NCBI GenBank assembly: GCA_949317995.1
Contig: OX439035.1
Coordinates: forward strand, 82,833,959-82,897,958
Direction: 5' to 3'
DNA length: 64,000 bases
From: Acholoe squamosa
Lineage: Eukaryota > Annelida > Polychaeta > Phyllodocida > Polynoidae
Part shown: piece by piece, positions 1-64,000 of the stretch
Position numbering within the stretch: the first letter of the stretch is position 1
Layout: every line of letters starts with the position of its first letter
Program-made: the position numbers and the translations under genes
The notes under the pieces: generated by a model
What the model was told of the DNA's origin: nothing
The model's input: the letters and a program-made list of their open reading frames with translations, nothing else
Databases searched by the model: none

Positions 1-1018
1 GGTGTGGAAAAACTGATCTAGGTTCAATGGGTCTCTAAGGTTGAGGGTACCTAGAGAAGGTCATTGAGTTACCTGAAGGTGCAATCTGATCATGAAAAAT
101 GGGCTCAAACACACATCTGACTGATGTAGAGTGAATTAAAGGTTATTAATCTTTATAATATCAATACTTAGTCACCATAAGTCAGTAGTTTATATTTGCA
201 AGCATATGAATTCTATAAGGAAGCAATGGAACATATCTATGTATATTGAAAAGTACCAGGACACTGCATAATTATGCTAATTATGCAAATAATATGCACG
301 GATATGGAGTGTTCGGTATGAATTTGGGCTCGAAAAAAAGGTTTTTTTGAGGGGGGGGGGGTGTACATGCTAGTGCAGGACTTGCAAAAAGGGGGTGGGG
401 GTGGGGTCGAAAACCTCATATATGATTGTCCCATAGTGTGACCTATGACTTAAGGGTTTCTCAAGCTGGCGATCATCGAGGTGACGTTTATTTTCTAATC
501 TTATGACAAATGTGTCCAAGTTATCGGTAATTTTAGTCTATTACACCAAATTAGCGATATTTTAGGGACAAATAAATGCATATGAGCATCATGCTGACCT
601 TATGATGTAATAGCTATTAATTATTTCATGGCCAAATACAATGTGGTAAGGGTGTATCAAACATATGTTTTGTGTGCTTTGCTCTTTTGTCATTATGATG
701 CATGAATGCAGCCCTGGTGAGTAACCAGAGATTATTTTACAGTCTAATTGAATTCCTAGCTTCAATGACAATGTATAGTGTGTATAAGGGAATGTGTGTG
801 GGTGAGGGGGGGGGGTATTGTGTATGGCGATGTATAGGCTGATGTAACTATCTAACCCTGATCCTACAAATTGATATAAGGCGTTATTGAGTTCCTAGCG
901 TCAATGCACCACTATAGCAAGGTAGAAGGGTATCTGTCTGGACCTACAAAATAATATACAATCTTATTGAGTTCCTAGCATCAATGGCACGTCAGTTTGA
1001 ACTCCTAATAATCCCATA
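1..1018. other. Intergenic, no gene seen
   Basis: I see no coding exon here. ORFs are short, AT-rich and interrupted. There are G runs near 350-360, 397-408 and 808-816. A short phrase, TTATTGAGTTCCTAGC followed by TCAATG, recurs about three times (near 745, 884 and 964), suggesting a diverged small tandem duplication. Confidence 0.6.
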
Positions 1019-1255
1019 TACCGTAATCTCTCGCGCAGAAGACGCAGTGCGCATATAAGATGCACCCCAAACTCAGCAAAGGCTGTTTGGCATATAAGAC
1101 GCACCTCTTAGGGGTGATTTTTGTAAGATTAGTACATTTCTATAATAAATATACCTTGCGTATAAGACGCACCCCCAAATCGAGAGAAAGCTATAAGACG
1201 CACCAGCCTTTTGTTTGGCATATAAGACGCGTCTTATACGCTGGAGATTACGGTA
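1019..1255. mobile_element. CCGTAATCTC-family TIR element, copy A
   Basis: The left end reads TACCGTAATCTCTCGCG and the right end is its inverse, ending GGAGATTACGGTA, so the unit is TA, TIR, interior, TIR, TA. TA on both sides fits a 2-bp TA target duplication. The interior repeats the phrase ATAAGACGCACC several times in both orientations, giving a strongly foldable sequence. Six further copies lie in this window. It has no ORF of its own, so it is a non-autonomous element (MITE). The TA duplication is compatible with Tc1/mariner-like mobilisation, but the superfamily is not proven. Confidence 0.8.
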
Positions 1256-3340
1256 ATGATAATCTGTCAATAACACAAATAGGAATCATGTGTTGAATAG
1301 AACATGCCAATTTACAAAATGTCATAAATGCAGTGTACCTTACATAAATTACCAAAAAAAAAAACACGCCATGAAACACATCCAAAGCCCGTAGAACTTT
1401 GGTCTAATGTCACTGATATTTACACAGTGTCCCGAGTGTTGCAGTGAGCCACTTTGAACTACTCACAGAAGCAGCCATGTCCTAAGATGACGGCCATCAG
1501 TGGGATGCACAACTATAGTACTACCGGTATATGCAGAGTTAGCATCCGCCGCCCCTTACCACCCTGTTCCTGTGGCCGCCACCATTTCTCTTGTAGACCT
1601 CCAAGGATAATACTGTATAGGCATGTCTGCTGTAAATATAGTCCAGGCACCGTCCCAGCACCAATCTCCACATTTACCCTTCAGCATTTACTACTCATAC
1701 TCATGATACTCTAGTCTAGATCTGTACAGTATTGTCAACCTCGGTGGTTAGATTGAGGGTATTATCTTTTGCTTGTGTGTATCACATCATATGTAATCTT
1801 ATATTCACTTTTAACAGGAAAATATCCCCATTGAGAGTGACAATGGGAAGAGAAGAACGATAGGTAGTTTGGACTTGCTGGTTCCCATGCTCACCACCCT
1901 CCACCCGCCTACCACCGGCGGCAGATCTATCGATGATGCGGCGGCGCCGTTTTTCCTCCTGTACACCACATCGATCTGTTCTAAAAATAACCCTGCCAGG
2001 AGATGGCCATCATCACACTATGATACACAGTTTAAAACTTTAAAAAACACTACAGGGTGAGCGAAGGCGATATAGGGGAAGAAACCCCACCCTGAGAGAT
2101 AGGGGTTGGGGCTGTTGGGAGGCTATATCGAATGCTTCACAAGAAGCCCTGGGATAATTTCAATGGGTATCTGGGTGATAAATGCAGCCAATAAAAGAAG
2201 CCCACCCATTCTGTTGTTGTTGTTTTGTGTGTGTTTTTTTTTTTTTTTTTTTTTTTTTTGGCGGGGGTAATATAAAACAGGACCTGCATATGGAGGGTTA
2301 CAGGAGGGGCGGGGGATGCTAGAGGCAGCATCTAGGTTGAGTGATAGTGGCATTGTCATACAAGATCTGCCCACATGACTCCGCCTGGAGTATGGATGGT
2401 GGTGGTCAGCTATATTTAGAGCTTGGTATATATGGCCGATTGAAGGTTGTTGTCTAACATGAAAGACGACCTCTGCACTGGTCACCGCCCACCGCTATAT
2501 GTGATGCGATATGCGCAGTCAACCAGGGTGCACATCTTACTCTCTGTTTCTGCTCATATAGTCACTGACCCAATATTACTGTCTCTTTCATCAACGTATC
2601 CCTCAAGATTTTTATAAACTTAAATATTTATTTATTATTTATCTTTTTTCCCTTTAATTAATACAACGAGTAATACTAGTATAGCATGGGAATCAGCGAT
2701 GTTCTATCCTTTTTTGATGTGTGTCCCCTCATTTCACAGGAGTATGACTAAACCTAGTCCTGGTATTAATGTAGTGTGGTGTGTTACATCAGTAACATTG
2801 ACGTGATAGTGGAAGCAGTGAAAAAAAAAAACAGAAAGAAAAAGAAAAGAGCTTCTACAGTTACGATGTTATCGCTAGTTTCTATACAATACGATAACAT
2901 TTCCAATACACATAGAGTAATGCACCTTTATATAGCAACCAGTGACATTATGGTGGGCAAGATGGCGACTTCCATGAGATGACCAGGTATACCCCAATAG
3001 TGTCTACATAACCTAGATGATGGGGTCCCTGATCCCCTGGATATTGGCGTCTACACACTCTAACACTACTGACAGTCAGTAGTAGTGAGGGGATCCAATG
3101 GTCTTCAATCTAACAATTTCCCTTTGTTTTATTCTCTATTTTGATATGGCATATAGAACATTTTTTGAAATGGCATAGATAGTTTCGCCTTTAGATCTTC
3201 AATACTAGTATGACTTTTTTCAATCATATCATGTACACCGGGTAATTTCGGGCTTTATCCCATCCATTCATTGCCTGATGGCATCAGATGTACAACTCAA
3301 TCCTTAACCAAGAGATCCACGTCACTCTGTAAAATGTAAC
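1256..3340. other. Intergenic, no gene seen; homopolymer tracts
   Basis: No spliced coding signal is recognisable. A T tract of about 23 bases lies at 2237-2260, and A-rich runs at 1354-1363 and 2821-2845. Overlapping ORFs at 2123-2485 (-) are produced by the poly-T tract (lysine runs) and do not look like protein. Confidence 0.55.
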
Positions 3341-3635
3341 TACCGTAATCTCCAGCGTATAAGGCGCACCTCACGTATAAGACGCACCTACAGTTGAAGA
3401 ATATTGTCAAAAAAATAAAAAATTCATAACTTTGGTTCTACTGAATGGATTTTCAAAATTCAAAAAGCTATGTGTAGCTAGGGCCCCCCACACCCCCTTG
3501 AAACCACCTCTGTCATTTTTTGAGATAAGGGGAGTGTAACATATCAAAAGGAAGCTTTTGGTGTCCCCCTTGCGGATCCAGGAAGTACTAAAACCTCGCG
3601 TATAAGACGCGCCTTATACGCGGGAGATTACGGTA
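3341..3635. mobile_element. CCGTAATCTC-family TIR element, copy B
   Basis: TIRs start TACCGTAATCTCC and end GGGAGATTACGGTA. The interior (3415-3590) is unique sequence rather than only GCGTATAAG repeats. It is shared, in opposite orientation, with the copy at 61699-62972 and partly with 60154-60844: the phrases TTCTACTGAATGGATTTT, GCTATGTGTAGCTAGG and ATATCAAAAGGAAGC recur. This shows a real element family with a common interior of about 200 bp. Confidence 0.8.
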
Positions 3636-5637
3636 CCGGTATGTATGTGGTGACTTGAAGTGATATTTTATGTATGTTTACCAACCTTTACAAGTTGACT
3701 CCATTGTCCTGTAATAATATCATTGGCCACTAACTGAACTATTGGCATCATGCTGTTTAAAACGTACAGGAGGTGGCAGCTAGGGGTGAATCCTCGCACG
3801 ATGCAGGAGGGGCAGCGGTCCAAGAGGACGTAGGGCACTGCAGCTAGGAAAATTTGGTAGGGGAAAGGCGATGGGCGACAGAGCGTGTGTGTTTGAGGGG
3901 ATGAACCCTTTTTAGTGTAGCGAAGAACCCCACCGCCTGTTTTATCTATCGGGTCATATCCCTACCTAAAAGTCATAAATTCCATAAAGGTCCACCACAT
4001 ACCAGACTAACCACAAGGTCACAGTTGCTCAACGTGAGCAGGTTTGGATAGGTCTTTCGCTACATTGTTTTCTTTCAAGGTGATAGATACGCGCGTATAC
4101 GCTGCAGCACGTTTATCCTCATAAAAACACAAACCTGTTAAGCTAGATTTACTGCTTCGCTCATGGCTATTTAACCCAGCAAGCCCTAAGGCATAGAAAC
4201 TGTGAATTCGCTGTGCTATCCATTAATAGTTAATACATTGCTAAGTAGGGATTTGATACAAATGTACTAATACACTCAGGTTTCCCAGACTACAATGCAC
4301 ATACAATGTATATGGGTAGAGTGTATATGTTGGGAGTTGACGCGCCGACTACAGTACACAACATCCAGTGACTCAAGAAGAGTGTGGAAGAATAGTGAGT
4401 GGAGGGGTTGTTATAGAAGAACATGCACCCGCTCCCGGCAGCTTTGCCAACACGTAATCCACATTACCTTTTAATGTATAACCTTTGAAGGCAATACCTG
4501 TTTGTGTTTAGGGATAAGGAGGTTGGGTGTAACAGCAAGGGGCCCCAAAAGATCAACGAGGCTGCACTGGATCCCAGCCTAATGGTCAGTGCTGGCAATA
4601 CTACAGGTGTGAGGTGCGGGAATGTGTGTATGTGTATTGGGGTGGTATGGGGGAGGGGAGCATTCCTAAGGATCAGGATTTGCTGTGATATGGTGACGGT
4701 GACGTCAAAGAACCTTCTACTAATTCCCTCCCCGCGCAAATCTAAACTAGAACACACTTTCTTTTCTATAACTCACCACCTTCCCCCCGGTTGTCTAGTT
4801 TTTATATATAAGCCTAGGAGGCTCCCCAACACCACTTCCAGAGCACTTTAACAAAACCTATAGTGGGCGATCAACTCGTCCTCACTAGTACTCCTATGTA
4901 CTATACAAATTTCCCGTGCTCTAAATGATAGGACCAGGAGTGGAATTATGCAAATGTATTGACCTGTTACTTGGCCCTTTTCTAGTACAATATCATCCCG
5001 GGAATATTCACATTTCCCACTTCATATTGCAAAGATCTATTTGAAATAAAGGATATCTTCCTTGGTTTGCTTTCTCAATCAGGCACTGCTCCAACCCGCC
5101 CTTTATTGGTTTACAATATATTATTCAATAGAAGTGGCCATGTTCTTCTAATCATCACTTCTGTCTCCCAACGTGAGAAAAGCGTGTCAAATATTTGACA
5201 TAGATATGCGATGCTAGATATTTCCTTGGTGCTGGAAGCCTACATCCCCATGGACAAAATAATTCTCTGCTGCAGTTCAATAAAACCTGCATGTTTGTAG
5301 CTGGTCGACGGGGATTCAGCAGCCTTAATTATGGATGCAAAGCTGCATTGAACCCGGGTGTATACCCAGGCTATTGTGACGGCCGGGGCAAGGGTAGATC
5401 TATCGGACTGGGGAATACAAGGCCTAGTTGGCGCTAAGCCTGCTGAATTTTCCAGCCAGGACATCAATCATGCCAAGTCTTAAGACTCACTGGACTACAT
5501 GTGACTAACCAGAAATTCGCCACCTCCTTGTTCTCATGTGGATGCCCCTAATTCTGCCTAATTTTTCACACACTATTTTGATCTGTTAACACCGTTCATA
5601 TTACAGGTCATCATTTTGATCGTTCATAATGCTTTTA
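3636..5637. other. Intergenic, no gene seen
   Basis: No exon with convincing codon structure. Overlapping ORFs on opposite strands at 4464-4851 have no recognisable domain. A CRE-like TGACGTCA lies near 4700 and a palindromic CGCGCGTATACGC near 4090, both probably chance. Confidence 0.5.
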
Positions 5638-5760
5638 ATTGATTGATTGATTGATTGATTTGTTTAACGTCCAAAAGTAGGATCCCCACTGCATGGGACT
5701 GTCTCATTAGCTTAAGGACACAAAGTCCTTTCTTTCTCTGACAGTCAGGAGTGTATGCAT
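5638..5760 (-). repeat. Retroposon 3' end with (ATTG)n tail
   Basis: Read on the minus strand, this ends in GGACGTTAAACAAATCAATCAATC, a tail of repeated AATC after a GACGTTAAAC end. The same end type, with other tetranucleotides, occurs at 28742 and 43701. The 5' limit and a target duplication were not found, so only the 3' end is annotated. Confidence 0.55.
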
Positions 5761-6163
5761 GGTTTCATATAGGCATTTTTTTTTGCTGGCACTCCAAAGG
5801 CTACGCATGCAACTTTGAACAGCTTTAAAGCTTAAAGGTTTGAGCATTGGCGAACAACAAAGGGATCATACAAAACCAGGCATATATCCCCATCCAATCA
5901 TTAGCTTTTACACTTATGTGGTCAGTGAGCAAACATACATGTGTTTGTCTAGATGAGGATGAAGTGTGTCTACTACATGCCTATACAGCCCGATGAATCA
6001 AATGTGATATGGCGCAACACCTTGGGGTTTGCATGTTTTGGGCCATAATAATAATAAAACAAAATCGACCTATAGTTTGAACTTACCTGTAACTCACAGG
6101 GGTCTTAGGAAGGTCCATGAGTACAGTGCCTGGAAGAAGAGAAAGAAGTGAATAATTGCAGAT

Positions 6164-6170
6164 ATATATA

Positions 6171-6234
<64 letters not shown>
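6164..6234. repeat. (TA)n microsatellite
   Basis: About 70 bases of almost pure TA dinucleotide with one phase interruption. Confidence 0.95.
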
Positions 6235-6241
<7 letters not shown>

Positions 6242-6350
6242 AGATTCTTATCCTAGAAGCATTAATGTGGTTGTTAATTCTGATTGCCTATAAGTCTCAC
6301 TCTGAACCCTACAAACAATTTTCCTTTAATTTCATTCGCTTCTATGTCTT

Positions 6351-6629
6351 TAAGCCTAAAAAAAATAGTTGTGTTCAGGTAACGGAGGCGAAAAAAATTA
6401 GGGTAGTTAGGTAAGGTTTTTTTTTTTTAAATTATTTTTGTGCCAGCTATAAATTTTCGCGCCTACACGACATGAATTCGATGCGCGAGATCGTGAAAAA
6501 AAACGTCAATGACTTGATAAGTGCCAAAATATGAGATTTTCCCCAAAAATGCTCCAAAAAAGTTGGGGTAGGGCCAAAAAATTAGGGTAGGGAGCGTTAC
6601 CTGAACACAACCTATTTTTTTAGGCCTTA
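6351..6629. mobile_element. TAGGCCTAAAA-family MITE, copy 1
   Basis: Inverted ends: TAAGCCTAAAAAAAATAG then GTTGTGTTCAGGTAACG on the left, and the inverse CGTTACCTGAACACAAC then TATTTTTTTAGGCCTTA on the right. The interior contains AAAAAATTAGGGTAGG phrases. Related copies lie at 20372, 52007, 53055 and 60371. No ORF. Confidence 0.8.
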
Positions 6630-7440
6630 TTTGACAACGCATAAGTTCAGTATGAAACCTACTGGATTCTAACACAAGCACTGTGATGCAATTTTAAGCC
6701 ATTCATATCAAGAGTGAATTTGGCACTGATACATCTTTACATTCATAGTTCCTGATAGTTCTGGGCAATACATTTTACGCAAGATTGGGGATTTACGACC
6801 CATTGCTGAGAAACAACATAAAAGACTTATGAATAGCCCTGTATCCCCTTGTGTGCATTAGGGGATTGGTAGGGAGCCAATATAAATGCAATTCTTGGCG
6901 CCGCACTCTGAATCTCATTACAGAGCCAGGTAGGACATATGTTGTACGCATGCCTATAGTGCCGGGGCTATGACACTGGAGTGCTGAGATAATGATGTAG
7001 TTTATACATAACCGTCAGTATTTCTATGAGTCTAACAAGAGGCGGGGTCTCTCATACCAAAAATGAAAGGGAAAGCAAAATAGATGATTTCAGTGCAGAT
7101 AATTACAGATAATTAGATTGGGCTCCAAGTTTTTCTTTGTACAATTTTACCTGGAAATGCGCTACCATATCTAAAAAAGGCATTCATTGAGGGCACCAAT
7201 ATTTGTAATGTGCATCATGCATGTACCTGAAACATACATGTACTATTAACTACTCCATATTCAATGATATTGAGTATACAATGCAATAACATTATCACAA
7301 CTTGTAAATTTCTGAATCCTGCATCACAGACTACGATTTGTTTATCACGGAGGTTGCTACAGTGTATCATTTCTAGGTGAGGGAAAGTGGGGGGGGGGGG
7401 GTGCTGCTTGGATGATGGCCAGTGAAATAGTGAGTCCTAG
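6630..7440. other. Intergenic, nothing recognised
   Basis: AT-rich sequence with no persuasive exon. A G12 run lies at 7390-7401. Confidence 0.5.
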
Positions 7441-7454
7441 CTAGCGGCTGAAAG

Positions 7455-7606
7455 ATGGCCAGGGCCGTGTGGCAGTACAATCAGTCTGACCGCCCAACCT
7501 TCCTGCTGCTGGCCGCTCACTCAGTACCCACTGCTCACCGCAACGCTGTAAAGCACCTTCTCTGTAGCCGCCAGCATTGCCCCGAGCTGCTCCCAGCACA
7601 GTGAGC
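7455..7606 (+). other. Possible unassigned coding exon
   Basis: A GC-rich island in AT-rich DNA. In one plus frame it opens with MARAVWQYNQSDRP and contains FLLLAAHS, and it ends at a good donor (CA then GTGAGC near 7605). A possible acceptor (CTGAAAG) precedes the ATG. Composition and residue mix are protein-like, but I do not recognise a family, and I cannot link it to a second exon with confidence. The minus-strand ORF here is driven by the neighbouring TGAG repeat and is not a gene. Confidence 0.2.
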
Positions 7607-7656
7607 ACCTCACAGCAGCCACGGCCCTCAGCAGGGCAGCCTGGCAGCCACAGAGA

Positions 7657-7744
7657 TGAGTGAGTGAGTGAGTGAGTGAGTGAGTGAGTGAGTGAGTGAG
7701 TGAGTGAGTGAGTGAGTGAGTGAGTGAGTGAGTGAGTGAGTGAG
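7657..7744. repeat. (TGAG)22 microsatellite
   Basis: Twenty-two uninterrupted TGAG units. On the minus strand it reads as Ser-Leu-Thr-His repeats, which explains the overlapping spurious ORFs. Confidence 0.97.
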
Positions 7745-8270
7745 CTAGCGAGGCTGACAATGTATGTTAAGGAACAGGCGAGCATGCAATGAGACTGGGA
7801 GACGAAGGGGATATGGACCTAGAGGAGACAGATCATATCTGAAAGGATAAGAAAATTAGGAAGATAAGAAATCATCAATATATGTTCATGTATATTGGCA
7901 TACATGTGCATGTATATCATGAGCTTTGCCCCCGACCCCCGGTTGTTTTTGTTCGTTGTTTTTCTTTTTGAAAATAATGACAGTTTATAAAAGCATGGCG
8001 ATTCCATTTTCCTATCCTAACATTTCACATAAGAAATTAAGATAGAAGCTAGCCATTTACCGTGTCGCCATGTATGCATGTAATTCAGGGGCTGAGAATG
8101 TTTCCTATTTTGAAGGTGCCCAGACTTTGTGAAAGTCTGCCATTAACATAATGAGCTACACACTGGGCACAAATGTCCTTAACCAATCAGAAAATTCCTG
8201 ACAAATCTATGCAGATTCCCAAGCGACCAATGACTGCCAACAGCTCTCCCGACACGCATTGTATAGGCTA

Positions 8271-8413
8271 CAGGGATGAAAGTCACAGAGGACGAAAATC
8301 CCTGAAATGGTCCAATATTCGCCCCAAAAACCTGGTTTTCTATATGAATGTATAGGGCCCTGGAACTTCAAAATCCCTGAAATCAGGGAATTCTCTGAAG
8401 ACTTTCATCCCTG
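8271..8413. mobile_element. CAGGGATGAAAGTC-family MITE, copy 1
   Basis: Ends are CAGGGATGAAAGTC on the left and GACTTTCATCCCTG on the right. The interior contains AAATCCCTGAAATCAGGGA. Copies at 12646 and 20552 have the same end pair and a clearly related interior. Confidence 0.75.
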
Positions 8414-8439
8414 AGGCTAACGTGAGCTGTGGATAGACT

Positions 8440-8850
8440 AGCTGCCCGGACTAGCTGACAGCCTGCTGGATGGGTGGACAGCGGCTGTAAAGCAGAGTGA
8501 AGCCTACTGCATGGGTTGGCAGCGACTGTACGGTAGAATAAGGCCTGCTGTATGGTGGGCAGAGACACAGTGACTAAAATGCCGGATATGACAGGCTGAC
8601 AACCTGCTGCATGAGTGGGCAGTACCGGTACTATAAAGTTGGGTGAGATCACTGGACAGCTAGCACAGAATGACAGCCTGCTGCATGGAAGGGCAGTAGG
8701 TCTACTGTAAGGCATGGCGACAGAGGGCCAAACAGGCTGGGAAGGGCTGACAGCCTGCTGCACATGTGGGCAGTAGGCCTAATGTTACTGTGTTAGGCAG
8801 GCTGAGATACTCCTGGATAGGAAAGGCTGACAGCCTACCTACTATATATG
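8440..8850. repeat. Diverged minisatellite (GACAGCCTGCTGCATG)
   Basis: The phrase GACAGCCTGCTGCATG, then GTGGGCAGTAG and an ACTGTAAGGCA-like segment, recurs about every 70-110 bases with heavy divergence (near 8456, 8500, 8545, 8600, 8675, 8748 and 8827). The minus-strand ORF with AAGCQP-like repeats is this repeat read as protein. Confidence 0.7.
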
Positions 8851-9689
8851 TGCCGAAAAACGCTCAAGCACTTAAAGTGGGCATATCCGCTAAAAGACAG
8901 ATTTAGATATTTGTGGACACATGTCTGAATAGTTTGTAAATGCCCACCTGTGTTGCTATGCATATTTTTTTTCAAATACTACTGGCCCCTAGTACCTGAA
9001 AATGAAATGTGTACTCACAACTCAATACACTTCACTGGATGGCCCTTGACATTCCTGCTCACCACAGTTTCACATGTTGGCTAGTCTAACAGGCTTTGAG
9101 TAGTGTTTAGTACACCTTGAGAATACAGGTTCTGCATAGTGCTATATATAGTAAATTGCCTGGGCCAAGCGGGAGCACATATATGTGCGAACAATCTACC
9201 TAGTCAGAACCCCCGTCTCACAAACATGATTCCTAGTATATCAGGGGAGCACTTGAGATTTACGTTACAGGTCTATTAGGACTGGCTATTCATCCACAGC
9301 AGTCTCCCTCTATAGGAAATTAGCCACACCTGATTAGTTACTAGGATAGGAATAGATGCAGAGCATATTTTTTCTATGGTTTGGAGCAGAAATATTTCAT
9401 ATAATCATTAGATGTTTTAACAAATGGTTTAGAATGTTGTCTAAATGGTAATTGGTAACCATAAATTTCATACTGTGATAGCGGTCATGCCAACTTTAAG
9501 GCACGTGACAGAGAGCTGGGCTTGGGGTTTGTAGGGCCCATCCCCGGACCCTCCTGTGATGCCCTCCATCCATCCACCTTGGTCTGGTTCACTATGCAGA
9601 AATTCAGGGCAAAAAATGTATGGTACCCTTAACCCAACGGGCTGAAAAATTGGGAAGACTTATTGTCTGCTGTTTGGGTGTGCATTAGC
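8851..9689. other. Intergenic, nothing recognised
   Basis: AT-rich, no exon or element with clear ends seen. Confidence 0.5.
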
Positions 9690-9960
9690 TCTTATGTAGG
9701 ATGAAAACAGACTGGGCAGGCCTGGCTATAGGGGTGACAGACAGGTTGGATGCATGGGCCAAGCTGTCAGTCTGCCACATGGGTAGGATCTGCAAGGTAG
9801 GGGTAGCAGACAGGACTACATCTTGTATGGGCACACATCTTAACAAAGGATGGCAAACATGCTAGACAGGAGAGACTGACAGCATGTTGCAAGGGCCTGA
9901 CAGGGCAGGCTGTCAGGTAGAAAGACAGCCTGCTACACGGGTTAGCAGGAGCTCATGGAG
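9690..9960. repeat. Second block of the 8.4-kb minisatellite
   Basis: Phrases such as GCTGACAGACAGGTTGGATGC, CTGCCACATGGGTAGGATC and AGACAGCCTGCTACACGGGTTAGCAG resemble the repeat at 8440-8850, so an array may have been split or duplicated here. Confidence 0.5.
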
Positions 9961-10344
9961 GAGGTTGACTTCCTCCAGTACCTCTGTTCTGTCAGACAGG
10001 AGGCGTCAGTGTGCATGGAGCAGGCTGCTGCCAGACCTGTCGGACGGCCAGGCCCTCCTCTCCTCCTGCGGCTCTGCTCTGATCAATACGCCCATTTTGT
10101 TGGTTTGCTGCCTCCACGCCCAGTCGGCACGGGACAGGCCCAACCGCCCGCCGGCCAGGGCTCCCCACACCGCCGGGCCAGCACCAGGGGTTTCCTCAGC
10201 TTGCCGGCTGATGCTGAGAGCAATCTCAATATGGGACACGCCTCTAGTGCAAATATAGTCCAACCTCATGTAACCACCATAATTAAGGGACAGGACCAGT
10301 TAAATACAGACCAGGTCGGGCAAACACAGGGACAAGGATCTTAG
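9961..10344 (+). other. GC-rich open region, coding status unclear
   Basis: A GC-rich block (about 9950-10215) is open in three frames, two on plus and one on minus. One plus frame begins MEEVDFLQYLCSVRQEAS. All three frames being open suggests composition rather than selection, but a possible acceptor (TTAGCAG then GAGCTC) lies just upstream. I recognise no domain. It might belong with the candidate exon at 7455. Confidence 0.2.
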
Positions 10345-11142
10345 TGGAAGATCTGTGCTGAGTCATCAATATTTTGGCGACATTTTCATATGTGCAATGT
10401 GGTGGTGGTGGTGGGGGGGGGGGGGGGCGGTCATACAAGTTATACTTAAAGTATATCACTGTATATCATGAAAAAATATCCCCATATGGTTTTAATTTCT
10501 ACATGCATGTAGTACATATCAACATCAACACAGGGTTACATTAGCTATTTTAATTTAAGTTTGGGCAACACAGTTTACCTGACCTATTGAACCTTTTCAT
10601 GAACAATAGCGCTGGAAAAAGTTATGGATTATGGAATAGGTAGAATCCATGTTTCTTTTCTCTCCCTAATCTATGACGCAGATATGGATAACATATTGAT
10701 ACATATTTGTAAGTAGAACAATAAATATCTGTGAAATGTTTTTTTAGTGTGAAAATATGCCAATATGAAATACAACACTGAAATGTACCTCGATAATGTC
10801 TATTGTGTGCCAGATGTGACTATTGAAACGTGGGGGCACATAGTCAATTAAATTGTCTTAAAACTATTAAAGAGAATACTTTTATTTAATATATACTTTA
10901 CCTAATATTTCTACACAAATCACCGAACATGAGCAATAGAAAGAGATTACACTCGCAAACCGCTGAAACTTTGGTAATTAACCTATGCCCTGCACATTTC
11001 CCGCACCATTTCCCAGGTTGTGAATGGTTTGAGCGAGTGTCAAGTGTGATCTAAGACTAAGTGAGACGAGCCCAGTGAGACATACGAGACATACACCTGG
11101 TTGGTAAGTGGAGCTAACATAACCACAACAGGCTGTAATACA
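10345..11142. other. Intergenic, nothing recognised
   Basis: Contains a G15-type run near 10410-10427. Otherwise AT-rich with no gene seen. Confidence 0.5.
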
Positions 11143-11219
<77 letters not shown>

Positions 11220-11234
11220 ATAATGACCAACTCG

Positions 11235-11297
<63 letters not shown>

Positions 11298-11316
11298 TCA
11301 ATACAATGACCAACTC

Positions 11317-11390
<74 letters not shown>

Positions 11391-11407
11391 ACAATGACCA
11401 ACTCGGT
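11143..11407. repeat. Compound (TA)n array with 23-bp spacers, three units
   Basis: Three long TA blocks are each followed by the same spacer, TTCAATAYAATGACCAACTC. The unit is therefore about 80-95 bases, repeated three times. The TA block lengths differ, while the spacers differ by a single base. Confidence 0.93.
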
Positions 11408-12645
11408 CTACCACATTTTTTATCACTCCCCCAAAGTGAGTCTAGAGCTGTGGCTTCTATGAAAATGAACAGCTCCACGAGACAAGCGGAAAGGATGCCC
11501 CGACCGGGGAAGCACGGCGCATTGTTTATGAGGTTCTTTTACTTCCCACAACTTGGTATGAATGAACATACTAAATATTTAATGTATAATGTACCAGTAT
11601 AGGTAGACGTCTTAGCTATGTACGACTGAAGCTTTGCATAGAATTGCAGTAAGCCGAGGGTAGCCGGGATAAACCGTAAGCTCCTCGTGTAGGCAGCTCA
11701 TAGTGTTTGTCTTGAGCGGGAAAGGGTTGGAATCAATATTAGCATGAAGCAGTGGAAAGTTCGCTGGCTGGCTCTCAAATCGATGCCCGACATTGGCCTC
11801 ACCAAACAACCCTGGCCACTTAGGAGTCAGGCTATCTCTGCTGCTCCTACCGCCTTGGGTGGGGAGTGGGCAAAGGAGGGCTGGCAGTTTTAGAGCACTC
11901 CCCTCCAAGGTCAGGTGTACTGGGGGATCAAAATAGAGCTTTCAAAATCGCCGGGCCTCAGACAGGCTAGGAATGGCAGTCATTCTAATAACTCTGTGAC
12001 AAGGGGACCCATTGCCTCTACTGAGAAATAAAATGCAGCAATATAAATTGCTGATAACTCGAAAAGTGAAAAGCTTTTATTTTGTTTGGATGAGTGGAGT
12101 AATTGATCCTGTACTGTTGAGCTATGAATGTGAATATGAAATAAAACACAAAGTCATTGCTTTTGACTTGATTCATTGGAGTCTTTTTCTTTATTTGCTC
12201 AACAGAGCAGGAGATAAATATTGCAATCAATAAATTAGAATGTGGGATGGGGCTGCAGGCACCGCTGGAATAAGCCAGCGGGCAGGGGGTTCTGATGTAA
12301 GACAGCCGCTACTCGCCTGTGATTGGCTCCCATGAGTTGTGCACTCATCCTGTTGCATCAGCACTCCCTCACCCAGGTTATTGGCATCACCTAGCCACTA
12401 TTCGCATAACTCCCGCCAAAACAGCGCTATTCGCACCACATTGTCAAAAAAAGGCGGGAAAGTTGATACATGGATCAACATCATATACCTTCACCGTTGG
12501 AGGCAAAAAGTATCTTATGGCTGCCAACCAACTGACTCTGTAGAATATAGACAATTACTCAAAATTTACATTAGTTGGTACTGAAACACCTTTTCCTGCA
12601 AGACCGCTACATCTCATTCTTTAATGGCATTACAAATTCATTAAG
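11408..12645. other. Intergenic, no gene seen
   Basis: Short ORFs on both strands with no recognisable domain or clean splice sites. Confidence 0.45.
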
Positions 12646-12808
12646 CAGGGATGTAAGTCAGGAATAGGCAAAAATCAGAAAGCCATACATTTACTTGATA
12701 TAAAAACCCTCTATTTTTCACAAATAGCCCTCCTTACCACTCATGTAAGGAAAATAAATGTCATTCAAAAATTTCAGAAATCAGGAAATCCTGAAGACTT
12801 ACATCCCT
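12646..12808. mobile_element. CAGGGATG-family MITE, copy 2
   Basis: Left AGGGATGTAAGTCAGGAATA, right GAAGACTTACATCCCT. The interior (GGCAAAAATCAGAAAGCC, ACATTTACTTGATATAAAA) is close to the copy at 20552-20726. Confidence 0.82.
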
Positions 12809-13399
12809 CAATTAAAGTAATTCTGCCTCTTATATATAAAATTTCCATCTTTTTTAAACTTATTCGCACCACCAAAATGACTGAAAATAAGGGGACCCTA
12901 GTCGTCTCCTATGACTCTTTTCGAGTTAACAACAATTAATTTCTAAAAACAAGGCTACTGTTCGAAATGCCTTGAACAATTCTGTTATAACAATTCTGTT
13001 ATACCCTATAGGTATATTTATTAATTTCTACTTGCTTACTATGGGTTAGGCAATCGTTGGATTGGTATCATGAAATCGACTGAAATAAGTACCGCTGTCA
13101 ACTATGCGTATATTTATAAACGCACCACATTCACTCAATCTATGAAAAATTATACTGAGAATTACACATGTAATCAATTCACCTACTACAGTGGAATGAT
13201 AATTAACGAGAAAACTCAATGACCCCATAACCTTTTCCAAATTGGGGTTGTAACCACTCTACACCATAAAAATCGCAACAAGAGCACACCCCCTTCTCTT
13301 TTCGAAAGATAGCAGTGTTCTTTTATTTGCCTGGTGCCATAGATATTTTGGTTTGGTTGATTTTATCTCCACTAATACCGGTAGTACTTAAAAGTTAGC

Positions 13400-13830
13400 A
13401 GAGTTTGTGTGGTTCTCGGACATTAGGTCCTTTTTTCTGTTTGGACAGCTATTTAAAAACTGCTTGTCCAAACAGCTAGACAGGTATTTATAATATGCTG
13501 CTTGCCCAACACAGCAGTGATGGCATATATGGATGACCAAATTTATGAGATGAATGATCAAATCTATGAGGAGGAAACACGCTACCAGGGCTTCCCAGGA
13601 CAAGATGCAGTTCTCAAAGAGTGATTAACAGTTACAACAAAGTGTGCATCAGAAGTGGGCATGTAGTCCCAAAAGAGTGTGATGACAGTCATACTGCAGT
13701 GGGTATTGTGTGAATTTGCAGGGGACACTTCAGCCTCACTGCAGCCAGGCCATGGATTTAAGAAGTTGTGATGCACCCCCCTTGCCAGAATCATTCCCCT
13801 ACTCTTCTCAAAGGGATAGCAAGTGTTCTT
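13400..13830 (-). repeat. Diverged copy of the 28.7-kb retroposon
   Basis: It shares phrases with 28742-29292: TTCTCGGACATTAGGTCC, ATATGCTGCTTGCC, GATGAATGA then TCAAATCTATGAGGAGG, and CATTCCCCTACTCTT then GGATAGCAAGTGTTC. It is more diverged and lacks a visible tetranucleotide tail. A further fragment (CTCTTTTCGAAAGATAGCAG) lies near 13296. Confidence 0.65.
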
Positions 13831-16038
13831 GGGAGCAGATTTAATCAGTTAAACGTTGGTCACTGGGGAAGAAGATCATTCAATGTGATATCAACATCGA
13901 AGCTTTAGGACCAATCAAAGAAGAGGGCCAAAAAGTTGAATTCCCTAAAAAATCAAATGTAAATTGCAACTAGACCGTCTCATCTAAGTGCAATAGGCCT
14001 CTCTCTAACTTGTCTATATAAGCCACAGCTGGTGAATAGTTGAAATGCTGAGATTGTAGCTTTTATTTTCTTTACGTATCTACGTCTTTGTCGAGAAAGG
14101 GTTATTAAAGCTACAAGGAGTGTTCATAATCTCAATACTCTCCAGATTGCTCTCTCTCTACATTTTCGAGTATACAACTTTGTTTTTTCTATGGAAAAAA
14201 ATCTATGGATTTCGCTCCCCTCATTTTCTGGGAGTTTGCTCTTTGGGTTATTTGGCAATATTTTCAAAGTTTTAAAAATTTTTGCTCGTACATCATTTTT
14301 CCATGAACAAGAAATCCTTGGACAAAAATTAAATCTTGAAAAAAATTATGCAAATTTTTGCTCGCTTGCACCACCTTTTCAAAATTGAAATCGATAGACC
14401 AACTTATCCCTTTGGTTTGGCGTTACAATAGGGAGGTTTAGTAAACCTGACGTACGTCACCTGTAGCTCATTTAACGCAGACGTACCAGTGCTGTAGGTA
14501 TGCTGCATATGTACGTTGTATTGGCGACACAGCAGAGATGTCAGTCCGATATGTGGCGAAACTGAAAATTATTTTGGGGCACTTCAAAAGTGGGGTTACA
14601 CCCTAATCAGAGTGACAAATACCTTCAAAATTAATCACTTAGGGTTGGGTGTATCTTTAAGAAATATCAGACTTATAAAACATTCATTTAAAAAAAAAAT
14701 TCTTATTATTTCTGTAGTAAAATATCACCTTCGAACCTCTGAAATCAGAGAAAATCTGAAACTCTGCCATCTCTGGACACAGAGGTTGCTAAACCTCCCT
14801 AATACATGAAAATGAAAATAGCCCGAAAATGGGCATTTATCGTTTCTATAAATAACTGAAGAATCTTCTTTCGGAGGGTGGTTTATCGGTCCCACACGAG
14901 TTATCTTTAGTCTGTTCCAGGAGTGCTTGATAATGGACCAGTGACGTACGTGCAGTCCTATATTATGCAATTTGAACCGAAATCCTATTACACCCTGTAG
15001 CCTGGTGACTTGATAACGGCATCAGCAACGTCCACAGAGCTATCTCTTATCACCTTGGGAATTCTTTTATCTCATCAATACGGAGTGATAATGGCCACAA
15101 GCCTTACGTAGATCGCTGCTATTACTCTACAGGGATGTGAGTATGGATATGTGAGCCAAAGATCATAATTTAGACATAGTGAGAGACCAAAAGCATACAT
15201 ACCGGTAAGTACCTTTTACAGGTAATCACAATGTCAAACTCATAATTCATTCAGCAAAAAAATATTTGGTTCATTGTATAAAGGCTGTCATGTATATTAC
15301 CGTAAAATACAATCACCAAGCCCAAGGTGCGGCTTATAGCTAATAGAAAAGTCAGGATTACGGCTTATATACGAAGGAGTTTACAATTGGTTAGATTTAT
15401 AATGAAAGCAACAGTATCATTGGAATGCCCATCTTGAAGAGAAAGGACGAAGCACCACAAAAATGAAATGGTGTTCCTAGTAGCGAGGATATAGTACTTA
15501 ACTACCCGGTACTACATCAAGTCCCATATGCACATTCTGGCTTCTTAAGCTGGAGGTGCGTCTAAATATGCAAGGTATCACGGTAGAATTATTTTTTAGA
15601 AAAATTCGACGACGTGCATTGGCACAGAGGGCTCAGGGTAACTTTTCCCGCGTTTTTTGAAAGGCGTCCAAACTGTCTCTCTTTTAGACGCTGTTTTTGA
15701 AACAAATAGAAACAAAGAGAGAAAAGTCTAGCCCGGAGGTAAACCTATGGAGGACTGGATTGGAGAAAATATTTTTATGAAATGACTTTTTTCTTTATTT
15801 AATTTTGTATGAACTCATGCATGGATTTTTGAATTTTTTTCTTCACTGTAACTAAAGACTGATATATGAACTACTCATGTATGGTGATTTTATTGGTTTA
15901 CATGCTTTGTTTCTTGTAGAAAATTGAGATTGAAAATTGGATAACTGACTTTTTGCCAATGCCACCACCTACCCGGCGGTATAGACTTAAGGTGGTCCCT
16001 GAGCCAATAAATGATATTGGTATAAATGATAGTAACGG
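13831..16038. other. Intergenic, no gene seen
   Basis: AT-rich, no supported exon. At 15299 a lone TACCGTAAAATACAATCACC with TATAGC phrases looks like the end of another CCGTAA-type element whose second end I could not place. Near 14190-14400 a phrase ending TTGCTCGCTTGCACCACCTTTT recurs at 55255-55310 and, more weakly, at 53320-53430. Confidence 0.45.
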
Positions 16039-16352
16039 TACAGTCAGTCGTCAGTCGTTTTTGGAACCTCCCCAGCCGGGAGGCTGATGTGGGCATGGAC
16101 AGTGGGGCTCTAAACATATGGGTCATAGAAAATAAGAGAGAAATTTATCAAAATCACAAAATCATTGAAAGATTAGATGGAAAATGAACAGAAAAATCAA
16201 AAATAAATCAGGAATTTTTAAACCTTAGGATATGTAGAAAAAATACAACCAATTGAGTAAAAGAAATAATTCCTTTATGAAAAATAGAGAGATTTGTAAA
16301 CCAGGCGTCAGAGGTAGGAGGCCTCAATTGGACCCTTATCTTATCTCTTATC
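16039..16352. repeat. Left arm of a 0.3-kb inverted repeat
   Basis: This arm is the diverged inverse of 18598-18892. Shared landmarks in order are CAGTCGT, AACCTCCCCAGCCGGGAG, AGAGAGATTTGTAAACCAGG and GGCCTCAATTGGACCCTTAT. The two arms with the 2.2-kb centre resemble a long-TIR (foldback-like) element into which other repeats have inserted. Confidence 0.75.
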
Positions 16353-18300
16353 CCTGATCTTCTCAAAACTTCTCCCGACTGACCACTGACTGGGTATGTC
16401 TTCTGCTAATACAATGTTCCTGTGTTCATTTGTTAACTGCTCCAAATGTCCACTTTCTATGTATAGTAGTAGCATGACCACTAAATATTCGCTTTAGTTT
16501 GACTAGTCTAAATGGATGGAGTAAGGAGATGGTGGGGGGGGGGGGGGAGGGTCAATTATAAAAACCTTCTGCCCACAACCAAATGGACAGGCATGCGTAC
16601 CTTTGCTCAAAAGGGGAAGCAATACTCAGGGCAATACTGCGCACGCATTTAGCGTGGAAAATAAGGTTTCCATTGGGAGTATTGACCATTCCGAATGGCA
16701 ATGAGCCCACTTTCAATTCAGTAGAATCAATTGCATGTTGGGAGTGTACACGCCAAGTCCTGGGGATGCACGCTATGCACCTAAACTATTCACTGTTTTT
16801 ATTAGGACTATGGGGAGTTCCCCATGATAACAATACACATAACAGTTAATCCCCATGCTTGACATAGACATTCAATTGGAATTTTAATAATGAAGACTAC
16901 AGATGATACTAGCCGTAGGTGTCATTTCCCCTTTGAAAATCCACCGCCCCAAAATGATGCATATGATACTGTATATAATGTTTGTTTTTTACCCTTGCTC
17001 ACTTTCTTCCTATCCCAGTGCTCAAATGAGACCTGCACTTATTTGAGATCCCTCTGCTTAAACAAGCAATTACAGTAAATTTACCCAACATATAAGGCAC
17101 ACAACCTATTTGGTAAGATTATATAAGACCCAGTAGGCCACAGCTTATAGGTGAGGTGTTGGTGGTGGTAAACGGTAATCTTTTTGTGCCGCTAATGCAG
17201 GAGTGCATCAAGCCAATTGATTGTCATGGCTGCTCACCAGCACTTCATTGGAGCATTATGTCAACCCTCGGGGGGGGGGGGGTCAATCAAATCCCATAGG
17301 GTCAGCATGATGAATAAATAGGCACAGTGCATGCATGCATTAGCGGTCTTTAAGGGGTTAAGCTATATGTGAAAAAAATCAAATTGAATTTTGTGAGATG
17401 TCATAATTTACAATATCATATTTTGATAAATAAACATAGCATTGAAATGAAGATAAAAATTTGACAGAATAGCTGAAGAAAAAAAAGGTGAACTTATACA
17501 TAATCTCCCACATATCAGGCGCAATCTCCATAGACGACACACCCTGAGCTGAAGAAAAGGCTATAAGGCACAACTAGGGGCTGAAATGTGAAGCTTTAAT
17601 TGATACTTGAAGGGAAAATGAGTTTTCCCGGCTGTCAAGTCATGCTTTTTTGGAACATTTTTGATTCCACCCTTTTTCTTCATGTTTTTACTAAAGAAAT
17701 GTATAGTACACCTTAGAGATAGAATAGATAGAGTGGCAACAAGGGAACTCCACTGATAAGTGTTTGGGGTGTTATGCAAATTAGGGCCGTCATGCATGGC
17801 TGAACACACCACTGCAGAGCTGAGGGTCTCGGACCACCAAAACATTTCTCACTATAATCTATTATAGCTAAACCACCGATAAAACCCGCCTACATTGTCA
17901 CAATTTATATTATATGAATCAGTACAGTTTAGTGATTAATTTGATGCCTTATTATAGCAAAGCTGGCAATAATTTCCACACACTAATATAGACCAATCAG
18001 GGGCCACCATCTCTTAACTGCCTACATTTACTGTAATAGTGTATGATCATCGTCACTGCGGACCTCTATGGTGGTCCGAGATCTGAACCTTGGCCTCCCT
18101 TACTATTTTTTTCTTAAGTACATGCGGATATCAGCCTTAAGTATAAGCAGAGCTTCTTTTGGGACACCACGGGTACAGATTTTGTATCCATGGTCAGGCC
18201 CTTGTCAGTTTTAAGCCGGAAATTTAGGGATGGGATCCTACTATCATATCTCTCGGTCTGAGCCCTGGGCATACTCTGCAGATAAGGAAAATGATCCAAC
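16353..18300. other. Interior of inverted-repeat pair, no gene seen
   Basis: No transposase-like ORF was recognised. There is a G13 run near 16537 and a G12 run near 17271. Short ATATAAGGCACAC phrases near 17090 and 17570 recall the CCGTAATCTC family but have no clear ends. Confidence 0.4.
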
Positions 18301-18477
18301 TTTGACGATTAATTCTGGTTAAATGAAAAATCCCACATACTAAAGCTATATAGCATTAGAAAGCCCTTGCTTTGGAGCATATGGAATAATTGTTCTTTGT
18401 TCACGTTTTAAGATCGCAAGAAATTTATATAGCATTAGTATGTGGGATTAGTAGTTTTGCCAATATTAATTGTCAAA
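18301..18477. mobile_element. TTTGACRATTAAT MITE, copy 1
   Basis: Left TTTGACGATTAATTCTGG then AATCCCACATACTAA. Right TTAGTATGTGGGATTAGTAG then CCAATATTAATTGTCAAA. The ends are inverted copies of each other. A second copy follows at 18901. Confidence 0.75.
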
Positions 18478-18597
18478 TTCGGATCATAATTCTTATTTTT
18501 GGCCTCAGCTGAGGAGTCGGACCAAGAGATGTGGTGGTATCAGGATCTATCCCTCGATTTCATATAAATGTAAAACTTTGACAAAGGATAATTATTC

Positions 18598-18892
18598 CAT
18601 AAGCTCCAAAACAAGAGATAAGATAAGGGTCCAATTGAGGCCTTCTACTCCTGGCCCCTGGTTTACAAATCTCTCTGGTTTTCTTAAAGAGGTTGATTTT
18701 TTTTCTATTTTTCATCAAGTCATTTCCTGATTTGTTTTAGATTTTCTGTAAATTTTTCTTATAACTTATCAATGATTCTGTGACTTTGGGTAATAGAAAA
18801 TGGGAGAGAATTTTCTCGGAGGTTTAGACCCCCACTGCCTCTGCTCACATCACCCTCCCGGCTGGGGAGGTTTCAGATACGACTGACCTAGG
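18598..18892. repeat. Right arm of the 16.0/18.6-kb inverted repeat
   Basis: Inverse of 16039-16352; see that entry. The left side begins near AGAGATAAGATAAGGGTCC and the right side ends near GAGGTTTCAGATACGACTG. Confidence 0.75.
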
Positions 18893-18900
18893 CCTGTAAA

Positions 18901-19013
18901 TGTAAAACTTGGATTAAGGACAATTATTCCACATACTACTAATCAAGGGTGTTCAAATGGTATAAAGCATTAGTATGTGGGATTAATAGTTTTGTCAAGA
19001 ATTAATTGTCAAA
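18901..19013. mobile_element. TTTGACRATTAAT MITE, copy 2
   Basis: Related to 18301-18477: TTCCACATACTACTAATC on the left, TTAGTATGTGGGATTAATAG then GAATTAATTGTCAAAT on the right. The left end is more decayed. Confidence 0.6.
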
Positions 19014-19675
19014 TCTCAATCATTATGATAAAAATGTAGGGTCACTCAGCCTTGCATGGGGTGTGTGCAGCCAAGCATGACGGCCAGCTCATTAGCATAA
19101 AACCCGAGACACCCTTATCTGGCCTACTCAACCACTGTAGTGGACGTTGCCCATCCCTCTCTTCCAGCCCCTGAGTACACTTAGACCCACCTCCCCCCTG
19201 CCACATGACGTGATCTATGAACGGCCCCCTAAAAAGCACACCCTGAAAAAAATGGTTTAAGACCTGTGACCTGAGGATTTACTTTTGAACTAGTAGCTTT
19301 CCTATAGTATAGTAAAAAAATACCCCGCATACAAGACGCACCTAACGTTGGGGTGTACCTACCCAACCCACCACTCCCCCACATCATTGATTTTTTTCCC
19401 CATCACTTTCTCATGACCTCCATGAAGACACTCCTGAAGATAACTTTCTCATCACCGCCCTTGTCAGAAAAACGCAACGTCATTTGATATTTTTCATGTC
19501 TTTTCCCCCCAGTAATTTTCTGAGGACACTTATCTAAAATGGATTTAATCTTTGTATCAAATAAAGGCAATATCAAAAGTAAGACGGGGGAAAATCAATT
19601 AAAATCCTCCCTGCTTTAGTCCTTGGCTTACTTTTTTCATCGACTGTTGATGTTGATCTTTCTTTCCCTTTTTGG

Positions 19676-19929
19676 TACCGTAATCTCCCGCGTATAAGGC
19701 GCGTCTTATAGGCCAAACAAAATGCTTCTGGGTCTTATACGTGGGAGGTAAATTGCCTTGAGTTTGGGGTGCGCCTTATAGGGGGGGGGGGGTATTTTTT
19801 ACTATAGAACAGTACTAAACTGACAAATAGCTGCCCTCAGAGGTGTGCCTTATACGTTATAACAGACCTCCCTGAGTTGGGGATGCGCCTTATAGGCGAG
19901 CTGCGCCTTATACGCGAGAGATTACGGTA
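19676..19929. mobile_element. CCGTAATCTC-family TIR element, copy C
   Basis: TACCGTAATCTCCCGCG on the left and CGCGAGAGATTACGGTA on the right, with TATAAGGCGCG phrases in both orientations inside and a G12 run near 19780. Interior sequence such as TTTACTATAGAACAGTACT is shared with the copy at 36009. Confidence 0.85.
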
Positions 19930-20371
19930 GCAGTCCTTAACTTGGCATTACCGGCCTATGGATGGGGTGATGACATTTCACACTTAAGTCTTAACACATA
20001 AAGAATTAAATTTTTACAATAACATTTCAGGGGGGCAAAATCGCGGCACAGCAAATTTTCACCCCATGAACCAGACTGCATCGGTTGAATTATAGTAGGC
20101 CTACTTGTGTGGTGTACTTTGCGATATAGGGGATGATTCTTTTACACCCTCCTTCAAGAGAGATCAAAATCGTTCACACCTCGGCCTCTGGAGACAAATT
20201 CTTTTGCCCCCCCCCCCCACAAGGCCACCCTTAAAAACATCTCGGTTTCTTTTCCAGAGGTTGTAATTTTTTAGACCCATGAGGGATGGAGGGAATTTTT
20301 TTTTTATTTGTCATGAACATTGTAAGCGGGGACGCCATGAATTTGCCATCACGTTAGACCCCCCCCCCCCC
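19930..20371. other. Intergenic, nothing recognised
   Basis: Long C runs (20206-20218, 20360-20371) and one T run; no gene seen. Confidence 0.5.
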
Positions 20372-20825
20372 AAAAAAAAAAAAAAAAAAGTTGTGTGTTT
20401 CAGGTAACATGCTGAAAAAGGTTAGGTAGGGTAGGTCGATTTTTTTTTTTTTTTTTTAAACTGCTTCAAAGACTCAAACTCGCCGCTGTGACTCGGGGAT
20501 GAGTCAAGGCAACTCAGGGATGACTGAAAACTTGACCGAAAACCTATATTTCAGGGATGTAAGTCAGGTATGGGCAAAAATCAGGAAGCCATGCATTTAC
20601 TTGATATAAAAGCCTTCTATTTCTACAAACAGTCCTCCTTTACCCCTCATATAAGGAAACTACATGCCATTCAAATCTTTTAAAAATCAGGAAATCCTGA
20701 TAAAACCTGAAAACTTTCATCCCTGATATTTTCTTCAAAGATGGAGAAAAAAATTTAGGACCGGCCCTGTTTTGCTAGGTAGGCTCGGGTTACCTGAAAC
20801 AAACAATTTATCTTTTTTGGGCCTT
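20372..20825. mobile_element. TAGGCCTAAAA-family MITE, copy 3, with nested MITE
   Basis: Left AAAAAGTTGTGTGTTTCAGG and right GGTTACCTGAAACAAACAA then TTTTTTGGGCCTTA, inverted. A copy of the CAGGGATG MITE (20552-20726) sits inside it, so this insertion is the older of the two. Confidence 0.7.
20552..20726. mobile_element. CAGGGATG-family MITE, copy 3 (nested)
   Basis: CAGGGATGTAAGTCAGGTAT on the left and AACTTTCATCCCTGA on the right. The interior closely matches 12646-12808. Confidence 0.82.
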
Positions 20826-21869
20826 AAAAGATTTTGTGATTGGAAACCTAGATCCTTGTGCTGATGGACGATTATTTTTTTCAGAACTCACGAAAATATT
20901 TTCCCATTCTCAACAAAATATCCACCAGGCCTCTGGACAGGAAACGAACATATTCTGAAGGGTTGTCCAACCTCTATTCTCGGGAGCAGAATCCTGGTTG
21001 CTAGGGGTCAGGCAAAGGGTCAAATTACTTAGGCAATGTACTAGAAAAAGTAGCCTTTTTGCTGTTTTTTTTTGTTTTGTTTTTTTTCCCAAATATTGGG
21101 ATTAGAAAATTATGCTTCAAATATGTAATGCAAATTTTGAATATCTTTCTGATTTTGGAATGCATTTTGCTGCATGGTGCATAGATCTTTTCTGATAAGG
21201 GTTTTAACACCCTTTTCTAGTATATTTCCTATTTAATTTAACCCTTCATGAGGATCCTTATCAGTAGGGAGATAAGCCTGATAAGGGCCGCACTGGTTGC
21301 TATGACGTCACTGCTGCTCCCTAGAATGGGCTTAGCCTTAGGCTAGCCCTTTATTAATATTAGGCCAATGGAACTCACATTGCAGTTTACTGTCCACCGC
21401 CCGCATGCTTTTGAAGGGGCCGCATGAGAAAATTTCATTGTTCATTATCTAAAAAAAATGAAAAAGTTCTCAAAAATGCATTTTGACATGATAGGAATGA
21501 CCAAAAGGGGACATATTTGGTATCAAATTAAAGCTCATAGTGCAAGGAATGTAAATAACATAGTGACATCTACAACCTTGAAAATCCCTGGCATTGGTAG
21601 GTTGATAATGAATAATGAAAAAAAGCCTCATCAGTTTTCAAAATGGCTCGGACGGTAAACTGTAACCTGATTTCCCATGGCCTTAGTAAACTAGTAAAGC
21701 CTTTAGTTTACCTGTCTACCTGTAATTAATAAAAAAAAAACTAATTGCTAGCAATAGATGCGGGTATCCATGCGACGGCACATACATTTTATATTATGCT
21801 CTACATCAGAAGGTGAGAGATCATTATGACAGCTTGATGACAGCTCCATCTCGGACTCAGTGGCATTCT
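20826..21869. other. Intergenic, no gene seen
   Basis: Low-complexity T tracts near 21060-21090; short ORFs without recognisable domains. Confidence 0.45.
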
Positions 21870-22760
21870 CGTTATTAAAGCAGGGTCACTTTCCCAGACT
21901 ACAGTTCAGCGCGAACATCTCGCCCCCATCGGGGCCTCACGTCGGCGCCGCGTGTAAACAAGCGCCTCATCTAGGCTACTCACTACCTTCCTCCAGCTAT
22001 TTTAACTCACTGTGGGCGGATATTTACACATCTGGAACTGTCAACAAGCTAACCATTTACAATTGCATGTCACATCGATCTGCGGTAGCACGTACACGGT
22101 CAGCGCTGAAAATTATTGATAAATCTAACCGCGTCCGCTTGCTGTCAAGTTCACGCAGCCGTCTCCCTCTGCTAGCATTTGAACGTCCGTGACAGGTGCC
22201 CGTCGCGTTCACAAGTGACGCGACAGAATGGCATGCTTCTGCGACGAAATTTTACCATCGATAACGCTTATTGGCAGTGCAGAATATCTTACTCTTAATA
22301 CCCAACTTTATCACAGCTGTATATAACCCAAGTTCTGCACATGCAGTGAAAATAATGCTGAGGCGGAATGTTTTCTCGGGGTTTCTCCTCCCGTTCTCTG
22401 CAGCACCAGGCGGCCATCTTGCCGCTCGATAGTAAATATTGTGATAAAAATAATCTCTTACCGTCTACGGAAGAGCCTTTGATTTGGATGCAGTTGCTAG
22501 TCGGGGAAAACACACACCTAGGGTCCTACTGTGATGTCCAGCAGTATGGATCTATCCTAGGAACGAATGCTACATAAAATTGTACACGGTTTGCCGGCGT
22601 ATGGAAATCCCGCCTCGCTCGTGCACCCCGCACCGACACCACGTGACAGCCAGTTGTGTCACAGATACTCGATTGGTCAAAGTTTCATTAACATATCTCT
22701 ATGACAACGTTGACGTCATCGGAGTTTGCAAGCCGCTCCCGCCACTTTCTTGTTGAATTA
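21870..22760. promoter_or_regulatory. CpG-richer, promoter-like segment
   Basis: CpG is much denser here than in the flanks, for example around 21905-21955, 22080-22240 and 22595-22650. A YY1-like GCGGCCATCTTG lies at 22411, read as CAAGATGGCCGC on minus. A CCAAT-type GATTGGTCA lies at 22672 and a CRE-like TGACGTCA at 22711. No coding exon that I recognise is attached: the ORFs on either strand (21860-22192 +, 22295-22513 -) have no known domain. It could be the promoter of an unrecognised transcript or a remnant. Confidence 0.35.
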
Positions 22761-23014
22761 AAAAAGGCACGTGCGTGGTTCCCCGTGCATGACTCTCACC
22801 CCGGGGTCTCACCTGCAGCCACTTTTGAATTAGGCTAGGCTGTATATGTATCATGAGTTCAATGCAACTTTTGAGTCTGTCCCGTTCCCAACCACTTCTA
22901 CATTTGGACCTTAACAGTCAAAAACCTATCACCATATTTCAAGTTTCCATTGACCCAGGCCAGGGGCTCAAGCTATGTGTGCACTTTCTGAAAATGTATA
23001 GTTTACCCTACTTA

Positions 23015-24691
23015 GGGAGCGTTCATTATTTATGGCAGGGGGGGGGATGACCAAATGAAGGGGGGGGTCATTTTTTTTGGAGGTATTCAAAGGGGGGGGG
23101 TCATTTATTTTCAACCTATTCTTGGAGGGGGGGTCGCTTTTTTTCAACCTATTCTTAGAGGGGGGGTCATTTTTTTTTAACCCATTCCCGAGGGCCAGGT
23201 AGTTTCCTGTTGGGGAGTATTTGCCAATGTGATGCAAATTTTATGACAAAGGAACAAAAATTTTCGCGACACGTCGCGAATTTTAACTATTTGGTTTTCA
23301 GTAATAATTCTAGATATAATTCTGCCCAACATTTTGTTACCAGCTACCTCTAATTCAAATCCATTTGATTATGTTATATGATCGGAGTCTTACTCCTTTG
23401 TGTGTCAAAGGGCGGTAAGCACGGATAAGATGTACCAGTACCTGTGTTACCAACTCACATGACCACTCCTTGACCAATCGGGGCATCGGAATTTTTCCGC
23501 TGGTTCCTACAAATTTGTGAAAGATCTTTTGGCAGGTACCCATATTAAAATTTGACATGATAAGCCCCCTTTAAAACATGGATGAGGCCAGTCACTACCA
23601 CTATGGTATATGTATACAGTTTTCCCTGGGGTGTAACACTGTTCACCTCTTGAGATTGAAGTATTTGGCCCAATTTGTGACACAATGTTCCTTGTTCTTT
23701 TGCTCGCCCTGCTGATTGTTTCAAAAGATGTCATCATGAAAATAAGTACTTTCATTTAAAGGGGTACTGGGAAGGGTATGGTACACCACAAACAGCACTT
23801 TGTGGTGCTACACCATACACCTCACGAGAGTGAACGGGGCACCAACAAAGTTGTCAGTAGTAAAAAATGTTACATGCTAAAATCACCGCAACTCGCAATC
23901 AGATCTTTCCAGATTTAACTCTTGTTTTCACCCATTGATGAAATCAACCCTGACAAGAATTATGTCTATAACACCCTTCAAATTGATATAAAAACTGAGA
24001 TTACAATGAAATCAAAAGAGAAAGACAAGCTACAAAAGTTTATTTCTGTACCGTATATAAAATTTTTGAAAAAGAAACCAGAACCAAGTCCCTCAATCAG
24101 AACAATTTTTCCATTGGTCAGGAGTAGGTCACATGGAATATTTTACTAAGACATACCTATTTTAGCTGCATCAGTAGTAGCCCATGCTAGCCGGCCCTTA
24201 AAGGGGGGCTAGCACGGGAACAAACAATATGGGTACCTGCTCAAAGATCGTTCACAAATTCACAGAAACCAGCTAAAAAAATGTGCATGCAAGTACGTCT
24301 TATCCATGCTAGCCTTCAAATTGATATTTTACCTAGAGGTAAATCAATCAACAGCAGTGTATTCACAATTTGACTGCTCAAAAGATGACACATAACTGAA
24401 ATGGTTCTAAAGCTGCTAATATCACCTTGTATAATGAATGGACCTGATGTAGCCTCTATTGAACGTAGTTAAATGTGGTGGGAGTCATTTTCTTTCAATT
24501 TATTCTGAGGGGGGGGGTCATTTTTTTTCAACCCATTCCTAAGGGGGGGGGTAATTTTTTTTCAACCCATTCCGAAAGGGGGGGGTCATTTTTTTTCAAC
24601 CCATTCTGAAGGGGGGGGGTCAGTTTTTTCTGACGTATTCATTCTGACAGATTGTCGTCCCCCCCCCCTGCCATAAATAATGAACGCTCCC
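23015..24691. mobile_element. Harbinger-like non-autonomous TIR element, TTA duplication
   Basis: TIRs of about 27 bases begin GGGAGCGTTCATTATTTATG and are flanked by TTA on each side (23012-23014 and 24692-24694). A TTA/TAA duplication and GGG start fit the PIF/Harbinger superfamily. Just inside each end are tandem 35-37 bp units of the form GGGGGGGTCATTTTTTTTCA, in the same orientation at both ends. Further in, arms near 23412-23570 and 24185-24310 form a long inverted repeat (GGTACCCATATT, GATCTTT, ATAAGA). No transposase ORF was seen. Confidence 0.75.
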
Positions 24692-25055
24692 TTATGAAGT
24701 ATATACTTTTCAATTTGAGGTAATACATGTCCAAAATTACCTTTTTTTTTTTTCTTTTTTTTTTTTTTTAATCAGGTTGTCCTTTTCTGTGGCATAAAAG
24801 ATAAAGAAATATCTGGTATATGTAGCTTATTCTGTGCTCATATTTTCACCAATGACCTTGGCTATGAATTTCATCCATAGGGACATGGTAGTCTGAATAA
24901 CAGGGTACAGCTGTATATGAGAAAATGGCAATGTCCCGTTCCCAACCACTTTTTAAAGATACCTTCAAATCAGGTTGTTTCCAATTGTATCTACTATAAT
25001 GAGATATCTATAGAGCTAGAGTAGTTACACAAAATGAGAATTCACATGATTCTGA

Positions 25056-26104
25056 AGGGTAGGAGGGGGTAAGAGGCCCTTTGGGGTAAAAGGCCCTTTA
25101 GCCCTCATAACCAAGGTACTAGTTGTATGCAGCCATTTAGCACTTGGAAGTAAGGATAACTTCAAGGAGATCTCTTCTGTAGGTTTTGATTATGATTGGA
25201 TGAGAAAAAGTTAACTTATCAGACATTCAAAATTTTATAACTGTTAAGATCATCATGCTCAATTTGAGATGATTAGAAATAAAAGGGTCCTGAAATATGC
25301 ATGGATTTTTGGGTAGCAAGTTAAATGGGTTAAAAGTATTAGGTGAGGTATTATTAGATAAAGGGGTGAAGGGTAGGTCATAAGAATACATTTTTTTTAC
25401 CTTAAACTTTGTTCCAATACCTACATGGGCTTTTGAGATGAACTTTATCTTATCATCAGATCCTTGGGCCTTTTGCCCCATCGCTTTGGGCCTTTTACCC
25501 AAGCCCTTCAACCTACGGGGCAAAATGCCCCACTTTTTGTCAAGCATTCTATGGGAATATTCCATAAGGCTAGGCTGACAACCTATTTCACAAGTATGAT
25601 ACATTGTTCCATCTCTTGATTGGTGTGAAAAATATGCATTAATTAGGGATTATTCTCTTGGAACTAGCTCAGTTACGTGCTATTAGGGTATTTTAGCTTA
25701 TCCTACCCTATTACCCCTTGGACTTCCATATGAATTATCGAAAATGCTACTTTAGGTGATTTGGAATGTCCAAATCTCAGCAGTAGTTCATGAATATTAA
25801 CTTTAGCTTCTTTTTTAATGATAAGAATCTTAAAGGAGCTTTTATTCCAATTATGATCCTCTTTATTGTGCATGTGGGCCTTTTATCCCAAAGGTTGTGG
25901 GCCTTTTACCCCAGCTGTGGGCCTTTTACCCCAGCATCCACTGATTTACTGTAACAATCTATGGGGCAGAGCTGACAAGCTTTTGCGAAAGAAGAAAATA
26001 TCATTTCATCCTTTGAATAATGAAAAAAGTATTCTGGAAGCAGCCATGAATTTCTTATAAATGACACAATTGTAAATCAAGGGCGTTTTACCCCACCCTA
26101 CCCT
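25056..26104. mobile_element. TIR element with GGGCCTTTTACCCC motifs
   Basis: Left AGGGTAGGAGGGGGTAAGAG and right (inverse) AGGGTAGGGTGGGGTAAAAC. Copies of the motif GGGCCTTTTACCCC, in either orientation, lie at about 25075, 25090, 25471, 25488, 25520, 25876, 25900, 25918 and 26081, concentrated in the two outer thirds. No transposase ORF and no clear target duplication were seen. Confidence 0.65.
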
Positions 26105-27143
26105 ACATCCTTCTCCATTCTGTCTCCCAATTCAGCCATTCTCAGGGGCTATCAAACTCACCAGGGTGCTCATGTCCTGTTCCCAACCACTAGAAATGAA
26201 ATAATGCATATAGCTTGCATACTTTCTTGACATCATATCATTATGCATTATATTAGCCCAGAGACGTCCTATTAGAAAATATAATATAGTTGACATCATA
26301 TCATTATGCATTATATTAGCTCAGAGACATCCTATTAGAAAATTTAATATAGTAGAGGATTGCCCTGATACTAGAAATGTCTTAAGCCATTCCAAAAGAG
26401 GTTTTGGCAGTGGTTCAGACCTGTCCCGTTCCCAACCACTTATTAATGTAATTTTATTAACTTGTAGAACTCGCCCAAAATGATCTATTGACTTCTTCTC
26501 CGTCCTCCCACCCACCCATTACATATAACTATCTCAAAAGGATGAGTAATACCCTCTTCCACCCATTAATTAGATAAAATGATCCTAATGCAATGAATAA
26601 TATCCTGGTCACTGTAATCATTATGTCCTGTTCCCAACAATCTTTGTCCCGTTCCCAACCACCTTATAATCACACTTAACAATACTACCCCTCTTGAAAC
26701 CAACTCATAATCACTTAACTCCTTACTACCTTGCCTTCCACCATCTCTGAGCAGAAAAATATCTCAATGTTTCTGTCCCGTTCCCAACCACTTTACACCA
26801 ATCAGATTTTTAAATATCAAGCGAATACACTTCTGAATTTGGCCAAGATTCTAAATAGCTCTTGAAGGGAAGGATCTATGTTACATACATAACAGAAAAT
26901 ATTATGACATACCTATCTTGTCAACTGCAACAAAGTGGCAAAGTTTCGAAATAATTTCTTTACAATATGGGTCAAAAATGAAAATTGGGGGGCCTAGGGC
27001 CCTTAAACTTGACAGAGATAAGGGAAATTGTTATTACTACCTCGAAATATGTATCCATTAGCTCGATTTAACATATTTTAAAGGAATTTTGTGTGAGGCA
27101 AATAGCATATTTCTATTGGCATGAAGAAGTTAAGAACGGGACA

Positions 27144-27740
27144 AGAGTGCACATACCAGGTTTGCATGGTTGCCATGGTAACCAAACACATGTTTAAGAA
27201 AAATCAGCTATGCATTGTTATGCACCCATACCTGTAATTTATCTACACAAAAGGATTTAACCATATTTTAAATTAATCTCTGACACAGTCTGGACCATTC
27301 TGGATCTCAAAGTTGCATCAAACTCACAATACATAGCCATATGTGTTTACCCCAAAAATGATAACAGTTCCATGTACAACTATACATATAACATGCTGCC
27401 TATTAAATAAAATTAAACTTATAAAGTGTAGAGTCTAGATGACGTACCGGTGCCCCAGGTATATACATGTAGCAAAATGTCCACGACCATGGCATGGGTA
27501 TTTTTACATCGTATACAATGTAAAAAATCCCATGGGGGCATCCATTGCACCCTGTACGCATTTGGACTATTCCCTCCCCCTATGGGTCAATATCCATCAA
27601 ACGCCCATTTTGATTTATATTACGGACGTTTGGGTATTTGTTCCATTCAAACAGGCCTGGGGTAGTACCAATGAGTTCAATATCTTCTTTTTTTTATCCC
27701 TGATGTACTCTAAACATATGGGGGTATATAAAAATGTATA
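27144..27740. other. Intergenic, no gene seen
   Basis: AT-rich. The plus ORF 27439-27846 has no recognisable domain and runs into the next TIR element. A phrase TATATTACGGACGTTTG at 27617 recurs in diverged form at 29590, 30645, 31365 and 32191. Confidence 0.45.
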
Positions 27741-28621
27741 CCAGAAAACGGGGATACTTTGTCCCTTAAGGGGTAACATTAGCCCAGTCACAGAAAAATG
27801 TTGTTTTGATCTCGATATTACAATGAAGGATATTTTTTATATCTAGGTCACTTTTATCAAAAAGCCTATCATCTAAGCTACATTGTTAGCCTAAATAGAA
27901 TTTTGAAAGTGATAATTATTTTTAGATATAAGGCAATGAGTAGAGGCTAAAATTTTCACATCACAGATTACGGGTGTGTCCGGAAATTGCGTCTGGATCA
28001 ACCAATAATATTCAAGAATGAGTCTGTTGGTTTTAACCCGAAGGCATCTCAAATCAAGTGTACTATATTCATTTAGCCCAAGAAAGATTTTATTATTTCA
28101 CATTTTCTGTAAAATTATAATTTCTCTAAAAAATTCGGATTACCTTGGCCCTTGGGGGTAACTTTGGCCCGCCACTACTAAATGCCTGTCATTTTAGTCA
28201 AAAAAAGTCATATTTTTCACAATTTTTGTTACATGCTGTAGTTTAGACTGTATCCATGAGTTTTGTTCACCTTTGATGAAAAATACCTGAATTGGATAGT
28301 TTCTAAGAATGCTTTTTATATTGACAAAGTTTTTAGGGGTAACTTTGACCCAATATTTGGTTGTGAAAAAATAAGAAATATACTCCCATAGGGAATCCCT
28401 TGTGGGGCAATGTTGCCCCGAAGTAAGGGTAACTTTGCCCCAACCTATTTCGATGTAAATCTAGTACTTGCTAGACACAAAATTTTAAAATTACACATAC
28501 ATCTGAAAGATACTGACTAAAACTCAAACTAATAATAGTTATTTCTCTGATACTTGCACTCCTATCATGCTAATTTTTTGGAAATATCCAAAAAGTGGGC
28601 CAAAGTATCCCAGTTTTACGG
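27741..28621. mobile_element. TIR element with GGGTAACTTTGCCC motifs, TA-flanked
   Basis: The left end CCAGAAAACGGGGATACTTTG and the right end, inverse CCGTAAAACTGGGATACTTTG, match at 18 of 21 positions. Both are bounded by TA. The motif GGGGTAACTTTGCCC (or its inverse) occurs near 27774, 28154, 28335, 28404, 28425 and 28597. No ORF resembling a transposase. Confidence 0.7.
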
Positions 28622-28741
28622 TAGTTTTATTTTATTTCTATCTTATTATGCTGCAGAAATCAGCTTTAAAGTTGAAGAAAACGCTTTTTTTCTTCTTTTT
28701 TCACTGGAATGACAATGAACTTTCCCCAATAAATGTGAAAT

Positions 28742-29292
28742 TTTGTTTGTTTGTTTGTTTAGTTTTACGTCCAGGGGCCCTCAAGGAACTCAGACATTTA
28801 AGGTTTCTCGGACATTAAGTCCTTTCTTTTCTTTTTGGACAGGTATTTATATGCTGCTTGCCAGACACAGCAGTGACCGAATCTATGAATGACCGAATCT
28901 ATGAGATGAATGACCGAATCTATGAGGAGGGTCGAGGGGGAAAACCGCTACCGGGGCTTCATTCCCCTACTCTTTTCGAAGGATAGCAAGTGTTCCTTTA
29001 TTTGCCTGGTCCCAAAGGCAGGGCCAGACATACCACGGCCTTTGATCACTCAGACGTGGTTCACTGAGGGGGAATCCCATGGCAAAAAACAAGCATGTAA
29101 GCCCAGGCCCGCGCATATGGACACCAGCTGCCCACATGCTCACCCCAAGACACAAGAAACCCCAAGTTTGTCGCCTTTTACGAATCTGGTATGCCCACTG
29201 TTAGTATGGAAGGAGATTTCTCCTTGTGGACTCCCAATGAAGTTATTCTGCTCCTTCATGCCCTCACATGAAGGTCCCCACTCCACAGGGGG
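28742..29292 (-). mobile_element. 551-bp retroposon with (AAAC)n tail and 14-bp TSD
   Basis: It is bounded by a perfect 14-bp direct repeat, AATAAATGTGAAAT, at 28728-28741 and 29293-29306. On the minus strand it ends GGACGTAAAACTAAACAAAC, a tetranucleotide tail after the same type of 3' end as at 5638 and 43701. The body contains GACCGAATCTATGA repeated three times (28876-28925). Length, tail and TSD fit a SINE or a 5'-truncated LINE; no RT is present. The ORFs over it are incidental. Confidence 0.85.
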
Positions 29293-29696
29293 AATAAATG
29301 TGAAATGGATAACCACAGGTCTTTTTTGTCTTTTGTAACCTATAGCATAACATCTTGGGCCTAACCAAGTGGGCTTCATATACTCTGACTTAACGCATCT
29401 GTTGGGGAGGTCCAACCTGACTCTCCTAGGTACTCCTGCTCAGATACTAGTACCCCTATCTCCATTTTTCTTCTTTGGTGAAGTAGTTCCCTTCATTTGC
29501 TGCCCATTTAGCTCATAAACAGACCCCCATCGACGCTTTATACTATAGATATATGTGTTGGGAGAGTTTGAGAAAATAATATTTTTTTATGGACGTTTGT
29601 CCAGAGAATTCAAAATGTAAAATCTCCCCCTGAAACCACTCTTATCTCTTCTAAACCACTTTTAAAGTCTCCCTTATGGTCGAGTAGGGGAAGGTT

Positions 29697-30557
29697 GCCT
29701 AATTTGGACCGTCTCCTAAATTGGACCACCCTTATTTCCCCTAGTGGCAGTAATAGGAACTAGGTTCCAATGCTGCCATTTTTTAGTCAATATCACTAAC
29801 GTTCCTAATAACTTCTAAATATTTTTCTGTAATTTTATACACATTTTTCGTGAAAAATGTTTTTTGGACCTCTTGATCTTATTTGCATCACCGCCTCCTG
29901 GTTGCTAGGCAACAATTTTTTGTTCAAAATCCTTTCCAATTTTTAGATGTCATATTATACTTTTAGACTAAAATGAAATTTGATAAAAACCATTGTCATG
30001 TTTTAGAAAACAAATTATCAATGAGAAAGGTGAAAAGTTGCCTAAATTGGACCAGCTTGAGTTGCTTAAATTAGACCATAGTTGTAATATTGGATCAAAT
30101 TTAGTTGCCTAAATTGGACCACCCAGTGGGGCCTAGGCCTAGTTTTCTAAATTGGATCAATGTGTAACCTTTTTCTTACTCCACTACAGTGCAAATTCAC
30201 AGGATATTGATGGAAACACTAAGAGGACATCTGATATCATATATCAAAAGTTCCCTAGTTTTATATATTTTTCAATATAATGAAAGTATAAGGAAATACA
30301 GAACAATAGTGCATATTGGTCCAAATTAGGATACTAACTGGTCCAAATTAGGCAACCAGGTGCCTAAATTGGACCATTATGCTTTGATTTTAAATTGCAC
30401 ACCCTGACTAAAGAAATTCAAATTCCTATATTTCTATGCTATGACCATAAAGCTTTAAGGTACCATCACAAAGTGTATAAATTTTACATTCAAATTCATA
30501 GCAATAATCACTGGACAGGGAAAAAAATCTTAGGGGGTCCAAATTAGGCAGCTTTCC
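29697..30557. mobile_element. TIR element with TTGCCTAAATTGGACC motifs
   Basis: Left GGGGAAGGTTGCCTAATTTGG and right (inverse) GGAAAGCTGCCTAATTTGG. The motif TTGCCTAAATTGGACC or its inverse occurs at about 29704, 29722, 30038, 30062, 30108, 30144, 30319, 30341, 30360 and 30537. No transposase and no sure target duplication. Confidence 0.7.
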
Positions 30558-30879
30558 AATTTAACATAATCTGACTACGCCATTTTTGTAGTTATTAGCC
30601 TCTGTTTCTTCTCTATGATCAAAAGAGATCTTATGGATGTTTGCGCTATACAAACGTCCATAATTTTTATTGTGGCGGGAATTCTAGGCAACCCCTACAG
30701 TCAGCGTTCAGTACTAGCTTAGCTTGTTCCTGGCAGCTCATGAGATGGTTGTCCTGGCCCCCATCTTGCATCTTTTGGGAAGAAGAATCTCAACCACCTA
30801 CTGATATTTTGGCCTCGAACTTCAGAAAAGGTAAGATTTTGTCTCTCTCTCCTTGTTCGGGGCATAGTTTCAGCACCAT

Positions 30880-31195
30880 CCCAGGTAGCACAGAGACATT
30901 GGCATAACGTTGGGCCGACGTTGGCCCAACCATCGGCTTTACATAGGCTGCCCATCCTGCCAGCGTAGGCCCGACGGTGCCAACCAAATGCCAACATAGG
31001 CTCAACGTTGGCTTTTGGTCGGCAAACATCAGGATCAGCAAATGGTCGGCAGGGGGCTGACCATTTGCCGATATCCTGCCAACGTTGGGCCAATGTTGGC
31101 ATTTGGTTGGCAAATGCCACTGGTCGGGCCTACGTAGGCCAACGTTGGCCCGATGTATCGGGCCAACGTTGGCAAATTTTTGTGTGCTACCTGGG
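30880..31195. mobile_element. CCCAGGTAGCACA MITE with GCCAACGTTGGC palindromes
   Basis: Ends are CCCAGGTAGCACAGAGACA and the inverse CCCAGGTAGCACACAAAAA. AT on both sides may be a 2-bp duplication. The interior is a string of GCCAACGTTGGC-like palindromes and GGCAAATGCCAAC phrases. Read as protein on the minus strand it gives repeated ANVGPTLAQRW-like text, which explains the ORFs at 30719-31120 (-). Confidence 0.85.
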
Positions 31196-32379
31196 ATAGA
31201 TCAAATTGGCTGTAAAGATTCTGTGTGACATGGATGAATTGCTTATTTAGGAACATTTACAAAGTGTTAATGACATCCCCACATGCTGCAATGACCCTTT
31301 CCACGACGTTCCAGAATGTGATGTAATATATATTATGGACATTTGCAAACACCCGTAAACGTCCATAATATATTGATCGTTGTTTACATTTATGTTGTAC
31401 ACCTCTCTTATGCCATGGTATGCCCCCAACATGCATTAAAGGACAACATACACATTCCTTTTCAAGGGAAAATTCCATTATAATAACCTTCTATATACTT
31501 TTTATAACAGAATTGAATTTGAAATAGACTGATTAAGGGTCCATGTAAGCTAATTCCGTTGGTATGATGAGAATCTGTTCAAAGGCCTAAAATAAAAACA
31601 GGAGTGGTGCCCCCTTGTGGATAGTGGGTGCATAAGGGTACTGATGACATCATCTGTACCATTATCAGTGAAGGCAACCATGGTCAGTCAGGGGGACTGG
31701 GGTGCCCCCTTGAGGGAGGGTATGAAAACACTCACTGGGAAGTAAAAGAAGAGCTGCATCTCTCAGACCACTGAACAAAAGTGGGAATATTCATGAAAAG
31801 AAACAAATTTTGTCATAATATTTTTCTTTACATAGATATAACAGTTTAAATGTATGCAAATACTGGTTTATCCCGAGATTGAGCTATTCATGCATGGTGA
31901 ACTTTAATGCACATTTTATATCAGAAAACAGTCTGCACTCCTGTCCCATTCCTCTTTTGTGGAGTTTGAACATGGTATGAAGCAAAATTGCACCTTCCAA
32001 CACCCAATTTCTGTTCTAAACGGTGTTCTCTTCTCACAAAAACAGATGTTTCAGAGTACAGTTTTTCTCCCATGTACTCTTTTAGCTCTCCTGTGCTTCC
32101 CCTCACCCCCTTCAATCACCTTGTTAAGAAATCTTTATAAAGAAACAGCTTTTATACACCTCTAGGACCTGAAAACCCTCTTGCAATTTATATTACGGAC
32201 GCTTGCAGGCGTTTGTCTCGGACATACCATCATGTCTTATACTGAACACCCACCATCTGCCTACCTGTTTTATATGTCAAAAGTTAGGCCTACTAATAGA
32301 GTTTGTTCCTGCCCAAAATTAACTCCATTCTCCCTTTCTCTGTCTTTCAAAAATACCCTTTTAATGAAAATTACCAATG
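31196..32379. other. Intergenic, no gene seen
   Basis: A short hairpin with TATTATGGAC and GTCCATAATA arms lies at 31332-31372. The ORFs at 31921-32477 show no recognisable domain. Confidence 0.45.
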
Positions 32380-32398
32380 TTTTTCTCAGCAAACGCGC

Positions 32399-32752
32399 GA
32401 AGCTCGAAGCATTAAAATGTCCAACAAACGCTTTGATATCTTATCCAGTGATGAAGCACTTACGACTATCAAGGTAAAGTGTCCTGGCATAGACGACACC
32501 AAGGGCCTCAGGCTTAAATTGGACATCAGAGCATTACCAATACATACCTTCAGGCAGATGTATGGTGATTTTGACCCTTTAACAGTACTATCACCAGTTG
32601 GGCAGACCCAGCTCACGGCATATACTGGAGATGCCATCAAGGGTATCGGCAAGCTATCTCTACAGTGCGAGTATGCCAAGTCAGAGTGGGTGAAAGCCAC
32701 ATTAATGTCAAGGTGTCTGAGTGGAAAATCAATATTATCCATAATTAGCTAA
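32399..32752 (+). pseudogene. gypsy protease fragment
   Basis: The open frame contains LDIRALPIHTFRQMYGDFDP and then QLTAYTGDAIKGIGKLSLQC. The spacing matches the gypsy retropepsin region, where the first phrase normally carries the catalytic Asp-Thr-Gly. Here that triad reads Asp-Ile-Arg, so the catalytic Thr and Gly are lost and the fragment cannot be an active protease. The frame stops at 32752 just where the RT should follow. The gag region upstream was not recognised. Confidence 0.65.
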
Positions 32753-32909
32753 TCTTCACCTACCACCAACGTAAAATGCTGTCTGCCGCCATCTTAGATG
32801 TTTACGTTTCAAAAGGGCTGCGCATGTGCAATGGACCTATGACATCATCGTGCGGATTTGGCGCTAGTTATTTAATGCAGGGGTTCAATACGGGAGACTA
32901 GTGCATTGT

Positions 32910-33912
32910 CAATGGGGCATCGATATTCACCTTGACATAAAACTAGATATACATGTCGATGGAGTGTCAATTGATCTCATTAGCTTCAGTACCGACAATC
33001 AGGCACAACTCCAAAGGGAGACCCAGTGGTGCCCTGTCCTGAACGCCCTAGCAGAGGTCGTATATCGTGGATGGCCATCAAAGATATCTGACTTACAGAC
33101 TTACCTCCATATATTCTGGTCATTCAGAGATATGATTGGCCTTGATGATGGGATCCTGTTCAAAGGAAAGCAGGTCATCGTTCCAGAAACAATGCAGAAG
33201 GACATTCTACAGCAACTCCACCGTGCTCATCTAGGCATAGAAAAGACAAGGTTGCTGGCCCGAGACAGTCTACTGGCTACGGATCAATGCCGACATTGAG
33301 AAAGTGGTCCAGGGTTGTAGTGCATGCCAAGATTATTACTCAAAATTTCCGATTGTCAAAGAATTACAACCTCCAGTGAATTCTGAGGTTGTAAAAGATG
33401 TAGTGGAGGAGGCCTGCTGCACCTTTGGAAGACTAGACGAGATCAGGTCAGATAACGGCCTACAATATGCTAGTGAGACCTTTAAGGAGTTTTGCCAGCG
33501 ATGGGGAATAAAGCATACAACATCATCCCCACATTACGCCCAGTCCAATTTGTATATTGAGCGTCAAGTATGCTATGTAAAGCCAGTCATCAAAAAGTGC
33601 ATCAAGTCAAAAGGAAGTATCCAGGAAGCCCTGCTGATGCTACGGGCTACCCCAGTTGAAAGCCGGTTGCCATCACCGGCTGAGATGTTGCTAGAAAGGC
33701 AGGTAGCTACTATGTTACGAGCACATGAGGCTGATATTGACCAAGACATCAAACATAGGCTGGAAGAGAGGGGGAGACAAGGCCAAAGAGCAATACGTCT
33801 AGACAGCACGGAGTCAACCTCTGCCATCCTTATACCCAGGGCAGGACATTTACATCCAAGACAAGGCCTCCAAGACATGGCTGCTAGGCACAGTCGTGGA
33901 AAAGAGGGCTGA
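32910..33912 (+). pseudogene. gypsy integrase, internally deleted and frameshifted
   Basis: Two plus frames. The first (to 33299) contains DDGILFKGKQVIVPETMQ and HRAHLGIEKTRLLARDS, the start of the HHCC zinc-binding domain. The second (33304-33912) resumes with GCSACQDY, the Cys-Cys half. It then jumps straight to YSKFPIVKEL, losing the segment with the first catalytic Asp. The second Asp (RSDNG near 33450) and the Glu region (YIERQV near 33558) are present. A stop at 33299 separates the frames. Non-functional. Confidence 0.8.
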
Positions 33913-34509
33913 GCCCTGCTCATACATGGTTGACACACCAAGTACACTGCGGCGCAACAGACTTTGTGCACGCCCAAAAGATGCCACCTCCACAGCAAAT
34001 GTGTCCCAATGGTGAAAAGAGACTGTCACTAGAAAAGAGACTAGGCCCAGAACTGATAAACTGGCACAACTCACACCACAGAAAGCTCCACTGGCACAAC
34101 TCACACCATAGAAAGCCCCGGAAAGTCCTATAAGTGAGGTCCGCACTAGCAGAGCTGGCCGTGCTATCAAAACACCAGCACGGTGTCAGGACTAGTCAGT
34201 CAAGGACCACCTGCCAGCCAGAGGCCAGAATAAAGCCTTCAGGTGGAGGAAAACAAGGGCAGTCCACCCTATGTTTTCTAGAGTAGATTAAGGTCATCAT
34301 ATTAAAGTATATCATGTTTCAGTTCACTTATAATAAGAGACTTGTTGAAACTCATACTCATAGACATATGACAATACCCCAGGTTAAAGGTTGATTTACA
34401 AAGAGACTCATATGTTACCATAATAGATAAGCAGTTGTGACTTTCATAAATTCCTTATAGACTATGAACTCCTAATGTCGTTCTGATGTTTATCTGAGAA
34501 AAAGGGGGA

Positions 34510-34866
34510 TGTTGTAGTATTGTGCTGCCGACTAGTGGCAGGGGGACAAACTATCGCCGGCACTACAGGGATCTGTATCTCACGATCATGACGCACATGC
34601 TTGTACCTCAATCAGAGTTCAACTAAAGTCTCGGGCTTCCCTAGCCCACTTAAAAGGGTTTATATCTCCTCTTTCCTCTCCCCTCAGGATGTGTGTGGTG
34701 CACATATGCGCGGGCACTGACACATTCCTCTGTTAAATTATCAACCTGTAAAGCACGGGATAGCCACTTAGTGCCGCTAAAGTGCTGTAAAACACAAATC
34801 AATCAATCAATCAACTAAAGTCTATCTACTTCCTAATCGACATGTGTTCATCTATCACTTCACATG
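34510..34866 (+). repeat. gypsy 3' LTR (split by a SINE)
   Basis: Starts TGTTGTAGTATTGTGC right after the polypurine tract. The right limit is approximate, near ATCACTTCACATGCC, because no 5' LTR is available for comparison. Without the 179-bp SINE and one duplicated target it would be about 165 bp. Confidence 0.6.
34632..34810 (+). mobile_element. SINE with (TCAA)n tail and 13-bp TSD
   Basis: Flanked by a perfect 13-bp duplication, TCAACTAAAGTCT, at 34619-34631 and 34811-34823. The head, CGGGCTTCCCTAGCCCACTT, and about the first 110 bases match the SINE at 43701-43888. The 3' third differs and ends CTGTAAAACACAAATCAATC. The tail unit TCAA equals the first four bases of the duplication. Confidence 0.9.
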
Positions 34867-36008
34867 CCAGGCCCGCTTTAAAGTAAGGACTACTGACCTT
34901 CTTTAGGCTAGTTACCTTCTATATATTTAGCTTGTTTCATATGATGTCTTTGATATGGGTTAAAACTATCTTTTTGCAAATGTGACATCACACTATCTCT
35001 TGACACCCCCCTTGTCATACTCGGAAAATACCCCCCATCCTATGTATAGCGATGACAGCCAAAATTCAGGATTTATGCAGGGTCCCATGATTTATATATG
35101 AAATGAAAGGGCTTGAAATTTACAACTCATAGCTTTTTAAATCGAGTTGATACTCCTCCTAGAAACATTTTTATGCCAGTTTGTAAATCAGAAAAAGCAA
35201 AATTCTTTCTGTCATGTCCATGAAGTACTTATTTTAGATCAGATGATTCCAACAATAAAATATGTGATGCAAGGAGAGCATTCATACATGGTTCTACTTA
35301 ATTAGTGATAACTTCTGATTGGATGGGTCAACCGACTAGCTATTTTCACTAGTTTGTAGCTAAATAATAGGAAATTAACATAACTAGGTGTCATCATATT
35401 AGTAGGGGAGTAGGTAAGTATTTCAAATTTCAAGTCAAAATCAAAAATTTATTTATATTTTCTTGAATATTTTGGTGTAAAACCTTTAGGAGATTAAAAA
35501 TTGCCAAAAATCGATGCTGTATTTATAAATAAAACCAACTGATTCTGAACAAGAAAGCATTTAGTTTAAAACAGTTGAGTTGAGAGTATGTCTTGGAGAG
35601 ACAGAAAGGAAACAAGGCAAGGGTACAGAGCCTAGGCTAGATGACTTGCCCATGACTTACCCACTATGTCATTAAGGACACATGTATCTGCTTGTCTTCC
35701 TCCCCCTCCCACCCACAACTTCAAGCACAGCTCTGAGTATTGAGGCATGACTGAATACCCCCCAACCCACCTAGTGGTGTGCTTACCTACCACCCCCAAC
35801 CACACCTACTGGTGATTGTCTGATGGTCACCACCTACCCTGCCTGACCCTGCCTTTAGACCCAACTGCCTTAATTTGTGTTACTAGTAATAAGTAGGTAT
35901 TTATAGCTTTGTCTAGACCAATCAAACATCAGTCATAGCTTTCCCTGGTATTCAAGGCCAACCCAAATAGCCATGCTTCAGCTCATGTTTACTTCTAACA
36001 ATAATAAC
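34867..36008. other. Intergenic, no gene seen
   Basis: AT-rich followed by a C-rich stretch near 35695-35830. No exon recognised. Confidence 0.5.
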
Positions 36009-36256
36009 TACCTTAATCTCCCGTGTATAAGGCGCTTCTTATACGCCAAACAAAATGCTGCTGGGTCTTATATGCAGGAGGTAAATTACCTTGAGTTTGG
36101 GGTGTGCCTTATAGGGGGGGTATTTTTACTATAGAACAGTACTAAACTGACAAAAATCTGCCCTCAGGGGGGCGCCTTCTATGCAAAACAGCCCCCCTGT
36201 GAGTTGGGGGGGCGCCTTATACGCAATTTGAGCCTTCTACGTGGGAGATTAGGGTA
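36009..36256. mobile_element. CCGTAATCTC-family TIR element, copy D
   Basis: TACCTTAATCTCCCGTG on the left and GTGGGAGATTAGGGTA on the right. The interior GTCTTATATGCAGGAGGTAA and TTTACTATAGAACAGTACT match copy C at 19676. Confidence 0.82.
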
Positions 36257-36413
36257 TATGATTCTGAATTCCATATTACCTACTAATGCATCCATAATGA
36301 CTATCTTCCACATACAAAACACTACAAACAAAATGAGACAAGGTGTTGTTTCCTCAAACATTATCTTAGTTGTTTGTCTGTATTACAAAAGGGAACGCGT
36401 CCAGTACCATGAC

Positions 36414-36985
36414 CTTCCCAGGGGTGGACAATTGGTGGACAAGGTCCCAAAGACCCAAAAAGGTCCCAAGGTTAAAAAAGGTCCAAAAGTCATGAAAGGT
36501 CCTATAAAGGTCCCAAGATCACAAAAAAGGTCATATAGTCCCGAAAAAGTCCCAAAGTCCCGAAAAAGTTCTGAAAAGGGCCCAAAGTCTTCAGAAGGTC
36601 CCAAAGTCCTAAAAAGGTCCCAAAGTACCAAAAAGGTACTAAAAAGATCCCAAGGTACCAAAAAATTCCGAAGGTACCATAATGTTCCATGAAATTCCAA
36701 AAAGTTCTATAAAATTCCATAAAGTTCAATAAAGATCTGTAAATGTTAATAAAGATCTGTTAAGTCCCATAAAGTTTCATAAACCTAATAAAGTTCTATG
36801 AAGTTTGATAAAGATCTGTAAAGTCACATAAAGATCCATAAAAACTAATAAAGTTCAATAAAGATCTGTAAAGTTCAACAAAAGAATATAAACCCAATAA
36901 AGATCCATAGTTCAATCAGGTTCAATAAAGATCTATAAAGTTCAACAAAGATCTATAAAGTTCATTAAAAGATCCATAAAGTCCC
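36414..36985 (+). repeat. Degenerate 15-20 bp tandem array with a composition gradient
   Basis: The left part is built of AAAAAGGTCCCAAAGT-like units. In the middle these change to AAAAAGTTCTGAAAAGG and AAAATTCCATAAAGTTC, and the right part is AATAAAGATCTGTAAAGTTC. Neighbouring units are alike while the ends are very different, as expected from local duplication with drift. ORFs here (GPKVKKGPKV-like) are the repeat read as protein. Confidence 0.85.
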
Positions 36986-38151
36986 CCCCCATCCCTCCCA
37001 TGTTTACAACCAACCCCATATCACACTTCCTGGTCACATCCTTCCATCTGCCAGGTGTTCATGGGAAAGATCAGAAGGACCTTGAGCTTTCCCAGGGTGC
37101 TATTTCTCTTAAAGGGACTGCTAATACTTGTGATTGATGTGTGAGCCCGCTACAGTATGTGTCTGTATGGGGCCTAATGCTTTGTCTATGAGAGAATCTT
37201 GGAATTAAACCTATCAATAAACCAAATTGGAAGGCCTTCAAAATCAACTATATCAAAAGATATTTGCCCAGATAACCATGGCGCGCACTGCCCCCATACC
37301 TACTCTATGCCCTCCTCTTCTAAAAAATCTGAAATCTGTCTATAAGTGGGGTTAAAGACAGTTTAATTACCCTTTTATTTAGGGTAAAAAGAGCTCTAAA
37401 TCCCATGCATTTCTCCATAGGAAAAAAACCCAACAGTAATTACCATGTCACAGCCATCAAAGTACACCTTAAATGCAAATACTATTGCATGGATTGCTTT
37501 GTTCTTTTTGTCTCACTTCTTGACTAATTTTTGGGGATTCAGTTGTAACGGAAATAGGGCTTAATGACAGGTTTTGATGGTCTATGCGAATTCTTGGAAT
37601 CTCAATAGAAGAAAAGCATACCCCATGAAATGTTTTTTCATCATTTATCAAAAAAGTTTCATGTAAATAGAAATATGATTCATGGGGTCTTTGAAGGGTG
37701 TGATAGGGCATATGCTGTATAATGGAATAGTTTTTTGGTGGTGTATGTAATCTACTAGAGGCCAAAAAAGCAATTGAAACTTGGTAATCATAAGAAACTG
37801 GGCTAAGGGCTAGTAGACAAGAGGTCAGACAGGTGGTGTCAAAGGCCCTTGCCTCGTTTAATAAAAAATCTATTGAGAAGAGCCCAGTATCTTGGTCCTG
37901 CTTGGCAAAAAACACTATTTTTATGGGGTATTTGTCCCTAAAAAAACTAAAACTTATCCAACTGCTCTCTGTCTCAATTGGCATTAAAATACATAAATGG
38001 ATAGAGGTCTAGTGAGAAATTGCTAGTGTGATAGAATATTTTCCTTTCGATTCGGTGTGAGTTTGATGCAATTTTGTCCAGAAGAACCTTCAGAATTGAA
38101 TTTGCAGTACCAGGTGTTTAGCACTGTAACAACACAGGGAGCTGTGTTTGG
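36986..38151. other. Intergenic, no gene seen
   Basis: The minus-strand ORF 37469-37984 is 171 codons long. It is rich in Phe, Ser and Leu, has no recognised domain, and lies in AT-rich DNA. I do not call it a gene. Confidence 0.45.
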
Positions 38152-38676
38152 TACGGAAAGCCCGTGCGACACGCCAGATTCAAGAATTTGCCCCTTCATG
38201 AAATTTGTCTTTTTGACAGAATTTGCCCTTTCTAAGAAATTTGCCTCTTCCCAGATAATTTGCTTGTTTTCGGTGCACACAGGTTTTGACAGGTTTTTTT
38301 GCTTGGTACCCGGTACATAATCTCAGCCTGGTAAAAACATTTCATCTCCCCGGTCAAGGCATCAAAAAAATTCTGACCCTCCCCGTCCAACTCAGCTGCA
38401 GAAAGATGATCACTCCCTAAAATTCCATAGTAATCCTCCCCTATAAACCGTGTCCTGAGGTGGAGCGTAAAAATTTTTGACCCTTCCTTAGAGGGGGTGT
38501 AAAAATTTCACCAACCATAGATCAAAGAGGGGCACGAAAATTCTTCGCCTCCGGTGTGGGGGGGGGGGCAGGGCGCAAATAACCTCCCCTGTTATTTGCG
38601 CCCTGCAAATCTTTTCAATGCCTCTGAGGCAGGGTCAGAATAATTTTTAGTGAAAAAGCCCGTGTTCTCTCAAAGA

Positions 38677-39070
38677 GGCAAATCTATCTCAAAAGAGCAA
38701 AATTTAATTTGATCTAAAGAGCAAATTTTATAAACAGGCAAATTATGATGGATGGGGCAAATAATCTCGAAAGAGCAAATATTTTGGATGAGCAAAATTC
38801 TAGGCAACTGGCAAATATTGGTCTATCAGAAGAGCAAATTTTTGTTGAAATGGCAAATTTCACCAAAAAGGCAAATTTTTATGAAGGGGCAAATATTTTA
38901 AAGGGGCAAATTCTATTAAAATGGCAAACTTTGGTCAACTTGGCTCAAAGAGGCAAATTTATCAGAAGAGCAAATTTTGTTTAATGGGCAAATTTGTTGA
39001 AATGGCAAATAATAGAACCCTCAGAAGAGCAAATTTTGTTGACAAGGCAAATTCTGTGGAAACGGCAAAT
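38677..39070 (+). repeat. GGCAAATTT / GAGCAAATTT motif array
   Basis: About twenty copies of a 9-10 bp motif at 15-25 bp spacing, alternating between GGCAAAT and AGAGCAAAT forms. It lies inside the large TIR element and is the subterminal array of that element. Confidence 0.85.
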
Positions 39071-39187
39071 GTGACCCATCAAGGGAGAACACCCCTCCGT
39101 GGGGGATTTTTAATTCCCCATTTGGCCACAAGGGGGCATTGTAGGGCAAGATTACTTCAAAATCATTATAAAAATACATTAGTAGAA

Positions 39188-39515
39188 CTTAATGAAACTT
39201 ACCTGTAAGTTGCTGTAAAATTAGGATTTTACCGAGGGCACACTTCGTGGTGCCGGGGTGATTATACGAGAAGGAGGCCGGGCCGCACATGCGTATTCAG
39301 ATCTTCAGAGCCAGTTGGAGAGGTTTAACCACTTAACTTATAACACAGTTAACTAGTGAACTGATAACTCAGTTCATAATCTAATAGAATTTTGACTGGA
39401 AATTGTGATTATACCGGGCCGTAGTGGGAGGGCGTATAATCACCCTGGCACCACGGAGTGTGCCCTCGGTAAAATCCTTATTTTACAGCAACTTACAGGT
39501 AAGTTTCATCAAATT
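39188..39515. mobile_element. Short palindromic derivative related to the adjacent DIRS-like element
   Basis: Arms of about 75-80 bases face each other: AATGAAACTTACCTGTAAG, TTTTACCGAGGGCACACTTC and GATTATACG on the left, with their inverses on the right. The inner left phrase GAGAAGGAGGCCGGGC matches the end of the DIRS-like element at 43190, and the end sequence is a variant of that element's end. So this looks like an internally deleted relative lying six bases from its larger cousin. Confidence 0.75.
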
Positions 39516-39709
39516 CAAATAGGATTTTACCTCGGACAACACTTCTAGTGGTGTCGAGGTTATTCTACGAGAAGTTCAGAGCGTGAGTGAAACCTCTCCA
39601 ACTAAATTACCATATATCATAACCAAATCACCAAAAACATATATACAAGTCAACAGTAAGGAATCTATTTATTCCAACTTGCTTGACTTAATCCATTATA
39701 TACAATCAA

Positions 39710-40712
39710 CTAGACATTATACAATAACCTATCCGCCTCGTCTGTGGGGTCCACCTCAATAGGTTTGTCATAGAATGAGGCAAACGAGCTGGCACTCCAC
39801 CAGCCTGCTTGTCTCATGATAGCATTAATGTCTGCTCCTGGGGCTTTTACTTTGCTTGTGGAAGCTCCCCTCGTTGAGTGGAGCCGCCATCCGGTCCCCT
39901 TGTTTGTTGGATTTTACCAACTTACTTAATTGGAACGCAACTCTTATCTTTTTCAAATGATAGGCTAGTCACTTCTAACGCAACAATAGTTTGACCCCTT
40001 TGTGAGGTAGTAACAGTATAGCTAGTTTCAACGATAACTCTCGTAACGTCATATGTACATTGCGTTTCCACTCTTTAAGGAATGTCAAGACTACCCCTAC
40101 ATCCCAGAATGTGGGATATTTAGGGCCTGCCGGGTTTCTCTCATAAGCACCCTTGGTGAGCCAACATAGATCTCTATGTTGACCCAACGCGATGCCCCCT
40201 GACACGGGAAGAACTGTGGACAGTGCACTTCTGGCCACAGACAGTGCGCTGTGCCCCAGCCCTTCCTTCTGCAGTCTACGTAGGAAGGCACAAACTTCTG
40301 GCAACGAAGGTTTCAGAATGTGAATGCTCTTTTCCAAACAGAAATCCGTCCACTTATGTATGTACGTGGAGTATGTCTTTATCAAAATTAACCCGATAGT
40401 GCCTTTAGTATAGCCTTCTTTTCTTAGCCTTTTACTCAACAAATCAGAAAAGCCGCCAGGCCTAAGGTCCCTATTTCGGCAGTCTTTCTTGGCTTTCTGT
40501 GCGGTTGAAGATTTCCTTTTCAACTTCTGAACTCTATTTTCATGGTTGCTATCCGGATTAACTGACCCCAACATGTTTGGCCTTTCCATTTGGGGGCCAC
40601 TACCACACACCGGGCTTGGTCCATCTCTATCTTCTGGACCACTCTTCCCGTCAAACTGAAAGGAGGAAAGAAAAAAAAAAGAAATCTTGAGACCAGTCCA
40701 AGGTGAACGCAT
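39710..40712 (-). pseudogene. DIRS tyrosine recombinase, internally deleted
   Basis: The frame 40712-39975 holds the N-terminal core-binding part (LRKEGYTKGTIGLILIKTYS, KPSLPEVCAFLRRLQKEGLG) and stops at LLLPHKGVKLLLR, where the first catalytic Arg is expected. A second frame, 39905-39710, supplies the C-terminal part: HSTRGASTSKVKAPGADIN contains the His-x-x-Arg pair, and SFASFYDKP holds the Tyr nucleophile, then a stop. The segment with the first Arg is lost or broken between the two, so the enzyme is inactive. Confidence 0.82.
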
Positions 40713-41548
40713 CTACCTCATAACTCTCAGGTTCTAGGTCTAGTAACACATAACAAGGCAATTTAGCATTGATTCTAGATGCAAACATGTCAACCTCAGG
40801 TACTCCAAACTCTCTAAAGATTCTCTTGAAGATACTTGGACTCAGTTCCCACTCTGTGTCATCGGAAAACTTTCTAGATTTGTAATCCGCTAGTACATTA
40901 AGTACCCCTGGGATATGTGCAATGGACAACCAGTTTTTCACACCAATCCCAAATCAGCCTTGCTTCATCATTGCATTGCTCTGACCTAACCCCACCATGG
41001 TTCTTTACATAAGCCAATGCTGTTGTATTGTCAGTGTATACTTTCACATGACAAACCTCTTCTTTCACCAGGCTTTGAAGGCCATGTCTGATGGCCATCA
41101 ATTCCTTCACATTGATGTGGAAGTTCTCCTTCTCACCCAGCCATCTGCCACCTGCAGTGACTTCCCCTCTATGAGCTCCCAAACCATCTTCAGAAGCATC
41201 TGTAAAGATCTCCAACCCTCGTGAACCCATAGAAATTTCCTTACTAGCCTCAAAAGTGAAATGCTCTAGCCACCACCAAATGTCTTGCTTTCCCTTGAGC
41301 TTCAGCCTTATTTTACCATCAAAATCTCCCTTTGTCCTTTCCAGGGCAAGGTTTTTCTCCCTTTCTAGTCCTTTGATATGCCCCAGGGCATATTGGGATG
41401 ATGGTGCGTAAGCAGTCATTAAACCTAACAAACCTGCCACCTCCCTGATGGTTGGCCTATCCCTATTCAGCAAGTCACTTCCTGCTAACCTGAGCTTTTC
41501 TACTTTCTCTACAGTAGGGGTGATGATCTGAGTTGTCTGATACCACAT
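40651..41548 (-). pseudogene. DIRS RT thumb and RNase H, frameshifted
   Basis: The frame 41548-40898 begins with RT thumb sequence (TIREVAGLLGLMTAYAPSSQ). RNase H follows: FTDAS (first Asp), VKELMAIRHGL (Glu), VYTDNTTALAYVK (second Asp). It continues in a second frame (40941-40651) with HIPGVLNVLADYKSR and then GVPEVDMFASRIN, a region typical of DIRS polyproteins after RNase H. The RT palm with YLDD-like box is absent, and a frameshift lies near 40900-40940. Confidence 0.82.
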
Positions 41549-41983
41549 CGACTTTCTTCCTCTTAACCGAGGGAGTTACATCCTCCTCTTCCTCGTCATC
41601 TGCTGGAGGGTAGTATCCCAGATGACCATATAAGCAAATGTGGGGACTGGTCACATCCCACTCAGCCATATAATGGCTTCGTGGGATACGCCAGTCCCAC
41701 CTCGGGGAATACGATGTAAAAAATCCCATGGAAGTGAACATTTGCATTTATGTCATGGCCTAGGGGGTTATTTTGCTTTTAAATAAAGAAAAACAGCTCA
41801 GATCTGGTCAAAATCCAAGTTGGCGGACACCCATTAAATATGAACACACTGTATTTAATGCCCCCCATTGAAAACAGAGGTTCTAGTACTAATCTTTAGT
41901 GACGTTTGTATCAGCCATGACATAAAACCGTATGCCCCATAGGGGTTAAAGTTCATTGGTGGAGGAGGCGGGTAGCCCTCGTT

Positions 41984-42431
41984 TCAACCCATCACATGAT
42001 TTGGCTGCTGAAAACTAAATGACTGTGGCGGTAGCTGACCATAAGGCCCCAACGTAGGGAGCGGTTGCTGTCCGTAAGACCCCATTTGTCCGTAAGGCCC
42101 CATGGGTTGGGGTGGTTGTGCGTAGAGCCCCGTGGGCTGCGAAGGCTGTTGTTGCCTGTAGGGCTCCGTAGGCTGCGGTAGCTGTTGTCCGTAGAGCCGC
42201 GGGCTGCGGTGATTGTTGGTGTTGTCCGTAGGACCCCAAATGTTGTAGAGTTTGTCCAAACGATCGTCCAGCTTGCTGGGACTGGAACTGACCCTGCAGC
42301 CCAGTGAATTGCATCCAAGGCTGGGCACCAGTAGAGGGCATCACCAGTTTTTGTCCCGCAGTAGTTATTGCGGTCATAGTCACTGTATGAGTGAGACTGA
42401 ACGATCCCAGCTTAAACCTGTCGTCTTCCAA
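41984..42431 (-). pseudogene. DIRS gag-like Pro/Gln/Tyr-rich fragment
   Basis: In the frame 42328-41984, LDDRLDKLYNIWG is followed by many PYGQ-type repeats rich in Pro, Gln, Gly and Tyr. Its place upstream of RT/RNase H suggests the gag-like ORF1. Three minus frames are open across it because of repeat composition, so the exact frame is uncertain. Confidence 0.5.
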
Positions 42432-43700
42432 GCCCCTAAAGGCCGAACACTACAGGCATTAACAAAAACACTCAAGTAGAACAGCCTCACTGGGCTGTGT
42501 GTACCCTCTGACCTACTCTGAGAGTAGGCCTAAGCGGTAGGACTGTCTCCAACCAATGGGCGAACAGCACAACAACAAGGGTCTAAGATTGAACAATCCT
42601 AGCTTGAACCTGTTGCGAGAGCAGGACAAAAGGTAGCTCTGCGCCCTCCAATAAGACGACAGGTTAGAAGCTTAGCCTCACCCAATGGGAGCGCAGAACA
42701 CAAACTCGTCTCAGATTGTACACAACAATCGAGTCCCAGCTTGAACAAAAATGGATCCGTCGTCTGTGAAGCCGGGAAAATGGCCGAGCGCGACAGAAAC
42801 TAATAGAAAACCATCCAAACTGGACAGTAAAGAGGGGATTAAGTACGGAATCGTCTCCATATCGTAAAAACCAGTAAGATTGAGCTCTAAAACCGTCAAA
42901 ATCCCCACAAAAAAACTATCGCAAGCGAATCCAAGATGGCGCCTCGAGAGTCGACCGGTAGGACCGTGCAAAAATGGTAAATAATAAAGAATTCCAGCCG
43001 TCTCAGTAAGTTAAAACCTCACGAGCACAAGCTAGAACAAAAAATGCCCTAAATGTGCAACAAAACTCACCCAGGCAACAACAAATTTCATACATACCAG
43101 GCTCTTTTGTCTGTAGCAACAACAGAAGACCTTGAACGCTGTCAGCTCAAAATTGACCAACTGACTATGCATGCGCAGCCCGGCCTCCTTCTCATAGAAT
43201 AACCTCGACACCACTAGAAGTGTTGTCCAAGGTAAAATAACCTAGTTTTTGATGCAGAATTGAATGGTCTCATTTAAAATGCACCATTTTCGGTAGAATT
43301 GGCCCATGTTTGGAAAGGTAAAATGAACGTTTTTCATGAGAAATCAACCTATGTGCCTCTTCCTGGTTGCTATGGCAACCATTCCAATAATAAAAATTTG
43401 CAGATCTTTATGCCAATTTTTGGGAATACTCACCAAAAACCCAAAACTGAAAACAGAAATGGAAAATTCCTTTTAGGTCAAACTCTATGATAAAAATCAC
43501 CATATTCTTATTTATTTTTTACGAAAAGGTTGATTTATTGTGGTTTTAGATATTATTATGGTTTATAATGTATTTAGAGCTTAATCATCAATTTCAGTAA
43601 GAGAGTAATGAATGGGCTGACGAGAAATGCTTGGTTAGAACCAGGTTCGACCCCTACCCTGGCCATGCAAATTTCGTGGGTTTTAACATGTAAAATGTGA

Positions 43701-43888
43701 GTGAGTGAGTGAGTGAGTAATAGATGTTTAACGCCATTTCGACAACTAAGGTCATATTCATGGCGAGAACTACATTACACAATTTCACAAGTGGATGTGT
43801 CAGTGCCCACGCATATGTGCACCACACACATCCTGAGGGGATAGAAAAGAGAAGAAATAGACCCTTTTAAGTGGGCTAGGGAAGCCCG
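43701..43888 (-). mobile_element. SINE with (TCAC)n tail and 12-bp TSD
   Basis: A perfect 12-bp duplication, TGTAAAATGTGA, flanks it at 43689-43700 and 43889-43900. On the minus strand it begins CGGGCTTCCCTAGCCCACTT like the SINE at 34632 and stays alike for about 110 bases. It then diverges to a GGCGTTAAACATCTATTAC end followed by a (TCAC)n tail, and TCAC is also the start of the duplication on that strand. Confidence 0.92.
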
Positions 43889-43900
43889 TGTAAAATGTGA

Positions 43901-44534
43901 CATGTAAGGACATGTGACATGGACAAGGAGTGCTGATATCCTGGATATCAGCACTCAACAGCATTGCACTCAATATCAACAGGTATCAGAATGGGAATAT
44001 CCTGAAAAAGCACCCAAAATCACAGAGGTTGTGTAATAAATATGAATAATTACCGACGGTCAAGGAGGGGTTCTGACATAAATACTAGGAATATTTAAGT
44101 CAATGATGTCTCATTTTCAAGATCTTGAGATGATCTTTGATAATGAATTACCCTGCAGAGGGGTGTTCTTGCTTGCCTTGTCACAAATTTCACGAAATGG
44201 CAAATTTTTCAAGCTGGTGTGTCGCACCGGCTTTCCGTAGTTGCAAATCGTAATTCTAAAGAAGTCGTCATAGTGCAGACTCGCGAGCATCACTGTTAGA
44301 GCAAATAGCCTCGATGCAATTTTTATAAACTAATAGTTTTAGCAAAAGTAGTTCTACAGCGTAGGGACAGTATCCTTAGTTCAGTTGTTTCTAGTTCTAT
44401 TAGAGTTTAGAGTATGTAATCATGGTTTGTACGGCATTACTTATCTGGATCGAGATAAATGCTAGATCAGGTGACTAGATGAGCTGTATCAAGTGACTAA
44501 GTGGACTTCTTGAGGTCGCACGCTAGCCTTCCAT
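43901..44534. other. Intergenic; end of large TIR element
   Basis: Holds the right TIR of the 38152 element. A phrase GCGTAGGGACAGTATC at 44360 recurs at 50263. Confidence 0.5.
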
Positions 44535-44978
44535 CCGGGGGGCCACTTGCTATATATCTTATAGTAACCATGTGCGTACACAAACTAGCGGGAAAGGGGG
44601 TACTTTTTGGGCACAAGGGGCGGGTCCCCCTGGATCCTTTAATAGGGGTGTATTTTGGGCTGATTTGGGCAAAAAGGGGTATGCTTTTTGGGCCAAATGA
44701 CCAACGAAAAATTCCGGAATTTTCAGTAAAAAAGAGGTATATTTAGGAAAAATTTAGGGCAATTTTTCTCATAAGTTATGGGAGTTGCACGCCAAAAGGG
44801 GTATGATTTTTGTTATTTTAGAGGGGACCCATCAAAAGGGGGTATATTTTCAGTAAATTTTGGGGGTGTATCCCACCAAAAGGGGGTGTTTTTTGAATAA
44901 TTTTGCCCCGCTAAAAGGGTACAAAATTTAGGGTGATGTACCCACATGGTATCTACAAATTCGAGAGTGGCCCCCCGG
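44535..44978. mobile_element. Mutator-like MITE, 9-bp duplication, AAAAGGGGGTAT motifs
   Basis: TIR CCGGGGGGCCACT on the left and AGTGGCCCCCCGG on the right. A 9-bp flanking repeat, GCCTTCCAT at 44526-44534 and GCTTTCCAT at 44979-44987, differs at one base. Nine-base duplications are typical of Mutator-like elements. The motif AAAGGGGGTATTTTT or its kin recurs near 44597, 44644, 44674, 44735, 44799, 44836, 44880 and 44915. Confidence 0.75.
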
Positions 44979-45137
44979 GCTTTCCATAGTGTCGCACCGG
45001 CTTGTTTGGCTGTCATCGCTACTATGTAACATAATTTATGGACGGCCCCAAATAGCCAACGTCGACTGAAGTGTGTTCCCCGGAGACTGCCTAGCAACAG
45101 TGCTAGGTAACGTTGTGCTTAGCAAACCTGCCTAGCT

Positions 45138-46628
45138 CACAGTGACGACACCTATTACCGTAATTCGAATTACGGCGATCAAAAATGGCGGCTGGTGAGT
45201 TTGTAAACAAAGTCAAGAGGTGACATTTAGCATATAAAGAGGTTGTTTTAGCTGTTCCTAGGTAATACACATCTGGTTAAGAGACATGTCTATCCGTGGG
45301 TTAACCAGGTTATCTTCTTTATACAATAGTTTGTGTGTGGGAGACATGACCAGTTTTCACTGGTATTACCGTAATTCGATTTGTTATCAAAACATGGTAT
45401 CACCGTAATTCGTGATAGGTATCACCGTAATTCTAGAGTATCATGTCAGTTTTGCTTTGATTTCTGGCTATACACTGCCATGTAGAATATCCAAATCTGT
45501 CAGACACGTTCCTAAAAGCTTTAAGAAAACTACTCTCCCCTTCAGGCTAACCTATTCATCGTTTAGGAATGAAATCACATCCATGTGGTCAAATATTACC
45601 GTAATTCTCGTTTACAAACAAGGTATCACCGTAATTCTATACATTTTTGATATATGAAGCTTATGCATATATAAACGATATCCAATAGAAAGCAATACTT
45701 ACAACAAAGCGTTATAATTATAATAACGGTAGCAACAAGAGTTATTGACACACCAGGTGCCGTATGGAAAATACAGGTCTTTAAACAATGATGGACCAAT
45801 GGAATTGAATAGAGGAAAAATGTGTGTTTTTTTCAGCCTTGTAAATAAGTGAGCTCTATTTCATTATTTCATTTATGTAAACTGACCATCGGAGTTGGTA
45901 TTTGAACTTAGGTGAAAAAGCGTCAACTCAAGAGATTACTGTGTGAATAGAAGGGGATCAGTGTAATCACAGTGTCAAGACTTTACTATTGATTTATATA
46001 TAGAAAATAATAGGAATTGAATAATCAGATTCTTTAAATCCGTTTTGAACATAAAAATCAGTTTCTTCAGTTTGAGAGCATGTTCTATGTGATGCTCGAT
46101 GCTGTGTTGAACTATGCTCTCATACTTCCCACTTCCCTTGTCACAGTAGTAGCACAGAAACTGTGGCAAACATGATTCTGAAAATAGATAAGGAAACTTT
46201 ATTTAATACAAGAAGCCAGTGAAAAAAGTTCTTTGGCATTATTTACACGAGGATATTTGCTGCTGGGCATTAGTGTTAAAGGAGAGTGAATTACGGTAAT
46301 ACCTTCATGAAGAATTACGGTGATATTTTGCTCAGAATTACGGTAATACTTGGCAAAGTGAACGTCAGAATTACGGTAATACCTCTTCCTGAATTACGGT
46401 AATACCGGCGTTTTTAAAAAGGTCTTTTCCTGCCTTAACTAGTACACATCAAGTTAATCCAAGGGTTGGGTATTAAGCAGGAATGCCAATACTTCAATCT
46501 GTCCACACAAGTTGCTTGAAATAACCATAGATATCTTATAAATCAATAGAGAAGAAATGAAGTGAACTCACCAGCCGCCATATTTGATCGCCGTAATTCG
46601 AATTACGGTAATGGGTGTCATCACTGTG
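45138..46628. mobile_element. TIR element with RSS-like CACAGTG ends and 5-bp duplication
   Basis: The ends read CACAGTGACGACACC and, in inverse, CACAGTGATGACACC. The TIR of about 62 bases has 3 differences. It is flanked by TAGCT on both sides (45133-45137 and 46629-46633). Inside, TATYACCGTAATTC occurs five times facing right in the left half (45364, 45399, 45419, 45594, 45622). It occurs five times inverted in the right half (46288, 46312, 46335, 46367, 46391), with a further palindromic copy in each TIR. CAC-starting ends and 5-bp duplications are the hallmark of Transib and RAG-like transposons. No transposase ORF is present. Confidence 0.8.
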
Positions 46629-46768
46629 TAGCTACTCTTTTAAAGTCTTTACCAGGTAACGTGCCTGGCAAACTTCCCCGCTAGCCCGGGCCCGCTAGCC
46701 TAGGCTAAAAGTGTGTTCTAGACCTAGAATCTATCCCTTCTACCCAAATCCCTTGACCCGGTATGATC

Positions 46769-46937
46769 CAGGGTTGCCAACTCTCTAGTTCCAGCCAGTA
46801 ACTAACTCATTCCGTACCTCCATTGAGGGACGGAATGGGGTTGCGTCAGACTAACAACTCTCATGCAATAGGCCGTACTGTTCACAACGCCACCCTCTAC
46901 TGGAGTGTGTGCCAATGTATGAGAGTTGGCAACCCTG
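46769..46937. mobile_element. CAGGGTTGCCAACTCTC MITE
   Basis: Left CAGGGTTGCCAACTCTC and right GAGAGTTGGCAACCCTG are perfect inverted 17-mers. Length 169 bp, no ORF. Confidence 0.75.
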
Positions 46938-46974
46938 TAGGCAACCCTGGCCTGAGTATCAGTCGGTGCGTTCG

Positions 46975-47388
46975 GGCAGCAGTTTTCTAACCATATGCAG
47001 TGCATTGTGGGTGGGGGTGACCTCGAACGCTAACTACACCACCTTAGCTTGTTCCCTCCACCCCCTTCCACCCCAGCCAGGTCTGGCTAGGTACCAATCC
47101 TTAACTATGCTTGGGAGTGTAGTAAGTTGACTCAGGGATCAACATTGACCTACATGGGGCAGACCAATAGGGGGTGGCCTTACAAACCAGCATTGATCCC
47201 TCGGCCGTACTCCGATGTTGATCCCCAAGTCAACTTACTACACTTCCAAGCATAGTTAAGGGCTGGTACCTAGCCAGACCTGGCTGGGGTGGAAGGGGGT
47301 GGAGGGAACAAGCTAAGGTTGTGTAGTTAGCGTTCGAGGTCACCCCTACCCATAATGCAATAGATATCCTTTGAAAACCGCTGCCCCA
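46975..47388. repeat. Long palindrome with ~175-bp arms
   Basis: The left arm (to about 47150) and right arm (from about 47210) are inverse copies. Landmarks are GTGACCTCGAACGCTAACTAC, AGCTTGTTCCCTCCACCCCC, CCAGGTCTGGCTAGGTACCA and TAGTAAGTTGACT. Few differences suggest a recent origin. The loop is about 60 bases. It may be a foldback element or the end pair of a larger unit. Confidence 0.85.
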
Positions 47389-47469
47389 GGTAGGATTATG
47401 ACGGGATTCCGGTCGAAGCTCGCCGAGAGTCCTCTCCCTACCGTCGTGTAGTCGCCGTATAGTGTGAGG

Positions 47470-47536
47470 CGGGGGGGGGGTGAGGGGTTGGGGGCAGGGG
47501 GAGTGGGGGGAGGTGGATGGGTTGAGGGGAGGGGGC
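47470..47536 (+). other. G-quadruplex-prone tract
   Basis: Eight or more runs of four or more G (G11, G4, G5, G5, G6, G4, G5) within 67 bases on the plus strand. Confidence 0.75.
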
Positions 47537-47602
47537 ATTAGTTGCTTGGGGTAGTTGGGGTTGGGTTTATTGGTTACCTGTCCCTGGTTACCTGTACACC
47601 GG

Positions 47603-48480
47603 TGACCGAAGATGACTTTCTTGAGTAATCTCCGATCCAACTGGAGGAAACCTGGAAATGACTTTCCATTTCCTGGATTGTCATCTCCAGTCTGTTCTAT
47701 ATGGTTACCTGTACCGTACATCGGAGATGACTTTCTTGAGTCATCTCCGATCCACCTGAAAGATACCTGGGACCTGGAGATGACTTTCCGCCTCCTGGAT
47801 TGTCATCTCCAGTCTGTTCTATGGTCACATGTACACCGGAGATGACTTTTTTGAGTCATCTCCGATCCACCTGGAGGACACCTCTACCTACAAGCCTGGA
47901 GATGACTTTACACCTCCTTGGTTGTCATCTCCAGTCTGTTCTATGGATGTAGGCTACACCTGGGACCTGGAGATGACTTTCCGCCTCCTGGATTGTCATC
48001 TCCAGTCTGTTCTATGGTCACCTGTACACCGGAGATGACTTTCTTGAGTCATCTCCGATCCAACTGGAGGAAACCTGTGACCTGGAGATGACTTTCCGCC
48101 TCCTGGATTGTCATCTCCAGTCTTTTCTATGGTCACCTGTACACCGGAGATGACTTTCTTGAGTCATCTCCGATCCACCTGGAGGAAACCTGTGACCTGG
48201 AGATGACTTTCCATTTCCTGGATTGTCATCTCCAGTCTGTTCTATGGTTACCTGTACACCGGAGATGACTTTCTCGAGTCATCTCCTCTCTGCACCTATG
48301 GGACCTGTACCCTGCAGATCACTTCCAACATTCCAGGTAGTCATCTCCAGACTGATTTAAGGCCATTTCTAACCTGGAGATGACTTTCTAGTGTCATCTC
48401 CGGTCTGCCTGGAGGATGCCTGCACCTGGAGATGACCTACCATGTCCTGGGTAGTCATCTCCAAACTGTTCTTAGGGAGT
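47603..48480. repeat. 115-bp hairpin satellite (GGAGATGAC / GTCATCTCC)
   Basis: The unit of about 115 bases repeats at 47606, 47721, 47836, 48029, 48144 and 48259, with shorter diverged units to 48480. Each unit holds two hairpins: GGAGATGACTTTCTTGAGTC then ATCTCC, and GGAGATGACTTTCC, a spacer, then GTCATCTCC. A step of 193 rather than 115 between 47836 and 48029 reflects an extra partial unit. The plus ORFs are the repeat read as protein. Confidence 0.92.
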
Positions 48481-48867
48481 GGTCAATTTTTAACAACAGG
48501 GGGGTTGGTGAAATCCCATGCATGTGCAGCGAAAATTTTTCCATGCCCTGTTGGAGGGGTCTAAAATTTTTCTGTCCCCCCCTTTTATTCTTTAGTGGCG
48601 CGCAGGCTTTTCGCTCAAAAGGGGAGGGAGTCATTTTTGTCCCACCCTAAGAGGTGTCTGACCACTCCCTAAAGCCGAAAGATTAGTGAGGAGGAGGGTA
48701 TGAAGGGGCTCCCGATCATGAATTATTTTAAATTTTGGATCCACCAAACTTTAAACTTGTGCCCCATCACTGCTTCTCTGGTAGCCGGCTACGACCGTGC
48801 CTGCAATAGCTCCAGGATCCAGGACCATTCTAGGGCCCCTTATCATTCAATACTGTGACATGTGTCA
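48481..48867. other. Intergenic, nothing recognised
   Basis: No gene or bounded repeat seen. Confidence 0.5.
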
Positions 48868-49490
48868 TGGGTGGATGATGCCCCGGGGCATACACCGACA
48901 GCCTTACATGTTGAGTTTCAAAGCCCCCAGGGCATCTGTGGTATAGACTATGCCTCAAGGGCATACAGTTAAAGGTTTATATGAGTTGAGACAGTTGGTC
49001 AATGCCCCCGGGGAATACACCAATAGACACACAAGTTAAGATGGTTGGTCAATGCCCCCAGGGCATCCAGGTTACGGAAGATACTCCCGGGGACATACAC
49101 TGCCATTTTGTTGGTCAACATCAGTGATGCCCCCGGGGCATGTCATGGTCGTATATAGCCTAGAGGAGCAGGGAGAAGGCCCCGGGGGCATTGACGGCAT
49201 CGGGAATGCCCCTGGGGCATGTGGTACCATAGTGATATCTAACTTGGAGTTAGCAGAGTGTACGAATATGCCCCGGGGGCATTGACAGCATCGGGAATGC
49301 CCTCGGGGCATGATGCAGTTGTGTCATAGAGTAGAGGTTGCTCAGTGTGCAAAGTGCAAAACATCTGCTTGGAAAGTAGTCTCTAGCTCTATCCTATGTT
49401 GGGAGAGTGATGCGGAATTTACGTCAGGCCGCGTCGGGTAGTACTACTTTATAATCCATACGCACAACATGTGGTATGCCCCGGGGGCAT
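48868..49490. repeat. Cluster of TGCCCCSGGGGCA palindromes
   Basis: Twelve copies of the near-palindrome ATGCCCCSGGGGCAT, many with 0-2 changes, lie near 48878, 48922, 48949, 49002, 49052, 49083, 49127, 49179, 49206, 49268, 49297 and 49476. Parts of the intervening sequence also repeat (TTGACRGCATCGGGAATGCC; GTTGGTCAATGCCCC), so the cluster grew by local duplication. The palindrome matches the AP-2 (TFAP2) recognition form GCC-N3/4-GGC. It lies 0.4-1 kb upstream of the GPKOW start. Confidence 0.8.
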
Positions 49491-49875
49491 AGTCCAAGTA
49501 CACAAGTTGTATCCTGCGGATGGCAGCAAGAAAGTGGTGCCCTCTGGTGTTTTAAGAAGAACCTAGAGGCTAGAGGGATCATGCGCGTCTAGACTGTTAA
49601 AATCGGCGCAGAGGGCAAACAAAATCTTCCGGCGTGGCTTTCCAAATATCTCGACACCCTTTGAGGACAGCGGACAAGTCTCAAGAGAGTACGTACGCAG
49701 TAAGTAGGTAGGGCTTGTAAACGTACGGCAGCAAACGTACGGCTCGGCTTGTACCGGTACGTCCGAGCGTTCGTTCATCAGGCAGAACTTGGGATGGCGA
49801 CGTGCAGTAACCCAGATACATTTGATTTAGCAGGCTAGCCTAAGCGTGCGATACCAGTCGCTTATTGAATGCATC

Positions 49876-49932
49876 TCATTGGCTGAGTCGACGGTAATCA
49901 GTTCAGTTCACTTCCATGTACTTCCGGCAATC
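49876..49932 (+). promoter_or_regulatory. GPKOW proximal promoter / 5' UTR
   Basis: A reverse CCAAT box (ATTGG, 49878-49882) and an ETS-type site ACTTCCGG at 49920-49927 lie right in front of the start codon. ETS and CCAAT sites close to the start are usual for TATA-less housekeeping promoters. No TATA box was seen. The exact transcription start is unknown. Confidence 0.5.
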
Positions 49933-52900
49933 ATGGAGGAAGAAAGGAAACAAGGCTTCTCTTTTGGATTCTCCAAAAAGAAAGATTCCAGCAAGCTTCA
50001 GAAGTCTGTTATCAAAGATGAAGATGACAACGCGAGAGAAGAACATGCTGCGTTCGTGGATTCGTTCGATGGAAAGCAGTTGTCTTCTGGCAGGTAAATC
50101 TAAGTCTCGGCCTGTGGACTGGGCGACAATAAGGGAACCAGTCACAGTGTTTGTATTCACTCAGAAAGAGTTTTAGGCGCTGTGATATCCCGAAAGTCGA
50201 GCATCCCAGAAGTTAGCCGTAATTTTCAAAATAACTTTACCCGTTTCATATTTCTATGGCGTAGGGACAGTATCATTAGGGTTGTTGTCCTTTCAAATCC
50301 TATAAGAAGAGAGGGAGGTTATCATGGTTTTTATGTTTTCAAAAAATTATTTATTTTCATTGATGTTTGTGGCCCATTAACGATAATAGGCTTAAAACAT
50401 GGATTGCGCATGCGCAGCCAACTTCCGGGATGCACCAACTTCTGGGATACGACAGCGCCATAGCCTAGTCGAGAGCCCCCACCCCACGGAAAACTACGCC
50501 CCACAGTTTGAGCTTCTACGATCTAAGGCACCAAAGAGCAAAAAACATGCAAGTTCTTTTCTGGGATTAAATCTGTAAATAAATCATATCGTACAGATCT
50601 ATACGTCTAGTGGTCGTGGAAAAGCGTTCAAGCTCAGTCTGGTTTCGAACCAGGGACCTTTCAGTAAAGTTTCACACTGCAGGTGTATGCTCTACCAACT
50701 AAAGGTGACCGCAGACGGGCCCTACTGGATCGGCCAACCGGGAAGTCGGGAAGGTCTGCGGAGGACATCCGATCCAGTCTGTCAATATCAAACATGTTTG
50801 ATGTCCCCCGATCCGATCGGCCACCCTTCCCTAACTACTGACCAAATCAGCCCTGTCTGCGGTCGCCTTAAGCTACAGAGCCGGCTGGTGAACACAGTAC
50901 CTCCACCAGATGCCAAACAGTCAATATCTAACTAGAGCACACAGTATCCGGTGACCGACTCTCTGGAGGGTCAAATCCTCTGGATATCTGTGCCTCTACA
51001 TACATGTCCTAGCAGTACTGGTACTGCGGTAGCATATCATCATGCTAGACTCATCTTTTTGGTGCATTGTTATCTCAGAGAGATAGAAATTAAAAATAAT
51101 ATTGCCTGCTCAAAATTTCGGCAAGATGTTTCACAATGCATTTCCTATGGGGTTTTATTTCAGGGTGTCAAAAACTCCCGCCAAGGCAAAGGTGTCATCC
51201 TATAGAGAGTTGTCCCCAGGCTCATAAGTCAAACCGTAAAACCCCAGCATACCTATGTATTATCAATATTACAAGAAATTCCAATATCATAATCATAGTG
51301 CCTATCAATACCATAATGGCCCCTTTAAGTGCTGGGGTCTCAAATAAGCCCCGGTCTTGAATGAGCGCGGGGGGTATAAAAATTAATCTTATGCACTAAA
51401 AACAGTATTCAAAAAGCGCCTGTCTTGTATAAGCGCCAGGAGTACAGTGGGATTGAAACTATTGAACGCCAGGTTGCTTATACGGGCCACAACAGTAGGT
51501 CAAAGACCTGTTTTCCTGAGCCTAAATCTGGCTTCCAGTTTAGATACGTCTACAACGACATCCTTATCAGGGGTGTGAAATTTCCGCGGAAACCCGCGTT
51601 TTTGATGCTCAGAAAGACTATTCTTGAGATCTATGCAAATCCACTGAGAAAAGAATTTACCATTTGTAGGGGGGGGGGTGTCTGACTTTGAATATGCTAA
51701 TATCATTCCAGATTGTAAAATGTTAGCATCCCAAATGTAATTCCAAACATCCTTGTAAACAGAGTGTGTTATTTTATGCTCAAAGAACATTTAGACCACT
51801 TTTATCCTAAGTAAAACATTAACTAGCAAGCCGTATATTACTCTTCAGAGGAAACGGGTTTCGGCATTTCACACCCCTGCTTATAGTCCTGAGAACCCTA
51901 TGCCTAGGCTATGGGTATGTTGATATACAGTTTATGCCGAGTGCCTGTTGCCAACAGCCTTTTAAACTCCTAAGACAAAATTATAACTAGAATTTGTTGG
52001 CATGGTAAGGCCTAAAAAAAATTGTTGAGTTTAGGTTATGCTACCTACCCTAATTTTTTGGCCCTGCCCTAACTTTTTTTATAGGCATTTCGGGGTAAAA
52101 TCTAACATTTGGGCACTTATCGAGACACTTATTGAGAAAAGTTTTTTTCACGATCTTGCGGATCAAATTCATGTCACATAGGCGCGAAAATTTACAACAG
52201 GTATAAAAAAAATTCTCAAAAAATTTTTTTTTGACCTACCTACCTACCCTAATTTTTTTTCTACCCCGTTACCTGAACACAACACTTTTTTGTTTTAGGC
52301 CTAACTTAATCATTGCGTAGGCCCCTTCTACACGTACGTGAAATGAATTTTTGTTTTGTTTCATATCTTGAAGAAAGGAAAAGAAGGACTTGGTGATCCC
52401 CCTTATTACTACAAATCGCTGGCAGAAATCACGGAAACCGGAAGACATTGAGGATGAAACTGACAAGGAGAAAGAGAAACACATCAAACAGGTCGAGGGA
52501 AACACTATTGATTCAGAGGCAGCGAATGAACTATTGAAAGGTAGGAGGACTTTCATTTTTTTTTTTAAGTTCAAGTCTATTTTGAGATATGCACTATCAA
52601 ATTTGGATATTTATTCAGAAATCCCTTAATACAATGGAACTATATCTGGTTACAGAGGCAGCAAATCGAGAAGATGGTTCAAACGAGGAGAAAGAAAAGT
52701 CAACATTCACCGTCCCACTCTTAATGGCCAACAAAGTTCCTGAAGGTTATGAAACGGATGAAAGACTGGATGTGTCATTGAGGCCTGAAGGGGTAAGCAT
52801 TATCTCACTATGATATCATAATAATTACTTTTAGGTCTGCCAGTACCGTAATCTCCCGCGTAGAAGGCGCAGCTCGCAAATAAGGCGCCCCCCCCCCAAC

Positions 52901-55900
52901 TCACAGGGGGCTGTTTCACGTAGAAGGCGCCTTTTGTTTGGCATATAAGACATGCCTTATATGCGGGAGATTACGGTAGGTCGCATATGTAAGACATTCT
53001 GAGTTTAGGTACCGGTACATTGTAAAAGGCGCAGCTAGTATTTTGGACAGTTCTTTAGGCCAGAAAAAAAGTTGTGTGTTTCAGGTAACCAAAACCTACC
53101 TCGCAAAACAGTGCCGACCCTTTTTTTTTTTTTTCTCTTATTTTCAACAAAATATTTATTTTTGGGTGTTTTTTAAAGTTAATTCAGTGATTGGTGAGTC
53201 ACCATCGTGAGTCGCGAGTCACCACAGCGAGTCACAAGTGATTGTAGCAGTTAAAAATAAATTTACAAAGTAAAAACAAAAAAAAATCCGACCTACCCTA
53301 CCTAATTTTCACACATCAAAAAAATTAGTTGGTCTACGGATTTCCTGCACCTTATTTTCGGAAATGGATTTTTTTTTTTTTTTTTTTTTTTAAATATTTT
53401 GTCTACGGATTGCGTGTGCATCATTTTCTTGGAAAATCGGAATTTTTTCTTTTTTGCCAGACACTTAGACTTGAGAGCCCATGTCAAAAAAGATACAGAA
53501 ATGGCAGACCCCTCATTTGAAAGATAAAATTCATCAGATTAAGCCAGCATCAATATCCTTTCAACATTGATAGTAATGAGGTGATTCAGGGTTGATATAC
53601 ATTGATGCCTTGCCCAAATTTAAGGTACATGGACATGGATATAAGAGTTATGAGAGTTAAATGAATGCATTGCTAAGAGACAGCTCCCTTCGACACCCAG
53701 ACCTGTCCCTAACAGCATAAATGTGTCCTTTATGTCTATGCTAACAGTGGTAGCAATGTTATTGTTGTGATGACCACTAGCCTCGACAACTCTTCCCACC
53801 ACCCCCATCTCTTCTCTGTCTACGGTACTAAAATGGAGACCTGCTCTGCCCCCTCTCATAAACTCACCACCCCTCCAACCTATCCTCTTTCCCTGACCTG
53901 CCTTCCTCCACTCCCATAAAAGATTACTCACCCAACTATCCCCCCAGACATACTCCCGAATCTCCTCATTCCCCTAAAAATATCTCAATGGGACTTCCCT
54001 AAACAGATGATAGCAAGCATTGCAAATTGCAAACTCTTTATATAGGGGTGTCATTGACATCCACTTTTTCCCGATGGCGATTATCGCGATTTTTGGTCTC
54101 AATATTACGATTTATTGCGATATTTCAGTGCATTTGAAAGGTATGTAATTGCTAAAATGTTGGCATTGAGTGAGTAAAGCGGGGGTGGAGTGTGTGTGTG
54201 TTGAGGATTTGTAACTGGCTCATTCATAACAACTGCAGAAAAAAGTTAAAACATCTGGTAATGCTATATATATTCTTGATTACCTGAGATAAACTGCAAT
54301 TATCAGGTACATACAAAGGTATTGATCAAGAAGCCCAGCATGAATGATATCAACAAACAAAAAGGTAGCCAGGATTTTTTCCCCTCATTCACCTACCTAG
54401 GGAGGCATATGCTTCCTAGTCTTTGGGACAAAATGAGAGTTCATTTCTCTACTTACACGAGTCATACTGACTGCCATATTTCACCCAACAAGCATCGTAA
54501 CACTATTGAATAGCCTCCCCCTTTTGATATTCTATTAGGATGTAGAATGTTATTACTAAGCAATGTATTCACTGTGTTGAATACATTATCAAAAGTTTTA
54601 AAAATGCAAGTAATCTTTATCCCATTGCATTGCTAATGTTGTTAGCTTTAATTTGATACCAGATAACCTCGTACTTTCTATTCTGTCCAAGGTTGTCACG
54701 TAAGTAATGTGAAAATTTGAGAAAGTAGGTCATGATATATCGATATAATGGTAATGTCGGTACAATATTCAACATCATGATAATGCCGTTATTTAGATAT
54801 TGTGAATATCGATGACATCCCTATCTTTATAGCCTCTATGGCAATGCTATATGATTCTGGAAGACAGTGTCTCTCAGTGAAATATATAGGACCGGGAAAT
54901 TATTATACCCTTACAAGACATAATAAGAATGACGTCTATACCATCCACTGACGTCACTGGGAATACACAAAGCGGGGCCGCGGCCTTATGTATTATCTCA
55001 GTATGAATAAAGGAATACTTACTTTACATGTATCAACATTCGATCAACATTGGCTTAGGTGCAGCTTATAGGCAGGTAGTGGGATGCATTATTGACAAAT
55101 AAGATAATTCCTTCATTCACTGTCGACAGAATTGTTAGGGTGCATTACATAATTGTCTCCACCATGCTGACTGTTATCATCCTTTTGGGTGGCAAGGTTC
55201 TCTAGTTATGAAAAAACAAAATTTGCTCGCCCCTCATATTGATGGCGTTGATCCGTAGACAAAAAAAAATTTGCTCACTTGCACCACTTTTTGAAAATCG
55301 AAATCCGTAGACAGCGAGAGTCACGCTAGCAGATAAGCCACTCCTTAAACGTGAAGACTTACTATAATAACAGCCCTCTGATAAGTGATAGAAGACAATG
55401 ATTCATCTTTGAGATGATTCACTTTTGTAATAACATCATTGTAGCATCATAATCTTGTTTTAAAGAAATCATGTAGACCATAGATTGGATACCCCGGCAC
55501 ATAGATTTGTCATTTAAGTCAATAGGGAAGGGATGCCTATCAAACAGTGAGAACCCCATTGGCAGAATCTTATTACATGCAGATAAAAGTATAGATTATA
55601 ATTATTTGCGAATATGCAGTTCCCAAGGTAGATAGATGTAAATATAATAATGTATATGATATCTCATTGACCACCCTGAAACAAGCTTCCATTTTAAATC
55701 TTTGACAGTCAATAGAAGCAGACTATGCAGAGGTACCAATAGAGGACTATGGCTTGGCGATGCTACGTGGAATGGGTTGGAAAGAAGGAACGGGGATTGG
55801 CAAAAAGGGACGGTAAGTTTTGAAGATATAATCTCCCTTGTTGGCCCAGGTCTACCTTGGCTATTGGTGGCGTGTTTTCAGCTAAAAACTGATGAGCGGG

Positions 55901-58900
55901 AATTGGAACTTTAGATGGGAATTGCTCATCGAAATTGGGGGATAAGTAAACAAAAAATCATGGAAACATGTTCTTTAGGATCTAGTCTTTCATTGCACAT
56001 GCTCAATTCCTGAAAAAAAAGAATTTTCTTTTTACCTATGAAAAAGGCTGAAGAAAAAACCTGACATGGTTGACCTACTTTTTCACGAAAACGAGGCTCC
56101 CATAGGATAGCATTGCGCGGTCCATTTGGGAGGTCGACAGGGGGTTGACATAACACATTGACTTCTATAGGAATAGGACAATTAAGACGCTTTTTTTCAG
56201 CAGGTGAGGAGGAAATCTATGTATATGACGGGTTAAGACCGTTTATATATGAGTTTGTAAATTGGACCACCATTTTTTTGTTATGTTGACCGCCTCACTT
56301 CCTTTCTGGAGACTTGACGCATGCGTGCAGAGTGACAGGTCTTCAGATTGTAAGATCTCTCTTAATACATGTGGCATGTTCTGCCTGTATCAAGTTACTG
56401 GGACAACTGAATGAAGCTGCTGCAAGCCCAGGCAACTTTAGCCCAATGTGTTTCAGCTCAGCCTTCACACCTGTAGGTGTGATGACTCCACACCTAGAGG
56501 TGGGAGAGAGATGCTGATGCCAAAGTCACATTCACTAATCCTTCACACCTATGGCCTTGAAGTTCTGCAACTAGACTATAATTGCCTGTGAAATGTATAT
56601 CAAAGTATTATCTCATATTTCCCTTTATTCTTTTTTCCTTTTTTTTTTCTTCAATTAAGAACCCTGGTAAAATGTGCACTGATTATGCTGAATATGACTA
56701 ACTTTAAAAAGGGATATAAGGATATAATGTTGCTTTATTGAACATGATTAAAAACTAGATTTTTTATGGGTTTAGACCTAATTAACTGATTAAAATCTTC
56801 TCACAGAGCCTACTGTGATATGGATGAAATAATAGATAAAGAATGATTGATTGATAATTATAGAGAAAATATATAGGATTCATATGAGTAACTCAAAACG
56901 CACCAACTCTCATGGATAATGGATGTGTTCAGCTCTCTTTTTAAAGCAGTTTTAAAATAAAGCTCTTGTTGGAATATTTATATAATACCAACAGCTTCGG
57001 ATAGCTTGGAATCAGGGGAATAAGGTAGTATATAACAAACTGTGAGATAGATTTGAAAAAAAGGCAAAATTCGGGAATCCCCAGGCCTAATCTAGGGGCT
57101 GGCTCTATACAAATGATAGGGATAGCAGCATGAGCGATAATAGGATGTCCTGACCCCTTATCTAGGTCACGAGACTTGCCCGCCCTATTCACATTTGAGA
57201 AATGAAAGATAACTGTAATATGGTACCTTAACACTTTGATGGACTTTTAATTACAATCTGGTTCTTCTTCTTCTCACCTTGATAGATTAACAAAGCCTGT
57301 TGAGGCTGTCCTTAGACCTAAGGGCATGGGGCTTGGTGCAGATCGTAATTTGGCAAAGCAAAACGCAGGACAGGCAGCAGAAAGTGGCGACCCAGACGTG
57401 GCTAAACTCTCCTACAAGAAGGGTGTCAGTTGTGTAATTACTAATGGAAAGCATAAAGACCTCTATGGAACGGTAAGTATCTCCATAAGAAAATGAAATC
57501 ATGCGTAATATCTTTCTCTTGTGGTTAGACTTTGTTTAAGCTACAATCCGCCTCTCCATCAGTGGAGTTTATTTGATAAATTTAGGAAGTATCTATATGT
57601 ATTCAGATGATAAATATATTATAGTCTACATCCCGTACCGGTATTCTAAGTATATACCACCTCACTTGTGAGTTTACCTCACCTTAAGCTCAAATCTGAG
57701 TTGCAGAGAATAAATCCCATTTAAATCATATTGTAATTAAGTAATAACGGTGTTGATAATTTAGAGAAGATTCAATGTGATTTATTTGCAGATTGAGGGA
57801 GTGGATGAAGATAACTCTAGAGTAGTAGTGAAGATGACATTGAGTAAAGAGTCTATAACAATCAGTCAGTTTGCAGCAAGGCTTGTCACAAAGAAAGACT
57901 ACGACCAAAACTCCAAAGTTCTCAGTAAGTAACACAGGCATACGTCATGACACGTAGATGCCACATGTCACAATTTTTCCTTAGCGTTTTGTTTATATAT
58001 TTATGTGAAAGCTACCGTAGATTCCAGTCTGTTTTTGGTAGGAATCTCAGGTTCCGGTCTTTTGTTATGCAACTTACTACTGTTAATCAAAATTGTTGGT
58101 GATGATACTGCACAATGTCATGTTCTTATTGTGCTGTTTTGGGGAAATAATGGGAGATGCAGGATTATACCGGTAATATGGATTGTGGGAGACTATTGGT
58201 TGCATGGAGGGTCAAGATGAAGTACTTATCAGTATGGCCAAATGATGGACTAAATCAATCAAATTTTCAAGATGAATTGGAAATTAAGCATTTGTGGTCA
58301 TGGATTTTTCATTAATCAGTCAAACGCCATCCTTGTGAACCTTTATCTATTTATGCCATTAACGACAGTGGTTGCTACTGGACACAAATATGACATTAAA
58401 TGAAGATAGTAAAGTGTAAACGAAGATGTTCTTCATTTTTTTTAAATGGACCTCCTACAGCCAACTATATTTTAGCTTTCAAATACCAATGCGTAGGTAC
58501 CATTATATGTGTATCATATTTTACATTTTGTTTCTTTCAGATAAAGCCAAAGTAGATAAATACAAGGACGATGAAAATAGGAAAAATGAAAAGCACAGAA
58601 GAGACGAGAGAGACAGAGACGAGAAGAATGGAGACAGGGAGCGAGGAGATGAGAGGGACAGTCGAAGACGGGAAGAACCAAAGGAAAAGAAAAGAAAACA
58701 TGATGAAAGGTAAAATTCTGATCATGAAGACTATTAATTATCTGTATAGTTTAGTGAGGAGCACAGCCCACATAACTAAAAGAAATAAGGAATGATCTTA
58801 CTAAAAGATATTAAGAATTCTCAAGTGGAGAGAAATGAATCGTGTTTAACAAATGCACTGTAGAATTTGATTCCCATGACATTTGAAATACTTTTCTCAA

Positions 58901-61072
58901 TTGCTGGTGATGTACTCTGTAGTAATAAAGTTATGATTTTCATTTATTCCTACTTGCACAATATATCAGCACCTCTGAATTCCTGATGATTATCCTGTTC
59001 TTTTTCAGCAGCTCATCCAGCAGTTCTAAACATCACAAGTCATCTCAATCACAAAAACGGATGTGGTTACGGCCGTCATTACGAGTCAGGATAGTGGATC
59101 CAGAATATAAAAAGGGAAAATATTTCAAGACAAAGGTGAATTTTGACCACAACTTGTTGGTAAACTACCAGTGATTTTAAGGGAATGGCTTTATTGGGAA
59201 ATGCGTTAAATCTGTTCGAAGAATGTCGCAGGTGTCATTTCAATGTCCCTGTCTGATACACTCCCACTTATAAGGCGCACCCCGAGCCCAGGGCAATGCT
59301 ATTACCAGTAGCCTGTAGCTACAATTGGACTTAATTTCTAGCATTTTATTACTACTGCAATACCTGGCATATAAGGCGCACCCTACGTCAAAAAGGCTCT
59401 CTGTGAGTCCATGGAAAGCGCATTTACATATATTTTACATACCGGTATACATTCGACCATAAACCTTAAAGCCTACCATGTGTTAACCTTGAGTTTTTCT
59501 CCTGCTGTAGGTGATTATAGAGGACGTGGTGGACCAGGGGGTGTGTATCTGCCGTACCGAGGAGGGTAAGGTACTGGAGAACCTGCGCCAGTCCATGTTG
59601 GAAACAGTCATTCCACGCTCAGAACCCAGTTATGTCATGATAGTGGCGGGTAAACACAGAGGAAAGGTGAGCAGATTATTAACAGAAGACATGGTTGTAC
59701 ATAGATGGTTAATACATGATTGATGATCCTTATACACTTTCTGTTCCCTGGTTATCTTGATACTAAATATTGTATCATGGATAAGCCTTGACATGTGTGG
59801 TGATTGCTCTGCTTGTTTTCATTCAGAACCTTCTCTCGGGATGCGTTCTAAAGAAATGGAACTATTCAATCGTTATTTAGCTGTATGTGTATTTCAAACA
59901 TTACTAATGTATAGTATCTAGATCAAAGTTCTCATATAGTATGTTGATTGGTGACAACGGTGAGTAGAAATATTTATTCATTTATACACCCAACTACCAT
60001 CTTCATGGATTCCAATTAGTTTTCCTACATGCTGTTTATGAGTAAAGCTATTGCTTTCCATTCAAAGACGAGATAGTGCGGTAGTGGACTTTGTACATGT
60101 AAGATTATGCATATGCGACAGTCATAAGCTACTGGTAGCCTTCTCAATGCCACTACCATAATCTCCTGCGTAAAAGGCGCATCCCACGTATAAGACACAC
60201 CTAGAATTAGAATATGGCAAAAAAAACTTTGAATGGATGTGTAGCTAGGACCCCATGGACCCTCCTATGTTATATTATGGCTTATGTGTAGTGTAATATA
60301 TCAAAAGAAAGCTCTTTGTGCCTCCTTGCAGATTCAGGGAGAAATAAAACCCCATGTTTCAGACACGCTTTAGGCCAAAACAAAATTGTTTGTTTCAGGT
60401 CACCCGACCCTACCTTGTAAAACAGGGCCGACCCTAAAGTGTTTTCTTCATTTTTGAAGAAATTATAAATTTGTTGGGCTATTTTGAGTTAATCAAGTGT
60501 TCTGCGAGTTGTTGTGAGTCACCACGAGTTGTCGCATGTCTTTGTTGTAGTTAAAAAAAAAAATCAGCATGTTACATGAAACACAACTTTTTTTTTTTTT
60601 GGGGGGGGGGAGCTTACACAGGAGATTGGGGTAATAGCTTATGCTTTTATACCGGAGTATTCAACATATGAGAATGCCCCCCCCCCCAACCTGAGAATGC
60701 CCATCCGGGTCTTTATCTTGAACAGTTAACCGAAATATAGCATAATATCCTCGCATATTAGATGCACCCCCAAATTTTGCTGTCCCTAAAAGGCGCAGTA
60801 TGGGTCCATTATAAACGGCACATTTATATGCTGGGTATTACGGTCATTCATCCAGATTCGTTTTTGAATCAAACATATTCAACACTATGGTGAATTAATG
60901 ACTCAATAAGCATAATTTTTTATTGTTGCAGTTAGGTGAATTGCTGAGAAAGGACAAAGGAACAAGTGAAGCCGTCATACAACTATTAGAAGACAGAGAC
61001 ATGGCCCTCAGTTTAGGTTTTGATGATATATGTGATTACACAGGAGATATAGATGAGGAGTTCAACTATTGA
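49933..61072 (+). CDS. GPKOW: GPKOW: G-patch and KOW motif spliceosomal protein, 10 coding exons
   Basis: Exons: 49933-50093, 52374-52540, 52656-52792, 55709-55812, 57286-57472, 57792-57924, 58541-58709, 59009-59135, 59511-59666, 60932-61072. All junctions are GT-AG and in phase, giving 493 residues (human about 476). Residues 9-14 carry the N-terminal SFGF motif. The G-patch is about 166-208 ([18 protein letters not shown], then KGMGLG). KOW1 is about 236-265 ([17 protein letters not shown]). A Lys/Arg/Glu/Asp-rich linker spans 297-365. KOW2 is about 434-460 ([17 protein letters not shown]). The family (yeast Spp2) binds the helicase DHX16/Prp2 through the G-patch in the nucleus during spliceosome activation. 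The start was chosen because it has A at -3 and G at +4 and matches the short family N terminus; an in-frame ATG at 49846 would add 29 unrelated residues. Several introns carry MITEs. Confidence 0.93.
50176..50461. mobile_element. GGCGCTGT MITE in GPKOW intron 1
   Basis: Left GGCGCTGTGATATCCCGAAAG then GCATCCCAGAAGTT. Right, inverse GGCGCTGTCGTATCCCAGAAG then GCATCCCGGAAGTT. The interior phrase GCGTAGGGACAGTATC also occurs at 44360. Confidence 0.7.
50631..50882 (-). pseudogene. tRNA-Cys(GCA)-like sequence split by a MITE
   Basis: With the MITE at 50703-50868 left out, the minus strand reads as a tRNA. The acceptor GGCTCTG pairs with CTGAGCT at 6 of 7 positions. The A box is AGTTGGTAGAGCA, the anticodon loop CTGCAGT (GCA, Cys), and the B box GGTTCGAAACC. 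The variable region is about 16 bases, too long for a normal tRNA-Cys, and the anticodon stem has one mismatch. It is therefore a tRNA pseudogene or the head of a tRNA-derived SINE. The MITE interrupts it in the D arm. Confidence 0.6.
50703..50868. mobile_element. Harbinger-like MITE inside the tRNA-like sequence
   Basis: TIR AGGTGACCGCAGACGGG on the left and, inverse, AGGCGACCGCAGACAGGG on the right. TAA duplication at 50700-50702 and 50869-50871. A 3-bp TAA duplication fits PIF/Harbinger. The interior GATCGGCC and TCCGATCC phrases are also palindromic. 166 bp. Confidence 0.85.
50883..52006. other. GPKOW intron 1, remaining sequence
   Basis: No exon consistent with the GPKOW frame. Phrases TAAGCCCCGGTCTTG and AGCGCCTGTCTTGTATAAGCG near 51345-51435 suggest another diverged TIR repeat. 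Short ORFs carry no domain. Confidence 0.5.
52007..52304. mobile_element. TAGGCCTAAAA-family MITE, copy 2, in GPKOW intron 1
   Basis: AAGGCCTAAAAAAAATTG on the left and CAACACTTTTTTGTTTTAGG then CCTA on the right, inverted, with ACCTGAACACAAC next to the right end. It ends only 70 bases before the exon 2 acceptor. Confidence 0.8.
52844..52978. mobile_element. CCGTAATCTC-family TIR element, copy E, in GPKOW intron 3
   Basis: TACCGTAATCTCCCGCG and GCGGGAGATTACGGTA, only 135 bp apart. The shortest copy, starting 52 bases after the exon 3 donor. Confidence 0.88.
53055..53310. mobile_element. TAGGCCTAAAA-family MITE, copy 4 (right end lost)
   Basis: The left end TTAGGCCAGAAAAAAAGTTG then TGTGTTTCAGGTAACC resembles copies at 20372 and 60371. 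The interior GTGAGTCACC and CGACCTACCCTACC also match. No right TIR is visible. Confidence 0.6.
53311..55708. other. GPKOW intron 3, remaining sequence
   Basis: No coding exon in phase was seen. It contains T and A tracts near 53368-53392 and repeated GTCTACGGATTT phrases (53331, 53400, 55240-55310) that also occur near 14200-14400, probably a further repeat family. Confidence 0.5.
55813..57285. other. GPKOW intron 4
   Basis: Plain intron between G-patch exons 4 and 5; no element with clear ends recognised. A TTCTTCTTCTTCTCACC tract leads into the acceptor at 57285. Confidence 0.6.
60154..60844. mobile_element. CCGTAATCTC-family TIR element, copy F, in GPKOW intron 9
   Basis: The left TACCATAATCTCCTGCG and right TGCTGGGTATTACGGT are decayed inverted ends. 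The interior has GAATGGATGTGTAGCTAGG and ATATCAAAAGAAAGC, shared with copies B and G. The MITE at 60371 has inserted into it. Confidence 0.6.
60371..60600. mobile_element. TAGGCCTAAAA-family MITE, copy 5 (nested)
   Basis: TAGGCCAAAACAAAATTG then TTTGTTTCAGGTCACC on the left and ATGTTACATGAAACACAAC then a T tract on the right. Confidence 0.7.
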
Positions 61073-61156
61073 TCCGTTATACAGATAATAGTGCAATATT
61101 TGACGTCACATTTTTATAAAATAGGCAGCATTGTATATATATTTATATTGTAATGA

Positions 61157-61162
61157 AATAAA
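61157..61162 (+). terminator. GPKOW polyadenylation signal AATAAA
   Basis: A canonical AATAAA 85 bases after the GPKOW stop codon, followed by a GTGTTC then GTGTTACGTGGTACG GT-rich stretch, fits a short 3' UTR. Confidence 0.8.
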
Positions 61163-61698
61163 AGTGTTCAAAAGAGTGCCAAATTCTGTGTTACGTGGTA
61201 CGTTTTACTTCATGTTACAGCATTCAATGTTAAGTGCAAATCGCTTATGTTATACAAATATTCTCACAATGTAAACCTACAATCTATGCTAGGGTAAATA
61301 TTGATGCATGGGTGCTTAGGTATTTCTATGAAATGCTAGGGCAAGTGATGTGTGTAGCTAGACGAAAATATGTCCTTATATACATGTAGCTTTTCTGCTA
61401 TTATTATTAACAAATTCAGAATACGACAATATCACATTTAATATTACTGTGTTATGAATAGAAACCTACACAGTTGCTTGTAAATTCTTGTGTATTAGCA
61501 TGTATTATCTCATCAATTAGAACACCAATTATGTATTACTAGATTATTAGAAGCCAGCTATAATCTTGAATTGTATTCTCAATATTAACATTTTTTTCAT
61601 TTTTTTTTTTGGGGGGGGGGGTGGTGGTAACCTTTCTATACATAGTACCTCAAAACGCACTCATGGGAGACATTCCCATATGGTAGTGTATTCCGAGG
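61163..61698. other. Intergenic 3' of GPKOW
   Basis: No gene seen; a T12 then G11 tract lies near 61597-61621. Confidence 0.6.
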
Positions 61699-62972
61699 TA
61701 CTGTAATCTCTCGCGTATAAGGCGTGTCTTATACGTGAGGTTTTAGTTCTCCCCGCATCTGCAAAGGGGACACCAAGACCTTTCTTTTGATATAATTCAC
61801 TCCCCCAAAGTTATAATAGAATATAGGGGGTATGGGGGGTCTTACCTACACATAGCTTTTTGAATTTTTAAAATCCATTCAGTAGAACTCAAGTTAGGCA
61901 CTTACCTACCCCCAGTGCATGCTTCTGCTGCAGTGGAGGTGTGAAACTGTGATAAAGCTGAAACTGGGGAGTGCTAAACTCTCCTTTCTTTGCAAGCTCA
62001 TTGTGTAGCTATTTATTGGAGGATCTTAACAAATATGGGCTCATTTTAAAGGGATTGATTGGGGGTTTAATAAGAATCTATTTGAGAAATAATTGATTCA
62101 GATAAACATCCCATTCTCCCCAAGTGAAGTTACCCCATAACTTTGAAAGCACTTTTTGGTATAAAGGCCAAATCTCACATAAAAGAGAATAGTTCCCACA
62201 CTTTCTACAGCAAAAAAAAAATGGTTTAGAAACTGTCTAGGGTTTTTCATTTCATAGGGGAACAGGATGTTTGCCAGACCCCACAAAAATTTTAGCGTGC
62301 CATTCGCTATCACCCTTCCACCAGCTTCTCCATGTTAGGTCCTTGTCTGTTTGCTAGAATCCAATCCTATGTATATCATTTATATAGCAATGGATAGAGC
62401 TGATAAAAATAAGTGGATTTTCTTTTTAAATGAAGTCTTTACATCAATTTAAAGGGAAATTCTGACTGATTAAAGATCTCATATCAACTCCATAATTTTG
62501 CGCCAATTCTGTGAGATCGCTAAATCGCAGATGATATTAGGTCAAGATAAAATCCCTTTAAATTGTTAAATTTTGATATGATACATTGATGTTCAACCTT
62601 GTATGGGGAACTCTTCCATACATGAAGAGAAAATAGTACAAAATAATGATTTAAGAGATGTAGCTACTCCTGTATCAGATATGCTTGATCACAAATCTGG
62701 GCCCTATTTAAACTCCTAACAGTGGCAGAATTTTGGGTTGGATTTGGGGTCTTTGATCATTCATAACTTCCCTTATACTTGGCATAAAGACTTCATTTAA
62801 AGAGCAAATCCATTTCTTTTGATGAGATCTATCCATTGCTTAAAAGATAAAATTTATAGGACAAAGTCTTGAAAACTAGGTAAGTGCCTACTCAAGTTAT
62901 GATTTTTTTTTTATTTTTCTGACACTATTCTTGAACTCTAGGAATGCGCCTTATACGCGAGAGATTACTGAT
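61699..62972. mobile_element. CCGTAATCTC-family TIR element, copy G (interrupted)
   Basis: TACTGTAATCTCTCGCG on the left and GCGAGAGATTACTG on the right. The interior is the inverse of copy B. It is interrupted by the 994-bp element at 61896-62889. Confidence 0.8.
61896..62889. mobile_element. Mutator-like non-autonomous element, perfect 9-bp duplication
   Basis: TIR AGGCACTTACCTA on the left and TAGGTAAGTGCCT on the right. A perfect 9-bp duplication, ACTCAAGTT, lies at 61887-61895 and 62890-62898. Inner arms (AAATGAAGTCTTTA against TAAAGACTTCATTT, and GCAATGGATAGA against TCTATCCATTGC) extend the inverted repeat. No transposase was seen. Removing it and one duplication restores a continuous copy-B-like interior, which confirms the boundaries. 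Confidence 0.9.
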
Positions 62973-63359
62973 AACACCTATCAGATGGGTACCAGTTGGC
63001 CGCCGAGAGGACCACAGTGAATAGTTGGTGTCATTTCATTGGCTGATACTCAAACCAGCTAAGTCTATATATAACCCGTTGTCTATAAATACCCCTTTTT
63101 TAGAGTTGCAAAGTTCAAAACGTGAATTAAAAAAAACCACCCTTTTCATCTCATAGTCACCTCTTTGTCGTCATAATGCATGTAACTAAATTTGTGGTGC
63201 ATCTATGCAGCATGCCTACCGTGACTGCGTACATGGTTAGTACAGCCCTGAAGGGTTTAAATGAAGATACCATGCAATAATGACTTGTCAACGTTGCATG
63301 GTAACAAAGTAACATCGACCTGGGGAGACTATCAAGAGAAGAAAAGATATTTCATCTTA
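62973..63359. other. 3' flank of the pathogen-related-like gene
   Basis: Lies downstream of the minus-strand stop; no obvious polyadenylation signal was identified. Confidence 0.45.
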
Positions 63360-64000
63360 TCAAGAACTGTGTATTACAGGACATTTGGCGGAGGTATGCC
63401 CAACAAATTGGCGGAGGAAAGAGTTGGCGTCATAATAGATCTCCAGCTTCCTGATTTTCAGGTCCTCGTTTACATGGGCTATGCAGATACCAAATGTCTC
63501 CACGATTTCATTGGTGGGGGGCGCCTGGCCGTAGTTGCCGCCCCAGCGTCCCCAGTGCCGCCACTTGAAGGTCACCTTCGGAGGACCTATGATAACGAAT
63601 ATGTCCAGAAAAGAGTATTTAACTCTTTGCAAATCATAAACATGAATGTAGCGTCAACGCAGTAAAATGTAATTGCAAAATAGATCAGACCTATAAGGGC
63701 CGAGCATATCGCGTCTGTATATTGAATTATTAGCATTAGCAAATTCAACCTACTTTTTATGTCAATTAGTCGTACCCCTTCCCTTCTCCCACCATACCAA
63801 GGGGCTTGATACTCACCAGACAGTACCTCAAGCACTTCCCAAGGAAAGGAGCCCTGGGAGGCTTCCCTAAAAAGGTGTAGTGAAGACTCGAAAGTGTGAT
63901 TGCTGTTATCATAGTAGGGTGAATCCACGATGAGCATGTATGTACCCCGCTCTAATGCCTCCTGGATATTGAAGAAGTGGACACCGTTAACGCCAAACTG
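63360..64000 (-). CDS. Pathogen-related protein-like (SnoaL-like), last two coding exons, cut by window edge
   Basis: Two minus-strand exons, 63817-64000 (5' cut by the window end) and 63360-63586, are joined by a GT-AG intron of 230 bases in phase 1. The first gives VNGVHFFNIQEALERG, then DSPYYDN, TFESSLHLFREASQG and FPWEVLEVLSG. The second gives PPKVTFKWRHWGRWGGNYG, then EIVETFGICIAHVNEDLKI and LEIYYDANSFL, and a stop. This order (FESS-LF, FxWEVxxVxSGPP, F(K/R)WRHWG, E..FG, L.I...E.YYD) is that of the plant pathogen-related protein and its animal homologues, which have an NTF2/SnoaL-like fold. The biochemical role in animals is not established. The opposite-strand ORF 63261-63665 is a shadow. 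Confidence 0.85.

Follow-up and report, generated by a model that had tools for sequence, protein, structure and literature searches.

The window analysed here is a 64-kb stretch of the Acholoe squamosa genome (C1:82833959–82897958) that contains an element of 1491 bp at positions 45138–46628, the features of which are collected in Table 1. As the original prediction had described, both ends of the element begin with CACAGTG and are flanked by perfect copies of TAGCT, a duplication that is not GC-rich, and inspection by eye revealed no nonamer at a distance of 12 or 23 bases. The terminal inverted repeats (TIRs), earlier given as 62 bp, were present but measured 64 bp, with 61 of 64 positions (95%) identical between left and right.

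The predicted arrays of five inward-facing TATYACCGTAATTC copies on each side were also recovered, and their coordinates were mapped. An additional palindromic copy had been claimed for each TIR, and both are present. The left-TIR copy at 45153 is exact, whereas the right-TIR copy at 46600 has one mismatch, and the inverted copies that follow (45167 on the left, 46586 on the right) are degenerate. In the rest of the 64-kb window, just two sites lay within two mismatches of TATYACCGTAATTC. The motif appeared in none of 300 Markov-resampled versions of positions 44900–46900, in which exact inverted matches reached 18 at most. This resampling and the genome-wide pattern control described below rule out a chance origin, and the element is a genuine transposon.

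Table 1. Positions of the element's features in the window
Feature	Position	Strand	Basis
Left target-site duplication, TAGCT	45133..45137	.	sequence
Left TIR, 64 bp: CACAGTG, ACACC, inward motif, inverted motif, AAAATGGCGGCTGGTGAG	45138..45201	+	
Left inward TATYACCGTAATTC copies, exact: 45153 (in TIR), 45364, 45398, 45420, 45594, 45624	45153..45637	+	
AAAATGGCG, putative site; agrees with AANATGGCG (YY1 motif CGCCATNTT, reverse-complemented)	45182..45190	+	PMC7481187 motif
Interior common to copies L009 and L010 (first part also L011), without recognised coding content	45666..46053	.	
Exon 2 remnant with C2H2 finger (SCLPQFLCYYCDKGSGKYESIVQHSIEHH...), terminating at the deletion junction	46054..46177	-	
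Intron 1, 394 nt, GTGAGT...TTTCAG, housing the right motif array	46178..46571	-	splice sites inferred from sequence
Right inward TATYACCGTAATTC array, exact: 46288, 46312, 46335, 46368, 46391	46288..46404	-	
Right TIR, 64 bp, CACAGTG end	46565..46628	-	
Exon 1 (ATGGCGGCTG), inferred, with start codon within the right TIR	46572..46581	-	in phase with exon 2
Right target-site duplication, TAGCT	46629..46633	.	sequence

Other repeats also occur in the window. Directly to the right of the element is a fold-back at 46974–47386, with arms of 172 bp that are 91% complementary and a loop of 69 bp; an ORF fragment of this fold-back recurs in the flank of another copy (L012), so that it looks like a dispersed repeat. 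It is followed at 47605–48472 by a tandem array with units of ~115 bp and internal inverted repeats (TCATCTCC/GGAGATGA). Repeats built of units resembling TATAAGACGC were found at 1021–1260 and 19884–19918, and near the former, at approximately 1247–1258, lies ATTACGGTAAT, which is close to the core of the element's motif. Retroelement remains are present at 32868–33909 on the plus strand, with an integrase core (rve, E = 1.3e-10) and an H2C2 zinc-binding domain, and at 39978–41575 on the minus strand, with weak RNase H matches. An ORF adjoining the latter, without a match in Pfam, has what we take to be a resemblance to a DIRS tyrosine recombinase.

Copies in the genome and their target sites

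We searched the whole assembly (1.48 Gb in 63 contigs) with the 1491-bp element, scoring 40 of 236 candidates, and the listed matches fell by our own grouping into at least 39 places, with most pieces showing 95–99% identity. A TIR pattern of 34 bases, with up to three mismatches allowed, matched the genome at 198 ends (103 + 95), whereas the reversed-pattern control gave no match. Among the 100 ends listed, the spans of adjacent pairs ranged between 335 and 3263 bp, and those of 520 and of 953 bp formed length classes. Perfect 5-bp duplications flanked 38 of the 42 two-ended copies examined, which comprise a first set of 37, four more and L084; five copies with an end missing or incomplete (L011, L019, L049, L075 and L085) lie outside this count. 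One of the copies with a perfect duplication, L052, has CAGAGTG at one end, and the two-ended copy L039 has no duplication. Three copies (L009, L031 and L078) have 6-bp duplications (TTTAAT, CTTTTT and ATACAT, respectively), which suggests some slack in the stagger.

The mobility of the family is evident from its many near-identical copies and their 5-bp duplications. Insertion occurs with a 5-bp stagger, and internal-deletion derivatives have spread. This search for further copies and their duplication lengths, which had been proposed as a check, supports the earlier description of the element as a DNA transposon that is non-autonomous, has CAC ends and makes 5-bp duplications. Neither 8-bp nor 2-bp duplications, nor a hAT or P copy, the outcomes that had been set against that description, were found in the copies read. 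When flanks were joined to look for a paralogous empty site, the only match was to the element's own locus.

The arrangement of motifs was similar among copies. In the 23 of 42 two-ended copies checked, the left part had four to six exact motif copies, mostly at the same offsets, and the right part had two to six, TIR copies included in each case. In L013 (301–2915), an internal duplication covers the left part together with some of the gene described below and contains additional motif copies; this copy retains a perfect 5-bp target-site duplication, AAGGA.

The duplications had a GC content of 26% (n = 37), compared with 41% for the flanks, and only one of the 37 had four or more G or C bases, so that the targets showed no GC bias. 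The symmetrised consensus of the 37 duplications was C|ANNNT|G, with C at the preceding position in 50 of 74 cases and A at the first position in 48 of 74. These targets bear on the original prediction that a RAG1/Transib-type recombinase mobilises the element. CACAGTG is the heptamer of the recombination signal sequence, the RAG/Transib group is described as having 5-bp duplications and TIRs that open with a CAC heptamer (PMC7204232, PMC8289069), with RAGL and Transib both producing duplications of this length (PMC7204232), and the CMCT clade in general is characterised by CA..TG ends and 2–5 bp duplications (PMC12730594). The TIR also contains a YY1-type motif, as in ProtoRAG, where a YY1 motif has been reported to bind the TIRs (PMC7481187). 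The orientation of AAAATGGCG is, however, opposite to that of the ProtoRAG motif, and this sequence overlaps the start codon of the gene described below. Likewise, GC-rich targets are reported to be favoured by ProtoRAG, Transib and RAG (PMC8289069), whereas those of the present family are AT-rich, and its TIRs are long and symmetric and accompanied by arrays. No RAG1-like ORF was seen in the copies read. The RAG1 profile PF12940 had no match in the genome, as was also the case in control genomes. Mobilisation by a RAG1/Transib-type recombinase went unsupported, given the AT-rich targets and the zinc-finger/lambda-exonuclease gene that the copies carry, and we consider it unlikely.

Candidates for an autonomous copy were also inspected. 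The length of L077 and L078 is due to inserted sequence (for L078, as judged from the match pattern), and L011 and L019 each have a single end in ~9.8 kb and continue into other repeats. A long pair of ends without a YqaJ match, C4:54174068–54181615, was set aside because its ORFs appeared by eye to be Ty3-type retroelement-like; no match to relatives was found in the 5801 of its 7548 bases that were read. Neither the Transib/RAG1-like core that the original prediction had envisaged for a longer copy nor any other recognised transposase was seen in the copies read.

Finger/exonuclease gene and related families

Longer copies, including L012, L013, L014, L018 and L079, contain pieces of a gene on the minus strand, with the order C2H2 finger, central domain, coiled coil and lambda-exonuclease/YqaJ-type PD-(D/E)XK nuclease. 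The copy in the window retains only a stub of this gene, and an intact full-length copy of its own family was not seen. An ATG at position 48 of the right TIR opens a 10-nt exon with which exon 2 is in phase (MAAESCLPQFLCYYC...), and the start codon of the gene therefore appears to lie in the TIR. Given that the right motif array is situated within intron 1, the finger/exonuclease protein might in addition control the gene that encodes it.

The C2H2 finger gave a weak match to zf_C2H2_ZHX that was below the cut-off; in the search with the finger exon remnant, 110 of 253 candidates were scored. The coiled coil was recognised by eye and from weak matches to coiled-coil models. The nuclease domain scored 22.3 bits against YqaJ (cut-off, 22), with YqaJ found at E ≤ 0.1 in just two of six aligned nuclease pieces, L018 included, and it matched TIGR03033 over residues 70–223 with E = 2.1e-7, its 31.2 bits falling under the model cut-off of 68. 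The central domain had no significant Pfam match and no match to a transposase family at E ≤ 1 (best, CdvA, E = 0.24). Its stretch before and around 'DGKK' may resemble the start of RNase H domains of the P/THAP9 type. No hAT match was present in the five ORFs scanned with Pfam. Searches for PDB relatives gave none for A2 and insignificant matches only for L018 and A3; matches in PHROGs were weak and all to unnamed families; and viral contigs gave two pattern matches and no confirmed relative.

A genome search with the nuclease ORF, in which each of the 61 candidates was scored, gave 52 matching pieces. L091 holds a diverged relative (196–3948) with two ends (CACAGTGTGAACACC, CACAGTG), a length of 3753 bp, the duplication ATCAT and 42% identity in the nuclease part. 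The gene of L091 is interrupted by stops and frame changes, and its pieces all lie on the same strand, between 774 and roughly 3085. A 97-aa ORF runs antisense within the gene, and beyond the gene span the sole ORF of at least 75 aa is one of 102 aa that crosses the left end. The TIR of L091 follows the same plan as that of the window's element: three variable bases separate CACAGTG from ACACC, after which come an inward motif (TATGGGTAATG), the inverse of this motif and an ATGGC block. Inward GGTAATG copies number two on the left and four on the right, TIR copies included. The motif of this second family is GGTATGGGTAATG. The constancy of the heptamer and ACACC, together with a repeated motif that is specific to each family, would follow naturally if the motif were read by the finger of the element itself, as is probably the case.

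The ends of the second family numbered 78 genome-wide, compared with one match for the control. Apart from the eight clusters that belong to the window's family, 14 of 25 YqaJ gene clusters had a second-family end no more than 4 kb away (expected, 0.011), and the other 11 had none within that distance. A looser pattern for a third type of end, CACAGTGSNNACACC, gave 296 matches versus 94 for its control, so that approximately one-third may be background. On C1–C5, for which the listing of matches to this looser pattern is nearly complete, 16 of 25 finger-gene clusters (not counting nine of the window's family) had a second- or third-type end at a distance of 4 kb or less (expected, 0.05), and nine had no such end within that distance. 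Third-type pairs that bracket gene matches span about 1.5–2.8 kb, as known from coordinates alone. Among the matches listed, none to the gene fell in the third-type pairs C3:69154730–69157634, C5:22928443–22931371 and C1:89278787–89281575, and none to YqaJ in the second-family pairs C5:64242493–64246678 and C6:55863305–55866925. The finger/exonuclease gene is thus associated with CACAGTG ends, with gene pieces inside such ends in the two families that were read and, by coordinates only, between or beside ends of the third type.

Nei–Gojobori dN/dS values between families were 0.39 for L018/L053, 0.21 for L014/L053, 0.22 for L018/L067, 0.29 for L018/L090 and 0.41 for L014/L090, with stops skipped and with several of the copies decayed, which raises dN. 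Within a family, L090/L092 gave 1.13, and L018/L048, both of the window's family, differed by ~1% at nonsynonymous sites with no synonymous change; the L018/L092 comparison was saturated. The ratios between families show the gene to be more conserved than neutral drift would leave it, a conclusion confined to these between-family comparisons. It seems that the gene was maintained during the divergence of the families and that its copies decay once inserted.

Proposed mechanism of transposition

On balance, we favour the explanation that the element is a non-autonomous, internally deleted derivative of a single-gene cut-and-paste DNA transposon of ~3.7 kb, a size taken from one two-ended relative, L091, the gene of which is broken by stops, and that the finger/exonuclease protein is either the transposase itself or an essential subunit of that enzyme. 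The derivation by internal deletion is established. The protein would be translated from the start codon in the right TIR, its finger would bind the family-specific motif arrays and the TIR palindromes, and it would pair the two ends. Strand transfer, with a stagger of 5 bp, would join the element into C|ANNNT|G targets, and the nuclease domain of the protein would process the ends or excision intermediates. Binding of the arrays by the protein is probable. To our knowledge, no protein of this kind performs strand transfer alone. A DDE domain was undetected in the gene and in the copies read, and such a domain may therefore be supplied in trans.

Another DDE transposase, either hAT5-like or from an ISL2EU-like two-gene parent that has lost its transposase gene, might accordingly act on the ends, with the finger/exonuclease gene being accessory. 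YqaJ/lambda-exonuclease-like nucleases are described as accompanying DDE transposases in ISL2EU (PMC4482050, PMC9179366), a lambda-exonuclease-like nuclease occurs with a DDE transposase in the account of KolobokE (PMC9587614), and hAT5 is reported to make 5-bp duplications (PMC9004415). The 3753 bp between the ends of L091, however, leave no room for a second transposase-sized gene, none of 150 scored DDE_Tnp_4 matches (of 2938 candidates) was within 8 kb of the 278 listed ends, and the long pair on C4 holds the retroelement-like ORFs noted above. We regard this alternative as possible but rather doubtful. More improbable still is that the protein with finger and lambda-exonuclease-type PD-(D/E)XK domain is itself the transposase with no classical DDE domain, in which case the element would represent a novel type of eukaryotic DNA transposon, and the heptamer resembling a recombination signal and the 5-bp stagger would have arisen independently of RAG.

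The element counsels caution. The CACAGTG ends and 5-bp duplications invite a RAG/Transib reading, yet the only gene detected in the two families read encodes a finger/lambda-exonuclease protein; heptamer and duplication length alone are insufficient for inferring RAG ancestry. The finger/exonuclease protein either contains an undescribed transposase or has a hidden partner, and the youth of the family makes both testable.

Comparison with known transposons

DNA transposons with an exonuclease-type protein are an already known kind, and the literature searched, within the extent of those sources, yielded no description of CACAGTG-ended ones with such a gene, for which a Repbase entry may exist. 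A DNA-binding protein of the YqaJ-exonuclease kind, in a DNA transposon of animals, is the feature shared with ISL2EU, of the PHIS superfamily. According to PMC4482050, a DDE/THAP transposase is in most cases encoded by a second gene of ISL2EU, the ends of which are usually GG and the duplications 2-bp AT. The element here differs in its CACAGTG ends, 5-bp duplications and one detected gene; no PHIS DDE transposase was found in the same element, with L091 having no second gene.

KolobokE likewise contains a lambda-exonuclease-like PD-(D/E)XK nuclease within a transposon. Its nuclease is described as lying downstream of the DDE transposase domain, with Kolobok ends being RR..YY and the duplications TTAA (PMC9587614). 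The present element, in contrast, has no TTAA duplication and no RR..YY ends, and a DDE domain was undetected.

Transib, ProtoRAG and RAGL elements share the CAC heptamer ends and 5-bp duplications, as well as, for ProtoRAG, a YY1-type TIR motif. The element described here differs from them in its AT-rich target and in its 64-bp symmetric TIRs with motif arrays, and no RAG1L, RAG2L or Transib gene was seen. It shares with hAT5 a 5-bp duplication, although a hAT transposase was not seen in the copies read. En/Spm (CACTA) transposons have CAC ends, 2–3 bp duplications and subterminal arrays of motifs to which a protein encoded by the element binds. The present element thus resembles them in its CAC ends and subterminal arrays, whereas duplication length and proteins differ.
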